A DNA stretch of 64,000 nt from Micromonospora sp. R77 (lineage in GTDB: Bacteria; Actinomycetota; Actinomycetes; Mycobacteriales; Micromonosporaceae): contig NZ_JALDST010000001.1 in NCBI RefSeq assembly GCF_022747945.1, positions 1,054,001 to 1,118,000 on the forward strand, written 5' to 3'. How positions within the stretch are numbered: the stretch's first letter is position 1; each line of letters starts with the position of its first letter. Below are positions 1 to 64,000 of this stretch, piece by piece. A program made the translations under genes and the position numbers. The notes under the pieces are model-generated. The model was not told the origin of the DNA and made no database searches. It saw only the letters and a list, made by a program, of their open reading frames with translations.

Positions 1-3000
1 TTCCGCACGCCGCCCACTCCACCGGCCGGGACCGACCGGGCCCAGGTACGACCGGTGGTCGGCCCGATCGAGGGCCGGCCCGTTCGACCGCACCGGGCGG
101 GACCACGGGGACGGCCCCGGTCGGCCGGTGCCGCGTCCCCGACAGCCCGTCCGGCCGCCGCGCCACCCCGCACGCCTCCGTACCGTCGGCTCCCGCCACC
201 CCGGCGGAGCCCGGCCGCACGGCCCGTCCCGTCTCCGGGCCACCGGCCGACGCGGCCGCCGCTCCGTCGGCGCCGGCCGTCCCCGTCGCCCGACCGGGAT
301 CGGACGTCCCCGTCGCCGGGTCGAGGCCGGACCTTTCCGTGGCCGGGTCGGGGGCCGGTCGGCCCGCCGCCCCGGCCCGTTCCGGATTCGTCGGCCATCC
401 AGGGTCCGGTGCCACCGGTCGCCCCGTCGGCACCGCGGGAGTCGGTGCCCGTCTCCGCGCCGCCGGCCGCCTCGTCTCCGCGCCGCCGGCCCCCGCGCCG
501 CAGCAGGCCGTGGCGCCTACCGCGCCGGTCTCCGCACCGCCCGGACCACAACAGGCCGCGCCACCGGCCGGACCAGCGTCGACGCCACCGGTCCCCGCGC
601 CGCCGCCCGCCGCGGCACCGGCCACGCCGCCCGTCGCACCGGACTCCGCACCGCCCGCACCGCAGCAGGTCGCGCCACCGGCAGCGCCCGAGTCGGCGCC
701 GCCGGCAGTCCCCGTGCCGGCGGCCCCGGTGTCCGCACCGCCGGCACCGCAGGCGTCCGTGCCAGCGGTCGCGCCGGACTCCGCACCGCCGGCTCCGGCG
801 GCCGGGGACGACCGGCCGTCCTCGGTCACGGACGCACCGGCCACGGTGGACCCGGAAGCTGGCCCGGCCCCACCACCACGCACACGGTCGACGCGACCGG
901 CAACGGCGCGGTACGCCCCCGGCCCGCCGTCGGGCAGCGTGACGGCACGCCGGAGAACACCGGGGACGGCCCGGCCACCCCGCCGAGCGGTCGCCGGGCC
1001 GAGGCAGCGGTGCCGTGGTTCCTGCCGAGCCGGCCCGTACCGGCCGTCGACGAGACACCCGCGCCGCGGCCCGTCGCCGACGAGGCGCCCGCGGAACGGC
1101 CCGGTGTCGTACCGGTCTCCGCACCGCCCGCCGCGCGTCCCGCGCCACCCGCGTACCGGCCGGTGTCCGCGCCGCCGGCCGCGTCGGGTGGACCGTCCCC
1201 CGCTGCCGCGCCGGCGCTCCCGCGTACCGGCCGCCCGCCGGGCCGCCGGAGGTCGTGTCGCGGCCCACCTCGGCACCCGCCCGGCCGGTGTCCGCGCCAC
1301 CCGCTCAGCCCGGTACGGGACCGGACGGGTCGGCGCACCCGGTGTCCGCACCGCCGGCCCGGCCCGTCTCCGCGCCCCCGGCAGTGGACTCACCGACGCA
1401 CCCGGGGTCGGCGGCACCCGACCGACCCGTCTCCGCGCCGCCGGCAGCGGATCAGTCGACGCACCCGGTCCCCGCCGCGCCGGCACCCGCCGGCGTCGAG
1501 GAGGAGGCCCGACCGGTGTCGGGACCACCGGCAACGGACCGGCGCGAGCCGGCGGACCACCCCGCAGCCCCGGCACCCACCGACGTGCAGGAGACGACCC
1601 CATCCGCACCGGTGCCACCGGCAACCGACCGGGGCGAGCCGGCGGACCACCCCACCCCGGCCGGATCACCGACCCCCGCCGCCGGCACCGGAGCGGCGAC
1701 CGCGACCGGCACCGGCACGCCCCTCGACGCCGAGCGGCCGGAGCAGGAGCCCGACGCCCAGCCGCCGGACGAGCGGCAAGCCGCACCGGAAGAGCGGCGA
1801 GCGGCACCGTCGGGCGAACGGCGGGAGACGCCGGACGAGCGGCAGGCGACGGCGGAGGAGCGGCGGGAGGCGCCGGAGGAGCGGCGGGAGGCGCCGCCGG
1901 TGGATCCCGAACAGGCGCTGGCCGCCTTCCGGTGGCGGCTGCACCCGGGGACGCTGCGCGAGGAGATCGCCGAACCGGCGGAGCTGCGGACCGTCCGGGA
2001 CGGGCTGACCGCCAAGCTGGGCGTGGCGCTGGACAACCGCAGCCGGGCCCGGCTGCTCAGCCTGCGGGCGGTGGCCTCGCGGATCCTGGGCGACCTGGAC
2101 GACGCCGTCGCCGACGGTCGGCTCGCCCTGACGTACGCGGAAGCCACCGGTGAGTTGCGGCGGACCGCGCTGGCGCGGGCCCGCCTGGCGGAGGTGCTGC
2201 GCTGGCGCGGCGAACACACGGAGGCCGATCGGCTCTTCGCGGAGGCCAACTCCGCGGAGCTGCCCGACCGGCTGCGCGCGGTGCTGCACGAGCACGCCGG
2301 CCGGTCCTGCTATGACCAGGGCCGGTTGATCGAGGCGTGTCAGCACTTCGAGTCGGCCCTCGACCTGCGCCAGGGCGCCGACGCGGAGCTGGCGGCGCGG
2401 ACGGCGGTGGCGTTGGACGCGGTCCGGGAACGGGCCACCGTGGACGGCTTCGGCCCCCGGCCGCGCAATCGGGACGAGCTGCTGGGCGGCGAACGGTCAC
2501 CGGCGCCGACCTTCGACGAGGAGTCGGAACGCTGGGGGTACGCCGACGCCGACGGCCACCTGGTGATCCCCTGCGACTACGCCGAGGTGCAGCCGTTCCG
2601 GGAGGGGATGGCCTGGGTACGCCGGCCGGAGGCGTCCCGCTGGGCGCTGGTCGACACGTCGGGGGCGACGCTGATCGCGGCGAACAACGGCTATCGGGCG
2701 GTCGGCTCGTTCGCCGAGGGTCTGGCCTGGGTCTCGATGGACGGCAAGGGCAACTGGATGGCGGTCGACCCGACCAACATCGTGAAGGTCCCGCCGGGCT
2801 TCGAGGAGGTCCGCCCGTTCGCCGGCGGGGTGGCGGTGGTCCGCCGGGACGGCGGCTGGGGTGCGGTGGACCGCGCCGGTCGGCTCGTCGTGCCGCCCCG
2901 CTACCAGGCTTTCCGCACTCGGATGGCGGACGGGCGGTCGGTGGACGGTTTCACCGAGGAAGGGCTGGCCGTGGTGGAGCTGGCCGGCCGCCGGGGAGTG

Positions 3001-3207
3001 GTGGACCGGACCGGCCGGGTGCTGGTGGAGCCGGCCCATCCGACCCTGGTGATCCACCCGGTCGCGTTCCTGGTGGCCACGGCGGCGGGCCGGTGGGGGG
3101 CGTTGGACCGGCGGGGCGAGCCGCTGCTCGACCCGGTGCATCCGGGCCGGGCCGAGGTGGTGGCGGAGCTCGATCGGCTGCTCACCGACGCCACCCCGGT
3201 CCTCTGA
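1..3207 (+). pseudogene. Pro/Ala-rich TPR and WG-repeat protein, 5'-partial, frame-disrupted
   Basis: The C-terminal part, read in one frame from about 1270 to the stop at 3207, is clear. A charged linker at about 1730-1900 is followed by a helical TPR-like region (about 1910-2450) and then at least four WG-type repeats (cores such as ERWGYADADG, GGWGAVDRAG and GRWGALDRRG). WG repeats form beta-rich scaffolds that are usually binding modules; the ligand is unknown. Upstream lies a long Pro/Ala/Val-rich disordered region with a recurring VSAPPA motif. The motif occurs in frame 1 near 448, frame 3 near 475-735, frame 2 near 1108-1170, and frame 1 again from 1288. The frame therefore changes at least three times, or the sequence carries indels. 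The true start lies upstream of the window. Function beyond a scaffold role is not visible. Confidence 0.6.
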
Positions 3208-3281
3208 CCGCCCCTGGCCCGCCGGGGCCGCACAGGGCCGCGCGGGGCCGCGCCGCAGGGGCGACCGTGATCGGGCCGGGC

Positions 3282-3287
3282 TAGGGT
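3282..3287 (+). promoter_or_regulatory. Predicted leaderless -10 box for the aldo/keto reductase
   Basis: TAGGGT ends six bases before the ATG at 3294, which would place the transcription start at or next to the start codon. No Shine-Dalgarno sequence lies in the gap. The same arrangement recurs many times in this window. Confidence 0.5.
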
Positions 3288-3293
3288 CGGAGC

Positions 3294-4292
3294 ATGGAAT
3301 TCCGACACCTGGGCCGCTCCGGCCTGATGGTCAGTGAGATCTCGTACGGCAACTGGATCACCCACGGTTCGCAGGTCGAGGAGGACGCGGCGACCGCCTG
3401 CGTGCGGGCCGCCCTGGACAGCGGCATCACCACCTTCGACACCGCCGACGTCTACGCGGGCACGAAGGCCGAGTCGGTCCTCGGCCGGGCCCTGAAGGGC
3501 GAGCGCCGCGAGGGGCTGGAGATCTTCACGAAGGTCTACTGGCCGACCGGACCGGGCCGCAACGACCGGGGCCTCTCCCGCAAGCACATCATGGAGTCGA
3601 TCGACGGCTCGCTGCGCCGGCTGCAGACCGACCACGTGGACCTCTACCAGGCCCACCGGTACGACTACAGCACGCCGCTGGAGGAGACGATGGAGGCGTT
3701 CGCCGACGTGGTGCGCGCCGGCAAGGCGCACTACATCGGCGTCTCGGAGTGGAAGGCGTCGCAGATCCGCGAGGCCCACGCGCTCGCCCGGGAGCTGCGC
3801 ATCCCGCTCGTGTCCAACCAGCCGCAGTACTCGATGCTGTGGCGGGTCATCGAGACCGAGGTCGTGCCGACCAGCGAGGAGCTGGGCGTCAGCCAGATCG
3901 TCTGGTCGCCGATGGCCCAGGGCGTGCTGTCGGGCAAGTACCTGCCCGGCCAGCCGCCGCCGGCCGGTTCCCGGGCCACCGACGACAAGGCCGGCGCGAA
4001 CTTCATCGCCGCCTGGCTCAACGACGAGGTGCTGACCCGGGTGCAGCGGCTCAAGCCCCTCGCCGAGCAGGCCGGGCTGACCATGCCGCAGCTCGCCGTC
4101 GCCTGGGTGCTGCAGAACCCGAACGTGGCCTCCGCGATCGTCGGGGCGTCCCGGCCCGAGCAGGTGCACGACAACGTCAAGGCGGCCGGCGTGAAGCTCG
4201 ACGCCGACCTGCTCAAGGCGATCGACGAGATCGTCGAGCCAGTCACCGAGCGGGACGCGGCGAAGACCGAGAGCCCGGCCGAGCGGCCGTGA
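3294..4292 (+). CDS. Aldo/keto reductase, Kv-beta/YghZ-like
   Basis: A 332-residue NADPH-dependent aldo/keto reductase with a complete TIM-barrel layout. It opens MEFRHLGRSGLMVSEISYGN. The catalytic Asp/Tyr pair lies in TFDTADVYAG (about residues 43-52), HVDLYQAHRYD follows near residue 113, and the cofactor-binding C-terminal segment ends in the typical VGASRPEQV. Length and motifs match the potassium-channel beta subunit-like branch (AKR6/AKR14), whose substrates are carbonyl compounds; the specific substrate cannot be told. The start is the only ATG with a suitably placed -10 box. It appears monocistronic and converges on the membrane protease gene downstream. Confidence 0.9.
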   Translation: MEFRHLGRSGLMVSEISYGNWITHGSQVEEDAATACVRAALDSGITTFDTADVYAGTKAESVLGRALKGERREGLEIFTKVYWPTGPGRNDRGLSRKHIMESIDGSLRRLQTDHVDLYQAHRYDYSTPLEETMEAFADVVRAGKAHYIGVSEWKASQIREAHALARELRIPLVSNQPQYSMLWRVIETEVVPTSEELGVSQIVWSPMAQGVLSGKYLPGQPPPAGSRATDDKAGANFIAAWLNDEVLTRVQRLKPLAEQAGLTMPQLAVAWVLQNPNVASAIVGASRPEQVHDNVKAAGVKLDADLLKAIDEIVEPVTERDAAKTESPAERP

Positions 4293-4458
4293 CGCTCCCC
4301 CGGGCCGGCGCGGCCTCCGCGTCGGCCCGGGCCCCTTTCCGGGTACGCCGGACCGACGCGCTCCCGGCGCTGCGCGCCGGCTGCCGGCGCCCGGTCGGCC
4401 CCGCCACCGACCACCGGTCGGCCCGATCGCCGTTCGGTCCGGCCGGGCCGGCCGGCGG

Positions 4459-5253
4459 TCAGCCCTGCCAGAAGCGGATCAGGTCCAGCCCGCGCAGATA
4501 GAGCCCGGGCGGCAGCCCGAGCAGGTCGGCGAGCCAGAAGACCGCGCCGAAGAACCAGCCGTTGATCCGCGGGTTCCACAGCAGCGCGAAGAGCAGGATG
4601 AAGCCCCACGGGGCCATCAGGTCATAGCCGCGCCGCCACTGCGGGTTCAGCCACGGCTGGATCATGTTGCCGCCGTCCAGGCCCGGCACCGGCAGCAGGT
4701 TGAGCACGCTGGCGGTGAGCTGGAGGAACGTCAGCAGTGCGACCCCGGCCCAGAACTCCGGCGAGCCGCCGGTGCCGAAGCCGACCCGCAGCGCGGCCAC
4801 CAGCAGCAGGGTGAACAGCACGTTGGTGGCCGGGCCGGCGAGGCTGACCAGGGTGTGCCGCAGCCGGCCGGGGATGGCGTGCCGGTCCACCCAGACCGCG
4901 CCGCCGGGCAGGCCGATGCCACCGAGCAGCACCACCACCACGGGCAGCACGATGGACAGCAGCGGGTGGGTGTACTTGAACGGGTTGAGGGTCAGGTAGC
5001 CCCGGTGCGCGATGTCGCGGTCACCGGCCCGGAACGCGACCACCGCGTGGGCGTACTCGTGCAGGCAGAGCGAGACCAGCCAGCCGGAGACGACGAATCC
5101 GAACACGTCGAACCGGACGTTGCCGTAGCCCTGCCAGGCCATCACGCCGCTGGTCACGAGGAGCGCGACCAGGGCGAGGAAGACCGGGCTCGGCCGGAAC
5201 GCCGCCCGGGGCACGCCCAGCACGAGGGGCTCGCCCGGGCGGTCGTAGCCCAT
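4459..5253 (-). CDS. Site-2 protease family zinc metalloprotease
   Basis: A polytopic membrane protein of 264 residues. The zinc-binding motif HEYAH lies in a transmembrane helix (about residue 65), and the second metal ligand lies in LLPVPGLDGGNM, the NPDG-like motif of site-2 proteases. Short proteins of this layout cleave membrane-anchored substrates within the bilayer, often anti-sigma factors; the target here is unknown. The ATG at 5253 overlaps the TGA stop of the upstream 66-codon gene by one base, indicating translational coupling and settling the start over longer in-frame possibilities. There is no tethered PDZ domain. Confidence 0.88.
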   Translation of the reverse strand: MGYDRPGEPLVLGVPRAAFRPSPVFLALVALLVTSGVMAWQGYGNVRFDVFGFVVSGWLVSLCLHEYAHAVVAFRAGDRDIAHRGYLTLNPFKYTHPLLSIVLPVVVVLLGGIGLPGGAVWVDRHAIPGRLRHTLVSLAGPATNVLFTLLLVAALRVGFGTGGSPEFWAGVALLTFLQLTASVLNLLPVPGLDGGNMIQPWLNPQWRRGYDLMAPWGFILLFALLWNPRINGWFFGAVFWLADLLGLPPGLYLRGLDLIRFWQG

Positions 5254-5453
5254 CACTCGGCCGGGGGCTGCAGGCTCATCCGGTACTCCACCCGGTCGTC
5301 CTCGACGAGCGCGACGGTGGTGACGCCGGACGTGGCGAGTTCGCGCCAGGTCTGACCGATCCACGACTCGGCATCCGCCTGGCTGCTGAACGACTCGGCC
5401 GGCCCGTCCACCGACTCGCCGTTCGTGCCCTCGTACCGCCAGCTCCACGCCAT
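5253..5453 (-). CDS. Small conserved hypothetical protein, 66 aa
   Basis: The protein begins MAWSWRYEG and ends in LQPPAE. It has aromatic and acidic residues, no signal peptide and no membrane segment, so it looks like a small cytosolic alpha/beta protein. It is placed head-to-tail with the site-2 protease, its stop overlapping that start (TGATG). The two are probably co-transcribed from a promoter upstream of 5453. I recognise the type as a short actinobacterial conserved protein but know no function. The ATG at 5453 is the first codon of the conserved-looking part. Confidence 0.7.
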   Translation of the reverse strand: MAWSWRYEGTNGESVDGPAESFSSQADAESWIGQTWRELATSGVTTVALVEDDRVEYRMSLQPPAE

Positions 5454-5600
5454 GCCGCGTCTCCCCTCGCCGCCGTCGTCCCCTCGGGACGCGAACCCCC
5501 GCAAGCGTAGTCGGCCGGCTGCGCGACGGCCCGGCCCCACCGCCTCCGGCGGGCCGCCGGGTGGGTCAACGGCCGCCGCCCCGGCCGGTACGGTGACGCG

Positions 5601-7160
5601 GTGCTGACTCCAGGAGTGCTGCTGCACGACCGCTATCTGCTCGGCGAGCGCATCGCGACCGGTGGCATGGGCGCCGTCTGGCGGTGCACCGACACCCTGC
5701 TCGACCGGCCGGTCGCGGTGAAGGTGCTGCTGCCCGCGCTGGTCGCCGACCCGGAGTTCACCACCCGTTTCCGGGCCGAGGCGCGGATGCTGGCCGCGCT
5801 GCGGCACCCCGGCATCGTGCAGGTGCACGACGTCGGTTCGGCGACGCTGCCCGACGGCAGCCGGGTGAGCTACCTGGTGATGGAGTACGTCGACGGCGAG
5901 CCGCTGGTGACCCGGGTCCGGCGGACGGGGCGGCTCGACCCGGCCGCCACCATGTCGGTGGTGGCGCAGGCCGCCCGCGCGCTGCACGCCGCGCACGTCG
6001 CCGGGATCGTGCACCGGGACGTCAAGCCCGGCAACCTGCTGGTCGAGCGGGACGGCAGCGTGGTGCTGGTGGACTTCGGCATCGCCCGGTCCGGCACGAC
6101 GGCCGGGATCACCGCCGCGCACACGGTGCTCGGCACCGCGTCGTACATGTCGCCGGAGCAGGCCGGCGGGCAGCCGGTCTCGCCGGCCACCGACGTCTAC
6201 GCGCTCGGTGCGGTGGCCTACTACTGTCTGTCCGGCCGGCCCCCGTTCGAGGGGGAGAACCCGCTGCAGGTGGCGCTGCGGCAGGTGCAGGACGAGCCGG
6301 CCCCGCTCCCGCCGGGCACCCCGCCGGCCGTGGCGGAGGTCGTCCGCCGGGCGCTGGCGAAGAGCCCCGGCGACCGGTACGCGAGCGCCGCCGCATTAAG
6401 CGGACGCCGCCGAGGACGCCCGGGACGCGACCCCGGTGGTGCTGCCGGCGCCCACCGACCCGGCCGGAGCCGGCGGACGGCCGCTCGGGGTGGGGACGGC
6501 AGTTCGCGCTCGCCGCGGGCGGCGTCGTCGTGCTGCTCTCGCTGGGCGCCACCGCCGCCCTGGCGACCCTGTACTCCCCGGTGGCCGACGACCCGCCGCA
6601 GCGACAGGCCGCGCCGACCGGTGCGTCGACGTCCGCCGCGCCGGGACCGGCCTGACCGTCGGCCACCACGCGGTCGGCGGCGCCGACGCCGGGTCGTACC
6701 GGGCGGGCCGGTCGGTCGCCGTCGGTGGCTCCGGTGGCGGACCCGACGGCCACCGCGTCGGCGACCCGGACCGGCCGGCGGTGCGGTGTCGGCGTCGCCC
6801 ACGCCGACCGCCACCGGCGGTGCTGACCCGAACCCGTACGCGGCGACGCGAGTGTGCGGCGGCAACACCGGGTGATCGACTCGGCGGCGCTGACCGTCGG
6901 CGGGGTCCGGCAGGGCCGGGTGTACCTGCTCTGGAACGGCGGCAACGGGCGCAACTGCGTGGTCACCCTGAAGGAGAAGAACGTCGGCCAGGCCACCGCC
7001 GTGTCGGCGTACCTGGAGAAGTGCGGGGGAAGGCCCGCGACACCGAGAGCAGGTCCTACGCGTACTACGCGGGGCCAGTCCGGGCGGTCGCCAGGGCGTG
7101 TGCGGTGGGGCGGCGCGACCGGCGGGGCGAGCTACGCCGGCGTTCGAGCACTGCGGCTGA
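5601..7160 (+). pseudogene. Membrane Ser/Thr protein kinase with extracytoplasmic C-terminal domain, multiply frameshifted
   Basis: The kinase domain is intact over about 265 codons. It shows a Gly-rich loop GERIATGGMGAVWR, the VAVK lysine, HRDVKPGN catalytic loop, DFGIARS and the APE-equivalent SPEQAGG. From about 6395 the frame changes repeatedly. Recognisable pieces continue in other frames: a Pro-rich linker, one membrane helix (FALAAGGVVVLLSLG, near 6510), an S/T/P linker, and an exported domain with VYLLWNGG and VVTLKEKN (6920-6980) that ends FEHCG and a stop at 7160. Together they give the usual layout of Hanks-type kinases: cytosolic kinase, one helix, outer sensor. Conserved residues persist within every piece, so indel errors in the sequence are more likely than real decay. 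The upstream intergenic region (5454-5600) shows nothing notable. Confidence 0.75.
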
Positions 7161-7229
7161 CCCGCCGGAGGTCGCCGCCGGGTGCCAGGCGGCGTCCGGG
7201 CCGGCGGGCGGCGGTCCGCCGGACGGCCT

Positions 7230-7235
7230 TAAGGT
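7230..7235 (+). promoter_or_regulatory. Predicted leaderless -10 box for cobU
   Basis: TAAGGT ends six bases before the ATG at 7242. There is no room for a 5' leader, which argues against a cobalamin riboswitch controlling this cob cluster from this promoter. Confidence 0.45.
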
Positions 7236-7241
7236 ACGGGC

Positions 7242-7916
7242 ATGTCCGTAGACGGGTGGGGCCGCTCCTGGTGCTCGGCGGTATCCGGTCCGGCAAGTCC
7301 GAGTTCGCGGAATCGCTGGTCGCCGACGCTCCCACGGTCCGCTACCTGGCGACCGCCCCCGCGGGCGACCCGGACGACACCGAGTGGGCGAACCGGCTGG
7401 CGCACCGCGCCCGGCGGCGGGAGCTGGACACCGAGGAGACCGCCGGGGACCCGCGCCGGCTGGCCGACGTGATCGCCGGTGCCGCGCCGACACGGTCCTC
7501 GTCGACGACCTGGGTGGCTGGGTGTCCGTGCTGCTCGACCCGGCCCACCAGCCCGGCCGACGACACACCGCCGGTGGACGAGCTGGCGGCGGCGGTGCGG
7601 TCGAGCGCCGCCCGGCTGGTGCTGGTCAGCCCGGAGGTCGGGCTCTCGCTGGTGCCGACCACCCCGCTGGGCCGCGCCTTCACCGACGCGCTGGGCGCGA
7701 CGAACCGCGCGGTCGCCGACGCCTGCGACGCGGTGGTGCTGGTGGTCGCCGGCCAGCCGTCGTGGTTGAAGCCCGCCGCGCCCGACCGGTCGAAGCGCGC
7801 CGGTCCCGGCCGGCCCCGGCCAGGCCGGCGCCGGTGCGACCCGGCGCTGATCAGTTCGGCACCGGTCAGGCCGGTCCCGGTCAGGCCGGCGCGCCGGCCG
7901 AGCGGCGCTGCCGGAG
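7242..7916 (+). pseudogene. cobU: CobU, adenosylcobinamide kinase/guanylyltransferase, frameshifted
   Basis: CobU phosphorylates adenosylcobinamide and then transfers GMP to it in nucleotide-loop assembly of cobalamin. The P-loop LVLGGIRSGKSEFAE (about 7270-7310) is the family signature. VLVDDLGGWVSVLL (near 7500) and LVLVSPEVGLSLVP with the GRAFTDALG and NRAVADACDAVV segments (7610-7740) follow, ending VVAGQPSWLKP. The frame switches from 3 to 2 to 1 and back to 2, so no single reading frame covers the gene. The segment after 7770 is an Ala/Pro/Gly-rich linker running towards CobT coding sequence without an obvious stop. CobU and CobT may therefore be one fused polypeptide; the end given here is approximate. 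Confidence 0.7.
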
Positions 7917-9112
7917 GTGCTGACGCCGAGCGTGGCGCCGCGACCGGCGAGCGGAGCGCGCCAGCCGCCGCCTGGGCGGCGCCGACCGTGGCGCTGCCGA
8001 TGGTCAGCACCGGCCTGGTCATCCGGCCGGCATGGAACTGCCGATGCCGACGACTACGCCGGCCCGCTGGCCGTGGAGCGGCTCGCCACGCTGGACGTAC
8101 CGGGTGCCGGGCTCGGGCTGCTGGACCGGGTGGTCGGCTTCGCCGCCGCCACCCAGGGCACCGCCACCCCACCCGTGGGCCTCGGTCAGGTGCTGCTGCT
8201 GCACGGCGACCACACCGGCGGCGCGGCGGCCGGAACGGCACCCGGCGAGTCGGCCCGCCGGGCCCGGCAGGCCGCGCCGGTCGGGGTGTCCTGGCCCGGC
8301 TGGCCGCCGAGAACGGCGCCAGCCTCCAGGTGGTGGACGCCCCGACCGCCGCCCCGATCGAGGACGGGCCGGCGCTGACCGCCGACGAGGTGGAGGCGGC
8401 CCTGCGCCAAGGGCTGGCGGCTGGCCGAGGCGGCCGCCGAGGCGGGCGTACAACTGCTGGTGCTGGCGGCGTGCGGGCGGGCACGGAGGCCGCCGCCGCG
8501 GCGGTGCTCGCGGCGACCGCCAGGACGAACCGCCAGCGGTGCTCGGCCGGGTGGTGAGCGGGGCCGGCGAGGTCGACGACGTGGCCTGGATGGCCGGTAA
8601 CGGTCCGCGACGCCCTGCACCGGACCCGACGCTCGCCGCGCGACGCCAAGGACGTGCTGGCCGAACTGGGCGGCGGCGACGTGGCGGTGGCCACCGGCGT
8701 GCTGCTCGGCGCGACCGCCCGCCGGCTGCCGGTGCTGGTGGACAGGCCGGTCAGGGTGGCCGCCGGCATGGTCAGCCAGGATCTGGCCGGGCAGGCCCGG
8801 CACTGGTGCCTGCTGCCCGACCACGGTGGGCGGCAGCCGTCCAGTTGGCCGCCGACGTGCTCGGCCTGACCCCGCTGCTGGACTGCGGCTCGACCTGGGC
8901 GAGGGGGCCGCCGCGCTGTACTGCCTGTTGCGCTCGGCGCTGGCCCTGGCCGCCCACGTTGCCGTGCACCCGACGCTCGGCGGCGACGCGGGCGAGGACG
9001 CCGCCGACTTCGCCGAACCCGAGCCGGCCGGCCCCGGCCCGGCGACCACCCGCGGACTTCGCCGGGCGAACCCGCAGGCCCCGGTCCCGCCACCACCGGG
9101 TCGGACGAGGCG
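7917..9112 (+). pseudogene. cobT: CobT-like dimethylbenzimidazole phosphoribosyltransferase region, frameshifted
   Basis: Pieces in three frames match CobT, which makes alpha-ribazole phosphate from nicotinate mononucleotide and dimethylbenzimidazole. They include ALPMVSTGLVIRP (near 8010), DDYAGPLAVERLATLDVPG (8050-8105), GFAAATQGTATPP, VLLLHGDHTGGA (8190-8225), LARLAAENGASLQVVDAP, GGGDVAVATGVLLGA (8670-8715), VLVDRPVRVAAGMVSQDLAG and HWCLLPD. About seven frame switches are needed to join them. The tail is rich in Glu, Pro and Ala. Boundaries are approximate because the segment seems to read through from CobU and perhaps into CobS. The order kinase, phosphoribosyltransferase, synthase fits one nucleotide-loop operon. 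Confidence 0.65.
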
Positions 9113-9904
9113 GTGCCGGACGCACCGGCTGGCGTGCCGGCTGAGTCGCGGCTCGCCGACGGCGTCCGGCCTGGCGAATACCGCCGCCGCTGCCGCTGCG
9201 CGGTCAGGTGGACCGGGCCGCGGCGGGCCGGGCGATGGCGTTCGCCCCGGCCGTGGGCGCGCTGCTCGGCACGCTGCTGGGCAGGGTGCTGCTGACCGCC
9301 GCTCTCGCCCCACCGCTGGTCGCCGCCGGCGTCACCGTCGCCCTCGGTGCGCTGGTCACCCGGGGGCTGCACCTGGACGGGCTGGCCGACACCGTGGACG
9401 CGCTGGGGTCGTACCGGCGGGGGGCGGCGGCGCTGGAGATCGCCGGGAAGAAGCCGGACGTCGGCCCGTTCGGGAGCTGGTCGCGCTGGTGGTCGTACTC
9501 CTGCTCCAGGCCGGGGTGCTCGCGGAGCTGGCCGGGCGGGGGGTGGGCGGCGGCGCTCGCGGGCGTGGTCGCGGCGACCGCCGCCGGTCGGCTCGGCGTC
9601 ACGGTGGCCTGCCGGCGCGGGGTGCCGGCCGCCCGCCCGGAGGGGCTGGAGCGCGCTGGTCGCCGGGACGGTCGGGCCAGTCGCGCTGGTCACCGGCACG
9701 GCCGTCGTCGCGCTGCTGGCGGTGCCCGCCGTGCCGGACCGCCCGTGGCAGGGGCCGGTCGTCGTGCTGGCCGCGCTCGCCGTCGCGGTCGGGCTGCTAC
9801 GGCACGGGGTACGCCGGCTCGGCGGGATCACCGGTGACGTGCTCGGGGCCACCGTGGAGGTCGTCACCACGCTGGTCTACCTGGGGTTGGTGCTGTCCGG
9901 CTGA
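9113..9904 (+). pseudogene. cobS: CobS, adenosylcobinamide-GDP ribazoletransferase, frameshifted
   Basis: CobS is a membrane enzyme that joins adenosylcobinamide-GDP to alpha-ribazole, the last assembly step of cobalamin. The diagnostic motif [19 protein letters not shown] lies at 9364-9420. Membrane segments ([48 protein letters not shown]) and a C-terminal segment ending VYLGLVLSG at the stop 9904 complete the family pattern. The total span of 792 nt suits the usual length of about 250 residues. At least four frame changes interrupt it. The GTG at 9113 is the likely start if the gene is separate; I see no stop in its frame in the 70 nt upstream, so fusion to CobT is possible. Confidence 0.75.
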
Positions 9905-9969
9905 GCGCGGCCCGCCCGGCCGGGTAGCGTTCTGGGGGGACAGCACCGGCGCGGTCGATGGGGGACGGC

Positions 9970-11262
9970 ATGCTCATCACGGACGACTTCCTGCCCGTAC
10001 CGGTCCCGGAGTCGTTGGATGCCACCTATCTGGTGCCGATCGCCGGGCTGCCCCGGGTCAGCGCGAAGACCGCCGTGGCGGGCCTCGCCGGCCGGCTGGC
10101 CGAGCCGGTGTACGGGCTGGCGAAGCAGATGTTGGACAGTCCGCTGATGAGCGTGGACACCCGGCCGATCGAGGAGTTCCCGGAACTCCCGCCGGACCTG
10201 CTCACCGCGTTCGGGGCGACCGAGGCGCAGCTGGCCCGGCTGGCCGCCGCCACCCACCTGGTGGTGGTGCAGGCGGAATACCGGCCCGGCTGGCCGCCCG
10301 CGCACGAGTGGGCCGCCCGGGCGGTCGCCGCGGCGGTGGCCGAGACGGTCGACGGCGACGTGGTGGACGTCTTCGGTCTCCAGTTCCTCGACCCGGCGAC
10401 CGCGCTGCGCTCGCTCCCTGACGAGCAGGGCCGGATCCGGCTGGTCGACTGGGTGCTGGTGCCCTATTCGTCGGACGCCGACGGGCTCTGGTTTACCACC
10501 AAGGGCCTGCGCCGGTTCGGGCTGCTGGAGCTGCAGACCCAGGGCGTGCCGGACCACCTGACCCGGGCCTGGGGCGCGGTGATGACCGGCGCCGCCCGGC
10601 GGCTGCTGCGGGACTGGACCGACGGGCTGGCGGGCGAGGAGGTGCCGGCGTTCGTGCAGCTGCCGGTGCTGGCCACGGTGACCGGCCACGACATCGCGGT
10701 GGCGTACGGCAACCCGGAGCAGCACGGGGCGACGGCACCGGTGCTGCTGCGGCTGGAGCTGGACCCGGCGACCGACCCGGACGCCGACTCGTTCCTCAGC
10801 CTCCGCCCGCCGGCCGGGCACACCGGGCCGGACGGGCGCTACTTCGCCGCCGCCTGCGCCACCCTCTTCGCCGGCATCCAGCCCGACGTCCGGTACGCCC
10901 GACCCGGCGACGCGATGAGCAGGGCGATCGCCACCGCCCGGGCCGGACTGGGCGACATCCGGGCCCGGTTCCTGGCCGGCCGGCTGCCCGCCGAGACCCA
11001 GCTCGTGGTGAAGTACGGCCTGCCCGGCGACGAGGGCCCCGAGTTCGTCTGGGCCGGTGTCACCTCCTGGGACACCCCGGAGCGGATCGTCGGCGCCAGC
11101 GCCAGCGACGCCGCCACCGACCCCTCCGTCCGGATCGGCGCCCCCGTCGTGGTCGAGACGACCGACGTAGTCGACTGGGCCCTCCTGGACGGCACCGGCG
11201 TCCTGGAGGGCGGCTGGACCCAAGCCGTCCTCGACGCCGGCGAACCCCCCACCCCCGCCTGA
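9970..11262 (+). CDS. DUF2314-type protein of unknown function
   Basis: A soluble protein of about 430 residues with no signal peptide. The N-terminal two thirds (LITDDFLPVPVPESLDATYL onward) are not a family I can name. The last 130 residues, with IQPDVRYARPGDAMSRA, VVKYGLPGDEGPEFVW and VTSWDTPERIVG, resemble DUF2314, a small domain found fused to varied partners. The ATG at 9970 is preferred over 9958 because GGGGGA lies just upstream of it. A TAGCGT hexamer at 9925 could be its -10. It ends in a run of Pro and Thr codons and faces gcvT across a hairpin. Confidence 0.7.
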   Translation: MLITDDFLPVPVPESLDATYLVPIAGLPRVSAKTAVAGLAGRLAEPVYGLAKQMLDSPLMSVDTRPIEEFPELPPDLLTAFGATEAQLARLAAATHLVVVQAEYRPGWPPAHEWAARAVAAAVAETVDGDVVDVFGLQFLDPATALRSLPDEQGRIRLVDWVLVPYSSDADGLWFTTKGLRRFGLLELQTQGVPDHLTRAWGAVMTGAARRLLRDWTDGLAGEEVPAFVQLPVLATVTGHDIAVAYGNPEQHGATAPVLLRLELDPATDPDADSFLSLRPPAGHTGPDGRYFAAACATLFAGIQPDVRYARPGDAMSRAIATARAGLGDIRARFLAGRLPAETQLVVKYGLPGDEGPEFVWAGVTSWDTPERIVGASASDAATDPSVRIGAPVVVETTDVVDWALLDGTGVLEGGWTQAVLDAGEPPTPA

Positions 11263-11303
11263 CCCCCACCCCACCCGCGTCGCCCGCCCCACCCCATCTC
11301 TGG

Positions 11304-11364
11304 GTTGATCATGGGGTTGGCGGCGCTGTGGATCTCCTCCACTGCCGCCAACCTCATGATCAAC
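11304..11364. terminator. Long hairpin between convergent genes
   Basis: Arms of 21 nt (11304-11324 and 11344-11364) are inverse complements with one mismatch. The left arm begins GTTGATCATGGGGTTGG. The intervening bases form a second short stem (GTGGA/TCCAC) with a TCTCC loop, so almost the whole 61 nt can fold. It lies between the DUF2314 gene and gcvT, which converge, so a bidirectional terminator is the simplest role. A REP-like repeat is the alternative. Confidence 0.65.
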
Positions 11365-11399
11365 GCCAGCAGAGCAGGGGGGGGACGGGGGGCGGGGGG

Positions 11400-12530
11400 T
11401 TACTTGACGGAGGGGTTGAGGAAGGGGGGGCGGGTGAGGCGCAGTTGGGCGCGGCGGCCGCGGATGTCGACCTCGATGACCTCGTCGTCGGCCAGCTTGG
11501 GGGCGGTGTCGACGAGGGCGAGGGCGATGCCGTGCTTGAGGGTGGGGCTGAACGTGCCGCTGGTGACGGTGCCGACCCGGGTGTCGCCGACGTACAGGGC
11601 CATGCCGGGGCGCGGGATGGCCCGGTCGACCGCCACCAGGCCGCGGAGCGTACGCCGGGGGCCGGCGGCCTTCTCGGCGAGCAGCGCGTCCCGACCCCAG
11701 AAGGCCGGCTTGTCCCAGCCGACGGCCCAGCCGGAGCGGCCCTGCACCGGGGTGATCTCCAGCGACAGGTCCTGCCCGTGCAGCGGGTAGCCCATCTCGG
11801 TGCGCAGCGTGTCCCGGGCGGCCAGCCCGCAGGCCCGCAGGTCGAACGACTCCCCCGCGGCGAAGAGGGCGTCCCACACCGCGACCGCGTGCTCGGCCGC
11901 CACGACCAGCTCGTAGCCCAGTTCGCCGGTGTAGCCGGTGCGGCAGACCGTCAGTTCCGTCCCGTGCAGGGTGGCGGTGGAGAAGCTCATGTACTCGTGC
12001 CCGGTGGGCAGGCCGAGCGCGCCGAGCAGCTCCGCCGAGCGGGGGCCCTGCACGGCGAGGACGGCGTACCGCTCGTGCTGGTCGGTGACCGTGACGCCGG
12101 TCGGCGCGGCGGCACGCAGCCGACGGACCACCTCGGCGGTGTTCGCCGCGTTGGGGATGAGGAAGACGTGATCGTCGGCGTGCAGGTAGGCGATGATGTC
12201 GTCCACCACGCCACCGCTCGCGTCGTCGCAGCAGAGCGTGTACTGCGCCTTGCCGGGAGCGATCCGACCCAGGTCGTTGGTCAGGCAGGCGTTGACGAAG
12301 TCCGCCGCGCCCGGCCCGGTGACCCGGGCCTTGCCCAGGTGGGACACGTCGAAGACGCCCACTCCGGTACGGACGGCCGTGTGCTCCTTGAGCACGCCGC
12401 CACCGGCGTACTCCAACGGCATCTCCCAGCCCCCGAAGGGGGCGAACTTGGCGCCGAGAGCGGTGTGCCGCTCGTGCAGCGGGGAACGGCGCAGCCGGTT
12501 CGCGGCAGCGGCGGAGGTCACCTCGGTCAT
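11400..12530 (-). CDS. gcvT: Aminomethyltransferase, glycine cleavage T protein
   Basis: The 376-residue T protein transfers the aminomethyl carbon from lipoylated H protein to tetrahydrofolate, releasing ammonia. The family pattern is complete: [21 protein letters not shown] at the N-terminus, the conserved Asp in [26 protein letters not shown], the folate-site region [11 protein letters not shown], and the C-terminal barrel [18 protein letters not shown]. The ATG at 12530 (MTEVTS) starts the conserved part; a longer in-frame start exists 13 codons upstream but adds nothing family-like. The other gcv genes are not in the window. It is divergent from pepA. Confidence 0.95.
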
Positions 12531-12691
12531 GGGTGGCAACTTACCGGTGCCTGAACGGCTGGTTAGCATCGGCGGGACCCGTCGGGACGATCGGCGGGCA
12601 CACCCGACGTCCGGCGGGTAGGTTGCCGCCGGAGACCTTCATCGCCGGTACGCGACGACGCGCCCGGCCCGGCCCGCCCGGAGTAGCTCAC

Positions 12692-14257
12692 GTGACATCG
12701 CCCAGCACCACCCTCAGCCTGGTCGACACCGACCCCGCCGAACTCACCGTCGACGCCATCGTGATCGGCCTGCACAGCCAGCCGACCGAGCAGGACGCCA
12801 CCCCGGCCGCCTCGCTGCTGCTGGCCAGCGGCGCCGAGAGCATCGCCGCCGCCTTCGACGGCAAGCTGACCGAGACGTTGGCACTGCTCGGCGCGACCGG
12901 TGGCCCCGGCGAGGTGATCAAGCTGGCCACGCTGGGCACGGTCACCGCCCCGCTGGTCGTCGCGGTCGGGCTCGGCGCGGAGCCGACCGGTGCCGCCCCG
13001 GCACCGGAGGTGCTGCGGCGGGCCGCCGGCTCGGCCGTCCGCGCCCTGGCCGGCGCGCCCCGGGTGGCGCTGGCCCTGCCGCTGCCGGACGACGCCGACG
13101 CCCTGGCCGCGCTGCGCGCGGTCGCCGAGGGCGCGCTGCTCGGCGGCTACCGCTTCGCCGGCTACAAGACCAGGCCGCAGCCGACCCGGCGGGAGCCGGT
13201 GGCCGAGGTGCTGGTCGCCGTGCCGGACGCGGCCGACACGACCGCCCAGGCGGAGATCACCCGGGCCCAGGCGGTGGCCGGCGCGGTGCGGCTCAGCCGG
13301 GACTGGGTGAACACCGCCCCGAACGAGCTGCGCCCGCCGTCGTTCGCCGACGCCGTGGCGTCCGCCGCCCGCGAGGCGGGCCTCGGCGTCGAGGTGCTCG
13401 ACGAGGCGGCCTTGCAGGCCGGCGGGTACGGCGGCATCATGGCCGTCGGCCAGGGCTCGGAGGCCCCGCCGCGGCTGGTCAAGCTGACCTGGACGCCCGA
13501 GGGCGGGGGCAACGGCAAGCGGGTCGCGCTGGTCGGCAAGGGCATCACCTTCGACACCGGGGGCATCTCCATCAAGCCGCCGCAGGGCATGTGGGAGATG
13601 AAGTCCGACATGGCCGGCGCGGCGGCGGTCGGCGCGGCGATGCTGGCGATCGCCGCACTCAAGCCGGCCGTGGCGGTGACCGGCTACCTGCCGATGGCGG
13701 AGAACATGCCGTCCGGCACCAGCTACCGCCCCGGTGACGTGATCACCATGTACAACGGCAAGAAGGTGGAGGTGCTCAACACCGACGCCGAGGGCCGGAT
13801 GATCCTCGCCGACGCCATCGCCCTGGCCTGCGAGGAGGGCACCGACTACCTGTTCGAGACCTCCACCCTGACCGGCGGCCAGGTCGTCGCGCTGGGCAAG
13901 CGGATCGCCGGCGTGATGGGCAGCCCGGAGCTCTGCGAGCGGGTCCGGGTGGCCGGCGACGCGGTCGGCGAGCCGGCCTGGCCGATGCCGCTGCCGGACG
14001 AGGTCCGCAAGGGCATGGACTCCGACGTGGCGGACATCTCGCAGACCAACGCCGGCATGGACCGGGCCGGTCACATGCTCCAGGGTGGCGTGTTCCTGCG
14101 CGAGTTCGTCACCGACGAGGTGGACTGGGCGCACCTCGACATCGCCGGCCCCGGCTACCACTCGGGTGAGCCCACCGGCTACTGGACCAAGGGCGGCACC
14201 GGCGTCCCGGTCCGCACCCTGGTCCACCTGGTCGAGGACATCGCCACCAACGGCTGA
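12692..14257 (+). CDS. pepA: Leucyl aminopeptidase (M17)
   Basis: A cytosolic dinuclear metallopeptidase of 521 residues that removes N-terminal amino acids from peptides. The N-terminal macro-like domain (residues 1 to about 170) is followed by the M17 catalytic domain. The latter has VGKGITFDTGGISIKP (lysine and aspartate metal ligands), MKSDMAGAAAV and the signature NTDAEGRMILADA. The GTG at 12692 (VTSPSTTLSLVD) is chosen because GGAG at 12680-12683 precedes it at normal spacing and family similarity begins there. The gene ends just before a 50-bp perfect palindrome that should terminate it. Confidence 0.95.
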   Translation: MTSPSTTLSLVDTDPAELTVDAIVIGLHSQPTEQDATPAASLLLASGAESIAAAFDGKLTETLALLGATGGPGEVIKLATLGTVTAPLVVAVGLGAEPTGAAPAPEVLRRAAGSAVRALAGAPRVALALPLPDDADALAALRAVAEGALLGGYRFAGYKTRPQPTRREPVAEVLVAVPDAADTTAQAEITRAQAVAGAVRLSRDWVNTAPNELRPPSFADAVASAAREAGLGVEVLDEAALQAGGYGGIMAVGQGSEAPPRLVKLTWTPEGGGNGKRVALVGKGITFDTGGISIKPPQGMWEMKSDMAGAAAVGAAMLAIAALKPAVAVTGYLPMAENMPSGTSYRPGDVITMYNGKKVEVLNTDAEGRMILADAIALACEEGTDYLFETSTLTGGQVVALGKRIAGVMGSPELCERVRVAGDAVGEPAWPMPLPDEVRKGMDSDVADISQTNAGMDRAGHMLQGGVFLREFVTDEVDWAHLDIAGPGYHSGEPTGYWTKGGTGVPVRTLVHLVEDIATNG

Positions 14258-14289
14258 CCCCGCCCCACAGGCCCGACGCCCGCAGCAAA

Positions 14290-14339
14290 TTCACGGAAAG
14301 AGTGGCCATTCCACGTGGAATGGCCACTCTTTCCGTGAA
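14290..14339. terminator. 50-bp perfect palindrome, probable bidirectional terminator or REP element
   Basis: Two 25-nt arms are exact inverse complements with no spacer, centred on CACGTG between 14314 and 14315. The left arm starts TTCACGGAAAGAGTGGCC. It lies 30 nt after the pepA stop and before the convergent gene ending at 14418. A stem this long and perfect is more than termination needs, so it may also be a repeated element in the genome. Confidence 0.75.
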
Positions 14340-14386
14340 AGACGTCCCCTTGAGCGCAATGAGGGGGGAGGGGGGCGGCGCGCGGT

Positions 14387-14417
14387 GAGGGGTGGGGGTG
14401 GGGGTGGGGGTGGGGGG
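14387..14417 (+). repeat. G-run repeat, potential G-quadruplex
   Basis: Runs of four to six G separated by single T occur at least five times directly next to the stop codon of the minus-strand gene at 14418. On the minus strand the transcript would carry C-runs, so a quadruplex would form in the opposite strand of the DNA. Confidence 0.5.
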
Positions 14418-14747
14418 TCAGTAGAGGTCGGGGCGGCGTTTGCGGCGTTCGTTGTAGTCGCGCATGCGTTGCGGGTAGCCCATCAGGCGGACGTCGTAGA
14501 TCGGGATGGCCAGCTTGTGGGCGAAGCGGCGGGCGCCCTCGGGGCCGTCGATGCGGCGGCGGGTCCACTCGCCGTCGTCGGCGATCAGCATGACCGTGGT
14601 CTCGGTGACGGTGGTCCGGGGTTCGAGGTACGCCTCCACCCCGCGCCGGGTCCGGACGAAGTTCTCCAGGTGGTCGAGGGCGGCGCGGTCGACGGACCGG
14701 TCGCGGCTCACCGCACCCGGCTGCCTGCGTCGTCGGAACAGACCCAC
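14418..14747 (-). CDS. Conserved actinobacterial hypothetical protein, 109 aa
   Basis: A short basic protein beginning MGLFRRRRQPGAVSRDRSVD and ending RRKRRPDLY. The centre holds beta-strand-like stretches (TTVTETTVMLIADDGEWTRR) and then FAHKLAIPIYDVRLMGYPQRM. No signal peptide or membrane helix is seen. It lies next to lpdA, divergently, in a place where actinomycetes often have such a small protein. I know of no experimental function. The start codon is the first in frame after an upstream stop. Confidence 0.75.
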   Translation of the reverse strand: MGLFRRRRQPGAVSRDRSVDRAALDHLENFVRTRRGVEAYLEPRTTVTETTVMLIADDGEWTRRRIDGPEGARRFAHKLAIPIYDVRLMGYPQRMRDYNERRKRRPDLY

Positions 14748-14926
14748 CGACCCGTCTCCCCCCGTGCGCCGTCAATCGAAGACGGTGCCAAGCGTACGTG
14801 TCGTCGACGTGTCGTTGGGCACCTCACTACGCGCTCCGGCCGGGGTGGTGACAAGATGACCGAGGTGGGGTGTGCCTGTTACTCCGCCGTAACCCCCGAA
14901 GCAGCGACGCGACCTGGGAGTTGGAC

Positions 14927-16315
14927 GTGAGCGAGCCGAACGACGCAACCTTCGACATCGTCATTCTCGGAGGTGGCAGCGGCGGCTACGCGGCGGCGCT
15001 GCGTGCCGCCCAGCTGGACCTCTCCGTCGCGCTGATCGAGAAGGGCAAGCTCGGGGGCACCTGCCTGCACAACGGCTGCATCCCGACCAAGGCGCTGCTG
15101 CACGCCGCCGAGATCGCCGACCAGACCCGCGAGTCGGAGCAGTTCGGCGTCAAGGCCGAGCTGGTCGGCATCGACATGGCCGGCGTCAACTCGTACAAGG
15201 ACGGCGTGATCGCCCGGCTCTACAAGGGCCTGCAGGGCATGCTCAAGAGCAACAAGGCGATCACCATCGTCGAGGGCCACGGCAAGCTGGTCGGCAAGAA
15301 CGTGGTCGAGGTGGACGGCAAGCGCTACACCGGCCGCAACGTCATCCTGGCCTCCGGCTCGTACGCGAAGAGCCTGCCCGGCCTGGAGGTGGACGGCGAG
15401 CGGATCATCACCAGCGACCACGCGCTGACCCTGGACCGGGTCCCGTCGTCGGTGATCGTGCTCGGCGGCGGCGTGATCGGCGTCGAGTTCGCCAGCGTCT
15501 GGAAGTCCTTCGGGGTGGACGTGACCATCGTCGAGGCGCTGCCCCGGCTGGTCGCCGCCGAGGACGAGGAGTCGTCCAAGGCGCTGGAGCGGGCGTTCCG
15601 CAAGCGGAAGATCAACTTCAAGGTGGGCAAGCCGTTCGAGAAGGTCGAGAAGACCGAGAACGGCGTGAAGATCACCATTCAGGGCGGCGACACCGTCGAG
15701 GCGGAGCTGCTGCTGGTCGCCGTGGGCCGGGGCCCGAACACCGCCAACCTCGGTTACGAGGAGCAGGGCGTCAAGATGGACCGCGGCTACGTGCTGACCG
15801 ACGAGCGGCTGCGCACCAGCGTGCCGAACGTCTACGCGGTCGGCGACATCGTGCCGGGCCTGCAGCTCGCGCACCGCGGCTTCCAGCAGGGCATCTTCGT
15901 CGCCGAGGAGATCGCCGGCCAGAACCCGGCCGTGATCGACGAGGCCGGCATCCCGCGGGTCACCTACTCCGACCCGGAGCTGGCGTCGGTCGGCCTGACC
16001 GAGGCGAAGGCCAAGGAGCAGTACGGCGACAAGGTCAAGACGTACAACTACAACCTGGGTGGCAACGGCAAGAGCCAGATCCTCAAGACCGCCGGCCACG
16101 TGAAGCTGGTCCGCGTCGAGGACGGCCCGGTGGTGGGTGTGCACATGGTCGGCGCCCGGGTGGGTGAGCTGATCGGCGAGGCGCAGCTCATCTACAACTG
16201 GGAGGCGTACCCGGCCGAGGTGGCGCAGCTCGTGCACGCCCACCCGACCCAGAACGAGGCCCTGGGCGAGGCGCACCTGGCCCTCGCCGGCAAGCCGCTG
16301 CACGCGCACGCCTGA
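14927..16315 (+). CDS. lpdA: Dihydrolipoyl dehydrogenase (E3)
   Basis: A FAD-dependent disulfide oxidoreductase of 462 residues that reoxidises dihydrolipoyl groups on E2 or GcvH and makes NADH. It shows the FAD Rossmann motif VILGGGSGGYAAALRAAQ, the redox-active pair in GGTCLHNGCIPTKALLH, the NAD motif VLGGGVIGVEFAS, the second FAD motif NVYAVGDIVPG, and the C-terminal His/Glu in HAHPTQNEALGEAH. The start is GTG 14927 (VSEPNDATFD), with GGGAG at 14916-14920. The gene for the E2 subunit follows 68 nt downstream, so they are probably co-expressed for pyruvate and 2-oxoglutarate dehydrogenase complexes. Confidence 0.96.
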   Translation: MSEPNDATFDIVILGGGSGGYAAALRAAQLDLSVALIEKGKLGGTCLHNGCIPTKALLHAAEIADQTRESEQFGVKAELVGIDMAGVNSYKDGVIARLYKGLQGMLKSNKAITIVEGHGKLVGKNVVEVDGKRYTGRNVILASGSYAKSLPGLEVDGERIITSDHALTLDRVPSSVIVLGGGVIGVEFASVWKSFGVDVTIVEALPRLVAAEDEESSKALERAFRKRKINFKVGKPFEKVEKTENGVKITIQGGDTVEAELLLVAVGRGPNTANLGYEEQGVKMDRGYVLTDERLRTSVPNVYAVGDIVPGLQLAHRGFQQGIFVAEEIAGQNPAVIDEAGIPRVTYSDPELASVGLTEAKAKEQYGDKVKTYNYNLGGNGKSQILKTAGHVKLVRVEDGPVVGVHMVGARVGELIGEAQLIYNWEAYPAEVAQLVHAHPTQNEALGEAHLALAGKPLHAHA

Positions 16316-16383
16316 CCACGACAACCCGCGGCGTCCGGCGACGGGCGAAGATCCCACCAGGGGAATGAAGGAGTCTGGAGAAC

Positions 16384-18227
16384 ATGCCGGTATCGGTCAC
16401 CATGCCCCGGCTCGGCGAGAGCGTCACCGAGGGCACCGTCACGCGCTGGCTCAAGCAGGAGGGCGACACCGTCGAGGTCGACGAGCCGCTGCTCGAGGTG
16501 TCGACCGACAAGGTCGACACCGAGATCCCGTCGCCTGCGGCGGGCGTGCTGAGCCGGATCGTCGTCGGTGAGGACGAGACCGCCGAGGTCGGCAGCGAGC
16601 TGGCCGTCATCGCGGGTGAGGGCGAGTCGGCCGGCGAGGCCGCCCCGCAGCAGCAGGAGGAGGCCCCGGCCGAGCAGGCCGAGGAGGCCGCCGCCGAGCC
16701 GCAGGCCGAGGCGGAGCAGCCGGCCGTCGAGGAGCCGGCGGCCGAGGCCGCCCCGGCGCCGTCGGGCGAGGGCACCCCGGTGAAGATGCCGGCCCTGGGT
16801 GAGAGCGTCACCGAGGGTACGGTCACCCGCTGGCTCAAGCAGGTCGGCGAGACCGTCGAGGTGGACGAGCCGCTGCTGGAGGTCTCCACCGACAAGGTCG
16901 ACACGGAGATCCCGTCGCCGGTGGCCGGCACCCTGCTGGAGATCAAGGTCGCCGAGGACGAGACCGCCGACGTCGGCGCCGACCTGGCGATCATCGGTGC
17001 GGCCGGTGCCGCACCGGCCCAGCCGAAGGCGGAGCCCAAGCCGGAGCCGAAGGCCGAGGCCAAGCCGGAGCCGAAGGCCGAGGCCAAGCCGGAGCCGAAG
17101 GCCGAGGCCAAGCCGGAGCCCAAGGTCGAGGAGCCGACCCCGGGCATGTCGTACAACGAGCCGGCCGCGGAGGCGGAGACCGCCGCCCAGCCGGCCAAGG
17201 CGGAGCAGGCGGCCCAGCCCGCCGCGCCGACGCCGACCCCGCAGCGCCCCTCCGCCCCCGTGCAGGGTGGCGGCGAGGAGGCGGCCGGCTACGTGACCCC
17301 GCTGGTGCGCAAGCTGGCCGGCGAGCACGGGGTGGACCTGTCCTCGATCACCGGCACCGGGGTCGGCGGCCGGATCCGCAAGCAGGACGTGCTGGAGGCG
17401 GCCGAGAAGGCGAAGGCCGCCAAGGCCGCGCCGGCCTGGCCGCGCCGCCGGCCGCCGCCGCGGGCGCTCCGGCCAAGCCGGCCGCGAAGCCGCAGCCGAG
17501 CGGCAAGCGGGGCACCACGGAGAAGCTGCCGCGGATCCGGGCGACCATCGCCAAGCGGATGCAGCAGTCGCTGCACGAGATGGCGCAGCTCACCACGGTG
17601 GTCGAGGTGGACGTCACCAAGATCGCCAAGCTGCGGGCGCAGGCCAAGGACTCGTTCCTGGCCAAGCACGGCGTGAAGCTCTCCTTCCTGCCGTTCTTCG
17701 CCCTGGCGGCCATCGAGGCGCTGCAGGCGTACCCGATCGTGAACGCGAGCATGGACCTGGACGCGGGCACGATCACCTACCCCGACGCCGAGCACCTCGG
17801 CATCGCGGTGGACACCGAGCGTGGGCTGATGGTGCCGGTCATCCACGGTGCCGGTGACCTCAACCTGGGCGGCATCGCCAAGCGGATCGCCGACCTGGCC
17901 GAGCGCACCCGGACCAACAAGATCAGCCCGGACGAGATCGCCGGGGCGACGTTCACGCTGACCAACACCGGCAGCCGGGGCGCCCTCTTCGACACCCCGA
18001 TCGTGCCGTCGCCGCAGTCGGCGATGCTCGGCACGGGTGCCGTGGTGAAGCGTCCGGTCGTGGTCAACGACCCGGAGCTGGGCGAGGTCGTCGCGGTCCG
18101 CTCGATGATCTACCTGGCCCTCTCCTACGACCACCGGCTGATCGACGGCGCCGACGCCGCCCGTTTCCTGGTCGCGGTCAAGGAGCGGCTGGAGGCCGGC
18201 AACTTCGAGGCCGAGCTGGGGCTGTGA
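16384..18227 (+). pseudogene. sucB: Dihydrolipoamide acyltransferase E2 (SucB type) with one frameshift
   Basis: The layout is two lipoyl domains (residues 1-77 and about 130-205, each with the lipoylation loop [13 protein letters not shown]), an AKPEPKAE linker, a peripheral-subunit-binding domain ([20 protein letters not shown]) and the catalytic domain with the active-site segment [18 protein letters not shown]. It transfers the succinyl or acetyl group from lipoamide to CoA. The frame changes once in the Ala/Pro linker between about 17435 and 17490. Before it the coding frame is that of the ATG at 16384; after it, [19 protein letters not shown] reads in another frame to the stop at 18227. 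Both halves are perfectly conserved and the enzyme is central, so a one-base sequence error is likelier than a pseudogene. Shine-Dalgarno GGAG precedes the ATG. Confidence 0.88.
17038..17121 (+). repeat. 24-bp tandem repeat in the E2 linker
   Basis: Three and a half copies of a 24-nt unit beginning AAGCCGGAGCCGAAGG encode the octapeptide KPEPKAEA. The unit is a multiple of three, so copy-number change would only alter linker length. Confidence 0.85.
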
Positions 18228-18244
18228 CCCGCTAGCAGGACCCG

Positions 18245-18280
18245 GAAGGGGGCGTACGGCTCACGCCGTACGCCCCCTTC
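18245..18280 (+). terminator. Intrinsic terminator after the E2 gene
   Basis: A 16-bp perfect stem (GAAGGGGGCGTACGGC paired with its complement) and a TCAC loop lie 18 nt after the stop at 18227. No U-run follows, as is normal in high-GC actinobacteria. Confidence 0.85.
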
Positions 18281-18325
18281 GTCGTTCACGGGCGGCACCG
18301 CCGGTCGCCCTGGGAGACTCGGCCC

Positions 18326-19654
18326 ATGCGCGGCGGTTGGAGGCGACACGTCGGGCCAACCGTCGAGGTCGCGCCCGGTGCCCGTGCGGACCGGTTCGAG
18401 ATCCTCTTCGATCTGGTCTACGTCTTCTCGTTCTTCATCATCAGCCGCGCCGCCACGGCGGAGCTGACCGGCCGGGGCCTGCTGCACGCCATGCTGCTGC
18501 TGGCGGTGCTCTGGTGGTGCTGGGTCATCCACAGCGTGGTCGCCAACCGGGTCCGGCTCGGTGAGGGTTTCGTACCCGCGGTGGTCGTGGTCGTCATCAT
18601 CGCGGTCTTCGCCTTCGCGCTGGCGAGCCCGCGGGCGTTCCGCGACTCCCCGGAGGGGCTGTCGGGGCCGCTCGTGGTGGCGTGCAGCTACCTGGTGATC
18701 CGCCTGGTGCTGATGGCCCTGTACGTGTACGCCGTGCGCGACGAGCCGAGCCGGATCCGTCGGCTCGGACCGTTCGTGCTGGAGCTGGCGTTCAGCGTCT
18801 CGCTGCTCTTCGCGGCGGCGTTGGTGCCACCCCGGGTCACCGACCCGGAGACGGCGGCACTGGTCCGTGACGGCCTCTGGGTCGTCCTGGTGGTCTTCCA
18901 GTACGCCACCCCGCTCGTTGCCGGCACCGCGAGCTGGACGGTGAGCTCGGCAGAGCACTGGACCGAGCGGTACGACCTCATCCTCATGATCGCCCTCGGT
19001 GAGTCGCTCATCTCGGTGGGCATCGGCAGCAACGTGATCGGTCTCCCGATCACCTGGCCGACGCTGGTCGCGGCGGCGCTGGGCATCGTGGGTATCGCCG
19101 CCCTGTGGTGGGCGCACTTCGACCTGGTGGCACCCGCCGCACGGCTGGCCATGCACGGCACGCGCGGCGATGCCCGGACCCGGCTGGCGCGGGACGCGTA
19201 CGGGCACCTCTACCTCATCATGCTGGCCGGGATCGTGATCTTCGCCCTGGGCGGCGAGGAGCTGATGCACCAGGTGAGCGGCCCGCAGTTCCGGCTCGGC
19301 GATCCGCTGCACGGGACGGGAGCTCTCCTGCTGTACGGCGGGACGGTCTGTTTTCTGGTCGGCGACCTGCTCTTCCAGCTCCGTGTGCTGCACACCGTGA
19401 CCTGGACCCGGGTGGGCGCCATCGTCGCGCTGACCGGGCTCGGGGCGCTCTCCGTACACCTGCCGTTGTTCGCCGCTTTCGGGCTGTTGATCGGGGTGGA
19501 GCTGGTCATGATGGCGGTCGAGATGGTCGTGCTCGCGTCCTCCCGGGAAGCGCTGCGCGAAGGGGTGCTCGAGGAACGGCTCGCCCGCGAGCGGTTCGAG
19601 ACCGCCTGGCGCCAGCGGCGTTTCCACGACCAGCCCGACGACCGGCGCGGCTAG
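18326..19654 (+). CDS. Low temperature requirement A (LtrA) family membrane protein
   Basis: A 442-residue protein with about ten hydrophobic helices. Family motifs are RFEILFDLVYVFSFFIISR near the N-terminus and HWTERYDLILMIALGESLIS near residue 212. LtrA was named for a Listeria cold-growth gene; its biochemical function is unknown. A GAGACT hexamer six bases before the ATG at 18326 may give a leaderless mRNA. A paralogue follows 110 nt downstream on the same strand, and the pair probably arose by tandem duplication. Confidence 0.88.
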   Translation: MRGGWRRHVGPTVEVAPGARADRFEILFDLVYVFSFFIISRAATAELTGRGLLHAMLLLAVLWWCWVIHSVVANRVRLGEGFVPAVVVVVIIAVFAFALASPRAFRDSPEGLSGPLVVACSYLVIRLVLMALYVYAVRDEPSRIRRLGPFVLELAFSVSLLFAAALVPPRVTDPETAALVRDGLWVVLVVFQYATPLVAGTASWTVSSAEHWTERYDLILMIALGESLISVGIGSNVIGLPITWPTLVAAALGIVGIAALWWAHFDLVAPAARLAMHGTRGDARTRLARDAYGHLYLIMLAGIVIFALGGEELMHQVSGPQFRLGDPLHGTGALLLYGGTVCFLVGDLLFQLRVLHTVTWTRVGAIVALTGLGALSVHLPLFAAFGLLIGVELVMMAVEMVVLASSREALREGVLEERLARERFETAWRQRRFHDQPDDRRG

Positions 19655-19764
19655 CCGGACGCGGCGCTCGACCGGCTCGCCGTCGCCCGGGCGACCCGTG
19701 AGCGCCCGGCACCGGCTGCCCGGATTCGAGCCCCGCACGGAACGGACGCTGACAGACTCGGACG

Positions 19765-21096
19765 GTGAAGGGCGGCAGGTGGCGTGGACGGCTCGGGCCG
19801 GCGGTCGCGGTCTCCCCGGGCACCCGGGTGGGGCGGTTCGAGATCTTCTTCGACCTGGTCTTCGTCTTCTCGTTCTTCATCATCACCCGGGCCACCGCAC
19901 TGAACCCGAGTGGCGCCTCGCTGCTGCACGCCCTGCTGGTGCTGGCCGTGCTCTGGTGGTCGTGGGTGATGCACAGCGTGGTCGCCACCCGGGTCCGGTT
20001 GGGCGAGGGCTTCGTCCCGGTCCTGATGACCATCGCGATGGCCGGGCTGTTCACGTTCGCCCTGTCGCTGCCGCAGGCGTTCCGGGACCCGCGTGGCAAT
20101 GCCGCCGGCCCGATGGTGGCGGCGATCAGCTACACCGCCATCCGGATCATCCACCTGTCGCTCTACCTGCACGTGGTACGGGACAGCCCGGTCGAGCGCC
20201 GGCAGCTGATGCGGTTCGCGCCGGAGGTGGTGGGGAGCACCCTGCTGCTGCTCGCCGCCGCGCTGATCCCGCCGAAGCTCGACGGCCTGGCCTCGGCGGG
20301 GGCGGTCCGGGACGGGCTGTGGGCCACCGTCGTGGTGCTGCAGTACGGCACCGGCCTCCTCGCCGGCACCTGGGGCTGGGGCGTCGCCTCCGCCGAGCAC
20401 TGGACCGAGCGGTACGACCTGATCCTGATCATCGCGCTGGGTGAGTCGGTCATCTCCGTCGGTGTGGGGAGCAACCTGCTCGGGCAGCCGCCGACCTGGC
20501 CCGCGGTCACCGCGGCGGTGCTCGGCATCTTCTTCACCGCCGCCCTGTGGTGGGTGCACTACGACGTGATCGGGCCGGCGGCCCGGATCGCCCTGCACGC
20601 GGCGAAGAACGGCCCCCGGGTGGCCATGGCCCGGGACGCGTACGCCTACCTCTACCTGCCGATGATCGCCGGCATCATCCTGTTCGCGCTGGGCGCCGAG
20701 GCACTCGTGCACCAGGTCGCCGCTCCGGCCGTCCCCCTCCACGAGCCGGCCCACCGCTCCGCGGAGGCGCTGCTGTACGGCGGGGTGATCTGCTATCTGT
20801 GCGGCAACATGCTGTTCCAGCTACGGACCCTGCACACCCTGTCCTGGACCCGGGTCGGCACGGTGCTCCTGCTAGCCGGGTGCATCCCGGTCGCCGGTGC
20901 GGTGCCGGCGCTGGTCAGCCTGGGTCTGCTGACCGCGATCTGCGTGGGACTGGTGGCCGCCGAGGTGATGGTCTTCGGCGAGTCGCGGCAGGCGCTGCGG
21001 GCGCTGGTCTTCGAGGAACGGGCCACGCACGAGGCGCAGGAGGCCGCGTACCGGGCCCGCTGGCACGAGCCGGCGTCCGACGAGCCGTCCACCTGA
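19765..21096 (+). CDS. LtrA family membrane protein, second tandem copy
   Basis: The 443-residue paralogue of the preceding gene has the same helix pattern, RFEIFFDLVFVFSFFIITR near the N-terminus and HWTERYDLILIIALGESVIS in the middle. The copies differ most in the loops and at the C-terminus, so the duplication is not recent. The GTG at 19765 is used; CAGACT ends six bases before it, mirroring the first copy. No substrate can be inferred. Confidence 0.88.
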   Translation: MKGGRWRGRLGPAVAVSPGTRVGRFEIFFDLVFVFSFFIITRATALNPSGASLLHALLVLAVLWWSWVMHSVVATRVRLGEGFVPVLMTIAMAGLFTFALSLPQAFRDPRGNAAGPMVAAISYTAIRIIHLSLYLHVVRDSPVERRQLMRFAPEVVGSTLLLLAAALIPPKLDGLASAGAVRDGLWATVVVLQYGTGLLAGTWGWGVASAEHWTERYDLILIIALGESVISVGVGSNLLGQPPTWPAVTAAVLGIFFTAALWWVHYDVIGPAARIALHAAKNGPRVAMARDAYAYLYLPMIAGIILFALGAEALVHQVAAPAVPLHEPAHRSAEALLYGGVICYLCGNMLFQLRTLHTLSWTRVGTVLLLAGCIPVAGAVPALVSLGLLTAICVGLVAAEVMVFGESRQALRALVFEERATHEAQEAAYRARWHEPASDEPST

Positions 21097-21185
21097 GCGG
21101 GACGCCGCGCTGAACCGGGACGCCGTACGGTGCGTGTCGGGAACCGGCGGCCGGCACGCGGGCGCCGGACAGGACGGAGCGGACC

Positions 21186-22076
21186 ATGACCACGGGGACG
21201 ATCGACGCCGCGGCGGCGGGCAGTTGGCGACTGGGTGACCGGACGGTACACCGGCTCGGCTTCGGCGCGATGCGGCTGACCACGAACGCCGACGGCGGCC
21301 CCAGCGACCGGGACCGGGCGATCGCGGTGCTGCGCCGCGCGGTCGAGCTGGGGGTCAACCACATCGACACGGCGGCGTTCTACTTCTCGGCGCTGCGCTC
21401 GGCCAACGAGCTGATCAACACGGCGCTGTCGCCGTACCCGGACGATCTGGTGATCGTGACCAAGGTCGGGCCGGGGAAGGACCCGTCCGGCGAGTGGCTG
21501 CCGATGGCCCGGCCCGACCAGCTGCGCGGCCAGGTCGAGGAGAACCTGCGCCAGCTCGGCCGGGACCACCTCGACGTGGTCAACCTCCGGGTGTACGGTC
21601 CGGAACCGCTCGCCGAGCACTTCGGCGCGCTCGCCGAGCTGCGCGACGCCGGCCTGATCCGGCACCTGGGCGTCTCGGCGATCCGCCCGCACCAGCTCGC
21701 CGAGGCGCAGGCGATCGCCCCGGTGGTCTGCGTGCAGAACTCCTACGGCCTGGGTTACCGGGCGGGCCAGGACGAGCTGGTGCGGGACTGCGCGGCGCAG
21801 GGCATCGCCTTCGTGCCGTTCTTCTCGCTCGCCACCAGCGGGCGGGAGGCGGGCGCGAGCGGCGTGGAACCGGAGGAGGTGCGGGCCGTCGCCCGGGAGC
21901 ACGGGCTGACCCCGGCGCAGGTCCGGCTGGCCTGGCTCCTCCAGCGCGGGCCGAACGTGCTGGCCATCCCGGGCACCGGCAACCCCGAGCACCTCGCCCA
22001 GAACGTGGCCGCCGGCGGGCTGCGCCTCTCCCCCACCGACCTCGCCCGCCTCGACGCCGTGCACCGGGCCGGCTGA
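21186..22076 (+). CDS. Aldo/keto reductase
   Basis: A 296-residue oxidoreductase. The N-terminal segment HRLGFGAMRLTTNADGGP, the catalytic Asp and following aromatic in NHIDTAAFYFSALR (an F where many family members have Tyr, but AFY supplies a Tyr one residue on), HLDVVNLRVYGPEP and the C-terminal AIPGTGNPEHLAQN are visible. It belongs to the branch often annotated as pyridoxal- or general aldehyde-reducing; the substrate is unknown. GGAG precedes the ATG at 21186. An LLM oxidoreductase gene follows, and the two may be co-transcribed. Confidence 0.88.
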   Translation: MTTGTIDAAAAGSWRLGDRTVHRLGFGAMRLTTNADGGPSDRDRAIAVLRRAVELGVNHIDTAAFYFSALRSANELINTALSPYPDDLVIVTKVGPGKDPSGEWLPMARPDQLRGQVEENLRQLGRDHLDVVNLRVYGPEPLAEHFGALAELRDAGLIRHLGVSAIRPHQLAEAQAIAPVVCVQNSYGLGYRAGQDELVRDCAAQGIAFVPFFSLATSGREAGASGVEPEEVRAVAREHGLTPAQVRLAWLLQRGPNVLAIPGTGNPEHLAQNVAAGGLRLSPTDLARLDAVHRAG

Positions 22077-22148
22077 GCAGTTCGGCCGTCGGCAGAAGCG
22101 GGCGGTACGGGGTCGCGCGGCCGGTGGGCGAGGGCGCAGGGTGGGCTG

Positions 22149-23069
22149 ATGGCGATCTTCTCCGTACAGGCCAACCCGACCGATGCGCGGAGCTGGCTCG
22201 ACCTGGCCCGACGGGTCGAGGCGGCCGGTTTCGACGCCCTGCTCGCCGGTGACCATCCCGGGCACGGCGCGTCGCCGTTCGTGGCGCTGGCCGCCGCCGC
22301 GGCGGTGACCTCGACGCTGGGTCTCGGCTCGTACGTCGCCCACGCGGGGGTGCGGGAGCCGATCCTGCTCGCCACCGACGTGGCCACCCTGGACCTGCTC
22401 TCCGGGGGTCGGGCCCGGCTCGGCCTCGGCGCCGGCCACACCCCCGCCGAGTGGCGGGCCGTGGGGCGGGAGCGGCCCGACGTCGCCGCCCGGGTACGCC
22501 GCTGCGTGGCCGTCGCCGAGGCCGTCCGGGACCTGCTCGCCGGCCACGAGGTCACCGTGGACACCCCGGAGCTGGTCGCCCGGTCGGCCCGGCTGACCCA
22601 GCCGCCCGTCGGGCCTCGGGTGCCGCTCACCATGGGTACGGCCAACTCGACGCTGCTGCGCTGGGCCGGCGCGTACGCCGACGTGGTGGGGTTGACCGGC
22701 TTCGGTCGTACCCTCGCCGACGGCCACGCCCACGACGTGCGGTGGCGGGCCGACCAGCTCGACGCGCAGCTCGCGCACGTCGCGGCCGGGGCCACCGGGC
22801 GGGCCGAGGCACCCGCGCTGGAGGCCCTGGTGCAGCACGTGGCGGTGACCGACGACGCGGAGGCCGCCGCCGCGGCGACCGCCGCCGACACCGGCCTGAC
22901 CGTCGCCGAACTCCTCGCCACCCCGTTCGTGCTGATCGGGACCCCCGACGAGATCGTCGCGGCGGTCGCGGCGCACCGCCGCCGGTGGGGCGTGACCCGC
23001 TTCGTCGTGCGGGCCGACGCGGTCGGGCCGCTGGGCCCGCTGCTGCCCCGCCTGGCCGGGGCGCGCTGA
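22149..23069 (+). CDS. LLM class (luciferase-like) F420- or flavin-dependent oxidoreductase
   Basis: A TIM-barrel protein of 306 residues. The N-terminal strand MAIFSVQANPTDARSWLDLA is followed by AGFDALLAGDHPGHGASPF and TLDLLSGGRARLGLGAGHTPAEW, the signature of bacterial luciferase-like enzymes, and the C-terminal FVLIGTPDEIVAAV. In actinomycetes this subfamily (TIGR03621-like) is usually predicted to use F420. The substrate is unknown. It lies 72 nt after the aldo/keto reductase on the same strand. A near-perfect palindrome separates it from the DinB-like gene downstream, suggesting separate control of that gene. Confidence 0.85.
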   Translation: MAIFSVQANPTDARSWLDLARRVEAAGFDALLAGDHPGHGASPFVALAAAAAVTSTLGLGSYVAHAGVREPILLATDVATLDLLSGGRARLGLGAGHTPAEWRAVGRERPDVAARVRRCVAVAEAVRDLLAGHEVTVDTPELVARSARLTQPPVGPRVPLTMGTANSTLLRWAGAYADVVGLTGFGRTLADGHAHDVRWRADQLDAQLAHVAAGATGRAEAPALEALVQHVAVTDDAEAAAAATAADTGLTVAELLATPFVLIGTPDEIVAAVAAHRRRWGVTRFVVRADAVGPLGPLLPRLAGAR

Positions 23070-23097
23070 CCGGCGGCCGGCCGGACGGGGCAACGAA

Positions 23098-23128
23098 ACC
23101 GGTCGATCGTACGTACGATCCGACCGGT
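23098..23128 (+). promoter_or_regulatory. Palindromic operator candidate overlapping the DinB-like gene start
   Basis: GATCGTACGTACGATC (23105-23120) is a perfect 16-bp palindrome. It is flanked by ACCGGTC on the left and GACCGGT on the right, complementary arms offset by one extra C. The total is two 15-nt arms with a single bulge ending next to the start codon. Such a site would let a dimeric (TetR-like) repressor block transcription or initiation; the regulator is not identifiable. Confidence 0.55.
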
Positions 23129-23129
23129 G

Positions 23130-23630
23130 ATGGACGAACGTTTCGCGCTGCCGCCCACGGCGGACGAGCGGGCGCTGCTGACGACTTTCCTCGACTATCA
23201 GCGGCACGCGCTGGAGCGCAAGTGCGCCGGCCTCACCGACGAGCAGTTACGCCTCCGGCCGGTGCCCTCGTCCCACCTCTCGCTGCTCGGCCTGGTGCGT
23301 CACCTGGCCACCGTCGAGCGGTGGTACTTCCAGGCGGTGATCGCCGACGCCTTCCCCGGTGACCTGTTCGACCGCACGGACGACTGGGACGAGACCTTCG
23401 ACGACGTGGACCGGGCCACCGGCGAGGAGACGTTCGCGCTCTGGCGGGCGGAGGTCGAGGTGTCCCGGCGGATCGCCGCGGACCGTCCGCTGGCGGCGGT
23501 CGGCCGCCCGTTCGCCGGCCGGCACCGCCCGCTGCGCTGGGTGTTCCACCACCTGATCGACGAGTACGCGCGGCACCTCGGCCACGCCGACATCCTGCGC
23601 GAGGCGATCGACGGTCAGACCGGGGAGTGA
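23130..23630 (+). CDS. DinB/DUF664 family protein
   Basis: A four-helix-bundle protein of 166 residues: LLTTFLDYQRHALERKCAGL, LSLLGLVRHLATVERWYF and WVFHHLIDEYARHLGHADIL. The three histidines (in VRHLATVE, and HH and RHLGH of the C-terminal helix) are where the family binds a divalent metal. DinB-like proteins often act as thiol-dependent transferases or isomerases (mycothiol or bacillithiol partners). The role here is unknown. The ATG at 23130 directly follows a GTG in frame; either may start. The palindrome upstream suggests repression. Confidence 0.85.
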   Translation: MDERFALPPTADERALLTTFLDYQRHALERKCAGLTDEQLRLRPVPSSHLSLLGLVRHLATVERWYFQAVIADAFPGDLFDRTDDWDETFDDVDRATGEETFALWRAEVEVSRRIAADRPLAAVGRPFAGRHRPLRWVFHHLIDEYARHLGHADILREAIDGQTGE

Positions 23631-23700
23631 CGCGTGGTCGTCCCGCCCGGATGACGGTCGCGCTTGACGTGGAGTGCACTCGAGGTTGAAGAGTGGTCCC

Positions 23701-24718
23701 ATGACGACGACACGACGACTGGGTCGCAGCGGCATCGAGGTCAGCGCGATCGGCATGGGCTGCTGGGCGATCGGCGGGCCGCTCTGGGCGGGCACCCAGC
23801 CGCTCGGCTGGGGCGAGGTGGACGACGACGAGTCCGTCCGGACGATCCACCGGGCACTCGAGCTCGGGGCGACCCTCTTCGACACGTCCAGCAACTACGG
23901 GGCGGGGCACAGCGAACGGGTCCTCGGGCGGGCCCTCGCCGGCCGCCGTGACCGCGCGGTGATCGCCACCAAGTTCGGTTACCCCACCGACGAGGCCACC
24001 CGGCAGGCCACCGGCGAGGACGCCAGCCCGGCGTACGCGCGGCGCAGCCTGGAGGGCTCGCTGCGCCGGCTCGACACCGACCACGTCGACCTGTACCAGC
24101 TGCACGTCAACGCGCTGCCGGTGCCGCAGGCCCTGGACCTGGTCGAGACCCTGGAGGCCCTGGTCGCCGAGGGCAAGATCCGGGCGTACGGCTGGAGCAC
24201 CGACGACCCCGCCTCGGCGCGGGCGTTCGCCACGGCCGGACCGCACTGCGCGGCGATCCAGCACGACCAGTCGGTGCTGCGGGACAACGCGGAGATGCTG
24301 GCGGTCTGCGACGAGTTCGACCTGGCCAGCCTCAACCGGGGGCCGCTCGCGATGGGCCTGCTCACCGCCAAGTACCAGAGCGCGCCGGCCGCCCGCAGCG
24401 GCGACGACGTACGCGGGGTCGCCCCGGAGTGGCTGCCCTGGTTCACCGACGGGCTCCCGCGCGCCGAGTGGGCGGACCGGGTGGGCCGGGTGCGGGAGGC
24501 GCTGACGGTCGACGGTCGACGGTCGTACCCTCGCCCAGGGCGCGCTGGGCTGGCTGCTGGCGCGCAGCCCCCGGACCCTGCCCATCCCCGGCTGCCGCAC
24601 GGTCGCCCAGGCCGAGGAGAACCTCGGCACCCTGGCGTACGGCCCGGTGCCCGACGCCGCCTTCGCCGAGGTGGAGCGGCTGCTCGCCGACCTGCGCACC
24701 GCCCCGGCCGACGCCTGA
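23701..24718 (+). pseudogene. Aldo/keto reductase broken by a 7-bp tandem duplication
   Basis: MTTTRRLGRSGIEVSAIGMG, FDTSSNYGAGHSERVLGRAL and HVDLYQLHVNALPVPQALDL mark an aldo/keto reductase that would be 336 residues long. At 24504-24524 the 7-mer GACGGTC occurs three times in a row. With two copies the frame reads EALTVDGRTLAQGALGWLLA and continues through TLPIPGCRTVAQAEENLGTL to a stop at 24716-24718, as the family requires. With three copies the reading frame goes astray. The lesion is thus a single slipped-strand duplication that loss of one unit would reverse. The rest of the gene is undamaged, so the event is recent, phase-variable or an assembly artefact. Confidence 0.85.
24504..24524 (+). 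repeat. GACGGTC x3 tandem repeat inside a coding sequence
   Basis: Three perfect 7-nt units. Because 7 is not divisible by 3, gain or loss of a unit switches the frame of the aldo/keto reductase. Confidence 0.9.
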
Positions 24719-24735
24719 CGCATCGTCGGGCCGGC

Positions 24736-25302
24736 TCACCGTCGGGCGTTCACGAAGGCGACGATCTCGTCGAGGCCCGGCCGGTAGCCGTCGCTGGTGT
24801 CCACCTCCAGTTCGGGGACGTCGAGCCGTACCCGGTCGTAGCTGTCGTGGCCGGCGGCATGCCGATGCGGCTCGTCCCCGTGGGTGTCGGTGTGCGCGCG
24901 GCGGGTCGGGCTCTCGTGCCAGCGCTGCCGGATCCGCTCCCGGGCGACCGCGGCCGGCACTCGGCAGTGGACGATCCGGAGGTCGGCGAGCCCGACCAGG
25001 GGCCGCAGGTGGGGGCGCCAGAGCCGGTCCTGGAAGGCCGCCTCGGCCACCGTGGTGACCCCTGCGGACAGCAGCAGTTCCAGCACCCGGAAGAAGGTCG
25101 GCAACGTCCGGCGGCTCAACTCGTCGCTCGGCGCGGCGGTGAAGTCACCGGCCGCGTGGACCATGCCCTCCTTGATCTCGTCTCGGCAGATCGCCGGACA
25201 GCCGATCCTCCGGGCGAGTCGGTGGGCGAGCACGGTCTTGCCCGCGCCGGGCGGACCGCTGACGACGACGAGCTTCGGTCGACTCCGCACCATGTCCTTC
25301 AT
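24736..25302 (-). CDS. P-loop NTPase, kinase-like
   Basis: A cytosolic protein of 188 residues. MVRSRPKLVVVSGPPGAGKT supplies a Walker A motif, followed by the CRDEIKEGM segment of AAA_33/zeta-toxin-like or shikimate/adenylate kinase-like small-molecule kinases. The lid-like region is Arg-rich (VARERIRQRWHESPTRR). The end, ELEVDTSDGYRPGLDEIVAFV, is typical of kinases that phosphorylate small polar substrates, but the substrate is unknown. The ATG at 25302 has AGGGG just upstream; a second ATG at 25293 is possible. The neighbour at 25389-25748 is on the same strand. Confidence 0.8.
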   Translation of the reverse strand: MKDMVRSRPKLVVVSGPPGAGKTVLAHRLARRIGCPAICRDEIKEGMVHAAGDFTAAPSDELSRRTLPTFFRVLELLLSAGVTTVAEAAFQDRLWRPHLRPLVGLADLRIVHCRVPAAVARERIRQRWHESPTRRAHTDTHGDEPHRHAAGHDSYDRVRLDVPELEVDTSDGYRPGLDEIVAFVNARR

Positions 25303-25388
25303 AGCCCCTGTCGTGAGGTAACGGCCGACCTCACGGACGTTCGGGCCCGCGAGAGGGCCCTGGGGCCCTGGGGCTGCGGGCGGGGTCA

Positions 25389-25748
25389 CTACTGGCCGAA
25401 GGTGTCGCGCAGGTTGCCGTTGATCAGTTGGTTGATCCGCTTGCGCAGGTGACCGAGCAGCGACGGGTCGGGCAGCGGCTCGTCGACCAGCAGCGTCCAG
25501 CACAGCTCGGTGCCGGCCAGGCCGTCGGAGGCCAGCTCGAACCGGACCAGGGCGTCCGGGCGTCGCGGCCACAACGACGACCAGACCACCAGGTTCGGGT
25601 ACGCGGTCTCCACGAGCCGCGGACGCTGTTCGTCGTCCAGCAGTCGGAGCCAGGGACGCATCGGGTCACGGTCGGGGCGGGTCAGCGCCGCGAAGACGAC
25701 GTGGGGCGGGGGCGGTTGGTTGCGCGTCCGTCGACCGGCTTCGAGCAT
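25389..25748 (-). CDS. Hypothetical protein, 119 aa
   Basis: The sequence PPPPHVVFAALTRPDRDP, then LVETAYPNLVVWSSLWPRRPDALVRFELASD and TELCWTLLVDEPLPDP, suggests a small alpha/beta fold resembling SRPBCC (START-like) proteins, with a C-terminal helix LLGHLRKRINQLINGNLRD. It has no signal or membrane segment. I do not recognise a characterised homologue. It probably shares a transcript with the P-loop gene 86 nt downstream on the same strand. Confidence 0.7.
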   Translation of the reverse strand: MLEAGRRTRNQPPPPHVVFAALTRPDRDPMRPWLRLLDDEQRPRLVETAYPNLVVWSSLWPRRPDALVRFELASDGLAGTELCWTLLVDEPLPDPSLLGHLRKRINQLINGNLRDTFGQ

Positions 25749-25771
25749 CGTTCAGCACCGACAGGCCGGCG

Positions 25772-25990
25772 TCACGACCTGCCCTCCCCCCGCGCCAACC
25801 GCTCGGCGACGAATGCGCCGACGCCGCGCCCGCCTTCCCGGCCCTGCGTCCGCAGGACGAGGATCGCCGGGCGCGACCGCCTGCGACACGCCGTGCTCTT
25901 CCCTGAGCTGCGCGGTCGACGGCAGCTTGCGTCCCGGCGCGAACTCGCCCGACTCGATCCGCACGCGGCGGTCATCGGCGAGCTGCGTTC
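25772..25990 (-). pseudogene. GntR-family regulator remnant
   Basis: One frame reads RIESGEFAPGRKLPSTAQLR followed by EEHGVSQAV, the winged-helix core of GntR regulators. An adjacent frame continues ILVLRTQGREGGRGVGAFVAERL to a stop at 25772. A stop lies just upstream of the HTH start. The pieces cover a whole GntR N-terminal domain but need a frame change near 25870. Only the DNA-binding part exists; any effector domain is missing. It may be a short stand-alone GntR gene with sequence errors or a true relic. Confidence 0.6.
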
Positions 25991-26315
25991 ACTTCGCTGT
26001 GGCGGCATCCACACTCCCAGGTCTGCACCGGCCATTCGACCATGAGCTGGCTGTCCTGAGGAACCACCCGGCCGACCACCTCACCCGGGCAGTCGGCCGG
26101 CGTCCCGGCCGGCGGCCTGCCGGCGGTGGGCTCCGTGAACAGGCCCGGGGTGGGTGGCGGGTTCCGGCCGCCCCCTGCGCGCACGCCGCCCCCGCCCGCC
26201 TCGGTGCCGTACCCGATCGAGGAGGCGACCCTCTGTGCGGTCAGCGACCGACGAACGGTGGACGCCATGGAGAAGGTGCCCGGCGCAGCCCGCGACGGAC
26301 GCCGCGCCGCAGCCG

Positions 26316-26377
26316 CAGCCCCAGCCCCAGCCCCAGCCCCAGCCCCAGCCCCAGCCCCAGCCCCAGCCCCAGCCCCA
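26316..26377 (+). repeat. (CAGCCC)n hexamer microsatellite
   Basis: About ten consecutive copies of CAGCCC lie in non-coding DNA. Copy number is likely to vary between strains and to be hard to assemble. Confidence 0.85.
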
Positions 26378-26424
26378 AGATCATGCTCGATGCAGGAAGT
26401 AGTGGGGTCGAAGGGCGTCCGATG

Positions 26425-26447
26425 CCACTCGATCCAGGATCAAGTGG
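26425..26447. repeat. Short inverted repeat
   Basis: CCACTCGATCC, one spacer base, then GGATCAAGTGG; the arms are complementary with one mismatch. It could be a small hairpin or a protein-binding dyad. It lies 45 bp before the dispersed 29-bp repeat. Confidence 0.45.
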
Positions 26448-26492
26448 GCGCTCGGGCAGACAGCTCCATGATCGACGCGTGCGGAGGTGCGC

Positions 26493-26521
26493 GATTCATT
26501 TACGTCATCAGACTCGTAGCG
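26493..26521 (+). repeat. 29-bp dispersed repeat, copy C
   Basis: It starts GATTCATTTACGTCATCAGA and ends CTCGTAGCG. It differs by one base from copy B (48765-48793) and by two from the complement of copy A (48584-48612). It has no coding role here and lies 95 bp before the TIGR01777 gene. Confidence 0.85.
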
Positions 26522-26615
26522 GCCGTGCAGGTAGCCCCGCCGCACGGGCCACCGCTCGTGGGGACCGATTCGACGCAATGCATCCAAGTCGGGGTCCGTG
26601 ACCGAAGATGGGAGC

Positions 26616-27515
26616 ATGCGGATCCTCATGGCCGGCGCGTCCGGCTTCCTCGGCACCCGGCTGGTCGACCGGCTCACCGCCGACGGGCACCAGGTGACCC
26701 GGCTGGTCCGGCGACCGGCGCGTACCCCGGACGAGCGGCAGTGGAATCCCTCCGCCGCCCAGCTCGACCCGGCCGTGGTGGCCGACGCGGACGCGGTGGT
26801 CAACATGGCCGGTGCGGGCGTCGGCGACAAGCGGTGGAACGACGACTACCGGAAGCTGATCCGGTCCAGCCGGGTCGACACCACCACCACCCTGGCGGTC
26901 ACCATCGCCGGGCTGCCCGCCGCGGACCGCCCGAAGGCGCTGCTCAACTCGTCGGCCGTCGGCTGGTACGGCAACACCGGCGACCGGGTGGTGGAGGAGG
27001 ACGCCCCGGCGGGCGAGGGCTTCCTGGCCGACGTGTGCCGGGTGTGGGAGGCGGCGACCCGGCCCGCCGAGGACGCCGGCGTACGGGTGGTGCGGCTGCG
27101 TACCGGGCTGCCGCTGCACCGCGACGGTGGCCTGCTCAAGCCGCAGCTGCTGCCGTTCAAGCTGGGCATCGCCGGGAAGCTGGGCAGCGGCCGGCAGTGG
27201 CTGCCCTGGATCTCGCTGCGGGACTGGCTGGACGCGACGCTGTTCCTGCTGGACCGGGAGGACGTCGCCGGCCCGGTCAACCTGGTCGGCCCCCACCCGG
27301 TCACCAACGCCGAGTTCACCAGGGAGCTGGCCCGCCAGCTGCACCGCCCGGCGATCATGCCGATCCCGGCGCTCGCCCTCAAGGTGGCCCTCGGCGGCTT
27401 CGCGCAGGAGGCCCTGACCAGCACCCGCGTCCTGCCCGGTGTGCTGCCCAGGGCCGGCTTCGGCTTCACCCATCCCGACCTGCCGAGCGCCCTGCACGCC
27501 GCCCTGACGCAGTGA
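26616..27515 (+). CDS. TIGR01777 family epimerase/NAD-dependent short-chain dehydrogenase-like protein
   Basis: A 299-residue Rossmann protein: MRILMAGASGFLGTRLVDRL (nucleotide-binding motif), NMAGAGVGDKRWNDDYRKLI and SSAVGWYGNTGD with the family's YxxxTGD-like segment, LRTGLPLHRDGGLLKPQLLP, and the C-terminal DUF1731-like tail ending RAGFGFTHPDLPSAL. This is the SulA/YfcH-type subgroup whose reaction is unknown. The ATG at 26616 is preferred: GAAGAT ends six bases upstream, giving a leaderless mRNA. A GTG six codons earlier is the alternative. Confidence 0.88.
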   Translation: MRILMAGASGFLGTRLVDRLTADGHQVTRLVRRPARTPDERQWNPSAAQLDPAVVADADAVVNMAGAGVGDKRWNDDYRKLIRSSRVDTTTTLAVTIAGLPAADRPKALLNSSAVGWYGNTGDRVVEEDAPAGEGFLADVCRVWEAATRPAEDAGVRVVRLRTGLPLHRDGGLLKPQLLPFKLGIAGKLGSGRQWLPWISLRDWLDATLFLLDREDVAGPVNLVGPHPVTNAEFTRELARQLHRPAIMPIPALALKVALGGFAQEALTSTRVLPGVLPRAGFGFTHPDLPSALHAALTQ

Positions 27516-27521
27516 CGGCGC

Positions 27522-28754
27522 TCAGCAGCCGATGACCCAGTAGCTCGGGCCGGTCTGCTTGAGGGCGGTCGTGTAGAAGGTGTTGTAGAGGCCCATCCGC
27601 TGGTTGCTGCCGAGCGCGTACGCGTAGCCGCCGGACTGGTAGGCGCGGCCGGCGGCCACGTGCGCGTAGTTGCTGGCGGTGACGCAGACCGGCGAGGCCG
27701 TCGGGGTCGGCGTCGGCGAGGCGGTCGGGCTGGGCGTGGCGGTGGCCGTGGCGGTGGCGGTCGGGCCGGGCGTCACGCCGCCGTCGAGACCGAAGAAGAG
27801 CGCGTCCCGGTAGGTCGAGCAGATGGTGTCCAGGAAGTACGCGGCGGCCGTCCCGCACTGGTCGGTCGCCGAACCCGGGTCGACCGGGGTGCCGTGCCCC
27901 ATCCCGGAGACCCGGTAGAGACGGACCGCGTCGTTGCCGTACACCTCGAGGCTGGTGCCGCCGGGCAGCGACGCCGTGCTGGTCGGGGTCTGCGGGACGC
28001 CGAGCACGTCGGTCCACTGGTCGCGGGACTCGGCGGCGTTGGCCACCGCCACCGTGTAGTCGCTGGTGCCGTGCCAGATCGCCACCCGCGGCCGGCGGCC
28101 GGCATAGCCGGAGTACGCGCCGCGGACCAGGTCGCCCCACTGCGCGGGCGTCCTGTCCACCCCGGGGTTCATGCAGGAGTACGCGCTGGTGCTGCTCGTC
28201 GCGCAGCGGTAGGGCAGCCCGGCGATGACCGAGCCGGCGGCGAAGACGTCTGGGTAGGTGGCCAGCATGACGGCGCTCATCGCGGCACCGGCCGAGAGGC
28301 CGCTGACATAGATCCGGCCCGGGTCGACGGCGTAGTTCGACTTCGCGTAGTCGACCATCTGCTTGATCGACAGGGCCTCGCCCTGGCCGCGCGTGGTGTC
28401 CCCGGTCTCGAACCAGTTGAAGCAGGAGCTGGAGTTGTTGGCCGACGACTGCTGGGGCACGAGCAGCGCGAACTTCCACAGGTCGGCGTACTTGCGCCAG
28501 CCGGAGTTGGTGAAGTAGCCGGTGGCGTCCTGGGTGCAGCCGTGCAGCAGGACCACGGCGGGCGCGTTCGCCGGCAGGCCGTCCGGGCGGTACGCGTACA
28601 TGGCGAGGTTGCCGGGGTTGGAGCCGAAGCCGGTGACCTGGGTCAGGGTGGCGGCCTGCGCGGGTACGGCCACGGTCAGCACCGCGGCGGCGGCCAGCAC
28701 GATCCCGGCGGCCACCCCGGCGAGCCGGGTGAGGATGGACGGAGAGCGGCGCAC
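27522..28754 (-). CDS. Secreted PHB depolymerase-type esterase with C-terminal accessory domain
   Basis: The 410-residue precursor has a signal peptide (MRRSPSILTRL, hydrophobic core AAGIVLAAAAVLTVAV, cleavage after AQA). An alpha/beta-hydrolase of the poly(3-hydroxybutyrate) depolymerase/carbohydrate esterase 1 type follows: oxyanion region VVLLHGCTQDATGY, nucleophile in YVSGLSAGAAMS and histidine in RVSGMGHGTPV. A Thr/Pro/Ala linker (about residues 320-350) leads to a 55-residue C-terminal domain with two cysteines (SPVCVTASNYAHV to WVIGC), as seen in extracellular PHB depolymerases and esterases. Substrates could be polyester or acylated polysaccharide. AGGAGG precedes the GTG at 28754. 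Confidence 0.9.
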   Translation of the reverse strand: MRRSPSILTRLAGVAAGIVLAAAAVLTVAVPAQAATLTQVTGFGSNPGNLAMYAYRPDGLPANAPAVVLLHGCTQDATGYFTNSGWRKYADLWKFALLVPQQSSANNSSSCFNWFETGDTTRGQGEALSIKQMVDYAKSNYAVDPGRIYVSGLSAGAAMSAVMLATYPDVFAAGSVIAGLPYRCATSSTSAYSCMNPGVDRTPAQWGDLVRGAYSGYAGRRPRVAIWHGTSDYTVAVANAAESRDQWTDVLGVPQTPTSTASLPGGTSLEVYGNDAVRLYRVSGMGHGTPVDPGSATDQCGTAAAYFLDTICSTYRDALFFGLDGGVTPGPTATATATATPSPTASPTPTPTASPVCVTASNYAHVAAGRAYQSGGYAYALGSNQRMGLYNTFYTTALKQTGPSYWVIGC

Positions 28755-28931
28755 GTGGACCTCCTGAGTGAAATGTGAACTGGGTCACCCCCGAGTTGCC
28801 GTGACGTTACGTCGATGTTTCGGGCGGCCGACATGGCGAGGACAACCACATTTGTCGATGCGGCAATATGGCCGGTCCCGCCGTGGCGAGGTGAGGTTTC
28901 GTGTCTGACCGGTGGTGCCCGGTCCGATTGG

Positions 28932-28937
28932 TAACGT
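28932..28937 (+). promoter_or_regulatory. Predicted leaderless -10 box
   Basis: TAACGT ends seven bases before the GTG at 28945. This favours that start over the GTG at 28912. Confidence 0.45.
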
Positions 28938-28944
28938 CCGCTGC

Positions 28945-30765
28945 GTGCCGACCTCCCCGTCCGTGGTCACTGACCCGTCGCCCACGTCGCCCCCCGCCAC
29001 CCGGGACCGCCGGGCCGACCTGATCGTGGTGCTGGTCGCGCTCGCCCTGGCCTGGTGGGTGACCAGCGGGATGTGGCGGGACCCGGGCACCCGGATGATC
29101 ACCGTCAACTCCAGCGACCAGGCGCTCTTCGAGTGGCTGCTCGCCTTCGGCGGGCACACCCTCACCCACGGGCAGAACCCGCTCTTCACCCACCTGATCA
29201 ACGTGCCGGACGGGGTGAACCTCGCCGTCAACACCTCGGTCACCGTGTACGCGTGGGTCTTCGCGCCGCTGACGTACCTGATCGGGCCGCCCGCGACGTT
29301 CCTGGTGATCCTCACCCTCAACCTCGCCGCCACCGCGGTCGCCTGGTACTGGCTGCTCAGCCGGCACCTGGTCCGCAGCCCGCTGGCCGCCGGGGTGGGC
29401 GCACTGTTCATCGGCTACTGCCCGGCGATGGTGTCGCACGCCAACGCCCACCTGAACTGGACCGCCGGCTGGCTGGTGCCGCTGCTGATCCAGGGCGTGT
29501 TCGCACTGCGCCGGCCCGGCAACGCGGTCCGCGGCGGGGTGCTGCTCGGCCTGCTGGTGGCGGTCGCCTTCTCGATCGCCGCCGAGGGACTCTTCTTCAC
29601 CGCCCTCGCGCTCGCCCTGTTCCTGCTGTTCCTGGCCCTGCACCCGGCCCGGCGGGCCGAGGTCCGCGCCGCGCTGCCGGGCTTCCTGCGCGGGCTCGGC
29701 GTCACCGCGCTGGTCGCCGGGGTGCTGCTGGCGTACCCGCTCTGGCTGCACTTCGCCGGGCCGCAGCGCTTCCACGGCACCGGCTTCGACCCCGGCGTGC
29801 ACTCCGAGGACATCGCCGCGTACGGGTCGTACCCGCGCCGGTCGCTGGCCGGGTGGGCCGGGTTGGGCACCTCGCTGGCGCCCAACCCGACCGAGGAGAA
29901 CAGCTTCTTCGGCATCCCGCTGCTGCTGCTCGCCGTCGCCTGCTTCGGATATCTCTGGCGGCGGGCCGACCGGGCGTTCCGGGCCACCCTCGCCGCGCTG
30001 GGCGTGACCGCCGTGGTCTTCGCGGTGCTCTCCTGGGGACCGCAGGCCAAGTGGAACGGCCGGCGCACCGACCAGCTCCTGCCGTTCGGGGTGCTGGACA
30101 ACCTGCCGGTGGTCAACGCGGCGCTGCCGTCCCGGCTGGCGCTGGTGGTGGCGCCGGTGATCGGGCTGCTGCTGGCGTACACGGTCGACCGGCTGCGCGC
30201 CCGGCCACCCCGGCACCGCGCCACCGCGGCGGCCTGGACGGCCGGCTTCGCCGTGGCGCTGCTGCCGCTGCTGCCCGCCCCGCTGCTGACCGGCGAGCGG
30301 GAGCCGATCCCGGCGTTCATCACCGCCGGCACCTGGCAGCGGTACGTCTCCCCCGGCGGGGTGCTGACCCCGCTGCCGCTGACCCTCGACGTCACGCCCG
30401 ACGGCCAGCGCTGGCAGGCGTACGCGCTGGCCCACCGACAGGGCGAGTTCCGGATCCCGGCCGGGTTCTTCCTCGGCCCCGGCGGCCCGGACGGCCGGGG
30501 CCGGATCGGGCCGGTGCCGCGCACCTTCGACACGCTGATGGACCAGGCCGGGCGGACCGGGCTCGTGCCGATCATCACCGAGGGCAGCGTCCGGGAGTCC
30601 CTGGCCGACCTGCACTACTGGCACGTCGAGGTGGTGGTGCTGGCCGACCGGGTGCACGGCGCCAAGTACGACCTCGACGAGGACGCCCTGCGCCGGACGG
30701 CCACCGCGCTGCTCGGACCGCCGCAGCGGGTCGACGACGTCTGGCTGTGGAAGGTGCCCGCCTGA
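28945..30765 (+). CDS. Polytopic membrane protein, GT-C-like
   Basis: A protein of 606 residues with a short cytosolic N-terminus, about eleven membrane helices over residues 20-440, and a soluble C-terminal domain of about 160 residues (from PAFITAGTWQRYVSPGGVL). The first extracytoplasmic loop carries MITVNSSDQALFEWLL, like the acidic first loop of GT-C glycosyltransferases that use polyprenyl-phosphate sugars. I call it a likely glycosyltransferase or related cell-envelope protein by topology only; no catalytic motif is proven. The GTG at 28945 fits a leaderless start. lipB follows 52 nt later with its own -10 box. Confidence 0.7.
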   Translation: MPTSPSVVTDPSPTSPPATRDRRADLIVVLVALALAWWVTSGMWRDPGTRMITVNSSDQALFEWLLAFGGHTLTHGQNPLFTHLINVPDGVNLAVNTSVTVYAWVFAPLTYLIGPPATFLVILTLNLAATAVAWYWLLSRHLVRSPLAAGVGALFIGYCPAMVSHANAHLNWTAGWLVPLLIQGVFALRRPGNAVRGGVLLGLLVAVAFSIAAEGLFFTALALALFLLFLALHPARRAEVRAALPGFLRGLGVTALVAGVLLAYPLWLHFAGPQRFHGTGFDPGVHSEDIAAYGSYPRRSLAGWAGLGTSLAPNPTEENSFFGIPLLLLAVACFGYLWRRADRAFRATLAALGVTAVVFAVLSWGPQAKWNGRRTDQLLPFGVLDNLPVVNAALPSRLALVVAPVIGLLLAYTVDRLRARPPRHRATAAAWTAGFAVALLPLLPAPLLTGEREPIPAFITAGTWQRYVSPGGVLTPLPLTLDVTPDGQRWQAYALAHRQGEFRIPAGFFLGPGGPDGRGRIGPVPRTFDTLMDQAGRTGLVPIITEGSVRESLADLHYWHVEVVVLADRVHGAKYDLDEDALRRTATALLGPPQRVDDVWLWKVPA

Positions 30766-30805
30766 CGCGACGAGGCTCACGGGGGTCACCGGCCGTCGAC
30801 GGGAC

Positions 30806-30811
30806 TAGGCT
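30806..30811 (+). promoter_or_regulatory. Predicted leaderless -10 box for lipB
   Basis: TAGGCT ends six bases before the GTG at 30818. The identical hexamer sits seven bases before the lipA start (34705-34710). Confidence 0.5.
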
Positions 30812-30817
30812 GGACGG

Positions 30818-31459
30818 GTGACCGTGACGACTTCCGGACCGACCGCCGTCCGTGCCGGGCTGCTCGACTACCAGGCCGCCTGGGACGAGCAGCGCCGGCT
30901 GCACGAGGCTGTGGTGGCCGGCGAGCAGCCCGACACCGTGCTGCTGCTGGAGCACCCGAGCGTCTACACCGCCGGCAAGCGCACCGAGCCGTGGGACCGC
31001 CCGATGGACGGCACCCCGGTGGTCGACGTCGACCGCGGCGGCAAGATCACCTGGCACGGCCCGGGGCAGCTCGTGGGCTACCCGATCCTCACCCTGCCCG
31101 ACCCGGTGGACGTGGTCGCCTACGTCCGCCGGGTGGAGGAGCTGCTGATCGACGTCTGCGCCGAGTTCGGGCTGGCCGCCGGCCGGGTCGAGGGGCGCAG
31201 CGGCGTCTGGGTGCCGGCGGACGACCGGGGCCCGGCCCGCAAGGTCGCCGCCATCGGCATCCGGGTCGCCCGGGGCGTCACCCTGCACGGCTTCTCGATC
31301 AACTGTGACTGCGACCTGACGTACTTCGACCGGATCGTGCCGTGCGGCATCCGGGACGCGGGCGTCACCTCGCTCACCGCGGAGCTGGGCCGCCCCGTCA
31401 CCGTCGCCGACGTGCTGCCGGTCGTCGAGCGGCGCCTGTCGACCCTCGTCACCGGCTGA
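30818..31459 (+). CDS. lipB: Octanoyltransferase
   Basis: The 213-residue LipB transfers octanoate from acyl carrier protein to lipoyl domains, the first step of lipoate synthesis. Family motifs are [14 protein letters not shown], the signature [39 protein letters not shown] with the catalytic Lys, and the Cys of [17 protein letters not shown]. The GTG at 30818 is chosen because it begins the conserved sequence and has a fitting -10 box. A VOC protein gene starts 7 nt after the stop and is probably co-transcribed. Confidence 0.96.
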
Positions 31460-31466
31460 GGTCCGG

Positions 31467-31859
31467 GTGCGGATCGATCTCGTCACCCTCGTCGTCGCCG
31501 ACTACGACCCGGCCATCGCCTTCTTCACCGAGGTACTCGGGTTCGAACTCGCCGAGGACTCCCCCTCGCTGACCAACGACGGCCGGCCGAAGCGCTGGGT
31601 GGTGGTCCGGCCGCCCGGCGGCGGGACCGGGCTGCTGCTGGCCCGCGCCGACGGTGAGCGGCAGGAGGCCGCCGTCGGTGACCAGACCCACGGACGGGTC
31701 GGCTTCTTCCTCCAGGTCGACGACTTCGACGCGACCCACCAGCGGATGGTCGACGCGGGCGTCGAGTTCGTCCGCCCGCCGCGCACCGAGGCGTACGGCC
31801 GGGTGGCGGTCTTCCGCGACATCGCCGGCAACCCCTGGGACCTGCTCGGCCCCGCCTGA
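31467..31859 (+). CDS. VOC (glyoxalase/bleomycin-resistance) family protein
   Basis: A 130-residue protein with two beta-alpha-beta-beta-beta modules: [32 protein letters not shown], then [20 protein letters not shown] and [15 protein letters not shown]. Candidate metal ligands are His/Glu in the usual strand positions. Members include lyases, dioxygenases and antibiotic-binding proteins; nothing points to one here. The GTG at 31467 lies 7 nt after the lipB stop, so translation is likely coupled. Confidence 0.82.
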
Positions 31860-31951
31860 CCCGTCACCACCGCGCCGGCACCGGATTTGACCGGCCGCGC
31901 CCGGGGCAGGTTGGGTGCTGTCGAGAACCACCGCCCACGGAAGGACCCCCG

Positions 31952-32779
31952 ATGACCGACGTGCTGTCGACGCAGCAGCAGATCGCCGCCGAGCTCCAGG
32001 TCGCGGCGAGCTTCGACGCGGCGAGCGAGATCGAACGGCGGGTCGTCTTCCTGGCCGACCGCCTCGTGGACACCGGACTGCGGGCGCTGGTCCTCGGCAT
32101 CAGCGGCGGGGTGGACTCGACCACCGCCGGCCGGCTCTGCCAGCTCGCCGTCGAACGGGCCCGCGCCGCCGGCCACGACGCGGTCTTCGTCGCCATGCGG
32201 CTGCCGTACGGGGTGCAGGCCGACGAGCACCACGCCCAGGCAGCGCTGGCGTTCATCCGGGCCGACCGGGTGCTCACCGTCGACGTCAAGCCGGCCGGCG
32301 ACGCCGCCCTCGACGCGTTGGAGGCGGGCGGGCTGACCTTCCGCGACGCCGGGCAGCGCGACTTCGTGCACGGCAACATCAAGGCCCGGCAGCGGATGAT
32401 CGCCCAGTACGCGGTCGCCGGGGCGATGAACGGGCTGGTCGTCGGCACCGACCACGCCGCCGAGGCGGCCACCGGCTTCTTCACCAAGCACGGCGACGGC
32501 GCGGCGGACCTGGTGCCGCTGACCGGGCTGACCAAGCGCCGCGTACGGGCGATCGCCGCCGCGCTCGGCGCCCCCGCCGAGCTGGTCGGCAAGGCACCGA
32601 CGGCGGACCTGGAGAGCCTCGCCCCGGGCAAGCTCGACGAAGACGCGCTCGGCCTGACGTACGAGCAGATCGACGACTACCTGGAGGGCCGGCCAGTCCC
32701 GGCGGAGGTCGAGGCGGCCCTGGTGGCCCGCTACCGGGCCACCGAGCACAAGCGGCAACTGCCGATCGCCCCGGCCTGA
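31952..32779 (+). CDS. nadE: NH3-dependent NAD+ synthetase
   Basis: The 275-residue enzyme amidates deamido-NAD using ammonia and ATP. The PP-loop [18 protein letters not shown] (about residue 50), [31 protein letters not shown] and the second nucleotide segment [19 protein letters not shown] agree with short, single-domain NadE; there is no N-terminal glutaminase, so ammonia must come from elsewhere. The start ATG at 31952 has AAGGA upstream. It converges on the OYE gene. Confidence 0.96.
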
Positions 32780-32831
32780 CCGGTCCGCCGCCGCCGACCG
32801 GGTACGGGCCCGGAGGGCCGGACCGGTGGGC

Positions 32832-33938
32832 TCACCGGTAGGTGTCCTCGTGGGACTTGCGGTAGTCGACGATCGCGTCGAGCCGTCCGGCACCGGCGTG
32901 GCTCACCCAGGCCGGGTTGCCCAGCAGGATCCGGCCGAGCGCGACGAGGTCGAACTCGCCGGCCGCCACCCGCCCGACCAGGCCGGAGACCGACTCGGGG
33001 CCGGTGGACCGCAGGAAGTCGCGGGTGAGGCCGACCGAGCCCACCGTGATCGTCGGCAGGCCGGTGAGCCGCTTGGCCCAGCCGGCGAGGTTCAGCGCGG
33101 AACCGGGAAACGCCGGCTCCCAGAACCGCCGCTGGGACGCGTGCAGCGCGCTCGCGCCGGCCTCCGCGAGCGCGCCGAGAATCGCGTCCAACTCGCCGGG
33201 GTCCTGCGCGATCCGGGCGTCGAACCGCCGCTCCTTGAACTGCGAGAACCGCACGATCACCGGTCGGTCCGCGGGGAAGGTGGTCCGCACGGCACGCACC
33301 ACCGCCGCCGGGAACGCCGCCCGCCGCACCGGCGAGCCGCCGAACGCGTCCGTACGCCGGTTGGTGAACGGCCAGAGGAACTCGTCCAGCAGATAGCCGT
33401 GCGCGGCGTGGATCTCGACCGCGTCGAACCCGGCCCGGGCCGCCACCCGGGCCGCCTCGGCGTACGCCGCCAGCAGCTCGTCGATGTCGGCGAGCGTCAT
33501 CGCGTGGCTCACCGGCCGCCCCGGCTCCCGGACTGCTGACGGCGTCCACGCCGGCCGCCCGTCGACCGGTTCGCGCAGGCTGCCGAGGTGCCACAACTGC
33601 GCCGCGATCCGACCGCCCACGGCGTGGACCTCGTCGACCACCCGCCGCCAGCCCGTCTCGGCGACGCCGGCGGTCATCCGCGGCACCGCGTCCTCGTGGC
33701 CCGCCGTGGGATGGCCGACCAGCACCCCCTCGGTGACGATGAGCCCGATCCCGTGTTCGGCGCGACGGCGGTAGTAGCCGGCGACATCGGGGGTCGGCAC
33801 ACCGCCCGGCGAGTGGGCCCGCGTCATCGGCGCCATGACGAACCGGGAGGACAGGGGCAGACCGGCGAACGTAACCGGCTCCAGCAGCGGTGCCACCGGC
33901 ACGTCGACATGTGGGGAGAGTGCGCAGGGTGCGGTCAT
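32832..33938 (-). CDS. NADH:flavin oxidoreductase, old yellow enzyme family
   Basis: A FMN-dependent TIM barrel of 368 residues: LSSRFVMAPMTRAHSPGGVP near the N-terminus, AAQLWHLGSL, FDAVEIHAAHGYLLDEFLWP (active-site His pair position), FTNRRTDAFGGS, the FMN-binding TITVGSVGLT and LVALGRILLGNPAWV. It likely reduces activated C=C bonds or nitro groups; the physiological substrate is unknown. The start ATG at 33938 would be leaderless (TAGCGT six bases upstream). A MerR-type operator overlaps the promoter and the merR gene is next upstream, so expression probably responds to a small electrophile or redox signal. Confidence 0.92.
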   Translation of the reverse strand: MTAPCALSPHVDVPVAPLLEPVTFAGLPLSSRFVMAPMTRAHSPGGVPTPDVAGYYRRRAEHGIGLIVTEGVLVGHPTAGHEDAVPRMTAGVAETGWRRVVDEVHAVGGRIAAQLWHLGSLREPVDGRPAWTPSAVREPGRPVSHAMTLADIDELLAAYAEAARVAARAGFDAVEIHAAHGYLLDEFLWPFTNRRTDAFGGSPVRRAAFPAAVVRAVRTTFPADRPVIVRFSQFKERRFDARIAQDPGELDAILGALAEAGASALHASQRRFWEPAFPGSALNLAGWAKRLTGLPTITVGSVGLTRDFLRSTGPESVSGLVGRVAAGEFDLVALGRILLGNPAWVSHAGAGRLDAIVDYRKSHEDTYR

Positions 33939-33944
33939 GCCCTC

Positions 33945-33977
33945 ACGCTAGGAGCTGACACCGGTGTCAGGGGCAAG
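33945..33977 (-). promoter_or_regulatory. MerR-type promoter and operator of the OYE gene
   Basis: On the minus strand, TTGCCC (33971-33976 region) and TAGCGT (33945-33950) are separated by a 20-bp spacer containing the perfect palindrome CTGACACCGGTGTCAG (33955-33970). A spacer of 19-20 bp around a dyad is the hallmark of MerR-activated promoters, where the regulator untwists DNA to align -35 and -10. Confidence 0.7.
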
Positions 33978-33996
33978 CCCGCGGCGGCACCGGTTC

Positions 33997-34374
33997 TCAG
34001 GCCGCTGCGCGCGGTTCGCCGGTCGGTTCCTCGACCGTCAGGTCGCCGATGACGCGCTCCAGCGCCGACACCGTGGCGGCGAGCTGAGCCATCTCCGCGA
34101 CGATCCGCTCGCGCTCCTCGCGGAGCCGGTCGGTCAGCCACGACGTACGGATGTCCGGGTTCGTCATGCAGGGCAGCAGTTCGTACATCCGCTTGCTGCT
34201 CAGGCCCGCGTCGAACAGCCGCTGGATCAGCCGGACCCGCTCGACCGCCGCCTCCGCGAAGAGTCGCTGACCGCTCGCCGTACGCCTCGACACCAGCAGT
34301 CCCTGCTGTTCGTAGTACCGGATCGAGCGGGCGCTCACCCCGGTCCGGCCCGCCAGCTCCCCGATTCGCATCAT
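33997..34374 (-). CDS. MerR family transcriptional regulator
   Basis: A 125-residue regulator. The winged HTH MRIGELAGRTGVSARSIRYYEQQ is classical MerR, followed by the wing RRTASGQRLF, the coiled linker VERVRLIQRLFDAGLSSKRM and a dimerisation helix rich in Glu/Arg (about residues 80-110). No cluster of cysteines is present at the C-terminus, so metal sensing of the MerR type is unlikely. It is head-to-tail with the OYE gene, whose promoter holds the likely operator. A half-site (CTGACACC, 34384-34391) just upstream of merR suggests autoregulation. ATG 34371 or the adjacent ATG 34374 can start. Confidence 0.9.
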   Translation of the reverse strand: MMRIGELAGRTGVSARSIRYYEQQGLLVSRRTASGQRLFAEAAVERVRLIQRLFDAGLSSKRMYELLPCMTNPDIRTSWLTDRLREERERIVAEMAQLAATVSALERVIGDLTVEEPTGEPRAAA

Positions 34375-34482
34375 GCCCCCGCCCTGACACCCGTGGCGTC
34401 ACCTCCACCCGAATCTATGCCGTCCCCGGGTCGTGCGGAAGCCGGCCGCGAACGGGCGGCTTCCGCACGTCACCCCGACGCG

Positions 34483-34644
34483 TCAGGGCGTCAGCCGGTG
34501 CAGGTCGCGGGGGAAGGCGGTGACCTCGCGGACGTTCGCCGCGCCGGTCAGCCGGGCGACGAAGCGTTCCAGCCCGATGGCGAAGCCGCTAACAGCCGCC
34601 CAGGGTTCCTGTAACCGGATTTCCGGAGGTGGCGGTGTCCGGTG
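34483..34644 (-). pseudogene. C-terminal remnant of a class II aminoacyl-tRNA synthetase-like gene
   Basis: Reading the minus strand to the stop at 34483 gives about 53 codons. They contain [20 protein letters not shown] and then [20 protein letters not shown], which is motif 3 of class II synthetases (the ATP-binding arginine in GLER and the TxFPR end, as in Asn/Asp-tRNA synthetases and related amino acid-tRNA ligase-like proteins). An upstream TGA at 34645 closes the frame and no start codon is present. Everything before motif 3 is missing; the lipA promoter lies there instead. It is best read as a gene truncated by deletion or recombination. Confidence 0.65.
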
Positions 34645-34704
34645 TCACAACATCCGCGGGGTGACGCCCGTCGCCCGCGGTTCATCGACGGCCACCGTCG
34701 GGCG

Positions 34705-34710
34705 TAGGCT
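34705..34710 (+). promoter_or_regulatory. Predicted leaderless -10 box for lipA
   Basis: TAGGCT ends seven bases before the GTG at 34718. It matches the hexamer at lipB. Confidence 0.5.
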
Positions 34711-34717
34711 CGGTTTT

Positions 34718-35707
34718 GTGACGATCGAGGACTCCGCGCCGACGACGACGCAGGCCACCCGCACCGCGACGGCCGCCCCCGAGGGGCGACGGCTGCTGCG
34801 GATCGAGGCGCGCAACGCCGAGACGCCGATCGAGCGCAAACCGCCATGGATCAAGGTCAAGGCCAAGATGGGCCCGGAGTACACCGAGCTGCGCGGACTG
34901 GTCTCGCGCGAAGGGCTGCACACGGTGTGCCAGGAGGCCGGCTGCCCCAACATCTACGAATGCTGGGAGGACCGGGAGGCCACCTTCCTCATCGGCGGTG
35001 ACCAGTGCACCCGGCGCTGCGACTTCTGCCAGATCGACACCGGCAAGCCGGCCGAGTTCGACGCCGACGAGCCGCGCCGGGTCGCCGACTCGGTCGCCGC
35101 GATGGGGCTGCGCTACGCCACCATCACCGGCGTCGCCCGCGACGACCTGCCGGACGGCGGCGCCTGGCTCTATGCCGAGACGGTCCGGCAGATCCACGCC
35201 CTGGGCTCCGGCTGCGGCGTCGAGCTGCTGATCCCCGACTTCAACGCCGTGCCCGAGCAGCTCGCCGAGGTCTTCGGGTCGCGTCCCGAGGTGCTCGCGC
35301 ACAACGTCGAGACCGTGCCGCGGATCTTCAAGCGGATCCGCCCGGCGTTCCGCTACGAGCGCTCCCTCGACGTGATCCGGCAGGCCCGCGCCGACGGCCT
35401 GGTCACCAAGAGCAACCTGATCCTGGGCATGGGCGAGGAGCGGGCCGAGGTGTCCCAGGCGCTGCGCGACCTGCACTCCGCCGGCTGCGAGCTGATCACC
35501 ATCACGCAGTACCTGCGCCCCTCCCCCCGGCACCACCCGGTCACCCGCTGGGTCAAGCCGGAGGAGTTCGTCGAGCTGCGCGAGGAGGCCGAGGAGATCG
35601 GCTTCGCCGGCGTGATGAGCGGGCCGCTGGTCCGCTCGTCGTACCGCGCCGGCCGCCTCTACCAGCAGGCCCTCGCCGCCCGCGAAGAGGTCCCCGCCGC
35701 CGGCTGA
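34718..35707 (+). CDS. lipA: Lipoyl synthase
   Basis: A radical SAM enzyme of 329 residues that inserts two sulfur atoms into octanoyl groups on E2 and GcvH. It has the auxiliary-cluster cysteines in [12 protein letters not shown] (about residue 70) and the radical SAM motif CTRRCDFC (about residue 97). The C-terminal serine ligand is in [12 protein letters not shown], and [16 protein letters not shown] is conserved. The GTG at 34718 starts the conserved N-terminus and has a leaderless -10 box. The DUF4191 gene downstream is a common actinobacterial neighbour. Confidence 0.97.
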
Positions 35708-35797
35708 GGCCGGCCGTCGGGGGGACGCAGCGGGCGGGGGACGGAGCGGGCGGGGCGGGAGGGCCGGGCGCGGATCAACGTCGCGGGCGGCGACCAC

Positions 35798-35803
35798 TAG
35801 ACT
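35798..35803 (+). promoter_or_regulatory. Predicted leaderless -10 box
   Basis: TAGACT ends seven bases before the ATG at 35811. Confidence 0.45.
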
Positions 35804-35810
35804 CTCCGGC

Positions 35811-36500
35811 ATGGCAAAGCCCCAGGAGAAGGTCTCGTTCGGCCAGCGGCTGAAGCAGATCGGGATGGTGTTCCAGTTCACCGCCAAGCAGGACAGGTGG
35901 TTCGCGCCGCTGACGGCGGCGGCGGTGCTGATCCCGCTCGCGCTCACCGTGGTCGCGGTGATCCTCTGGGGCTGGATCTGGCTGCCGATCGGCATCCTGT
36001 TGACGCTGCTCGCGGTGCTGATCGTGCTCAACCTGCGGTCCAACAAGGCGATGATGAACGCCGCCGAGGGACAGCCCGGCGCGGCGGCACAGATCATGGA
36101 GAGCATGCGCGGCGACTGGCGGGTCACGCCGGCCGTCAGCTCCACCACCCAGATGGACATGGTGCACCTGGTCATCGGCCGGCCCGGTGTGATCCTGCTG
36201 GCGGAGGGGAACCCGCAGCGGGTCCGCGGCCTGCTCGGCCAGGAGAAGCGGCGACTGGCCAAGGTGATCGGCTCGGCCCCGCTGCACGACTACGTGATCG
36301 GTCAGGGCGAGGGCGAGCTGCCGATCCGCAAGCTGCGGATGACCCTGATGCGGATGCCGCGCACGCTGAGCCCGAAGGACGTCAACGCCCTCGACAAGCG
36401 GCTCAAGGCGCTCACCGCCCGTCCGCAGATGCCCAAGGGCGCGATCCCGAAGAACATGCGGCCCGCGCGGGGCGCGTTCCGCCAGTCGCGGGGTCGCTGA
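35811..36500 (+). CDS. DUF4191 family membrane protein
   Basis: A 229-residue protein with two adjacent hydrophobic helices (about residues 33-80: APLTAAAVLIPLALTVVAVI and WLPIGILLTLLAVLIVLNL). A long cytosolic C-terminal domain follows, rich in basic residues (GLLGQEKRRLAKVIGSAPLH). DUF4191 genes lie beside lipA in many actinobacteria, but no function is established. The protein ends with a very basic tail RGAFRQSRGR. It has its own leaderless-type promoter. Confidence 0.88.
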   Translation: MAKPQEKVSFGQRLKQIGMVFQFTAKQDRWFAPLTAAAVLIPLALTVVAVILWGWIWLPIGILLTLLAVLIVLNLRSNKAMMNAAEGQPGAAAQIMESMRGDWRVTPAVSSTTQMDMVHLVIGRPGVILLAEGNPQRVRGLLGQEKRRLAKVIGSAPLHDYVIGQGEGELPIRKLRMTLMRMPRTLSPKDVNALDKRLKALTARPQMPKGAIPKNMRPARGAFRQSRGR

Positions 36501-36515
36501 CCTCTCCGCGTACGC

Positions 36516-36550
36516 CGGGAGCCGGTTCCGCCACGCGGAGCCGGCTCCCG
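36516..36550. terminator. Bidirectional terminator hairpin
   Basis: A 15-bp stem CGGGAGCCGGTTCCG with its near-complement (one G-T pair) and a five-base loop lies between the convergent DUF4191 and hydrolase genes. Confidence 0.75.
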
Positions 36551-36569
36551 CCGTGTGTGCCTCCTCCGG

Positions 36570-37364
36570 TCACCCGGCCGGCGCCGCGGCGGTGACGTCG
36601 TCCAGCAGGGCGCGCAGGGCCTGTTCGGGGGTCTCCAGTTGGGGCAGGTGCCCCGTGCGGGGAAGCAGCTCGAACCGGGCGGTCGGGATGGCCGCGGCGT
36701 AGGCGCGCCCGTAGTCGACGTCGACGATCCGGTCGCTGTCGCCCCAGAGCACGAGCACCGGGACGGACACGTCGGCGAGGCGGCCGGCGAGGGTGGGGTC
36801 GCTCATCGCCCGTCCGCCGTAGACGGCGAGGGCGGCCCGGTTGCCGGCGGCGACGGCCTGCGCCGCGGGCGGCAGCGTCGTCGGGTCGAACCGGAACGGC
36901 GCGGGGTCGTGGTACGAGAGGCGGAAGACCTCGTCCATGGTGAGTGCGAAGAAGTCGGCCACGGGGTGTCCGGGGACCTCGATCCCGACGGCGTCGAGCA
37001 GGACGACCCGGCCGACCCGGGGTGAGGCGAGCAGGGCCAGTTCGGCGGCGATCCACCCGCCGAGCGAGCTGCCGACGATGGTGACGTCGTGCAGGTCGGC
37101 CTGCTCGATCAGGCCGGCGTAGAGCGCGGCCAGGTCGGCGATGCCGGTGAGCTGCTCGGGGCGGCCGGTGCCGCCGAACCCGGGGTGGGTCGGCACGAGC
37201 ACCCGGGCCGGGTGGCGGTCGGCGAGCAGCGCGGCGAACCCGGTCATCGACTGGGGGCCCGCTCCACCGTGCAGGAGCAGGAACGGGGCCGCGCCGGTGC
37301 CGTACTCGTCGACGGTGACCTCGACCGGGTCCGTCCCGGGCAGGGGTACGTGGTGGGTGGTCAT
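36570..37364 (-). CDS. Alpha/beta hydrolase
   Basis: A 264-residue hydrolase. The oxyanion segment FLLLHGGAGPQSMTGFAALL, nucleophile in TIVGSSLGGWIAAELAL, acidic residue in VLVLWGDSDRIVD and histidine in LLPRTGHLPQLETPEQ form the catalytic triad. There is no signal peptide, so it is cytosolic. Such proteins include C-C hydrolases, haloperoxidase-like enzymes and lactonases; I cannot choose. It is divergent from a TetR regulator, with two similar operator-like dyads between them, so it is probably repressed by that TetR. Confidence 0.88.
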   Translation of the reverse strand: MTTHHVPLPGTDPVEVTVDEYGTGAAPFLLLHGGAGPQSMTGFAALLADRHPARVLVPTHPGFGGTGRPEQLTGIADLAALYAGLIEQADLHDVTIVGSSLGGWIAAELALLASPRVGRVVLLDAVGIEVPGHPVADFFALTMDEVFRLSYHDPAPFRFDPTTLPPAAQAVAAGNRAALAVYGGRAMSDPTLAGRLADVSVPVLVLWGDSDRIVDVDYGRAYAAAIPTARFELLPRTGHLPQLETPEQALRALLDDVTAAAPAG

Positions 37365-37414
37365 CGGGCTCCGTCCTGAGGGGGCTGGGCCGCCGACGGG
37401 GCGACGACCGAGGT

Positions 37415-37438
37415 TTCGCGAGAGTTCGCTCTCACGAA
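37415..37438. promoter_or_regulatory. TetR operator candidate O1
   Basis: TTCGCGAGAG, TTCG, then CTCTCACGAA: the arms are complementary with one mismatch. A related 24-bp site lies 42 bp away, nearer the TetR gene. Confidence 0.65.
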
Positions 37439-37456
37439 CATAGCCCCCTTCCGCCG

Positions 37457-37480
37457 TTCGCGCGAGTACGCTCTCATGAA
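37457..37480. promoter_or_regulatory. TetR operator candidate O2
   Basis: TTCGCGCGAG, TACG, then CTCTCATGAA differs from O1 at four positions. The 42-bp offset is four helical turns, so two dimers would sit on the same DNA face. Confidence 0.65.
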
Positions 37481-37541
37481 ATCTCGCGCTCCCGGTCGGA
37501 CCGGGAGCCCGGTGCAGGCACCCACCCGGATCGGAGCAGCC

Positions 37542-38189
37542 ATGGCGCAACCGGAGCGGACCGAGACCGAGCGGATCGGCCGGGCCGAACAGAAGCGCCG
37601 GACCCGGGCGGCGCTCGTGGCCGCCTGCCGCCGACTGATCCGCTCCGGCGAACTGGTGACGATGCCGGCCGTCGCGGCCGGGGCCGGGGTCTCCGAGGCC
37701 ACCGCCTACCGGCACTTCCCCGACCTGGTCTCCCTGGCGAACGAGTCCCTGGCCGGCCTCTGGCCCGACCCGGCGCAGGCGCTGGCCCCGGTGGCCGCCT
37801 CGGCGGATCCGGTGGAACGGACGGTCTTCGCCTGCGAGTTCCTGCTCCGCCGGGTGCACGCCTTCCAGGGTTCGGTCCGCGCCGTCATCGCCGCCACGAT
37901 CGTCCGTCCCGGCGGCGCCGCCGCCCGGCCCGGGTTCCGGTTCGGGCTGATCGACGCCGCGCTCGATCCGGTGCTGCCCGTGGCCGGTAACCCGGCACGC
38001 GCCCGACTGACGCAGCTCAAGCAGGACCTGGCCGCCGTGGTGAGCGCCGAGGCGTTCTTCACCCTGACCGACCTGGTCGCCCTGACCCCGGACGACGCGA
38101 TCGCCAGCCTCACCCGGACCGTCCGGACGGTCGTCGCGGCGGGGGTGCGCGACCTCGAGCGCCTGGCGGACGACCCGGCAGCCCGGTGA
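37542..38189 (+). CDS. TetR family transcriptional regulator
   Basis: A 215-residue regulator. The N-terminal HTH runs RTRAALVAACRRLIRSGELV, then VSEATAYRHFPDLVSL, the typical recognition-helix YRHF. The ligand-binding helices follow (VERTVFACEFLLRRVHAF and so on); the ligand is unknown. It is divergent from the hydrolase gene and preceded by two dyads that fit a TetR operator. The ATG at 37542 begins the part that resembles the family; an ATG at 37476 would lie inside operator O2 and is less likely. Confidence 0.88.
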   Translation: MAQPERTETERIGRAEQKRRTRAALVAACRRLIRSGELVTMPAVAAGAGVSEATAYRHFPDLVSLANESLAGLWPDPAQALAPVAASADPVERTVFACEFLLRRVHAFQGSVRAVIAATIVRPGGAAARPGFRFGLIDAALDPVLPVAGNPARARLTQLKQDLAAVVSAEAFFTLTDLVALTPDDAIASLTRTVRTVVAAGVRDLERLADDPAAR

Positions 38190-38199
38190 GCGCGGCGGG

Positions 38200-38598
38200 T
38201 CAGCGCCGGGGTGCGGAGGTGACGACCGAGCCGGTGAGGCGATCGTGCAGGCCGCGGCGGTGCTCGTCCATGATCAGCGCCGGCACGACGAGGGCGAGCA
38301 GGGCACCCCGGAGCAGGGCGCGGATCACGCCGATCCGGCCGCCGTCGGACCAGGCGACGCAGCGGATCCGGGTGACGTACATGCCGGGGGTCTGGGCGAA
38401 GAGGCCGAGGAAGAAGCCGTACTCCAGGACGAGCACCAGCACCGGGGCCCAGCCGTCGCGGACCGGGTCGGCGAAGAAGTTGGACACCAGCAGGCAGAGC
38501 ACCCAGTCGACGACGAGCGCACCGAAACGGCGACCGATGCTCGGCGGGGTGAAGGTGGAGTCCGTTGCGGGTGGCGCGGGGTGCTGCGGGTTGGTCAC
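38200..38598 (-). CDS. RDD family membrane protein
   Basis: A 132-residue protein with an RDD domain: the first helix FGALVVDWVLCLLVSNFFAD carries the conserved Asp, and QTPGMYVTRIRCV and LIMDEHRRGLHDRLTGSVV follow. There are three to four membrane helices. RDD proteins are thought to be transporters or ion-exchange proteins, but this one is uncharacterised. The GTG at 38598 is chosen because TACCCT ends seven bases upstream (leaderless). It is divergent from glnA; the position beside glnA is common in actinomycetes. Confidence 0.85.
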   Translation of the reverse strand: MTNPQHPAPPATDSTFTPPSIGRRFGALVVDWVLCLLVSNFFADPVRDGWAPVLVLVLEYGFFLGLFAQTPGMYVTRIRCVAWSDGGRIGVIRALLRGALLALVVPALIMDEHRRGLHDRLTGSVVTSAPRR

Positions 38599-38605
38599 AG
38601 CAGTC

Positions 38606-38611
38606 AGGGTA
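38606..38611 (-). promoter_or_regulatory. Predicted leaderless -10 box of the RDD gene
   Basis: On the minus strand TACCCT is followed by seven bases and the GTG at 38598. Confidence 0.45.
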
Positions 38612-38755
38612 GCCAGCCGGGCCGGGCGGTCCGGATGCACTCTCCCCGCCAAATCGGACGAAGCACATCAATTAGCGCGACACCGTTACGGGCGGTATCG
38701 TCCGAACGGAGTACCAGCGGTGACCGAGCGGCCGGGATGACGCTCCGCGAGCAAC

Positions 38756-38771
38756 GTAACACGGCGGAAAC
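38756..38771 (+). promoter_or_regulatory. GlnR box upstream of glnA
   Basis: GTAAC, six bases, GAAAC matches the actinobacterial GlnR consensus gTnAC-n6-GaAAc. It lies 80 bp before the glnA start and about 35 bp upstream of a TAGCGT hexamer at 38804-38809 that is a plausible -10. GlnR would activate glnA when nitrogen is limiting. Confidence 0.75.
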
Positions 38772-38851
38772 AGAGGAGACACCCCCGGGCAACCGCACGG
38801 TCATAGCGTCGCCAGCAGCCTAGCCACCCCGTGGACGTGCCAGGAGGACGT

Positions 38852-40276
38852 GTGTTCGCCAATCCCGAGGAACTCCTGCGATACCTCAAGAACGAGGACG
38901 TGAAGTTCGTCGACGTACGGTTCTGTGACCTGCCCGGCGTGATGCAGCACTTCAACCTGCCGGTCGAGTCCTTCGACGACAGCGTCTTCACCGACGGCCT
39001 CGCCTTCGACGGTTCGTCGATCCGCGGCTTCCAGTCGATCCACGAGTCGGACATGCTCCTGCTCCCGGACGTCGCCACCGCCTTCATCGACCCGTTCCGG
39101 GCGCAGAAGACCCTGGCGCTGAACTTCTTCGTCCACGACCCGTTCACCCGCGAGGCGTACTCCCGGGACCCGCGGAACGTGGCCAAGAAGGCGGAGGCGT
39201 ACCTGGCAGCGAGCGGCATCGCCGACACGGCGTACTTCGGTGCCGAGGCGGAGTTCTACATCTTCGACTCGATCCGCCACGAGACCTCGACCCACCAGTC
39301 GTTCTACTACATCGACTCGATCGAGGGCGCCTGGAACACGGGCCGCGAGGAGCCGGGTGGCAACCGCGGTTACAAGACCGCCCTGAAGGGTGGCTACTTC
39401 CCGGTGCCGCCGGTGGACCACCTGGCCGACCTGCGCGACAGCATGGTCCGCCGGCTGGTGGACGCCGGGTTCACCGTGGAGCGCTCGCACCACGAGGTGG
39501 GCACCGCCGGCCAGTCGGAGATCAACTACCGGTTCTCCACGCTGCTGCACTCGGCCGACCAGCTCCAGCTCTTCAAGTACCTGATCAAGAACGAGGCCTG
39601 GGCCAACGGCAAGACCGCGACCTTCATGCCGAAGCCGCTCTTCGGGGACAACGGCTCCGGCATGCACACCCACCAGAGCCTCTGGCTCAACGGCGAGCCG
39701 CTCTTCTACGACGAGACCGGCTACGCCGGCCTGTCGGACACCGCCCGCTGGTACATCGGCGGCCTGCTGCACCACGCGCCGTCGCTGCTGGCCTTCACCA
39801 ACCCGACGGTCAACTCCTACCGCCGACTGGTGCCGGGCTACGAGGCCCCGGTCAACCTGGTCTACTCGCAGCGCAACCGCTCCGCCTGCACCCGCATCCC
39901 GGTCACCGGCAGCAACGCCAAGGCCAAGCGGGTCGAGTTCCGGGTGCCGGACCCGTCCAGCAACCCCTACCTGGCCTTCTCGGCGATGATGATGGCCGGC
40001 CTGGACGGCATCAAGAACAAGATGGAGCCGCCGGCGCCGATCGACAAGGACCTGTACGACCTGCCGCCGGAGGAGTTCGGCAACGTCAAGCAGGTGCCGG
40101 GCTCGCTGCCGGAGGTGCTGGACGCGCTCGAGGCCGACCACGACTACCTGCTCGACGGCGGCGTGTTCACGCCGGACCTCATCTCCACCTGGGTGGGCTG
40201 GAAGCGCGCCAACGAGGTCGACCCGGTGCGCCTGCGCCCGACCCCGCACGAGTTCGCCATGTACTTCGACTGCTGA
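38852..40276 (+). CDS. glnA: Glutamine synthetase type I
   Basis: A 474-residue ATP-dependent enzyme that makes glutamine from glutamate and ammonia; the active form is a dodecamer. Motifs: [27 protein letters not shown], the ATP-binding [28 protein letters not shown] and the adenylylation segment [10 protein letters not shown] (Tyr near residue 400). The GTG at 38852 has AGGAGG (38842-38847) and gives the standard length of the actinobacterial enzyme; GTG 38831 would be 7 residues longer. Control probably occurs by GlnR (site upstream) and by adenylylation through GlnE, encoded at 49017-52073. Confidence 0.98.
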
Positions 40277-40461
40277 ACCTTGTTCCGGCGCTGACCCGGA
40301 CCAACAGGTCAGCCACTGATCCCGGGTACAGATCGGGTATCACCTCACGGACGGCGGTCACGCCCGGCTCACGGCCGGCGTGGCCGCCGTTTCCGTGCTG
40401 ACACCCCGGCCCGGCTCCGTGAACCAACCACGATCTGGAGGTGGCCGCTGTTCTCGTCGCG

Positions 40462-43443
40462 CTAATCCAGGGCTTCGGATTTCCGCAACTCGGCCAGAGC
40501 GGAACTGGCACGAGGCTCCCATTGCGGGTGCCTGCTCTGCACGACTTCCCGCAGCATGATCAGCGCATTCTGCAGCCTTGCTGGATTTCCGTGCGCACCA
40601 TCCCACCAATAGAACATGCCCATCCAGTAGGCCGCTTCCAGGCGATACTCGGGATGCCCCGAGTGATACGCCGTCCGAAGGTGGCGCATCCCTACATGTT
40701 TCCTGCCCTGCGTGCCGTGCAGCAGACCGAGGGCACAATGCCCGGCGGGAGCCCAGTCCACATGGCCGGCATCGATCGTGGTCTGATACGCCACGATTGC
40801 CTCGTCCAACTCCCCCAACTCCTCCAACATATGACCGAGTCGCCAGGCCGCTTCGCTCTGCGCTTCCGGATTCTGTGACTCATACGCCAGACGCGTCACC
40901 CTCAGGGCCTCTGGGCCGGGGCCATTCCGACGGTAGATCCGGTCGCCGAGCGTAACGGCCGCGATCGGAGCGTAAAGAGGATCATCGACCTGAATGGCTC
41001 GGTAGTAGTAGTCGTCGATGATCGCGGCATCCGCATCCACCGACTCGTGGACCTGGGCAAGCATCATGGCAACCTTGGCCTTGAAACCTGACTCAGCCAG
41101 GTCCATGGCGTGTTGAAGTTTGGCCAGGGCGGTGCGGTAGTTCCGACCATCAAGGTGGGCGACGCCGATGTTGAAGGCAGCCTTTGCCCGCACCTCCGGA
41201 TCACCGAGCTCCTCGGCGGTGGTCCAGGCCTGGATTGCTGCGCGAGCATCCGCCTCCTCCTTTTCCCACAGCAGAGCACCGAGACTGAGCGCCGCCTGCG
41301 CGGAGTAGTGAGGTTGCGTGCACCGGATGCATTCTTCGTAGGCCTCCCTCGCCTCCTCCAGGAGGCCCATCTCCATGGCAGCTGATCCAGCGTCGTAGAG
41401 TGCCGCTGCGCGGAGCTCGGGCGGCGCAGAGGCGGCCACGCCGCGAAACGCCGCCAAGGCACCGCGTAGATCCCCGAGCTCAAATCGCTTCCTGGCGCCA
41501 GCCAGCGCTACATCGACATCGAGCGGGTGAGGGTCGGATTGAGGTGCTGATTCCTCGGCACTCTGGGCAAGTTCCACATAGTCCCGCAGAGCTCGGGTGA
41601 CGTCGTCAGAATTTCCCCGGCGCTGGTTGTCCGCGGTTTCCCACGCCTCAAGGAGTGCTTGCATCTCTCCGACTGAGCCTCGGACAAAGGAAAGCAGCGT
41701 CGATGCGCGCAGTTCCATGCCAGGAAGAAGGGGATCAGAGAAGTCCCGGCTCAGTGCCGCGATCGCTTCATCTTTTTCACCTATCGACGCGTAATGACGG
41801 CCGAGTTCGAGCCAGGACATGAGCGCGTGGGTGCCGGGCCACTGCGTTGCGAGCGTCCAGTACTCGATGGCACGTTCGATGCTTCCCTCAGCTTTGCACA
41901 TGCGCCCCAACAGTTCGGCCGCGGCACTCGCCTCCTCCGACGGTCCCAGGCTGACGACCGCCATCAGCGCCGCCCTCGCAGCGGATAGATCGCCCAGCTC
42001 GTACAGTGTGTTTCCGAGCAGAAACTTTGCCCGGGCAAGGTTTTCGGGGATCGTTGCCGCTTTGACCAGCGCTTCCCTCGCATAGACGAGGGCGCCGCGC
42101 TCGTACGCCGCCCGGGCGACGTGAAAGCACTCCTTCGGACTGAGGATCCCGACGAGGGCTGGCCAGAGGGAATCGGGCATCTCCCAGGTCGCCTTGCCGT
42201 CCCGCAGATGATCTGAGATAGTCCAGCAACGACGACGACGCCAGCTCCGGAAATGGATCAATGAAGGAGTATCGGGGCCGGCCTTCTGCGCCCACGCCAT
42301 TCCCTCCACGAAGAGCCCGTCGGAGGCAGGGATATCACCGATCTCCGCAAGGTGGATCGGGAAGATTTGTCTCAGCTCCTCCTCCAGCACCGGTCGCGTC
42401 AAGCCGGCACGCCATAGATCGAACAGGCTGCGGACAATGGCCACCCCGGAAGGGCTCTGGAAGCGGCCTGCGTTCAGCCGAATCCACATCAGACGGGGAT
42501 CCACGCCCGGCTCGGCCCTGCTCAGCTCGACGTTCCTGGCGCCAACTGTCTGCTCAATGACTTCTGGGTCATACGGCAGGGGAACGGAATACGCGCGCTG
42601 GAGCGCTGCCCTGGCGGTCGGCTTCGTGCCATGAGCGTCGAGGATGGCAGCGCACTCGTCAGCCGAGATGGTCGCTACGAGGAACGCCCTGTGGGCGAGT
42701 AATTCCAGCGTTTCGTGAGTAAGGCGGTCGAGGTCTGCGGAGGTCACGCCATCCGCCCAGATCAGCAGGCGGCCCGTCATCGTGGCGACGTCATCGGCGT
42801 GGGCAAGGGCGGCGATCGCACTCATGTCGCGCGGTACGAGCACTTTGGTCTCCGGCTCCAGCGTCTCCACGATCGCGGCCCACGCAGCTGTCGACTTGCC
42901 GGCCCCACCTTCGCCGTACACCAGCAGGAACGGATACGGGGACGACGGAGTGGCCAGCGCCACGCGCAGTTCCTCATCGAAATCGGGACGCGGCAGGTAC
43001 ACCCCGCCGGCCGGCGCGGGCCTGCCGGTCCAGCACTCGACCTGGTCCGCCGGAAGGACCAGGAACTGATCCAGCAACTTCCTCCGGCGAACGCCTTGCT
43101 GAGCTTTCTCCCTCTCCAATTCGGCGTGCACCAGCTGGAGGCGCCTGCTCCACTCGTCCCGATCCACCAGGCTGGCTTCCAGCTCCAGAGCTTGCTCCCC
43201 GGCGCAAACCACCAGCCCCCTGACGACATCGTCCACCAGTTCCCAGCGCGGGGCCCGCCTACCACCGCCGGCGAACAGCTCGGAGAGAGTCGCAGTACCC
43301 CATCTCCCTCTGGTCTTACCGCTGATCTTTCTCAGTGACGGCGACCCAGCGCGCAGCCTGAGTTCGCGAAGCGCCTCGGCGAACCGAGGCACTGACCACA
43401 CGGTGTTCCCATCGCCCCTGACGCCAGTCGGCTCCTCGCTCAT
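40462..43443 (-). CDS. HTH-P-loop NTPase-TPR protein, STAND-like
   Basis: A cytosolic protein of 993 residues. Residues 10-85 resemble the HTH that heads many actinobacterial signalling NTPases (FAEALRELRLRAGSPSLRKI). A NTPase core follows with Walker A YGEGGAGKS (near residue 179) and a Walker B-like GRLLIWADGV (near 226). From about 450 to the end there are at least twelve TPR/Sel1-like helical repeats (for example AEYWMG- and GDLRGALAAF-type units). The layout of sensor repeats on a P-loop switch is that of STAND proteins, some of which act in phage defence or regulation; the effector module is not identifiable. Codon use is less GC-biased than neighbouring genes, suggesting acquisition. 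The start is leaderless (TAAAGT six bases upstream). Confidence 0.82.
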   Translation of the reverse strand: MSEEPTGVRGDGNTVWSVPRFAEALRELRLRAGSPSLRKISGKTRGRWGTATLSELFAGGGRRAPRWELVDDVVRGLVVCAGEQALELEASLVDRDEWSRRLQLVHAELEREKAQQGVRRRKLLDQFLVLPADQVECWTGRPAPAGGVYLPRPDFDEELRVALATPSSPYPFLLVYGEGGAGKSTAAWAAIVETLEPETKVLVPRDMSAIAALAHADDVATMTGRLLIWADGVTSADLDRLTHETLELLAHRAFLVATISADECAAILDAHGTKPTARAALQRAYSVPLPYDPEVIEQTVGARNVELSRAEPGVDPRLMWIRLNAGRFQSPSGVAIVRSLFDLWRAGLTRPVLEEELRQIFPIHLAEIGDIPASDGLFVEGMAWAQKAGPDTPSLIHFRSWRRRRCWTISDHLRDGKATWEMPDSLWPALVGILSPKECFHVARAAYERGALVYAREALVKAATIPENLARAKFLLGNTLYELGDLSAARAALMAVVSLGPSEEASAAAELLGRMCKAEGSIERAIEYWTLATQWPGTHALMSWLELGRHYASIGEKDEAIAALSRDFSDPLLPGMELRASTLLSFVRGSVGEMQALLEAWETADNQRRGNSDDVTRALRDYVELAQSAEESAPQSDPHPLDVDVALAGARKRFELGDLRGALAAFRGVAASAPPELRAAALYDAGSAAMEMGLLEEAREAYEECIRCTQPHYSAQAALSLGALLWEKEEADARAAIQAWTTAEELGDPEVRAKAAFNIGVAHLDGRNYRTALAKLQHAMDLAESGFKAKVAMMLAQVHESVDADAAIIDDYYYRAIQVDDPLYAPIAAVTLGDRIYRRNGPGPEALRVTRLAYESQNPEAQSEAAWRLGHMLEELGELDEAIVAYQTTIDAGHVDWAPAGHCALGLLHGTQGRKHVGMRHLRTAYHSGHPEYRLEAAYWMGMFYWWDGAHGNPARLQNALIMLREVVQSRHPQWEPRASSALAELRKSEALD

Positions 43444-43449
43444 TGGCGC

Positions 43450-43455
43450 ACTTTA
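43450..43455 (-). promoter_or_regulatory. Predicted leaderless -10 box of the HTH-NTPase-TPR gene
   Basis: On the minus strand TAAAGT is followed by six bases and the ATG at 43443. Confidence 0.45.
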
Positions 43456-43586
43456 GCGCCGGTCCGGCACAAGGGTGGCGTTCGGAATCCTTCGCCATTG
43501 TTCGGACTCGTTTCGCGCGCGCTGGCGGCGCGGCATATTCGTCCGGGCCGCAGCGGGTGCCACGGCCGGGTGAGACGGAGGAACCG

Positions 43587-43757
43587 ATGAAGTTGTTCGA
43601 CACCAGGACCGCGCTCGTCCTTCTCGCGATGCTTGTCGTCGCTGCGCTGGCGGCCGGTCTGACCCTGGCCGCCGGAGGCACGTGGCCGGCCGCGTTACTG
43701 GTCGGTGGAGGGAGCGCGTGGAGTGTGCTGGCCACGCTGCCGTTTGTGCTGAAGTGA
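43587..43757 (+). CDS. Small two-helix membrane protein, 56 aa
   Basis: MKLFDTRTALVLLAMLVVAA begins helix one and PAALLVGGGSAWSVLATLPF forms helix two, with a Gly/Thr turn between. GGAGG (43577-43581) precedes the ATG. The protein has no polar domain. Its stop overlaps the region where the damaged ArsR gene begins, so they may share a transcript. Function is unknown. Confidence 0.7.
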   Translation: MKLFDTRTALVLLAMLVVAALAAGLTLAAGGTWPAALLVGGGSAWSVLATLPFVLK

Positions 43758-43758
43758 C

Positions 43759-44133
43759 GTGGGGTGCCCTGGTCGGCCGGTTACCGATCAGCTCAGCGTG
43801 GTGTTCTCGGCGCTCGCCGACCCGACCCGACAGGCGATCATCGCGGAGTTGGGCGCACGCGACGCCACGGTCACCGGGCACACCGCGCCACTGTCCGTCT
43901 CCATGCCGGCGGTGTCCCGGCTCCTGAAGGTGCTCGAGCGCGACGCGCTCATCTCGCGGTCCCGGGCGGGCAAGTGGGGCGCGAGCCACCTCGATGCCCA
44001 CCTCGCTGCGGTGCAGGCCGCCGGACCGGCCGTGGCCCGGGCTGGACCGGTCAGGTACGGCGAGCGCGTACCGCCCGGACCGCGAGCAGCACCAGCAGCA
44101 GGGTCATCGCGAGCGCCCCCGGAGCCTTGGTGA
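43759..44133 (+). pseudogene. ArsR family regulator, C-terminally altered
   Basis: The N-terminal half is a standard winged helix: VTDQLSVVFSALADPTRQAI, MPAVSRLLKVLERDALISRS, then a wing GKWGASHLDA. After that the sequence should continue with the family's dimerisation helix (ERYRxxWEE...) but reads into a short Ala/Val/Arg stretch and runs antisense over the end of the convergent mannosyltransferase gene. The natural VTDQL start is encoded with GTT rather than GTG, so translation must begin at GTG 43759. The gene looks truncated, though a sequence error is possible. Confidence 0.6.
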
Positions 44134-45466
44134 ACCGGGCCAGGTTGGTGCCGTCCGGGAGGGCGAGGAAGCAGACCACCGCGCAGGGCAGCACGAACCG
44201 GACCGTCCCGGACACCGTCGCCACCGCGAGCACCGCGAGGGGCCAGGTGGCGTACCAGGGGTGGAAGACGGGGGCGAGCAGGACGGTGGCGGCGAGCGCG
44301 AGACCCGCCCCGGTCAGGGCGATCCGAGGACCGGCCGCCCCGCGCGACGCCCGCCACGCCCACCACCAGAGCGCCACCAGCAGCACCGCGAGCAGCAGCA
44401 GCGCCACCAGCCGGGCCACCGGCACCGCGTCCGGCCGCCGGCCGACCAGGCCGCCCGCGTAGTCGACGACGAAGCCGACCGCGGTCGGCGGGGACGTCCA
44501 CTGCGCGGAGTCACCGCTGTGCGCCAGCCCGCCCACCCAGCCCGGCCCGAGGCCGGTGGCCAGGGTGGTGACCAGCAGCGCGGCCAGCACTCCCCCGGCC
44601 AGCCAGCCGGCGGCCCGCAGCAGCGCGCCGACCGGACGGTGGCCCCGCACCGCGACCAGCGCCGCGAACGGCAGCACCACCACCGCGACCGCCTTCACCA
44701 GCACCGCCAGGCCGAGCAGCGCACCGGCCAGCAGCAACGCCCGGGGCGTGCCGGACGACCGCACCAGCACCAGGAGACCGAGCAGGAGCAGGCCGAGCAG
44801 CAGGGCGTCGTTGTGCGCCCCGCCGACCAGGTGCACGGCGACCAGTGGGCAGGCCAGCGCCAGCCAGGCCGCCCGTCGGGCCGGCACGCCGGCCGCCCGG
44901 GCCAGCCCGGGCACGCTGAGCGCGGCCAGCAGCACCCCGGCCACCGCGAGCAGGCGCAGCAGCACGACCGTGCCGACCAGGCCACCGCCGAGCAGCAAGG
45001 CCAGCCCGGCCAGCAGCACGAAGAACGGCCCGTACGGCGCCGGGGTGTCCCGCCAGATCGGCGAGACGGCGTCCGTCCAGGGACACCCGGCCGCCGCGAC
45101 CCCCACCCGGTAGGGATCGGCACCCTCCACCCAGGTCCAGCCCTGGCAGGCATACGAGTAGACGTCGCGGCTGCCCAGCGGTGGCGCGGCCAGCAGCGGG
45201 AGCAGCCAGAGCCCGACGGTCCGGTAGGCCCAGCGGGTCGACGGGACGCCGTGCCGCAGCGCCCACCAGGAGCCGACCAGCAGGCTCGTGCCGAGCAGCC
45301 AGCAGCCGATGACCAGCGGCCCGTGCGGGCCCCGCCAGATGCCGACCGGGGTGCGGGCCGGTGCGTCGGGCAGCGCCCCGCCGAGCCAGCCGGCCACGGT
45401 GAGCAGGACCGCGCCGAGCAGACCGGCGTACCGGGCGGACCGGGCCCGCGCGTCGGGACCGGCCAC
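44051..45466 (-). CDS. MptB-like alpha-1,6-mannosyltransferase, paralogue 2
   Basis: A 471-residue polytopic membrane protein of the GT-C type. APPLGSRDVYSYACQGWTWV, PIWRDTPAPYGPFFVLLAGL and VAVHLVGGAHNDALLLG are shared with MptB (polyprenol phosphomannose-dependent mannosyltransferase), which builds the mannan core of lipomannan-type glycolipids. The acidic RD in the first loop is the likely catalytic position. The start GTG at 45466 (VAGPDARARS) has AGGAG upstream; it lies 11 nt after the stop of the sister gene, so the two form an operon. Confidence 0.82.
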   Translation of the reverse strand: MAGPDARARSARYAGLLGAVLLTVAGWLGGALPDAPARTPVGIWRGPHGPLVIGCWLLGTSLLVGSWWALRHGVPSTRWAYRTVGLWLLPLLAAPPLGSRDVYSYACQGWTWVEGADPYRVGVAAAGCPWTDAVSPIWRDTPAPYGPFFVLLAGLALLLGGGLVGTVVLLRLLAVAGVLLAALSVPGLARAAGVPARRAAWLALACPLVAVHLVGGAHNDALLLGLLLLGLLVLVRSSGTPRALLLAGALLGLAVLVKAVAVVVLPFAALVAVRGHRPVGALLRAAGWLAGGVLAALLVTTLATGLGPGWVGGLAHSGDSAQWTSPPTAVGFVVDYAGGLVGRRPDAVPVARLVALLLLAVLLVALWWWAWRASRGAAGPRIALTGAGLALAATVLLAPVFHPWYATWPLAVLAVATVSGTVRFVLPCAVVCFLALPDGTNLARFTKAPGALAMTLLLVLLAVRAVRARRT

Positions 45467-45477
45467 GGCACCTCTCC

Positions 45478-46887
45478 TCAGTCGGCGGGAGACGGCTCGC
45501 GGGCCGCTCGGGCCGACCGTACCAACCGGACGGCCACCACGATCACCAACAGCGTCATCAGGGGTGCGCCGGGCATCTTGGTGAACCGGGCCAGACCGGT
45601 GCCGTCCGCCAGCACCAGGAACGACGAGACCAGGGCGACCAGGCTGAACCAGCCGGTCCGCCGGGCGGTCGCGGCGAGCACCGCCAGCGGCCAGGTCCAG
45701 TACCAGGGGTGGAAGAGCGGGGCCAGGGCCACCGTGGCGGCCAGCGCGAGGCCGGCGTGCCAGAGCGGTTCCCGGTGCCGCGCCCGCCACCAGAGCCAGA
45801 CCAGCAGGACCGCCAACACGAGTACGCCGATCGCCCGGGTCGCCGGCAGCGCGTCGACGTGCGCGCCGAAGAGCGCCGCCACGTACCCGACGGTCTGACC
45901 GACCGCGGTGGGCGGCGAGGTCCAGGCGATGACCAGGTTGCCCTGCTCCAGGCCGGTGACCCAACCGAAGTCCAGCCCGGCGGCGAAGGTGATGCCGACC
46001 ACGGTGACCACCGCGGCGGCGACCACCCACCAGCCATCGCGCAGCAGCGCCCGGAACCGGTACGGGCCGGCGATCGCGGCCAGGGCCGCGAACGGCACCA
46101 CCACCAGCGCGGTCACCTTGAGCGCGGCGGCCAGCCCGAGCAGCAGCCCCGCGGCCAGCAGCGGCCCGGGACGACCCGGACGGGACGCCACCACGGCCAG
46201 GCCGGCGACGAGCAGACCCACCATCAACGCGTCGTTGTGCGCCCCACCGACCAGGTGTACGGCGACCAGCGGGGAGGCCAGCGCCAGCCAGAGCGCCCGC
46301 TCGGCGGGCACCCCGCAGCGACGGGCCAGCACCGGCAGGCACCACGCGGTCAGCGCCACCCCGGCCACCGCCAGCAGCCGGAACAGCACGATGCTGCCGA
46401 TCAGCGACCCGGTCAGCTTCACCACCGCTCCGGCGAGCACCACGAAGAGCGGCCCGTAGGGCGCCGCGGTGTCCCGCCAGATGTAGGAGATGGTGTCCAG
46501 CCACGGGCAGGGCAGCGCGGAGACGCCCTGCTCGTACGGGTTGATCCCGCCGGACCAGCTGGCCCCCTGGCAGGCGTACGCGTAGGCGTCCCGGCTGCCC
46601 AGCGGCGGGACGACCAGCATCGGCAGCAGCCAGAGCGCGACGGTGACCAGCACCCAACGGGTCGACGGCGGCCCGGTGCGCAACGACCACCAGGCCCACG
46701 CCATCAGGCCGGTGCCGACCAGCCAGGCACCGATGACCAGTGGTCCGTGCGGGCCCTGCCAGATGCTGACCGGGGTGGGGCGCAGGTCGCCGTGGGGCAG
46801 CGCCCCACCGAGCCAGGCGGCCAGGGCGAGCAGGACCGAACCCGCCAGGCCGGTCCATCGCGAGAGGTGGTGAGGCACGCCGGACAT
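45478..46887 (-). CDS. MptB-like alpha-1,6-mannosyltransferase, paralogue 1
   Basis: The 469-residue sister of the downstream gene has about twelve helices. VVPPLGSRDAYAYACQGASW, YIWRDTAAPYGPLFVVLAG, VAVHLVGGAHNDALMVG and LAPLFHPWYWTWPL match the MptB family. The two copies share the same order of motifs and probably arose by tandem duplication; they may elongate different positions or use different acceptors. Its start lies only 35 bp from the divergent membrane-protein gene, so their promoters overlap. Confidence 0.85.
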   Translation of the reverse strand: MSGVPHHLSRWTGLAGSVLLALAAWLGGALPHGDLRPTPVSIWQGPHGPLVIGAWLVGTGLMAWAWWSLRTGPPSTRWVLVTVALWLLPMLVVPPLGSRDAYAYACQGASWSGGINPYEQGVSALPCPWLDTISYIWRDTAAPYGPLFVVLAGAVVKLTGSLIGSIVLFRLLAVAGVALTAWCLPVLARRCGVPAERALWLALASPLVAVHLVGGAHNDALMVGLLVAGLAVVASRPGRPGPLLAAGLLLGLAAALKVTALVVVPFAALAAIAGPYRFRALLRDGWWVVAAAVVTVVGITFAAGLDFGWVTGLEQGNLVIAWTSPPTAVGQTVGYVAALFGAHVDALPATRAIGVLVLAVLLVWLWWRARHREPLWHAGLALAATVALAPLFHPWYWTWPLAVLAATARRTGWFSLVALVSSFLVLADGTGLARFTKMPGAPLMTLLVIVVAVRLVRSARAAREPSPAD

Positions 46888-46922
46888 GCTGCCAGTACGG
46901 TGGTCGCGGTCAGGAGGTGGGC

Positions 46923-48536
46923 ATGCGGGGCAGTCGGGTGGTGGCGTTGGCCGCCGGTTCCGCCGCCCTGCTCGGGCTGCTCCTGCTGGTGCTCCCGCCG
47001 CTCGGCTCGGACCTGTCCGCGCAGGTGGCCCGCGCCGGGTTCTTCGCCGCGCACGGTGCCGCCCCGGTGGACCTGCGCTGGTACGGGGGCGTCCACCCGT
47101 GGGGCTACAGCCTGGTCTCCCCGCCGGTGATGGCCCTGCTGGGCGTACGCCCCACCGGGGCGGTCGCGCTGGTCGCCTCGGCCGCCGCGTTCGCCGCCCT
47201 GCTGGTGCGTACCGGGGTGCGTCGGCCGCTGCTCGGCAGCCTGGTGGGGGTGCTCACCATCGCCGGCAACCTGGTCTCCGGCCGGGTGACGTACGCCCTC
47301 GGGGTGGCCTTCGGGCTGGCCGCGCTGCTCGCCCTCACCCTGCCGACCGCTCGGCCCTCGGTGGACGGCCCGGCCGGCCGCTGGTGGTGGCGCTGGGGGC
47401 TGGCCGGGTCGGCGGCGCTGCTCGCCTCGGCGACCAGCCCGGTGGCCGGCCTCTTCGTCGGCCTGGCCGGCGCGGCCCTGCTGCTGGCCCGCCGGTACGC
47501 CGACGGCCTGGCGCTCGGCCTGCCCGCCGCGCTGCCGCTGGCGGTGACCGGGCTGCTCTTCGGCGAGGGCGGCTGGATGAACATCAGCCGCACCGACACC
47601 CTGCACGCCGTGCTGACCAGCCTCCTGGTGGCGGCGCTGGCGACGGGCCGGCCGGTACGGCTGGGTGCGCTGCTGTCGGCGGTCGGGGTGCTGGCGGCGG
47701 CGCTGGTGCACACCCCGGTCGGGTTGAACGCGACCCGCCTGGTGGTGATGTTCGCCCTGCCCGTGCTGGCCGCGACCGCCCGGCTGCCCGGGTGGGCCGA
47801 CGCACGGTTGTCCCGCCGGGCCGGTGGCGCACCGCGTCGACGGCTTGCCGGTGCGGTCGCGCTGGCGGTGCTGCTGGGCGTGGTGTGCTGGTGGCAGCCG
47901 CCGGTGGTGGCCGCCGACCTGGGCAGCGGCAGCGACCCGACCAACGACCCGGCGTACTTCGCTCCGCTGCGCGCCGAGCTGGTCCGGCGAGGGCTGACCG
48001 GCCGGGTGGAGGTGCCGCCGACGCGGAACTACTGGGAGGCGGCCCGGATGGGCGAGGTGCCGCTGGCCCGGGGCTGGCTGCGCCAGGCGGACATCGACCG
48101 CAACCCGCTCTTCTTCACCACGGTCCCCGGGGCCACCGGCACCGGCGTCGCGCTGACCCCGGCCAGCTACCGGGTCTGGCTCGCCGACAACGCCGTGCAG
48201 TACGTGGCCGTGCCCGACGCCGAGCTGTCCTGGGTGGGCCGCGACGAGGCGAACCTGGTCCGGGCCGGTCTGCCCTACCTGAGCCGGGTCTGGTCGGACC
48301 GGCACTGGCAGTTGTACGCGGTCGCCGACCCGACGCCCCTGGTGGGCGCACCGGGCGAACTGGTCCGCCAGGACGGCGCGTCGGTCACCTTCCGGACGGC
48401 CGTTGCGGGCCCGGTGCCGGTCCGGGTCCGGCACGACCGCTGGCTCTCGGTCACGGGCGGGGCGACGCTCGCTCCGGCCGGCGCCTGGACCACGGTGACC
48501 GTCCCCCGCCCCGGCACCTACACCCTCGGCGGCTGA
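46923..48536 (+). CDS. Polytopic membrane protein of unknown function, 537 aa
   Basis: About eleven hydrophobic helices (residues 5-310) are followed by a soluble extracytoplasmic C-terminal domain of about 220 residues, from ADLGSGSDPTNDPAYFAPL to the end, PRPGTYTLGG. The first loop (FFAAHGAAPVDLRWYGGVHPW) has charged residues near the membrane, as in GT-C enzymes. Its position beside two mannosyltransferases suggests a cell-envelope glycan role, but that is inference. AGGAGG (46912-46917) supports the ATG at 46923. It is divergent from paralogue 1. Confidence 0.75.
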   Translation: MRGSRVVALAAGSAALLGLLLLVLPPLGSDLSAQVARAGFFAAHGAAPVDLRWYGGVHPWGYSLVSPPVMALLGVRPTGAVALVASAAAFAALLVRTGVRRPLLGSLVGVLTIAGNLVSGRVTYALGVAFGLAALLALTLPTARPSVDGPAGRWWWRWGLAGSAALLASATSPVAGLFVGLAGAALLLARRYADGLALGLPAALPLAVTGLLFGEGGWMNISRTDTLHAVLTSLLVAALATGRPVRLGALLSAVGVLAAALVHTPVGLNATRLVVMFALPVLAATARLPGWADARLSRRAGGAPRRRLAGAVALAVLLGVVCWWQPPVVAADLGSGSDPTNDPAYFAPLRAELVRRGLTGRVEVPPTRNYWEAARMGEVPLARGWLRQADIDRNPLFFTTVPGATGTGVALTPASYRVWLADNAVQYVAVPDAELSWVGRDEANLVRAGLPYLSRVWSDRHWQLYAVADPTPLVGAPGELVRQDGASVTFRTAVAGPVPVRVRHDRWLSVTGGATLAPAGAWTTVTVPRPGTYTLGG

Positions 48537-48583
48537 ACCAGCGACGGGACGCCATGCGCCGGGGTCCGGGACCGGTTTCGTCG

Positions 48584-48612
48584 CGCTACGAGTTTGATGA
48601 CGTATATGAATC
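48584..48612 (-). repeat. 29-bp dispersed repeat, copy A (inverted)
   Basis: Its reverse complement starts GATTCATATACGTCATCAAA and ends CTCGTAGCG. It lies 48 bp after the stop of the membrane-protein gene and faces copy B 152 bp away. Confidence 0.85.
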
Positions 48613-48652
48613 GCGCATCCGATGACGGCCGCCCGGATCGGGGCCGGTGCGC

Positions 48653-48758
48653 AAGCCGGGGCCGACGTCGGGCGTAGGCCAGAGCCGGGCCAGGGCCAGA
48701 GCCGGAGCCAGAGCCGTGGCCAGGGCCAGAGCCGAGGTCAGGGCCGGGGCAGCCGTCG
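48653..48758 (+). repeat. Degenerate GCCAGAGCC-type tandem repeat
   Basis: Between copies A and B, GCCAGAGCC and GCCAGGGCC units alternate about eight times on a six-base rhythm. It is low-complexity, non-coding DNA. Confidence 0.7.
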
Positions 48759-48764
48759 GACGCT

Positions 48765-48793
48765 GATTCATTTACGTCATCAAACTCGTAGCG
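48765..48793 (+). repeat. 29-bp dispersed repeat, copy B
   Basis: It starts GATTCATTTACGTCATCAAA and ends CTCGTAGCG. It pairs with copy A as an inverted repeat with a single mismatch. Confidence 0.85.
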
Positions 48794-48869
48794 GGCATTC
48801 CCCCTGCCCAGCGCGCCGGCCGAGGGCCGCACCGCCCACACCGGCCACACCGCCACCCACCCGAGCCGC

Positions 48870-48916
48870 CCGCCCGTCAGGTCACCCGCCCGTCAGGTCA
48901 CCCGCCCGTCAGGCCG
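48870..48916 (+). repeat. 16-bp tandem repeat
   Basis: CCCGCCCGTCAGGTCA recurs at a 16-bp period almost three times. It is non-coding and about 100 bp before the glnE stop. Confidence 0.75.
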
Positions 48917-49016
48917 CCCGCCGTCGAGCCGCCCGGCCGACCGACGCCGACCAGCCGACCGACGCTGCTGGGCCGACAGGGCCGACAGAAACGGTGGCGG
49001 CGGGCGCGGGCGGTTG

Positions 49017-52000
49017 TCAGGGAGTGTCGAGGACGCGCTCCATGGCGGTGCGGGCGCGGCGGGTGGTGCGGAGGTATTCGTCGAGGAACTCGCCGGGGTC
49101 GTCGCGGCCGAGCAGCCGGACCACGCCGGCCAGCTCCACACCGTGCCGGGGCAACTGGTCGCCGGCCCGGCCCCGGATCAGCATCAGCGCGTTGCGGGCC
49201 TGCGCCGCGAGGGTCCATCCGGCGGCCATCTCGGCGGCGTCGTCCGGGTCGACCAGGCCGGCGTCCCGGGCGGCGGCGAGCGCGTCGAGGGTACGCGTGC
49301 CGCGCAGCGCGGCCAGCCGGCCGGCGTGCCGGAGCTGGAGCAGCTGCACCGCCCACTCGACGTCGGCGAGCCCGCCCCGGCCCAGCTTGGTGTGGGTGGC
49401 CGGGTCGGCGCCGCGCGGCAGCCGTTCGTTCTCCACCCGCGCCTTGATCCGGCGGATCTCCACCACCTGCTCGCGGGTCAGCCCGTCCGCCGGGTGGCGG
49501 ACCGGGTCGACCATCGCCTCGAACTCGGCGCCCAGGTCGGCGTCGCCGCAGACGAACCGGGCGCGCAGCAGCGCCTGCGCCTCCCACACCTTTGACCAGC
49601 GGGCGTAGTACTGGGCGTACGCGGCGAGGCTGCGGACCAGCGGACCCTGCCGGCCCTCGGGCCGCAGGTCGGCGTCGACCCCGAGCGGCGGGTCGGGGGC
49701 GGGCACCCCGAGCAGCCGGCGCAGCTCCTCGGCGACGGCGTGCGCGGCGGCGCTGGCCGCGCCGTCGTTCGCCCCGGCCGGCGGGTCGTAGACGAAGAGC
49801 ACGTCGGCGTCGGAGAGGTAGTTGGACTCGTAGCCGCCCAGCCGGCCCATCCCGATCACCGCGAAGCGCAGCCCGGGCGGGGCGGGTTGAGCGGCCCGGG
49901 CGGTCCGCAGCGCGGCGGCCAGGGTGGCGTCGGTGACGTCGGAGAGGGCGGTGCCGACCGCACGCACGTCGGCGAGGACGGGGGTCCGCTCGGGTCGCGT
50001 CCCCGGGTCGGTAGGGCGGGGCGTGAGCGGGGCCAGCGTGCCGGCCCGGCTGAGCACGTCGGCGCAGGCGAGCCGGAGCAGCTCCCGGCGGCGCAGGGCC
50101 CGGACCGCCCGGATGGCCTGCTCCGGGTCGGCGTGCCGGGTCGCGGCGGCGGCGAAGCCCTCGCAGAGCACCGCCCGGGGTCGGGGGGCCAGCTCACTGT
50201 CCTCGGCGAGCATCCGCAGCGCCTCGGGTTCCCGGGCCAGCAGGTCCGGGACGTACCGGGAGGAGGACAGCACCCGGGCCAGCCGGCGGGCCACCGGCCC
50301 CTCGTCCCGCAGCAGCCGCAGATACCAGGGGGTGCTGCCGAGCTTGTCGGACACCTGTCGGTAGTTGAGCAGCCCTCGGTCGGGTTCGGGGGCGTCGGCG
50401 AACTCGCTGAGCAGCACCGGCAGCAGGGTGCGCTGGATGGCCGCGGTGCGGCTCACCCCGCCGGTCAGCGCCTGGAGGTGACGCAGCGCGCCGGCCGGGT
50501 CGGCGAAACCGAGGATCTCCAGCCGGCGCCGGGCCGCCTCCGGGGTGAGCCGCAGCCCGTCGGCCGGCACCCGGGCCACGGACTCCAGCAGCGGCCGGTA
50601 GAGCAGCTTGGCGTGCAGCCGGCGTACCTCGGTGGCGTGGGTGACCCACTCGGCGCGGAACTCCTCGACGGCGCTGCGGCCCGGGGTGGCCGCATAGCCC
50701 AGCGCGGCGGCCAGCCAGCGCAGCGCGGCCGGCTCGGTCGGCACGGTGTGGGTGCGGCGCAGGCCCTGCAGCTGCAGCCGGTGCTCGACGCCGCGCAGGA
50801 AGCGGTAGCCGCGCAGCAGCGCCTCGCCGTCGGCGCGGCCGACGTAGCCACCGGCGACGAGGGCGCGCAGCGCGGGGATGGTGCCCGGCACCCGCAGCGA
50901 CTCGTCGACCCGGCCGTGCACCAGTTGCAGCAGCTGGACGGCGAACTCGATGTCGCGCAGCCCGCCGGGGCCGCGCTTGATCTCGCGTTCCAGCTCCTTC
51001 GGCGGGACGTTGTCGATGATCCGCCGGCGCATGGCCCGCACGTCGTCGACCGCCTCCGGCCGCTCGGCCGCCGACCAGACCAGCGGCGCGAGCTGGTCGA
51101 TCCACTCCCGGGCCAGGTCCAGGTCGCCGGCCGCCGGCCGGGCCTTCAGCAGGGCCTGGAACTCCCAGGTCCGGGCCCAGCGCCGGTAGTAGGCGAGGTG
51201 ACTGGCGAGGGTACGCACCAGCGGCCCCCGGCTGCCCTCCGGGCGCAGTGCCGCGTCCACCGGCCAGGCGACCAGCCCGCAGACGTGGATCAGTCGGGTG
51301 GCGACCAGGGTGGCGGCGGGCAGGTCGTCGTCGGCGGCGACGACGAAGATGACGTCCACGTCGGAGACGTAGTTCAGCTCGTCACCACCGCACTTGCCCA
51401 TCGCCACCACGGCCAGCCGGGGCGGGGCGGTGCCCTCGGGCAGCTCACCGACGGCGATCTCGTACGCGGCGGCGAGGGTGGCGTCGGCGAGCGCGGAGAG
51501 CGCCGCCATGGTCTGCTCCAGCCCCCGCCCGCCGGTCAGGTCGGCCGCCGCGATCCGCAGCAGCGCCAGCCGGTACGCCTGCCGGAGCACCGCCACCGGC
51601 TGGGTGGACGCGGTACGGCGGCCGGCGTCGGCCAGCTCCAGCCGGCCGTCGGCGGTCGGGGCGAGCCCGTCCGGGGCGGTGGCCAGCACCGACCACTGGT
51701 CGGGGTTGGCCACCAGGTGGTCGCCGAGGGCCGAGGACGCCCCGAGCACGGCGACCAGCCGGCGGCGCAGCCCGGGGTCGTCGTGCACCGCGTCGAGCAG
51801 CGGGGACGGGGTGTCCCGCGCGGTGGCGTCCCGGCCGGCGGTGGCGTGCCGCTCGGCCTCGACGAGGCGGTGCAGCTGGCGCAGCGCCAGGTCCGGGTCG
51901 GCGGCCCGGGAGAGCGCGGCCAGCAGTTCGGTCGCCCGCTCGTCGGTGGGTTCCTGGGTGTCCGGCCGCCACAGCCCGAGCCCGTCGGGGCCGAGCAGGT

Positions 52001-52073
52001 CGGCCGCGCGGGTCCCGCCCTCGCCCTCGGCGAAGCCGTACCGGGCGAGGCGGCCTCGGGTGGACCGGGTCAT
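49017..52073 (-). CDS. glnE: Bifunctional glutamine synthetase adenylyltransferase/adenylyl-removing enzyme
   Basis: The 1018-residue GlnE adds or removes AMP on the GlnA tyrosine in response to nitrogen status. Two nucleotidyltransferase domains are seen: AMGKCGGDELNYVSDVDVIF (near residue 233) and IGMGRLGGYESNYLSDADVL (near 753), each with the G..GG..L.Y.SD.D pattern. RGPGGLRDIEFAVQLLQL and GRGGLADVEWAVQLLQL are the conserved helical segments after them. The ATG at 52073 is one base from the stop of the amidotransferase gene upstream, so they are co-translated. Together with glnA it completes the adenylylation control loop. Confidence 0.97.
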   Translation of the reverse strand: MTRSTRGRLARYGFAEGEGGTRAADLLGPDGLGLWRPDTQEPTDERATELLAALSRAADPDLALRQLHRLVEAERHATAGRDATARDTPSPLLDAVHDDPGLRRRLVAVLGASSALGDHLVANPDQWSVLATAPDGLAPTADGRLELADAGRRTASTQPVAVLRQAYRLALLRIAAADLTGGRGLEQTMAALSALADATLAAAYEIAVGELPEGTAPPRLAVVAMGKCGGDELNYVSDVDVIFVVAADDDLPAATLVATRLIHVCGLVAWPVDAALRPEGSRGPLVRTLASHLAYYRRWARTWEFQALLKARPAAGDLDLAREWIDQLAPLVWSAAERPEAVDDVRAMRRRIIDNVPPKELEREIKRGPGGLRDIEFAVQLLQLVHGRVDESLRVPGTIPALRALVAGGYVGRADGEALLRGYRFLRGVEHRLQLQGLRRTHTVPTEPAALRWLAAALGYAATPGRSAVEEFRAEWVTHATEVRRLHAKLLYRPLLESVARVPADGLRLTPEAARRRLEILGFADPAGALRHLQALTGGVSRTAAIQRTLLPVLLSEFADAPEPDRGLLNYRQVSDKLGSTPWYLRLLRDEGPVARRLARVLSSSRYVPDLLAREPEALRMLAEDSELAPRPRAVLCEGFAAAATRHADPEQAIRAVRALRRRELLRLACADVLSRAGTLAPLTPRPTDPGTRPERTPVLADVRAVGTALSDVTDATLAAALRTARAAQPAPPGLRFAVIGMGRLGGYESNYLSDADVLFVYDPPAGANDGAASAAAHAVAEELRRLLGVPAPDPPLGVDADLRPEGRQGPLVRSLAAYAQYYARWSKVWEAQALLRARFVCGDADLGAEFEAMVDPVRHPADGLTREQVVEIRRIKARVENERLPRGADPATHTKLGRGGLADVEWAVQLLQLRHAGRLAALRGTRTLDALAAARDAGLVDPDDAAEMAAGWTLAAQARNALMLIRGRAGDQLPRHGVELAGVVRLLGRDDPGEFLDEYLRTTRRARTAMERVLDTP

Positions 52074-52074
52074 C

Positions 52075-52842
52075 TCAGTGCCCGAGCAGGGGCAGGCTGC
52101 GGCGGGGGGCGTCGTCGTCCAGCTCGCCGAGGGCGAGGGCGGCGAACCGGATGGCGAACGGCTGCCAGACCTCCTCGACGTCGGCCATCACCCGGTCGCA
52201 GGCGGCCACCACCAGCTCCTCGTCGTAGCCCAGCTCGGCCAGCAGGTCGGAGTCGCGGGCCCAGTCGGCGATCATGGCGGTGTCGCACTCGACGTGGAAC
52301 TGCAGGCCCCAGGCCCGGTCGCCGAGGCGGAACGCCTGGTGCGGATAGCGGGTGGAGGCGGCCAGCAGGGTGGCGCCGCGGGGCAGCACGGTGATCTCGT
52401 CGGAGTGCCACTGGAGCACGTCCGGGATGAGCGGCACGTACCGGAAGAGCGGGTCGCCGTCGGCGGCGTCCCGCTTGCCGACCACGCCGGGGCCCACCTC
52501 GGGCCCGGAGGTGCTCCGCTCGACCTCGCCGGCGTGCGCGGTGGCCAGCAGCTGGGCGCCGAGGCAGACGGCGAGGGTGGGCAGCCGGTGCCGGACGGCC
52601 TTGCGCAGCAGCCCTTCCAGCGCGGGGAACCACGGTGCGCCGGGGGTGCCGTCGGGCCCCGGGTACGCCTGCTGGTCGCCGCCGAGCACCACCAGCGCGG
52701 CGAAGCCGGTCAGGTCGGCGGGCAGCTCCTCACCCGCGTGCGGGCGGACGACCCGCAGGTCGAGGCCCCCCTCGGTCAGCCACTCCCCCAGCCGGCGGAG
52801 GTCGTCGGTCGGGTCGTTCTCGATCACCAGCGCGGTCGCCAC
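52075..52842 (-). CDS. Class I glutamine amidotransferase-like protein
   Basis: A 255-residue protein with the triad of type 1 amidotransferases: nucleophile Cys in PTLAVCLGAQLLATA, and His/Glu in WGLQFHVECDTAMIADW. The middle segment (LQWHSDEITVLPRGATLLA) resembles GMP synthase-like or gamma-glutamyl hydrolase-like members that act alone. The acceptor is unknown. The GTG at 52842 is preceded by TAGCCT seven bases upstream (leaderless). It is the first gene of a two-gene operon with glnE, separated by a single base, which hints at a glutamine-related role. Confidence 0.88.
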   Translation of the reverse strand: MATALVIENDPTDDLRRLGEWLTEGGLDLRVVRPHAGEELPADLTGFAALVVLGGDQQAYPGPDGTPGAPWFPALEGLLRKAVRHRLPTLAVCLGAQLLATAHAGEVERSTSGPEVGPGVVGKRDAADGDPLFRYVPLIPDVLQWHSDEITVLPRGATLLAASTRYPHQAFRLGDRAWGLQFHVECDTAMIADWARDSDLLAELGYDEELVVAACDRVMADVEEVWQPFAIRFAALALGELDDDAPRRSLPLLGH

Positions 52843-52849
52843 GACGTCG

Positions 52850-52855
52850 AGGCTA
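52850..52855 (-). promoter_or_regulatory. Predicted leaderless -10 box of the amidotransferase-glnE operon
   Basis: On the minus strand TAGCCT is followed by seven bases and the GTG at 52842. Confidence 0.45.
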
Positions 52856-52902
52856 TCCGGTACGCGGACCAACGCCTCCGAACGGCCCCGCCCGGCGCGC
52901 AC

Positions 52903-52908
52903 TAGGCT
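52903..52908 (+). promoter_or_regulatory. Predicted leaderless -10 box of the LD-carboxypeptidase gene
   Basis: TAGGCT ends six bases before the GTG at 52915. The divergent operon's -10 is about 50 bp away. Confidence 0.45.
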
Positions 52909-52914
52909 CCCGCT

Positions 52915-53844
52915 GTGCCCACCGACGACTGCCTGCGCCCGCCCGTCCTGCGTCCCGGCGACACGGTCATGCTGGTGTCCCCGTCCGGTCCGACCAGCCC
53001 GGAACGGGTGGCCCGGGGCGTCGAGCTGCTCACCGGCTGGGGCCTGCGCCCGGTGCTCGCCCCGAACGCGTACGCCCGGCAGGGTTATCTGGCCGGCGGC
53101 GACGAGCTGCGCGCGGCCGACCTGAACGCGGCCTTCGCGGACCCGGCGGTACGCGGGGTGATCTGCACCCGGGGCGGCTACGGCGCGCAGCGGGTGGTGG
53201 ACCTGATCGACATGGCGGCGGTCCGGCGGGACCCGAAGGTGGTCGCCGGTTTCTCCGACATCACCGCCCTGCAGTTCGCGCTCTGGCGGGGTGCCCGGCT
53301 GGCCGGCGTACACGGTCCGGGCGCGGCCTGGCGGGACGAGCGCCTGCCGCTGAGCTCGGCGGAGTCGATGCACGCCGCGCTGATGACCACCGAGCCGGTG
53401 ACGGTGACCGCCGTCGCCGAGGAGGAGACGTACGCGGTGCGGGTGCCGGGCCGCGCGCAGGGCCGGCTGCTCGGCGGCAACCTGTGCCTGATCACCGCGT
53501 CGATCGGCACGCCGGACATGCCGGACCTGACCGGCGCGGTGCTGCTCGTCGAGGAAGTGCAGGAGCCGCCGTACAAGGTGGACCGGATGCTCACCCACCT
53601 GCGCCGGGCCGGCGTGCTGGACGGGCTGGCCGGGGTGGCGGTGGGCCAGTTCACCGACTGTGCCGACGGCTGGGACACAGGCGTCACCGACGTGCTCACC
53701 GAGCGCCTGTCCGACCTCGGCGTACCGGTCCTCGGCGGCCTCCCCGTCGGCCACGGCCCCGGCCAACTCACCGTCCCGGTCGGCACCCCCGCCCTCCTCG
53801 ACGCCGACGCCGGCACCCTGACCGTCTCCCCGGCGGTCCGCTGA
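52915..53844 (+). CDS. S66 family LD-carboxypeptidase
   Basis: A cytosolic serine peptidase of 309 residues related to LdcA, which trims the terminal D-Ala from murein tetrapeptides, and to MccF. It shows the N-terminal RPGDTVMLVSPSGPTSPERV, the nucleophile in VVAGFSDITALQFAL, the Glu in VLLVEEVQEPPYKVDRML, and His in GGLPVGHGPGQLTVPVG. There is no signal peptide, consistent with recycling of cytosolic muropeptides. It ends seven bases before the convergent lyase gene. Confidence 0.92.
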   Translation: MPTDDCLRPPVLRPGDTVMLVSPSGPTSPERVARGVELLTGWGLRPVLAPNAYARQGYLAGGDELRAADLNAAFADPAVRGVICTRGGYGAQRVVDLIDMAAVRRDPKVVAGFSDITALQFALWRGARLAGVHGPGAAWRDERLPLSSAESMHAALMTTEPVTVTAVAEEETYAVRVPGRAQGRLLGGNLCLITASIGTPDMPDLTGAVLLVEEVQEPPYKVDRMLTHLRRAGVLDGLAGVAVGQFTDCADGWDTGVTDVLTERLSDLGVPVLGGLPVGHGPGQLTVPVGTPALLDADAGTLTVSPAVR

Positions 53845-53851
53845 CCACCGG

Positions 53852-54730
53852 TCAGGGGGCGAGGACCGCGACGGCGCCCGTTTCCAGGGCCGCGCAGACG
53901 GCGCCGGCGGGCGTGACGGTGATGCCGTGCGGCTCCGACCCCGGCGTGGGGAGGTCGTGGCCGGTGATCCGGCCGGCGGGGTCGACGTGGGCGATGCGGT
54001 TGGCCCCCCACTCGGTGAACCAGCAGCCGCCGGCCGGGTCGGCGACGATGGCGTGCGGGCGGGCCGCGCGGTCGGGCAGCGGGAACTCGGTGATCCGGCC
54101 GTCGACGGTGATCCGGCCGATCTGACCGGCGGCGATCTCCACGAACCAGAGCGCGCCGTCGACGCCGAGGGTGATGCCGACCGGCCCGGCCGCGTCGGTG
54201 GGCAGGGCGTGCAGCGTGACGGCGCCGTCGAGGCCGATCCGACCGACCGCGCCGGCCTGGTTGAGGGTGAACCAGCAGGCGTCGTCCGGGCCGGCGGTGA
54301 CCATCGAGGGGAAGCCGCCGGAGACCGGCAGCGGGAACTCGGTGACCTGGCCGTCGACGGTGACCCGGCCGATCGTGTCGCTGTTCATCCCGGCGTACCA
54401 AAGGGCGCCGTCGGCGCCGGTGGCGAGGCCGCAGGGCCCGGTGCCGGCCGGCAGCGCGACGGAGCCGGCGGTGCCGTCGACGGTGATCCGGCCGAGCCGA
54501 TGGTCACCGGAGCGGGTGTACCAGAGCGCGCCGTCCGGGCCGGTGGTGATGGTCAGCGGTGCGCTGTCCGCCGGGTCCGTGCGGTGGATCCGCACCTCGC
54601 CGTCCGGGCCCACCCGGGCGGTCCCGCCCGCGCCGACCAGGGTGAGCCACAGCGCGCCGTCCGGGCCGGTGGCGATGCCGTACGGCCGCAGGCCGGGCTC
54701 GGGCAGTGCGATCTGGTCGATGTCCGCCAT
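53852..54730 (-). CDS. vgb: Virginiamycin B lyase (Vgb)-like streptogramin B lyase
   Basis: A 292-residue beta-propeller with seven repeating blades, each carrying a GPDGALW-type turn. Vgb linearises streptogramin B antibiotics by breaking an ester bond. Residues expected at the active site are present: the Tyr in LRPYGIATGPDGALW, His in ARPHAIVADPAGG, and the Glu-x-His of GSEPHGITVTP, with a further Glu near the C-terminus (LETGA). The length matches the family. Such genes occur chromosomally in many actinomycetes, so resistance is plausible but not proven. The ATG at 54730 starts the conserved part. Confidence 0.85.
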   Translation of the reverse strand: MADIDQIALPEPGLRPYGIATGPDGALWLTLVGAGGTARVGPDGEVRIHRTDPADSAPLTITTGPDGALWYTRSGDHRLGRITVDGTAGSVALPAGTGPCGLATGADGALWYAGMNSDTIGRVTVDGQVTEFPLPVSGGFPSMVTAGPDDACWFTLNQAGAVGRIGLDGAVTLHALPTDAAGPVGITLGVDGALWFVEIAAGQIGRITVDGRITEFPLPDRAARPHAIVADPAGGCWFTEWGANRIAHVDPAGRITGHDLPTPGSEPHGITVTPAGAVCAALETGAVAVLAP

Positions 54731-54868
54731 GGTGCCCACCCTCGTCGGTGCCGGGCCGGGCCGCACCCGGTTTTTCAGCTCGCGCACAGGGTCACCACGG
54801 GTTGCCTCCAGCCGGTTCGGTCACAGTCGGTCACGTCAGCGCACCACCACCGACAGACCGGAGGACTG

Positions 54869-55324
54869 ATGTCCCGCACGATGTCGAAGAAGCACCTGCT
54901 GGCCGGCCTGGCCGCCGCCGGGGTCCTCGGCGTGGGGATCGCCGCCCCCACGGTGGCGTTCGCCACCGACAGCCCCACCCCGACCCCGAGCGCCGGCAGT
55001 GACCAGGGCGCCGACCGGCAGCAGCAGCGGGCCGACCGGCAGGGCGAGTTCGCCGCGGCGCTCGCCGAGGAGCTGGGCGTACCCACCGACAAGGTGACCG
55101 CCGCCCTGGAGAAGATCCGCGAGCAGCACCGGGCCGACCGGCCGGCGCGCCCGTCCGGCGAGGACCGGCAGGCGGCGCTCAAGGAGCGGCTGGCCCAGGC
55201 GGTCAAGGACGGCAAGCTCACCCAGGAGCAGGCCGACGCGATCACCAAGGCCGTCGAGGCAGGGGTCTTCCCGGGCCCGGGCGGCCGTGGCCACCACGGC
55301 GGCCCGGAGGGTACGGGCAACTGA
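54869..55324 (+). CDS. Small secreted protein with helical acidic/basic domain
   Basis: The 151-residue precursor has a signal peptide (MSRTMSKKHLL, then LAAAGVLGVGIAAPTVAFA). A disordered Thr/Pro/Ser segment is followed by helices EFAAALAEELGVPTDKVTAA and DRQAALKERLAQAVKDGKLT, ending EQADAITKAVEAGVF and a Gly/His-rich tail (GGRGHHGG). The helical units recall the DUF of secreted actinobacterial proteins with repeated helix-loop motifs. The His-rich tail could bind metal. GGAGGA (54860-54865) precedes the ATG. Function unknown. Confidence 0.8.
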   Translation: MSRTMSKKHLLAGLAAAGVLGVGIAAPTVAFATDSPTPTPSAGSDQGADRQQQRADRQGEFAAALAEELGVPTDKVTAALEKIREQHRADRPARPSGEDRQAALKERLAQAVKDGKLTQEQADAITKAVEAGVFPGPGGRGHHGGPEGTGN

Positions 55325-55444
55325 CCTCGATGGTGCCCACCGGTCGCTCCCTCCTTCCGGCCGGTGGCACCGCGGTCCGGCCCCGGCGCGTGACGCGTCG
55401 GGGCCGGACCGGTCCATCCGGCGGCGCTGCCGGGCGGGCGGCGG

Positions 55445-58400
55445 TCAGCGCAGGTATGGCCCGTCCGCGCCGATCTTGCCGGGGGCCGGGTTGCCGGGCA
55501 GGCCGAGCACGTAGACGCGCAGGTTGCCCTTGCCGCTGACGGCGGCGGTGAGGGTGCCGTTGGTGACGGTCTTCACGTCCCCGGTCACCGCGTCGGTGTA
55601 CGTGCCGTTCGGTATCCCGCTGAAGGTGGCCCCACCGGAGACGGTGACCAGCGCGAAGCTGTCCACCGCGCCCTGGGTGAACCGCCGCTTGTACGCCAGT
55701 GCGTTCCCGCTGACCCCCTCGGTGGAGTACTGCCCCTTCTGCAGGGCGGGTACGGCCCGGCGGATCCGGTTGAGCCGCTGCACGTGCTTGACCAGCGGCT
55801 GGTTGAGCGTGGTGGCGACCGCCCCGGTGGCCGAGCCGACCACGCCGAAGTCGGTGGCGGTGACGCTGCCGGCCAGGTGGTCGCCGTAGTAGGCCCGGCC
55901 GGTGGTGGCGAGCGGGCAGGTCGGTCCGCAGTCGATCCGGGCGCCGGCCTGGAACTCGATCTCCGAGCCGTAGTAGAGCGTCGGGACGCCCCGGAACGTC
56001 CACATCAGGCTCATGTTCTCGGCCCAGGCGTCGGTGCCGCCCGCGTACCGGGTGGCGGACTTGTTCGGCCCGTAGTCGTGGCTGTCGACGTAGACGACGT
56101 TGTAGGTGGCGTCGTTGTAGCTGTCGTCGGAGTCCTTGCCGTTGAGGAAGGCGTTCGTGGCGTCGCCGAAGTTCATGTGCATCCGCATGTCGATGACGTT
56201 CATGCCGGAGAACTTCGAGTGGTCCGGGGCGTGGTAGTCGTTGCCGCGCAGGAACGCGTTGTCGGTGGTCGGCTGGCCGTTGGGGCCGAGCAGAGACTCG
56301 TAGTCGTACTGCTCGATGGCGGCCTTCACGTCGTCCGGGCTGTACTCCTTGCGCTCCTGCCAGGTGAAGAACTGCGCGGAGTGGTTGACCGAGCCGCGGT
56401 TCCACTTGTCGTTGACGAACGCGGCGACCTCGCCGAAGACGTAGAAGTCCTTGCCCTTCGCGCCGAACCGGCTGACCGCGTGCTGCTGGATGGCGGGCAG
56501 GAAGCGGCGGTTCCAGGTGACCCGGGGGATGTGCACGGCGGTGTCGATCCGGAAGCCGTCCACCCCCATGTCGATGTACCGGTTGTACGCGTTGATCAGG
56601 TACTGCTGCACCGTCGGGTTCTCGGTGTTGAAGTCGGCCAGGTCCTCGTGCAGCCAGCAGCTGCGCGCGTCCTCGCCCTCCCAGTTGCCGATCCAGCACT
56701 GGTGGTAGCGGTCGGCGGGGAAGAGCCTGCTGGTCGGGGTGGGCCACTGGCAGTTGTAGAGGGTGTAGCCCTCCGCGCTGCGCCCACCGGTCGGGGTCCC
56801 CCAGTTGAGGCACTGGTTGCCGGTCGGGGCGGCCGAGGACCACAGGTCACCGTTGTAGGGGCGGCCCTTGGCGAGCGCGTTCTGGGCGGGGGTGAGCGCC
56901 GGGTCGGTGCCGGTGGCCTCGACCATCGGGTCGTACTCCCGGCCGGCCTGCGGTTGGTCGTAGTACCACTTCCACTGGTCGTCCCGAGTGCCGTGGACGG
57001 TGGGGACGAAGAGTCCCTTGGCACCCCAACGGGAGCTGTGGTTGTAGACCACGTCCTGGAAGATCTTGATGCCCTTGGCGTGCGCCGCGTTGATCAGGTC
57101 CTGGTAGGACGCACCGGGGCTCTCCAGGCGCGGGTCGACGCGATAGAAGTCCCAGCCGTGGTAGCCGTGGTAGTCGTAGTCGGAGCGGTTCAGCACCACC
57201 GGGGTGATCCAGATGGCGGAGAAGCCCAGCCCCTTGATGTAGTCGAGCTTGTCGACCAGCCCCTTGAAGTCGCCCCGGAACATCGGGTCGTTGTTGGCCG
57301 CGTTGCCCGACTTCACGTGCTGGCTGCCGCCCCGGTCGTTGGCGGTGTCGCCGTCGGCGAAGCGCGCCGTCATGACGAAGTAGATGCTGTCCTCGCGCGG
57401 GTCGCCGCCGAGCGGTGCCCCGCCGGCCGGGGCGGTCCCGGTGGTCGCGGAGGCCGGCGCGCTCGCCGCCGACCGGTTGCCGGCCGCGTCGAGCGCCCGC
57501 ACCGTCCAGGTGTACGCCGTGCCCGGCGCGAGGTCGTACGCCACGTACGAGGTGGTGGTGCTGGTGACGGTGGTGCTCCCGCCGGTGCCCCCGGTACGGG
57601 TCAGCTCGTACCCGGTGACGCCCCGGTCGTCGGTGGCGGCCGACCAGGTCAGGGTGACCGCGAGTCCGTCGGCGCGGGCGGTCAGCCCGCCCGGCGCGGA
57701 CGGTGCCGTGGTGTCCGGGCTGACCGGCGTGCACGGGTCGGCGGCGTTGGCGGTGACCTTGCCGCCGTCGACGGTGCTGCGGCCGGCACCGAGGGTGTAG
57801 TCGGTGCCGTTGTTGTTGTCCCAGGTGCCGGCGTTGTCGTTGAACGCGGCGGTCAGCCCGCCGGCGGCGCCGAGGTCGACGACCTTGCGGGCCCAGCCGG
57901 CGCAGGCGACCGTCATGGCGACGCCCGGCACGGTGGTCCAGGCGCCGCCGGTGGGCCGGTAGTGCAGGTTCGCCGCGCTCCAGCCGCGCGGCGTGAGGTG
58001 GTAGAACACCTCGGCGGTGCTGCCCGGCCCGGCCGTGGCCGACGGGCTGCCGGTCGGCGACGGAGGCGTGGTGGGTGACGGGCTACCGCTCGGTGACGGG
58101 CTCGCGGTCGGTGACGGGGTCGCGGTGGCGCAGGGGTCGCCGGAGCCGACCTTCCCGGCGGCGACGGTCACCGGGCCGGTGCCGAGCCGGTAGTTCGCGC
58201 CGTTGTTGTTGTCCCAGACGCCGGTGCCGTTGGTGAAGACGACCTGGAGGCCGGTGGCCGCGCCGAGGTCGATGGTGCGGCGGCGCCAGCCGGTGCACGC
58301 GGCATCCATGGCGACGCCCGGGACGGGTGTCCAGGCTGCGCCGTCGACGCCGTAGTGGATGTTGACCGAGCTGCCCCACGCGGCGGGGGGTTGATAGTAG

Positions 58401-58516
58401 ACGGTGACCGTGTTGGCCGCCGCCGCTCCGGTGAGCGGCAGCAGACCCGCGGTCAGGCCGGCGGCGAGGGCGAGGGCGCCCCACCGGCGTCGGATGCTGG
58501 TCGTGGTACGCCTCAT
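55445..58516 (-). CDS. Secreted multidomain alpha-amylase (GH13) with two CBM25 and FnIII domains
   Basis: A 1023-residue exoenzyme. Domains in order: signal peptide (1-34, ends AAA), CBM25 (about 36-125), Ser/Pro/Thr linker, second CBM25 (about 168-262), FnIII (about 270-360) and the GH13 barrel. Catalytic residues are the Asp in GVDGFRIDTAVH (near 655), Glu in YVFGEVAAF (near 695) and Asp in YVDSHDYG (near 812). A C-terminal beta-domain ends at 1023. It should hydrolyse alpha-1,4 bonds of granular starch outside the cell. The ATG at 58516 has AGGAG upstream. Direct and inverted CTTGC repeats further upstream (58570-58590) look like a maltose-type repressor site. Confidence 0.95.
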   Translation of the reverse strand: MRRTTTSIRRRWGALALAAGLTAGLLPLTGAAAANTVTVYYQPPAAWGSSVNIHYGVDGAAWTPVPGVAMDAACTGWRRRTIDLGAATGLQVVFTNGTGVWDNNNGANYRLGTGPVTVAAGKVGSGDPCATATPSPTASPSPSGSPSPTTPPSPTGSPSATAGPGSTAEVFYHLTPRGWSAANLHYRPTGGAWTTVPGVAMTVACAGWARKVVDLGAAGGLTAAFNDNAGTWDNNNGTDYTLGAGRSTVDGGKVTANAADPCTPVSPDTTAPSAPGGLTARADGLAVTLTWSAATDDRGVTGYELTRTGGTGGSTTVTSTTTSYVAYDLAPGTAYTWTVRALDAAGNRSAASAPASATTGTAPAGGAPLGGDPREDSIYFVMTARFADGDTANDRGGSQHVKSGNAANNDPMFRGDFKGLVDKLDYIKGLGFSAIWITPVVLNRSDYDYHGYHGWDFYRVDPRLESPGASYQDLINAAHAKGIKIFQDVVYNHSSRWGAKGLFVPTVHGTRDDQWKWYYDQPQAGREYDPMVEATGTDPALTPAQNALAKGRPYNGDLWSSAAPTGNQCLNWGTPTGGRSAEGYTLYNCQWPTPTSRLFPADRYHQCWIGNWEGEDARSCWLHEDLADFNTENPTVQQYLINAYNRYIDMGVDGFRIDTAVHIPRVTWNRRFLPAIQQHAVSRFGAKGKDFYVFGEVAAFVNDKWNRGSVNHSAQFFTWQERKEYSPDDVKAAIEQYDYESLLGPNGQPTTDNAFLRGNDYHAPDHSKFSGMNVIDMRMHMNFGDATNAFLNGKDSDDSYNDATYNVVYVDSHDYGPNKSATRYAGGTDAWAENMSLMWTFRGVPTLYYGSEIEFQAGARIDCGPTCPLATTGRAYYGDHLAGSVTATDFGVVGSATGAVATTLNQPLVKHVQRLNRIRRAVPALQKGQYSTEGVSGNALAYKRRFTQGAVDSFALVTVSGGATFSGIPNGTYTDAVTGDVKTVTNGTLTAAVSGKGNLRVYVLGLPGNPAPGKIGADGPYLR

Positions 58517-58569
58517 GGTGGCTCTCCTGACACCCGCACCCGCTCGACGGGCGCAAAAGGATGAAGGCG

Positions 58570-58590
58570 TTGCAAGAACTTGCGGCTTGC
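58570..58590 (-). promoter_or_regulatory. Operator candidate of the amylase gene (CTTGC repeats)
   Basis: TTGCAAG, AACTTGC and GGCTTGC follow each other at a seven-base spacing; the first and second form an inverted repeat. Maltose-type LacI repressors of streptomycete amylase genes bind similar TTGCAAG/CTTGC repeats. The site lies 54 bp upstream of the ATG. Confidence 0.5.
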
Positions 58591-58762
58591 GGTGCCAGGA
58601 AGTTACCAGCTTCAATCTTCGGAAACCAGAGGTTCATCATCGACCGGTATGAGATTCCGGCGGCCCCGCCGTTGGAACCACTTGCACCTGCCGAAACACC
58701 TTGCGACCCGGTTCGGGTGCATCTCCTGCTGTCGGGGCAGCAACAGATGCACCCGGAACACG

Positions 58763-59125
58763 TCAGCCGGCGGCCGGCGGCGTGAAGACGCCCAGCAGGT
58801 TGCCGAACGGATCCCGCAGCCGGGCCTGCACCAGCCCGCTCGGGGTGGTGTTCGGCGGCACCACCACCGTGGCTCCCGCCGCCTCCGCGCGCCGGCAGGT
58901 CTCCGCCACATCGGCCACCTGCGCGTAGAAGATCGCGTAGTTCGGCGAGCCGGCGTCGAGGGTCCGGATCGCGCCCCCGATCCCCTGCTCGCCGCCGGCC
59001 ACCGTCTGCCGGTAGGCGGGGCCCTGCGCCTCGAAGGCCCAGCCGAACAGGTCGGTGTAGAAACGCTCGGCCTCGTCGGGGCGGTCGGCGCCGATCTCGA
59101 ACCAGGTCACGGGCGTGCTGGACAT
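58763..59125 (-). CDS. VOC family protein
   Basis: A single-unit VOC protein of 120 residues: VTWFEIGADRPDEAERFYTD, LFGWAFEAQGPAYR and the C-terminal VQARLRDPFGNLLGVFTP. A candidate metal ligand is the conserved acidic residue near the C-terminus, but no substrate is suggested. AGGAGG lies just upstream of the ATG at 59125. It lies between the amylase promoter and the NACHT gene, on the same strand as both. Confidence 0.85.
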   Translation of the reverse strand: MSSTPVTWFEIGADRPDEAERFYTDLFGWAFEAQGPAYRQTVAGGEQGIGGAIRTLDAGSPNYAIFYAQVADVAETCRRAEAAGATVVVPPNTTPSGLVQARLRDPFGNLLGVFTPPAAG

Positions 59126-59165
59126 GCTGCCTCCTCGGAATGCGCCGGCCGGTCGGCCGGCGCCG

Positions 59166-62100
59166 TCAGGAGTCAGCCTCGCCGGCGTCCGCGACACCGT
59201 CCTGTCGGTGTTTCCGTAGCGTCTCGGAAGTATCAAAGTCCACAAGCGGCCGCATTCGTGCGACCAGATCAGGACGGCGGGCAGCACATCGCTGCTGAAA
59301 GCTCTTCATCTCGATAGCCGAGATCGGCTCGCGACGCAGCTCTAGCTCGTACAGGCGCACTAGCCCCTCCGCGATTGACTCGTCCAGCCAGTCAGCCGGA
59401 CGTCCGCGCCCTGCCGCACCTCCCCGGGCCCCTGTCACCAGCGCGGGGGTCAACGCGGTGAATCGAATGTCGGCCTGGTCGTCCCGGCCGAGGAAGGTCA
59501 GCACGCAACGGAACACCGGCTCCTGCAGTCCCACGGTCAGGTTCAGCTCGTCGAGACGACGAAGCGTGTCGGCGACGAAGACAGCAGGCAACTCGCTGTC
59601 ACAGCTCATCCGTTCCAGCAGCAGGGCGACGAGAGGTCGTTGCTCGGGATCTTCCTCGTACGAATCAAGGGTGGAGATCAGCCGTTCGTAGACCCGTAAA
59701 CGCTCGGTGACGCCGCTACCCGACACCGACGCGAGTGCCACGTCGAGGAGCACCCTCGCCTCCGACCGGTCCCCGTCCGGGAACGTATAGAAGCTTTCCA
59801 GCTCGGTCCGAGGCACGACCCCGGCCCGCACCCCTTCCGACAGAAGGAAGTCAAACGGTTCTACGGCGTGCAGTACAGCCTCGACGGCCGGGTCGCACTC
59901 GAAATACGCGGTGCGATGAAGCACTTCGACATCATTGCCAGCAGGTGCGTACCAGTATCTCGCATCCGTGTCGACCGGATCGTCGACAGCCCTGAACTGC
60001 CAGCGAGGGTCGCTACGCGTCGGAGGCGACTGATCCGAGGGGCGAATCGACAGGGTCAACTCCCGCCTCCCGCTGACCCACGTCCGCGTCGGCCGCACCA
60101 TCCTCAAAAGGCTCAGGTAGCCCTCCGTGGGCAGTTGCGCCCGCCACTGCAGCGCGTCCCGTCGCCAGTGATACATGGGCGCACCGGCGTCGTCGTAGAG
60201 TGCGGAACACGAAAGGTCGGCCACGCAAAGGGCAAGCACTAGCAGGTTCGCAGAGTAGGCCGCGCACCGCCCGGGCAGTGTCAACCGCGTCGGCTGGTAA
60301 CCGTCGAACCGACGCGCCCGAGAAACATGCGGCGCCATCCGGAATAGCCGCTGCAGCAGGGATGTCGAGGCCTCCCGCCGCGCGCCGTCTTGGCTCGCGA
60401 GCCGTTCGGTGAGGAACCCAACCACCGGAGCGCGGCTGGTGAGCACGGCGTAGGACAGCAGGGCGTGGAGCAGGTCGTCGTCGACCGGCTCGCCGCCCCA
60501 GGACAGGCTGGTGGCCCGGTCCCGGGCCACCAGGTCCTCTACCACCTGCGCGGTGAGCCGGGCTACCAGGTACTCGCCGAAGGTGGCATGTAGAAACTCG
60601 TACGTCTCCCGCCACCGCTCGTCCGTGGCGGCCCGGGACCGGTGGACGAAGAAGAACCGCCCCAGCACCAGCTCGGCCGCAGCCAAGGGGGTCCGCAGCC
60701 CGCCGCGCTCGCTGGCTGTCCCGCCGCCGAACGGCAGCGCGGCGAGGTCGGCGTCGAGTTCGGCCGTGCTTACCCACTGCGCGCCCCGGTTGAACATCGC
60801 GAAGGCGACCACCGACAGCCGGCACAGTTCCTGCTCGATCACCCGGGCCAGTTCGTCTTCGGGTAGGCCGTCGCGCTGCTTGACCACCTCCCGGCGAGCG
60901 AAACGGCGCAACAGCCGCTCGTACAGCTCGCCCTGACGCAGCTCCCCGGCTTGGCGCAGGTCGTTGCCCTCGGCGTCGTAGAGGGCCAGCATCAGCAGCA
61001 GCAACGGCTGCTCGGCCAGCTCGCGGTGGGTCAGCACGGTTGCGCAGTCCAGCGGTCGCACGTGGAGCGCCCGGAAAGCGGCGAGGTTAGCCCGGTTCCA
61101 GGTCCGCACCCAGGTCTCAACCCGCGCGTCGTCGAAGGGCTCCAGTCGGACGGCCACCGCGCCGGGCGGTGGCTGCGCCCGGTCGGCGACGCTGCTCCGG
61201 CTGGTGACCAACACCGCTACCGGTCGACCCTGGTCGGCCTCCCGGCGCTGGAACGTGGCCACCCGCCGCAGGTAGTCGGTCTGGCTGACCCCGGTCGCCT
61301 GGAGCAATTCGTCGAAGCCGTCAAGCAGCACCACCGGCAACGCGTCACCCGCCGAACGGGCCAGCGCCGGCCAGTCCAGACGTTCACCGGTGTCGTTTCG
61401 GATCGCCTGCTCAATCTGGTCCTGGAGGTCACCCGCCGCGTACACGTCCCGCAGCACGACCCGGACGACCAGGAAGTCGGCGGCCGGTAGTTGGGCGGCG
61501 ACGACCCGGGTCAGCACCGACTTGCCGGAGCCCGGCTGACCGAGCACCAGCAGCGGGGCCCGGATCGCGCCGGGCGAGGTCAGGTGAACGACGAGGGACT
61601 CCCACAGGTCATCGCGAACCGGCTGGCCGTCCCACCAGGTCTCGTCGGCGGGCCGCGCCTCCGGGCCCAGCTGGGCGATCCGGCACAACGGTGGCACGTA
61701 CGCCTCGCCGAGCGTCGGCACGATCAGCCCGGCCGGTACGTCGCCGGAGCTGAGGATCGGCCGGCGCAGCTCCGCGGTGTAGGCGGCGGCGAGCGCCGCC
61801 CGCCGTTCGTCCGGCGGGCGGCCGGTGGACAGGTCAGCGAGGGCTCGGTGCAGCTCGGCCAAGCCCAACGATAGGCTGCGCACCTGCGCACGGGTGGCTT
61901 CGTGCTCATGCAGGCCGAGCCAGAGCGACACCTCGGGGAAGTCAACGGCAAGCTGGGTCAACAGGTCCCGATGCCGGGCGGCCGCCGCTTCCGGAATTGG
62001 CGACAGCTCTGTGATCTTTCGGCGCTGCGACAGAGGTAACGCCGCCCACATCTGTAGGCCCTCGAGGAAGTGCAGTAGACGGCCGGCGAGGTCCTGGTAG

Positions 62101-62549
62101 AAGGCGATAAGGGCGGCCCGTAGGGCCGAGTAGGGCAGATGCGGCCCGGGCACCGGCGCGGCAGCGGAGAAGAACGCGTCGGTCAGCGTCGATGGATCGA
62201 CCGGACCGGCGCCGGCCAGCGACAGCTGCTCGGCCTTGATAATCCGCATCTCCCCGAGGTCGAACGGTAGATCAGCCTCGCCGAGCGCCTCGAAGAAGGC
62301 GGTCACCGCGATCACCGCGTGCGCCGCCTCCAGCCGCTGCGTCCTCCTGTACCGGGACAGCCCCGAACGTTTCTCGGAGACAGTCTGCAACAAATCCTGT
62401 CCGAGCCGCGCGAAGCCCTTCACGTCGAGTAACCCGAACAGCGGTGGCACCGGCACCATGGTCGTCAGCTTCTCGAACCGCTCGATGAAGCCGCTCTGTT
62501 TCCCGCCCAGCAGGCGTACGGCGTCGGCGTAGCTGAGCGTGTCGGGCAC
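59166..62549 (-). CDS. Bacterial NACHT (NLR-like) NTPase with NNH7-type N-terminal domain
   Basis: A 1127-residue protein. The N-terminal 200 residues, beginning PDTLSYADAVRLLGGKQSGF, with RLEAAHAVIAVTAFFEALGE and IIKAEQLSLAG, resemble the NACHT N-terminal helical domain 7 (NNH7). The NACHT core has Walker A VLGQPGSGKSVLTRV (near residue 336), Walker B VVLLDGFDELLQ (near 408), sensor VLVTSRSSV and the FLHATFGEYLVARL segment (near 655). The C-terminal 450 residues are helical and lack a named repeat. bNACHT proteins are known anti-phage factors in other bacteria, acting by nucleotide-dependent oligomerisation; here the effector mechanism is unknown. The GTG at 62549 has GGGAGGA upstream. A WYL regulator gene lies 68 nt upstream. 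Confidence 0.88.
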   Translation of the reverse strand: MPDTLSYADAVRLLGGKQSGFIERFEKLTTMVPVPPLFGLLDVKGFARLGQDLLQTVSEKRSGLSRYRRTQRLEAAHAVIAVTAFFEALGEADLPFDLGEMRIIKAEQLSLAGAGPVDPSTLTDAFFSAAAPVPGPHLPYSALRAALIAFYQDLAGRLLHFLEGLQMWAALPLSQRRKITELSPIPEAAAARHRDLLTQLAVDFPEVSLWLGLHEHEATRAQVRSLSLGLAELHRALADLSTGRPPDERRAALAAAYTAELRRPILSSGDVPAGLIVPTLGEAYVPPLCRIAQLGPEARPADETWWDGQPVRDDLWESLVVHLTSPGAIRAPLLVLGQPGSGKSVLTRVVAAQLPAADFLVVRVVLRDVYAAGDLQDQIEQAIRNDTGERLDWPALARSAGDALPVVLLDGFDELLQATGVSQTDYLRRVATFQRREADQGRPVAVLVTSRSSVADRAQPPPGAVAVRLEPFDDARVETWVRTWNRANLAAFRALHVRPLDCATVLTHRELAEQPLLLLMLALYDAEGNDLRQAGELRQGELYERLLRRFARREVVKQRDGLPEDELARVIEQELCRLSVVAFAMFNRGAQWVSTAELDADLAALPFGGGTASERGGLRTPLAAAELVLGRFFFVHRSRAATDERWRETYEFLHATFGEYLVARLTAQVVEDLVARDRATSLSWGGEPVDDDLLHALLSYAVLTSRAPVVGFLTERLASQDGARREASTSLLQRLFRMAPHVSRARRFDGYQPTRLTLPGRCAAYSANLLVLALCVADLSCSALYDDAGAPMYHWRRDALQWRAQLPTEGYLSLLRMVRPTRTWVSGRRELTLSIRPSDQSPPTRSDPRWQFRAVDDPVDTDARYWYAPAGNDVEVLHRTAYFECDPAVEAVLHAVEPFDFLLSEGVRAGVVPRTELESFYTFPDGDRSEARVLLDVALASVSGSGVTERLRVYERLISTLDSYEEDPEQRPLVALLLERMSCDSELPAVFVADTLRRLDELNLTVGLQEPVFRCVLTFLGRDDQADIRFTALTPALVTGARGGAAGRGRPADWLDESIAEGLVRLYELELRREPISAIEMKSFQQRCAARRPDLVARMRPLVDFDTSETLRKHRQDGVADAGEADS

Positions 62550-62617
62550 GCGCGTTCCTCCCCAGGGACGGCAGACCCGCCAGGGTCCCGCATCCGGACC
62601 GGGAACGCTGTCGGGTT

Positions 62618-63308
62618 TCAGACCAGACTCAGCGGGCGCAGCCGATCGTGCGGGATGTCGATGTCCTCGGGGCGCAGCTCCCGGGTGACCGGCTCGGACA
62701 GCGACGTCACCGAGACGATCCGATCGGTGCGGAAGCAGCGGGCCCCGTCGCGGAGCCGGCACCAGCCCCCCAGGTACCAGTGGCGGGAGTTGCCGAGGTA
62801 GCCGAGCGGCTCGACGTCCCGCGACGACACCGCGCCCGCGCGGTCCGCGTACCGCAGGCGGAGCACGCGCCGCGCGGCGACCGCGTCGGCGACGGCGGCC
62901 GGGACGGGCGTGGCCGGCCCGTCGCCGATCAGGTGCACCCGGCCGGCCAGCCGGTGCGCCTCGGCCACGTCGGCGGCCGGCATGACCGCGACCAGCTTGC
63001 GCAGCGCGGCCGGCCGCCGACGCGAACGGCGAACCGGCCAGCCGGTGCAGGCCCAGGGCGATCGCCACCGCCTCACCCGGGGTCAGGTTGACCGGCGGCA
63101 GCGTGCGCGCCCGGTCGACCACGTAGCCGCCGGTGCGGCCGGGCTCGGCCCAGATCGGCACGCCGGAGGCCTGCAACGCGCCGATGTCGCGCTCGACGGT
63201 CCGGGTGCTGACCTCGAAGCGGCGGGCCAGCCAGGCGGCGCTGCGCGGGCGCGGCGACACCGCCCGCAGCTCCTCCACCAGGGCGTAGAGACGATCCGTC
63301 CGGTTCAC
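62618..63308 (-). pseudogene. WYL-domain HTH regulator (YafY-like) with one frameshift
   Basis: The N-terminal HTH (GTG 63308: NRTDRLYALVEELRAVSPRP, then VSTRTVERDIGALQASGVPI) and the WYL half (ALRKLVAVMPAADVAEAHRL, YADRAGAVSSRDVEPLGYLG, RHWYLGGWCRLRDGARCFR) belong to one 230-codon regulator. They are split by a one-base frame change near 63010-63020 in a GC-rich stretch (ASAAGRAAL). WYL proteins bind nucleotide-like ligands and often control defence genes. The frame change makes the first half read straight on towards the NACHT gene, which is not a real fusion. A sequence error is likely. TAGCTT sits six bases before the GTG (leaderless). Confidence 0.82.
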
Positions 63309-63314
63309 CCCCGA

Positions 63315-63320
63315 AAGCTA
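63315..63320 (-). promoter_or_regulatory. Predicted leaderless -10 box of the WYL regulator
   Basis: On the minus strand TAGCTT is followed by six bases and the GTG at 63308. Confidence 0.45.
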
Positions 63321-63340
63321 GAGCAGGGGTACGACAGCCG

Positions 63341-63766
63341 TCAGGCGATGCAGGCGCAGACGATCAGCGCGGCCCCGAAGTGGGTGGCGGCGCTGACCCG
63401 GGCCGCCGGGTGTGGCTCGTCCGCGCAGATGACCTCGCCGAGCCGACCCGGGGTGAGCAGGTCGAGCACGAAGAACGCCAGGGCCATCACCAGCAGGCCG
63501 ACCAGCCCGAAGATCACCGTGGAGGCGAGCCCTTTGCCGAAGTCGTGGTAGCTGGTCAGGATCGCGGTGAAGACGATCCCGGCGATGCCGAGCTGGTTGG
63601 CGGCGAGCAGCAGGGCGGCGTTGCCGTTGCGCCGCACCCAGATCAGCTCCCGCAGCTTGCCGGGGGTGAGCAGGTCGACCAGCAGGAAGCCGGCGGCCAT
63701 CAACGCCACCCCGACGACCCCGAACACCACGCTCTGCCACGCCCCGCTCAGCAGATCCTCCAGCAC
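63341..63766 (-). CDS. DUF350 (YjfL-like) membrane protein
   Basis: A 141-residue protein with four membrane helices in two repeats. Each repeat ends in DLLTPG (DLLTPGKLRELIWV and DLLTPGRLGEVICADE), the DUF350 signature. The family is small and uncharacterised, often beside polyamine or stress genes. The GTG at 63766 (VLEDLLSGAWQSV) has GGGAGG just upstream; a longer in-frame start at 63844 would add a Pro/Gly-rich extension that I consider untranslated. Confidence 0.82.
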   Translation of the reverse strand: MLEDLLSGAWQSVVFGVVGVALMAAGFLLVDLLTPGKLRELIWVRRNGNAALLLAANQLGIAGIVFTAILTSYHDFGKGLASTVIFGLVGLLVMALAFFVLDLLTPGRLGEVICADEPHPAARVSAATHFGAALIVCACIA

Positions 63767-63943
63767 CGACGCCTCCCCGGCTCCACCGCCCGGCGAGGGT
63801 GCCGGGACGGTGCCGCAGACGATAGCGGGACGGTGCCAGCCCACGCCGCCCCGGCAGGGCGCGACGGGTCGACCGGTCGCGCGTCGGCGCGCCGCGCCGC
63901 CCGGGGCTGTGCCGGCGGCGGGTGGCGGACGAGAATCACCGGC

Positions 63944-64000
63944 ATGGAACCGGCAGACAGCGCACGCAGCGCAGGGGTGGTCGCGATCTTCGACCGGGTG
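63944..64000 (+). CDS. Start of a gene running off the window, possible methyltransferase
   Basis: Nineteen codons, MEPADSARSAGVVAIFDRV, are visible from an ATG divergent from the DUF350 gene. The GVVAIFDRV phrase resembles the N-terminus of SAM-dependent methyltransferases of the UbiE/MenG type, but the motif-bearing part lies outside the window. The call is tentative. Confidence 0.45.
   Translation, partial: MEPADSARSAGVVAIFDRV

Follow-up and report, generated by a model that had tools for sequence, protein, structure and literature searches.

Gene content of the locus

The window, a stretch of 64,000 nucleotides from the soil bacterium Micromonospora sp. R77, carries on its minus strand an NNH7-NACHT gene of the STAND (NLR-like) type (59166..62549), whose 1127 codons are open throughout. 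Its N-terminal helical domain, NNH7 (amino acids 3-215; 61905..62543, minus strand), matches PF22738 at 212.5 bits against a cut-off of 27, and an NNH7 match is present in all 16 aligned proteins, the window protein among them. The NACHT NTPase with its helical and winged-helix parts follows at about amino acids 244-837 (60039..61820, minus strand), with the P-loop GQPGSGKS at residue 337 and the Walker B motif LLDGFDELLQ at 408. G337, P339, G340, G342, K343, S344, D410, G411, D413 and E414 are invariant across 52 aligned proteins. PF05729 reaches 19.2 bits (E 0.0012) in the window protein, below its cut-off of 26.7, and E of 0.01 or lower in 13 of the 16 aligned proteins, the window protein included. 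In the structural model, the core is of the NLR type, with nucleotide-binding, helical and winged-helix parts. The NNH7-type NACHT identity given in the initial annotation is borne out by the NNH7 profile match, the motifs and the predicted fold.

The hypervariable C-terminal region (amino acids 741-1127; 59169..60329, minus strand) is presumed to be a sensor, and its outer part is predicted to form a HEAT/ARM-like solenoid. It matches no LRR family in Pfam, in line with the earlier statement that it is not a known sequence repeat. A single 1380-residue fusion protein is ruled out; the frame continues across the neighbouring WYL gene but outside that gene's own frame.

Bacterial NACHT (bNACHT) proteins combine an N-terminal effector end, a NACHT switch and a C-terminal sensor (PMC12169576). 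The window protein resembles bNACHT proteins such as bNACHT25 and bNACHT12 in the tripartite plan and in the NLR-type core. It differs in that the N-terminus is NNH7, no nuclease domain occurs among its Pfam matches, and PF05729 stays below cut-off. Against the NACHT modules of NLRC4, NLRP3 and NOD2, identity in the aligned rows is 12-20%, the N-terminal 243 residues are barely covered, and the C-terminus has no LRR match in Pfam. The window protein shares its NNH7 match with the NNH7 (PF22738) NACHT proteins of Actinomycetota, among which the Micromonospora branch stands apart by its one fixed site and strong allele turnover.

Upstream of the NACHT gene lies a WYL-family regulator with HTH_11 and WYL domains (62618..63308, minus strand; start GTG at 63308). 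The initial annotation placed it directly upstream on the same strand, which is correct at a distance of 68 nt, although the WYL frame itself is broken near 63000 in the assembly. The front piece covers 63308-63000 and the WYL piece 63076-62618, and the Pfam matches (HTH_11 48.1 bits, cut-off 25; WYL 65.3 bits, cut-off 21.8) accordingly fall in two frames here. Most of the 112 genomes with the gene have an open frame of at least 228 codons around the match; the copy in G047 is likewise split, and several others are interrupted by contig ends. On the other side of the NACHT gene follows a VOC/glyoxalase-like gene (58763..59125, minus strand; PF00903 50.3 bits, PF18029 34.4 bits).

The surroundings are steady. 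A DUF350 membrane protein gene (63341..63766, minus strand; PF03994) forms the upstream flank and was located in 61 of 75 fetched regions; with paralogues counted, 154 of 160 genomes have a protein match at E of 1e-30 or lower. The downstream flank holds a GlnE-like gene (49017..52073, minus strand), found in 67 of the 75 regions, the other eight being shorter stretches. By tblastn, one side carries NadE- and GlnA-like genes in 73 of 75 regions; on the other, S66-, GAT- and GlnE-like genes were located in 67-69 of 75, with misses confined to short stretches. The names of these flank genes are provisional, given from the look of their sequences. No tRNA was found in the window and no Rfam match in 36000-64000. 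Together with the steady flanks, these results lend no support to the site being part of a mobile element or of a defence island.

The regulator and its lasting partner

WYL and VOC occur in an identical set of 112 of 160 genomes and lie on one contig and one strand in all 112 (the E limits behind the genome counts are 1e-20 for both WYL and VOC, and 0.001 for NACHT). In 85 of these genomes, no NACHT gene lies between or beside them. The lasting unit is therefore the WYL regulator with the VOC/glyoxalase gene, not with NACHT.

A palindrome, CGACA-N6-TGTCG, lies at 59192..59207, inside the last NACHT codons, and is presumed to be the VOC operator. It precedes VOC in 64 of 64 fetched Micromonospora loci (shuffled mean 0.02), and only 66 copies were counted in 1.26 Mb. 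Outside the genus, in 20 regions picked among the best WYL matches of other genera, it is kept in 17 of 18 WYL-VOC loci, even with VOC inverted. Upstream of NACHT, the full palindrome was found in none of 33 loci. At 13 of 26 loci, two of them remnants, the end of NACHT and the VOC palindrome share sequence. Two loci have an additional palindrome far inside NACHT.

The arrangement recalls SiwR, which is reported to bind a 19-bp imperfect palindrome and to have a PF18029 neighbour in some Actinobacteria (PMC10693628). Here too, a WYL gene adjoins a PF18029 gene, and a palindrome precedes the target; this likeness in gene order and sequence extends to all 64 Micromonospora loci and to the 17 of 18 outside. 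One difference from SiwR is that a NACHT gene may separate the regulator from its target. Most likely, by analogy, the WYL protein binds the VOC palindrome and switches VOC, as SiwR does its neighbour.

Before NACHT itself, a half-operator, GAAACCCGACAGCG, lies at 62606..62619 (minus strand), across the WYL stop codon and some 70 nt ahead of the gene. Its sequence is similar to the VOC operator's left half. With up to two mismatches, it occurs at 14 of 31 NACHT loci against a shuffled mean of 0.015, for a pattern picked after the sequences had been viewed; 13 of these are among the 24 NACHT loci with WYL and one among the seven without. Within the window, two copies at two mismatches were found against 0.93 expected, which is not rare. 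Its presence before NACHT at 14 loci leaves room for weak control of NACHT by WYL. A loss of NACHT by exact excision from the half-operator to the operator is unsupported: ten NACHT-less spacers (G046 apart) have other bases past the WYL stop.

Occupancy of the site

Across the 160 genomes, NACHT lies between WYL and VOC in 26 (two of them remnants), beside them in one and at the site with neither in seven. The initial annotation put forward a WYL-bNACHT pair that acts as an inducible module, to be checked by a survey of gene neighbourhoods for conserved pairs. In such a module, WYL would repress or activate the gene downstream of it. WYL-regulated defence operons do exist, among them BrxR and the WYL module of CBASS (PMC10693628), and a WYL gene likewise stands upstream of a defence-like gene here. 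The spacing in the window, the WYL gene adjoining 27 of the 34 site-borne NACHT genes (both remnants included) and the half-operator favour such a module. The neighbourhoods speak against it. The WYL-VOC genomes without NACHT and the seven NACHT genes without WYL show that each occurs apart from the other, and the presence of NACHT is not associated with that of WYL-VOC (Fisher p 0.21, with genomes treated without correction for relatedness). Among the best 80 named NNH7-NACHT loci, WYL lies within flanks of up to 10 kb in six, all at the Micromonospora site, and the 20 WYL regions of other genera (10-11 kb) contained no NACHT match. In contrast to those operons, the WYL-NACHT link is unconserved and the full palindrome stands before VOC. 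We regard the inducible module as improbable.

The NNH7 family extends well beyond this address. One scan returned at least 404 relatives, and 71 of the best 80 named NNH7-NACHT loci have no flank genes of the Micromonospora site in the fetched stretch. In the host family, NNH7 occurs in 136 of 300 genomes and 21 of 44 genera; none was found in 14 control genomes. More distant NACHT paralogues were inspected at six loci (L086-L091). Of 40 spacers that lack NACHT or are broken, 4 retain scraps of NACHT sequence, compared with three chance matches over 20 shuffled rounds.

Turnover of the NACHT alleles

The alleles at the site differ far more than their surroundings. Between G092 and G102, identity is.99 for GlnA,.95 for WYL,.90 for VOC and.95 for GlnE, against.66 for NNH7 and.28 for the C-terminus. 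Identity changes abruptly 180-330 bp into NACHT and again at VOC, while the flanks stay at about 95%. With complete data, this pair has a core identity of.96 and a NACHT identity of.56, G089 and G103 have.95 and.57, and the NACHT of G029 is nearest to that of G108 (.74), although its core is nearer to G045. Median identity among the presumed C-terminal sensors is 34%. The rank correlation (rho) with core distance across 15 whole-gene genomes is 0.76 for WYL, 0.48 for VOC and 0.17 for NACHT; across all genomes, the values are 0.67, 0.47 and 0.22.

These differences could in principle reflect vertical descent with very fast evolution and no exchange between lineages, and much of the NACHT inheritance is indeed vertical. 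The chromosomal site is constant, and close species such as G104-G031 and G092-G059 have close alleles. Nearest-partner rows for all genomes are biased because too few genes underlie some of the core distances, most of all that of G009, and a repeat on 22 complete-core genomes gave more vertical inheritance than the all-genome comparison: in 12 of 22 rows, the closest NACHT belongs to the closest genome, and rho is 0.32, a value reached in 1 of 1000 permutations. Nonetheless, the NACHT data reject a genome clade (p-AU 4e-49, for a group named after both trees had been viewed), and the three complete-data exceptions and the abrupt identity edges within flanks of about 95% also count against strictly vertical descent, which we consider unlikely. 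The core tree held 71 rows, as four of 75 genomes had too few columns to be kept. Of these rows, 41 lack NACHT and are a sample of the 126 genomes in which the site gave no NACHT match; the other 30 carry NACHT, counting remnant G046 and the broken copies in G156 and G145. In the NACHT tree, of 29 rows, G156, G132, G046 and G145 were left out as short and G074 was absent; G101 and G108, whose copies are in two pieces, were retained as far as read.

In eight close pairs, dN never exceeded dS in any part, one frame-broken stretch being excluded. The variation extends over NNH7 and the entire C-terminus and looks like exchange of gene parts. Some of the turnover, we infer, arises when alleles are exchanged by way of the homologous flanks. 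A variable NACHT-linked sensor is shared with the NACHT proteins of multicellular bacteria diversified by DGRs (PMC10907252); the difference is that variation here spans NNH7 as well as the whole C-terminus and resembles part exchange.

Many alleles at one fixed locus are a pattern familiar from recognition loci. The NNH7-NACHT protein might then act in kin or self-recognition (allorecognition), or as a developmental switch of filamentous actinomycetes, rather than as an anti-phage sensor, and the frequency of NNH7 in the host family, next to its absence from the control genomes, fits such a role. The fold match suits either function, and studied bNACHT proteins of similar architecture act against phages (PMC12169576). 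A recognition or developmental role seems rather doubtful.

A probable guest gene beside a regulator and its likely target

The reading we favour, at a probability of roughly 0.7, is that two separate things share one address: a WYL regulator with its VOC target, and a guest NLR-like NACHT gene. The regulator would recognize CGACA-N6-TGTCG before VOC and thereby switch VOC. The guest, a STAND ATPase gene, sits at the same spot in roughly one fifth of the Micromonospora genomes, with or without WYL-VOC. Its parts would be an NNH7 effector or adaptor end, a NACHT oligomerisation switch and a helical C-terminal sensor. Inside the cell, a phage or stress cue may dock on the C-terminus, which probably serves as the sensor; the NACHT core would then swap nucleotide and oligomerise, and the gathered NNH7 ends would kill or stall the cell. 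The output would be defence.

A wider view is more tentative. One address in the core chromosome may act like an R-gene, het or MHC locus, at which an NLR-like receptor is kept as many old alleles, its sensor and NNH7 end are exchanged between species via near-identical flanks, and the locus is emptied and refilled. Inside WYL-VOC, the half-operator and the overlap with the neighbour's operator might then represent a guest being wired into a regulon.

The locus carries a caution, in that a regulator adjoining an immune gene need not form a module with it; here, NACHT is probably a guest, and the DNA itself points to the regulator's likely target. It also offers a natural series at one NLR-like locus with constant flanks: empty, scarred, occupied and differently occupied. 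With such a series, allele swaps in one place can test how relatives of NLRs are gained, lost and exchanged in bacteria, and what the variable C-terminus responds to.

Gene structure at the NACHT locus

The minus-strand frame at 59166..63308 is open over 1380 codons; its reading as a single gene was ruled out, as it joins a NACHT gene and the front of a WYL regulator in one frame. The NACHT gene (59166..62549, minus strand, 1127 codons) begins at GTG 62549, five bases after GGGGAGGAA. The first hundred codons of the long frame form the regulator front (HTH_11, 48.1 bits), and a second frame, 63076-62618, holds the WYL domain (65.3 bits); the regulator is thus interrupted near 63000. An E2 gene at 16384-18227 (plus strand) is split likewise: its lipoyl and E3-binding domains are read in a different frame from its catalytic domain. 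Like the WYL split, this points to assembly indels in a high-GC genome, which are the likeliest cause of both. Next downstream of NACHT is a VOC/glyoxalase-like gene (58763-59125, minus strand; PF00903, PF18029).

WYL-VOC as the lasting pair

The initial annotation had proposed WYL and bNACHT as a paired module, which was not borne out: the lasting pair at the site is WYL-VOC. Among 160 Micromonospora genomes both genes were found in the same 112, sharing contig and strand in 112/112, and 7 genomes without WYL and VOC carry NACHT at this very site (one copy, in genome G156, is broken). No NACHT separates WYL and VOC in 86 of the 112; the matched stretches lie 87-426 bp apart in 84 of these and ~1.76 kb apart in two. 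In these two genomes (G024, G035) the gap takes other cargo than NACHT, presumably a MarR-like and an oxidoreductase-like gene (locus L092, 3440-4958; locus L093, 3741-5264). The pair moves as a unit, as seen in genome G153 (locus L257), where both genes are flipped as a block against the backbone.

Beyond the genus, WYL matches occur in 84/200 family genomes and 20/44 genera. Among 20 other-genus WYL loci picked from the best WYL hits (L309-L328), WYL lies within ~600 bp of VOC in 18. The WYL-palindrome-VOC unit in these loci is often near GlnA-, GAT- and GlnE-like genes, with VOC either way round.

A candidate operator before VOC

The palindrome CGACA-N6-TGTCG lies within 160 bp upstream of VOC in 64/64 fetched VOC loci (shuffled mean 0.02), and 66 copies occur in total across 75 regions (1.26 Mb). 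It was found before WYL in 0/62 loci and before NACHT in 0/33. Extra copies sit inside NACHT, 387 bases before the stop, in genomes G038 (L235, 3607) and G145 (L237, 8237). Across the genome that the window comes from, the 20-base form matches perfectly once, at this locus, with no match at one mismatch, 2 at two and 13 at three; its reversed control gave 2 matches in all. Of the 18 other-genus WYL-VOC loci the palindrome precedes VOC in 17, also when VOC and WYL differ in orientation. The window copy (59192-59207) falls within the final NACHT codons, and such overlap is seen in 13/26 loci with NACHT and VOC, 2 of the 13 being remnants.

The arrangement resembles that of SiwR, a mycobacterial WYL activator reported to recognise an imperfect palindrome of 19 bp in the neighbouring gene's promoter; in some Actinobacteria siwR is adjoined by a PF18029 gene (PMC10693628). 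Given this precedent and the conserved palindrome, the natural reading is that WYL would act on VOC through it.

Control of NACHT by WYL was weighed as well. About 70 nt before NACHT lies GAAACCCGACAGCG, which is similar to the left half-site of the VOC operator GAAACACCGACAGGACG. With up to two mismatches it occurs in 14/31 NACHT loci (shuffled 0.015), the pattern having been picked after the sequences were seen. The window holds a single exact copy and, at two mismatches, a second, chance-level match. It is present in 13/24 loci with WYL vs 1/7 without. In G156, the single WYL-less locus keeping GAAACCCGACAGCG, the bases ahead of it may be the tail of a WYL gene since lost. Weak WYL control of NACHT is thus possible, but common ancestry of the WYL flank explains the element more simply. 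A long hairpin with almost perfect pairing, built on a CTTGGACAG ... CTGTCCAAG core, precedes NACHT in four loci from WYL-less genomes (L080, L082, L083, L084), and is weaker in L082.

NACHT as a guest at a fixed site

The 75 fetched regions share, as far as each reaches, a backbone of NadE/GlnA, (DUF350), variable site, S66/GAT and GlnE. NadE and GlnA were found in 73/75, DUF350 in 61/75, S66 and GAT in 69/75 and GlnE in 67/75; we take the NadE-, GlnA-, S66-, GAT- and GlnE-like identities from sequence. NACHT matches lie between WYL and VOC in 26 genomes, 24 long (in two pieces in G101, G108 and G145) and 2 remnants (G046, G132), and beside the pair in one (G050). NACHT occupies the site in 7/48 genomes without WYL-VOC vs 27/112 with it (Fisher p 0.21, in a test that ignores relatedness).

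A neighbourhood survey likewise spoke against conserved WYL-bNACHT pairs. Taking one genome per species and the best 80 named NACHT loci among the matches listed, a WYL-family frame was found in the fetched flanks of 6, all Micromonospora and all at this site. Nine of the 80 lie here, 6 with WYL and VOC and 3 without, Plantactinospora among them. The WYL gene of locus L216, left out of the seed, scored E 2e-90.

Turnover and loss of NACHT

The WYL and VOC flanks track the genome better than NACHT. Spearman correlations with core-protein distance across 15 genomes with whole genes were 0.76 for WYL, 0.48 for VOC and 0.17 for NACHT (NACHT vs VOC, 0.11); all available pairs, some with distances from few genes, gave 0.67, 0.47 and 0.22 (NACHT vs VOC, -0.04). 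Speaking against exchange, the 22 NACHT rows whose core genes are complete gave a rho of 0.32, and the nearest NACHT partner was the nearest genome in 12; part of NACHT inheritance is therefore vertical.

Individual genomes speak in favour of exchange. Core and NACHT identities are 0.96 and 0.56 for G092-G102, and 0.95 and 0.57 for G089-G103; by NACHT the closest partner of G029 is G108, yet its core is nearer to G045. The flanks of G092 and G102 remain alike (GlnA 0.99, WYL 0.95, VOC 0.90, GlnE 0.95), and their NACHT parts stand at 0.66 (NNH7), 0.78 (NACHT core) and 0.28 (C-terminus). DNA identity between the two is 94% up to 180 bp into the gene, 82% across the following 150 bp, then ~55%, and 94% again at VOC. 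Monophyly of six NACHT genes of one genome clade was rejected (p-AU 4e-49), the clade having been picked after both trees were seen.

C-termini share a median pairwise identity of 0.34 (406 pairs) and are still homologous (hhalign E 5e-74); 29 of them form 6 groups at 50% identity and 15 at 60%. Among G029 and several relatives, identity in the NACHT core (0.84-0.90) and C-terminus (0.55-0.66) equals or exceeds that in NNH7 (0.47-0.62), which suggests exchange of gene parts. In eight close pairs, with one frame-broken stretch set aside, dN did not exceed dS in any part, which argues that the genes are kept working; dN/dS was usually highest in NNH7 and the C-terminus.

On a core tree of 71 genomes, in which NACHT-less genomes are a sample, 17 changes are required to account for NACHT presence, and well-supported branches force no fewer than 14 of them; shuffling gave a mean of 23, with 2-4 of 500 rounds reaching so low a number. 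NACHT scraps remain in 4/40 NACHT-less or broken WYL-VOC spacers (305, 47, 12 and 12 residues). With shuffled spacers 3 hits arose over 20 rounds of 40, so both scraps of 12 residues are likely but not certain traces.

Putative function

The NNH7/NACHT protein of the initial annotation is real and NLR-like: sequence and predicted fold describe an NLR-type switch that carries an NNH7 domain at one end and a helical C-terminus of variable sequence at the other. By analogy with bNACHT proteins (PMC12169576), the C-terminus would sense, the NACHT core would oligomerise and the N-terminus would act as output. The chief competing role is recognition of kin or self. Elsewhere in the window, another STAND-like protein (993 aa; 40462-43443, minus strand) has a P-loop and TPR repeats, with an nSTAND5-like match at E 0.002, under the cut-off; its gene sits where the window's GC content is lowest (0.64-0.67) and is possibly a recent arrival. 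The part worth following is the allele turnover at the site.
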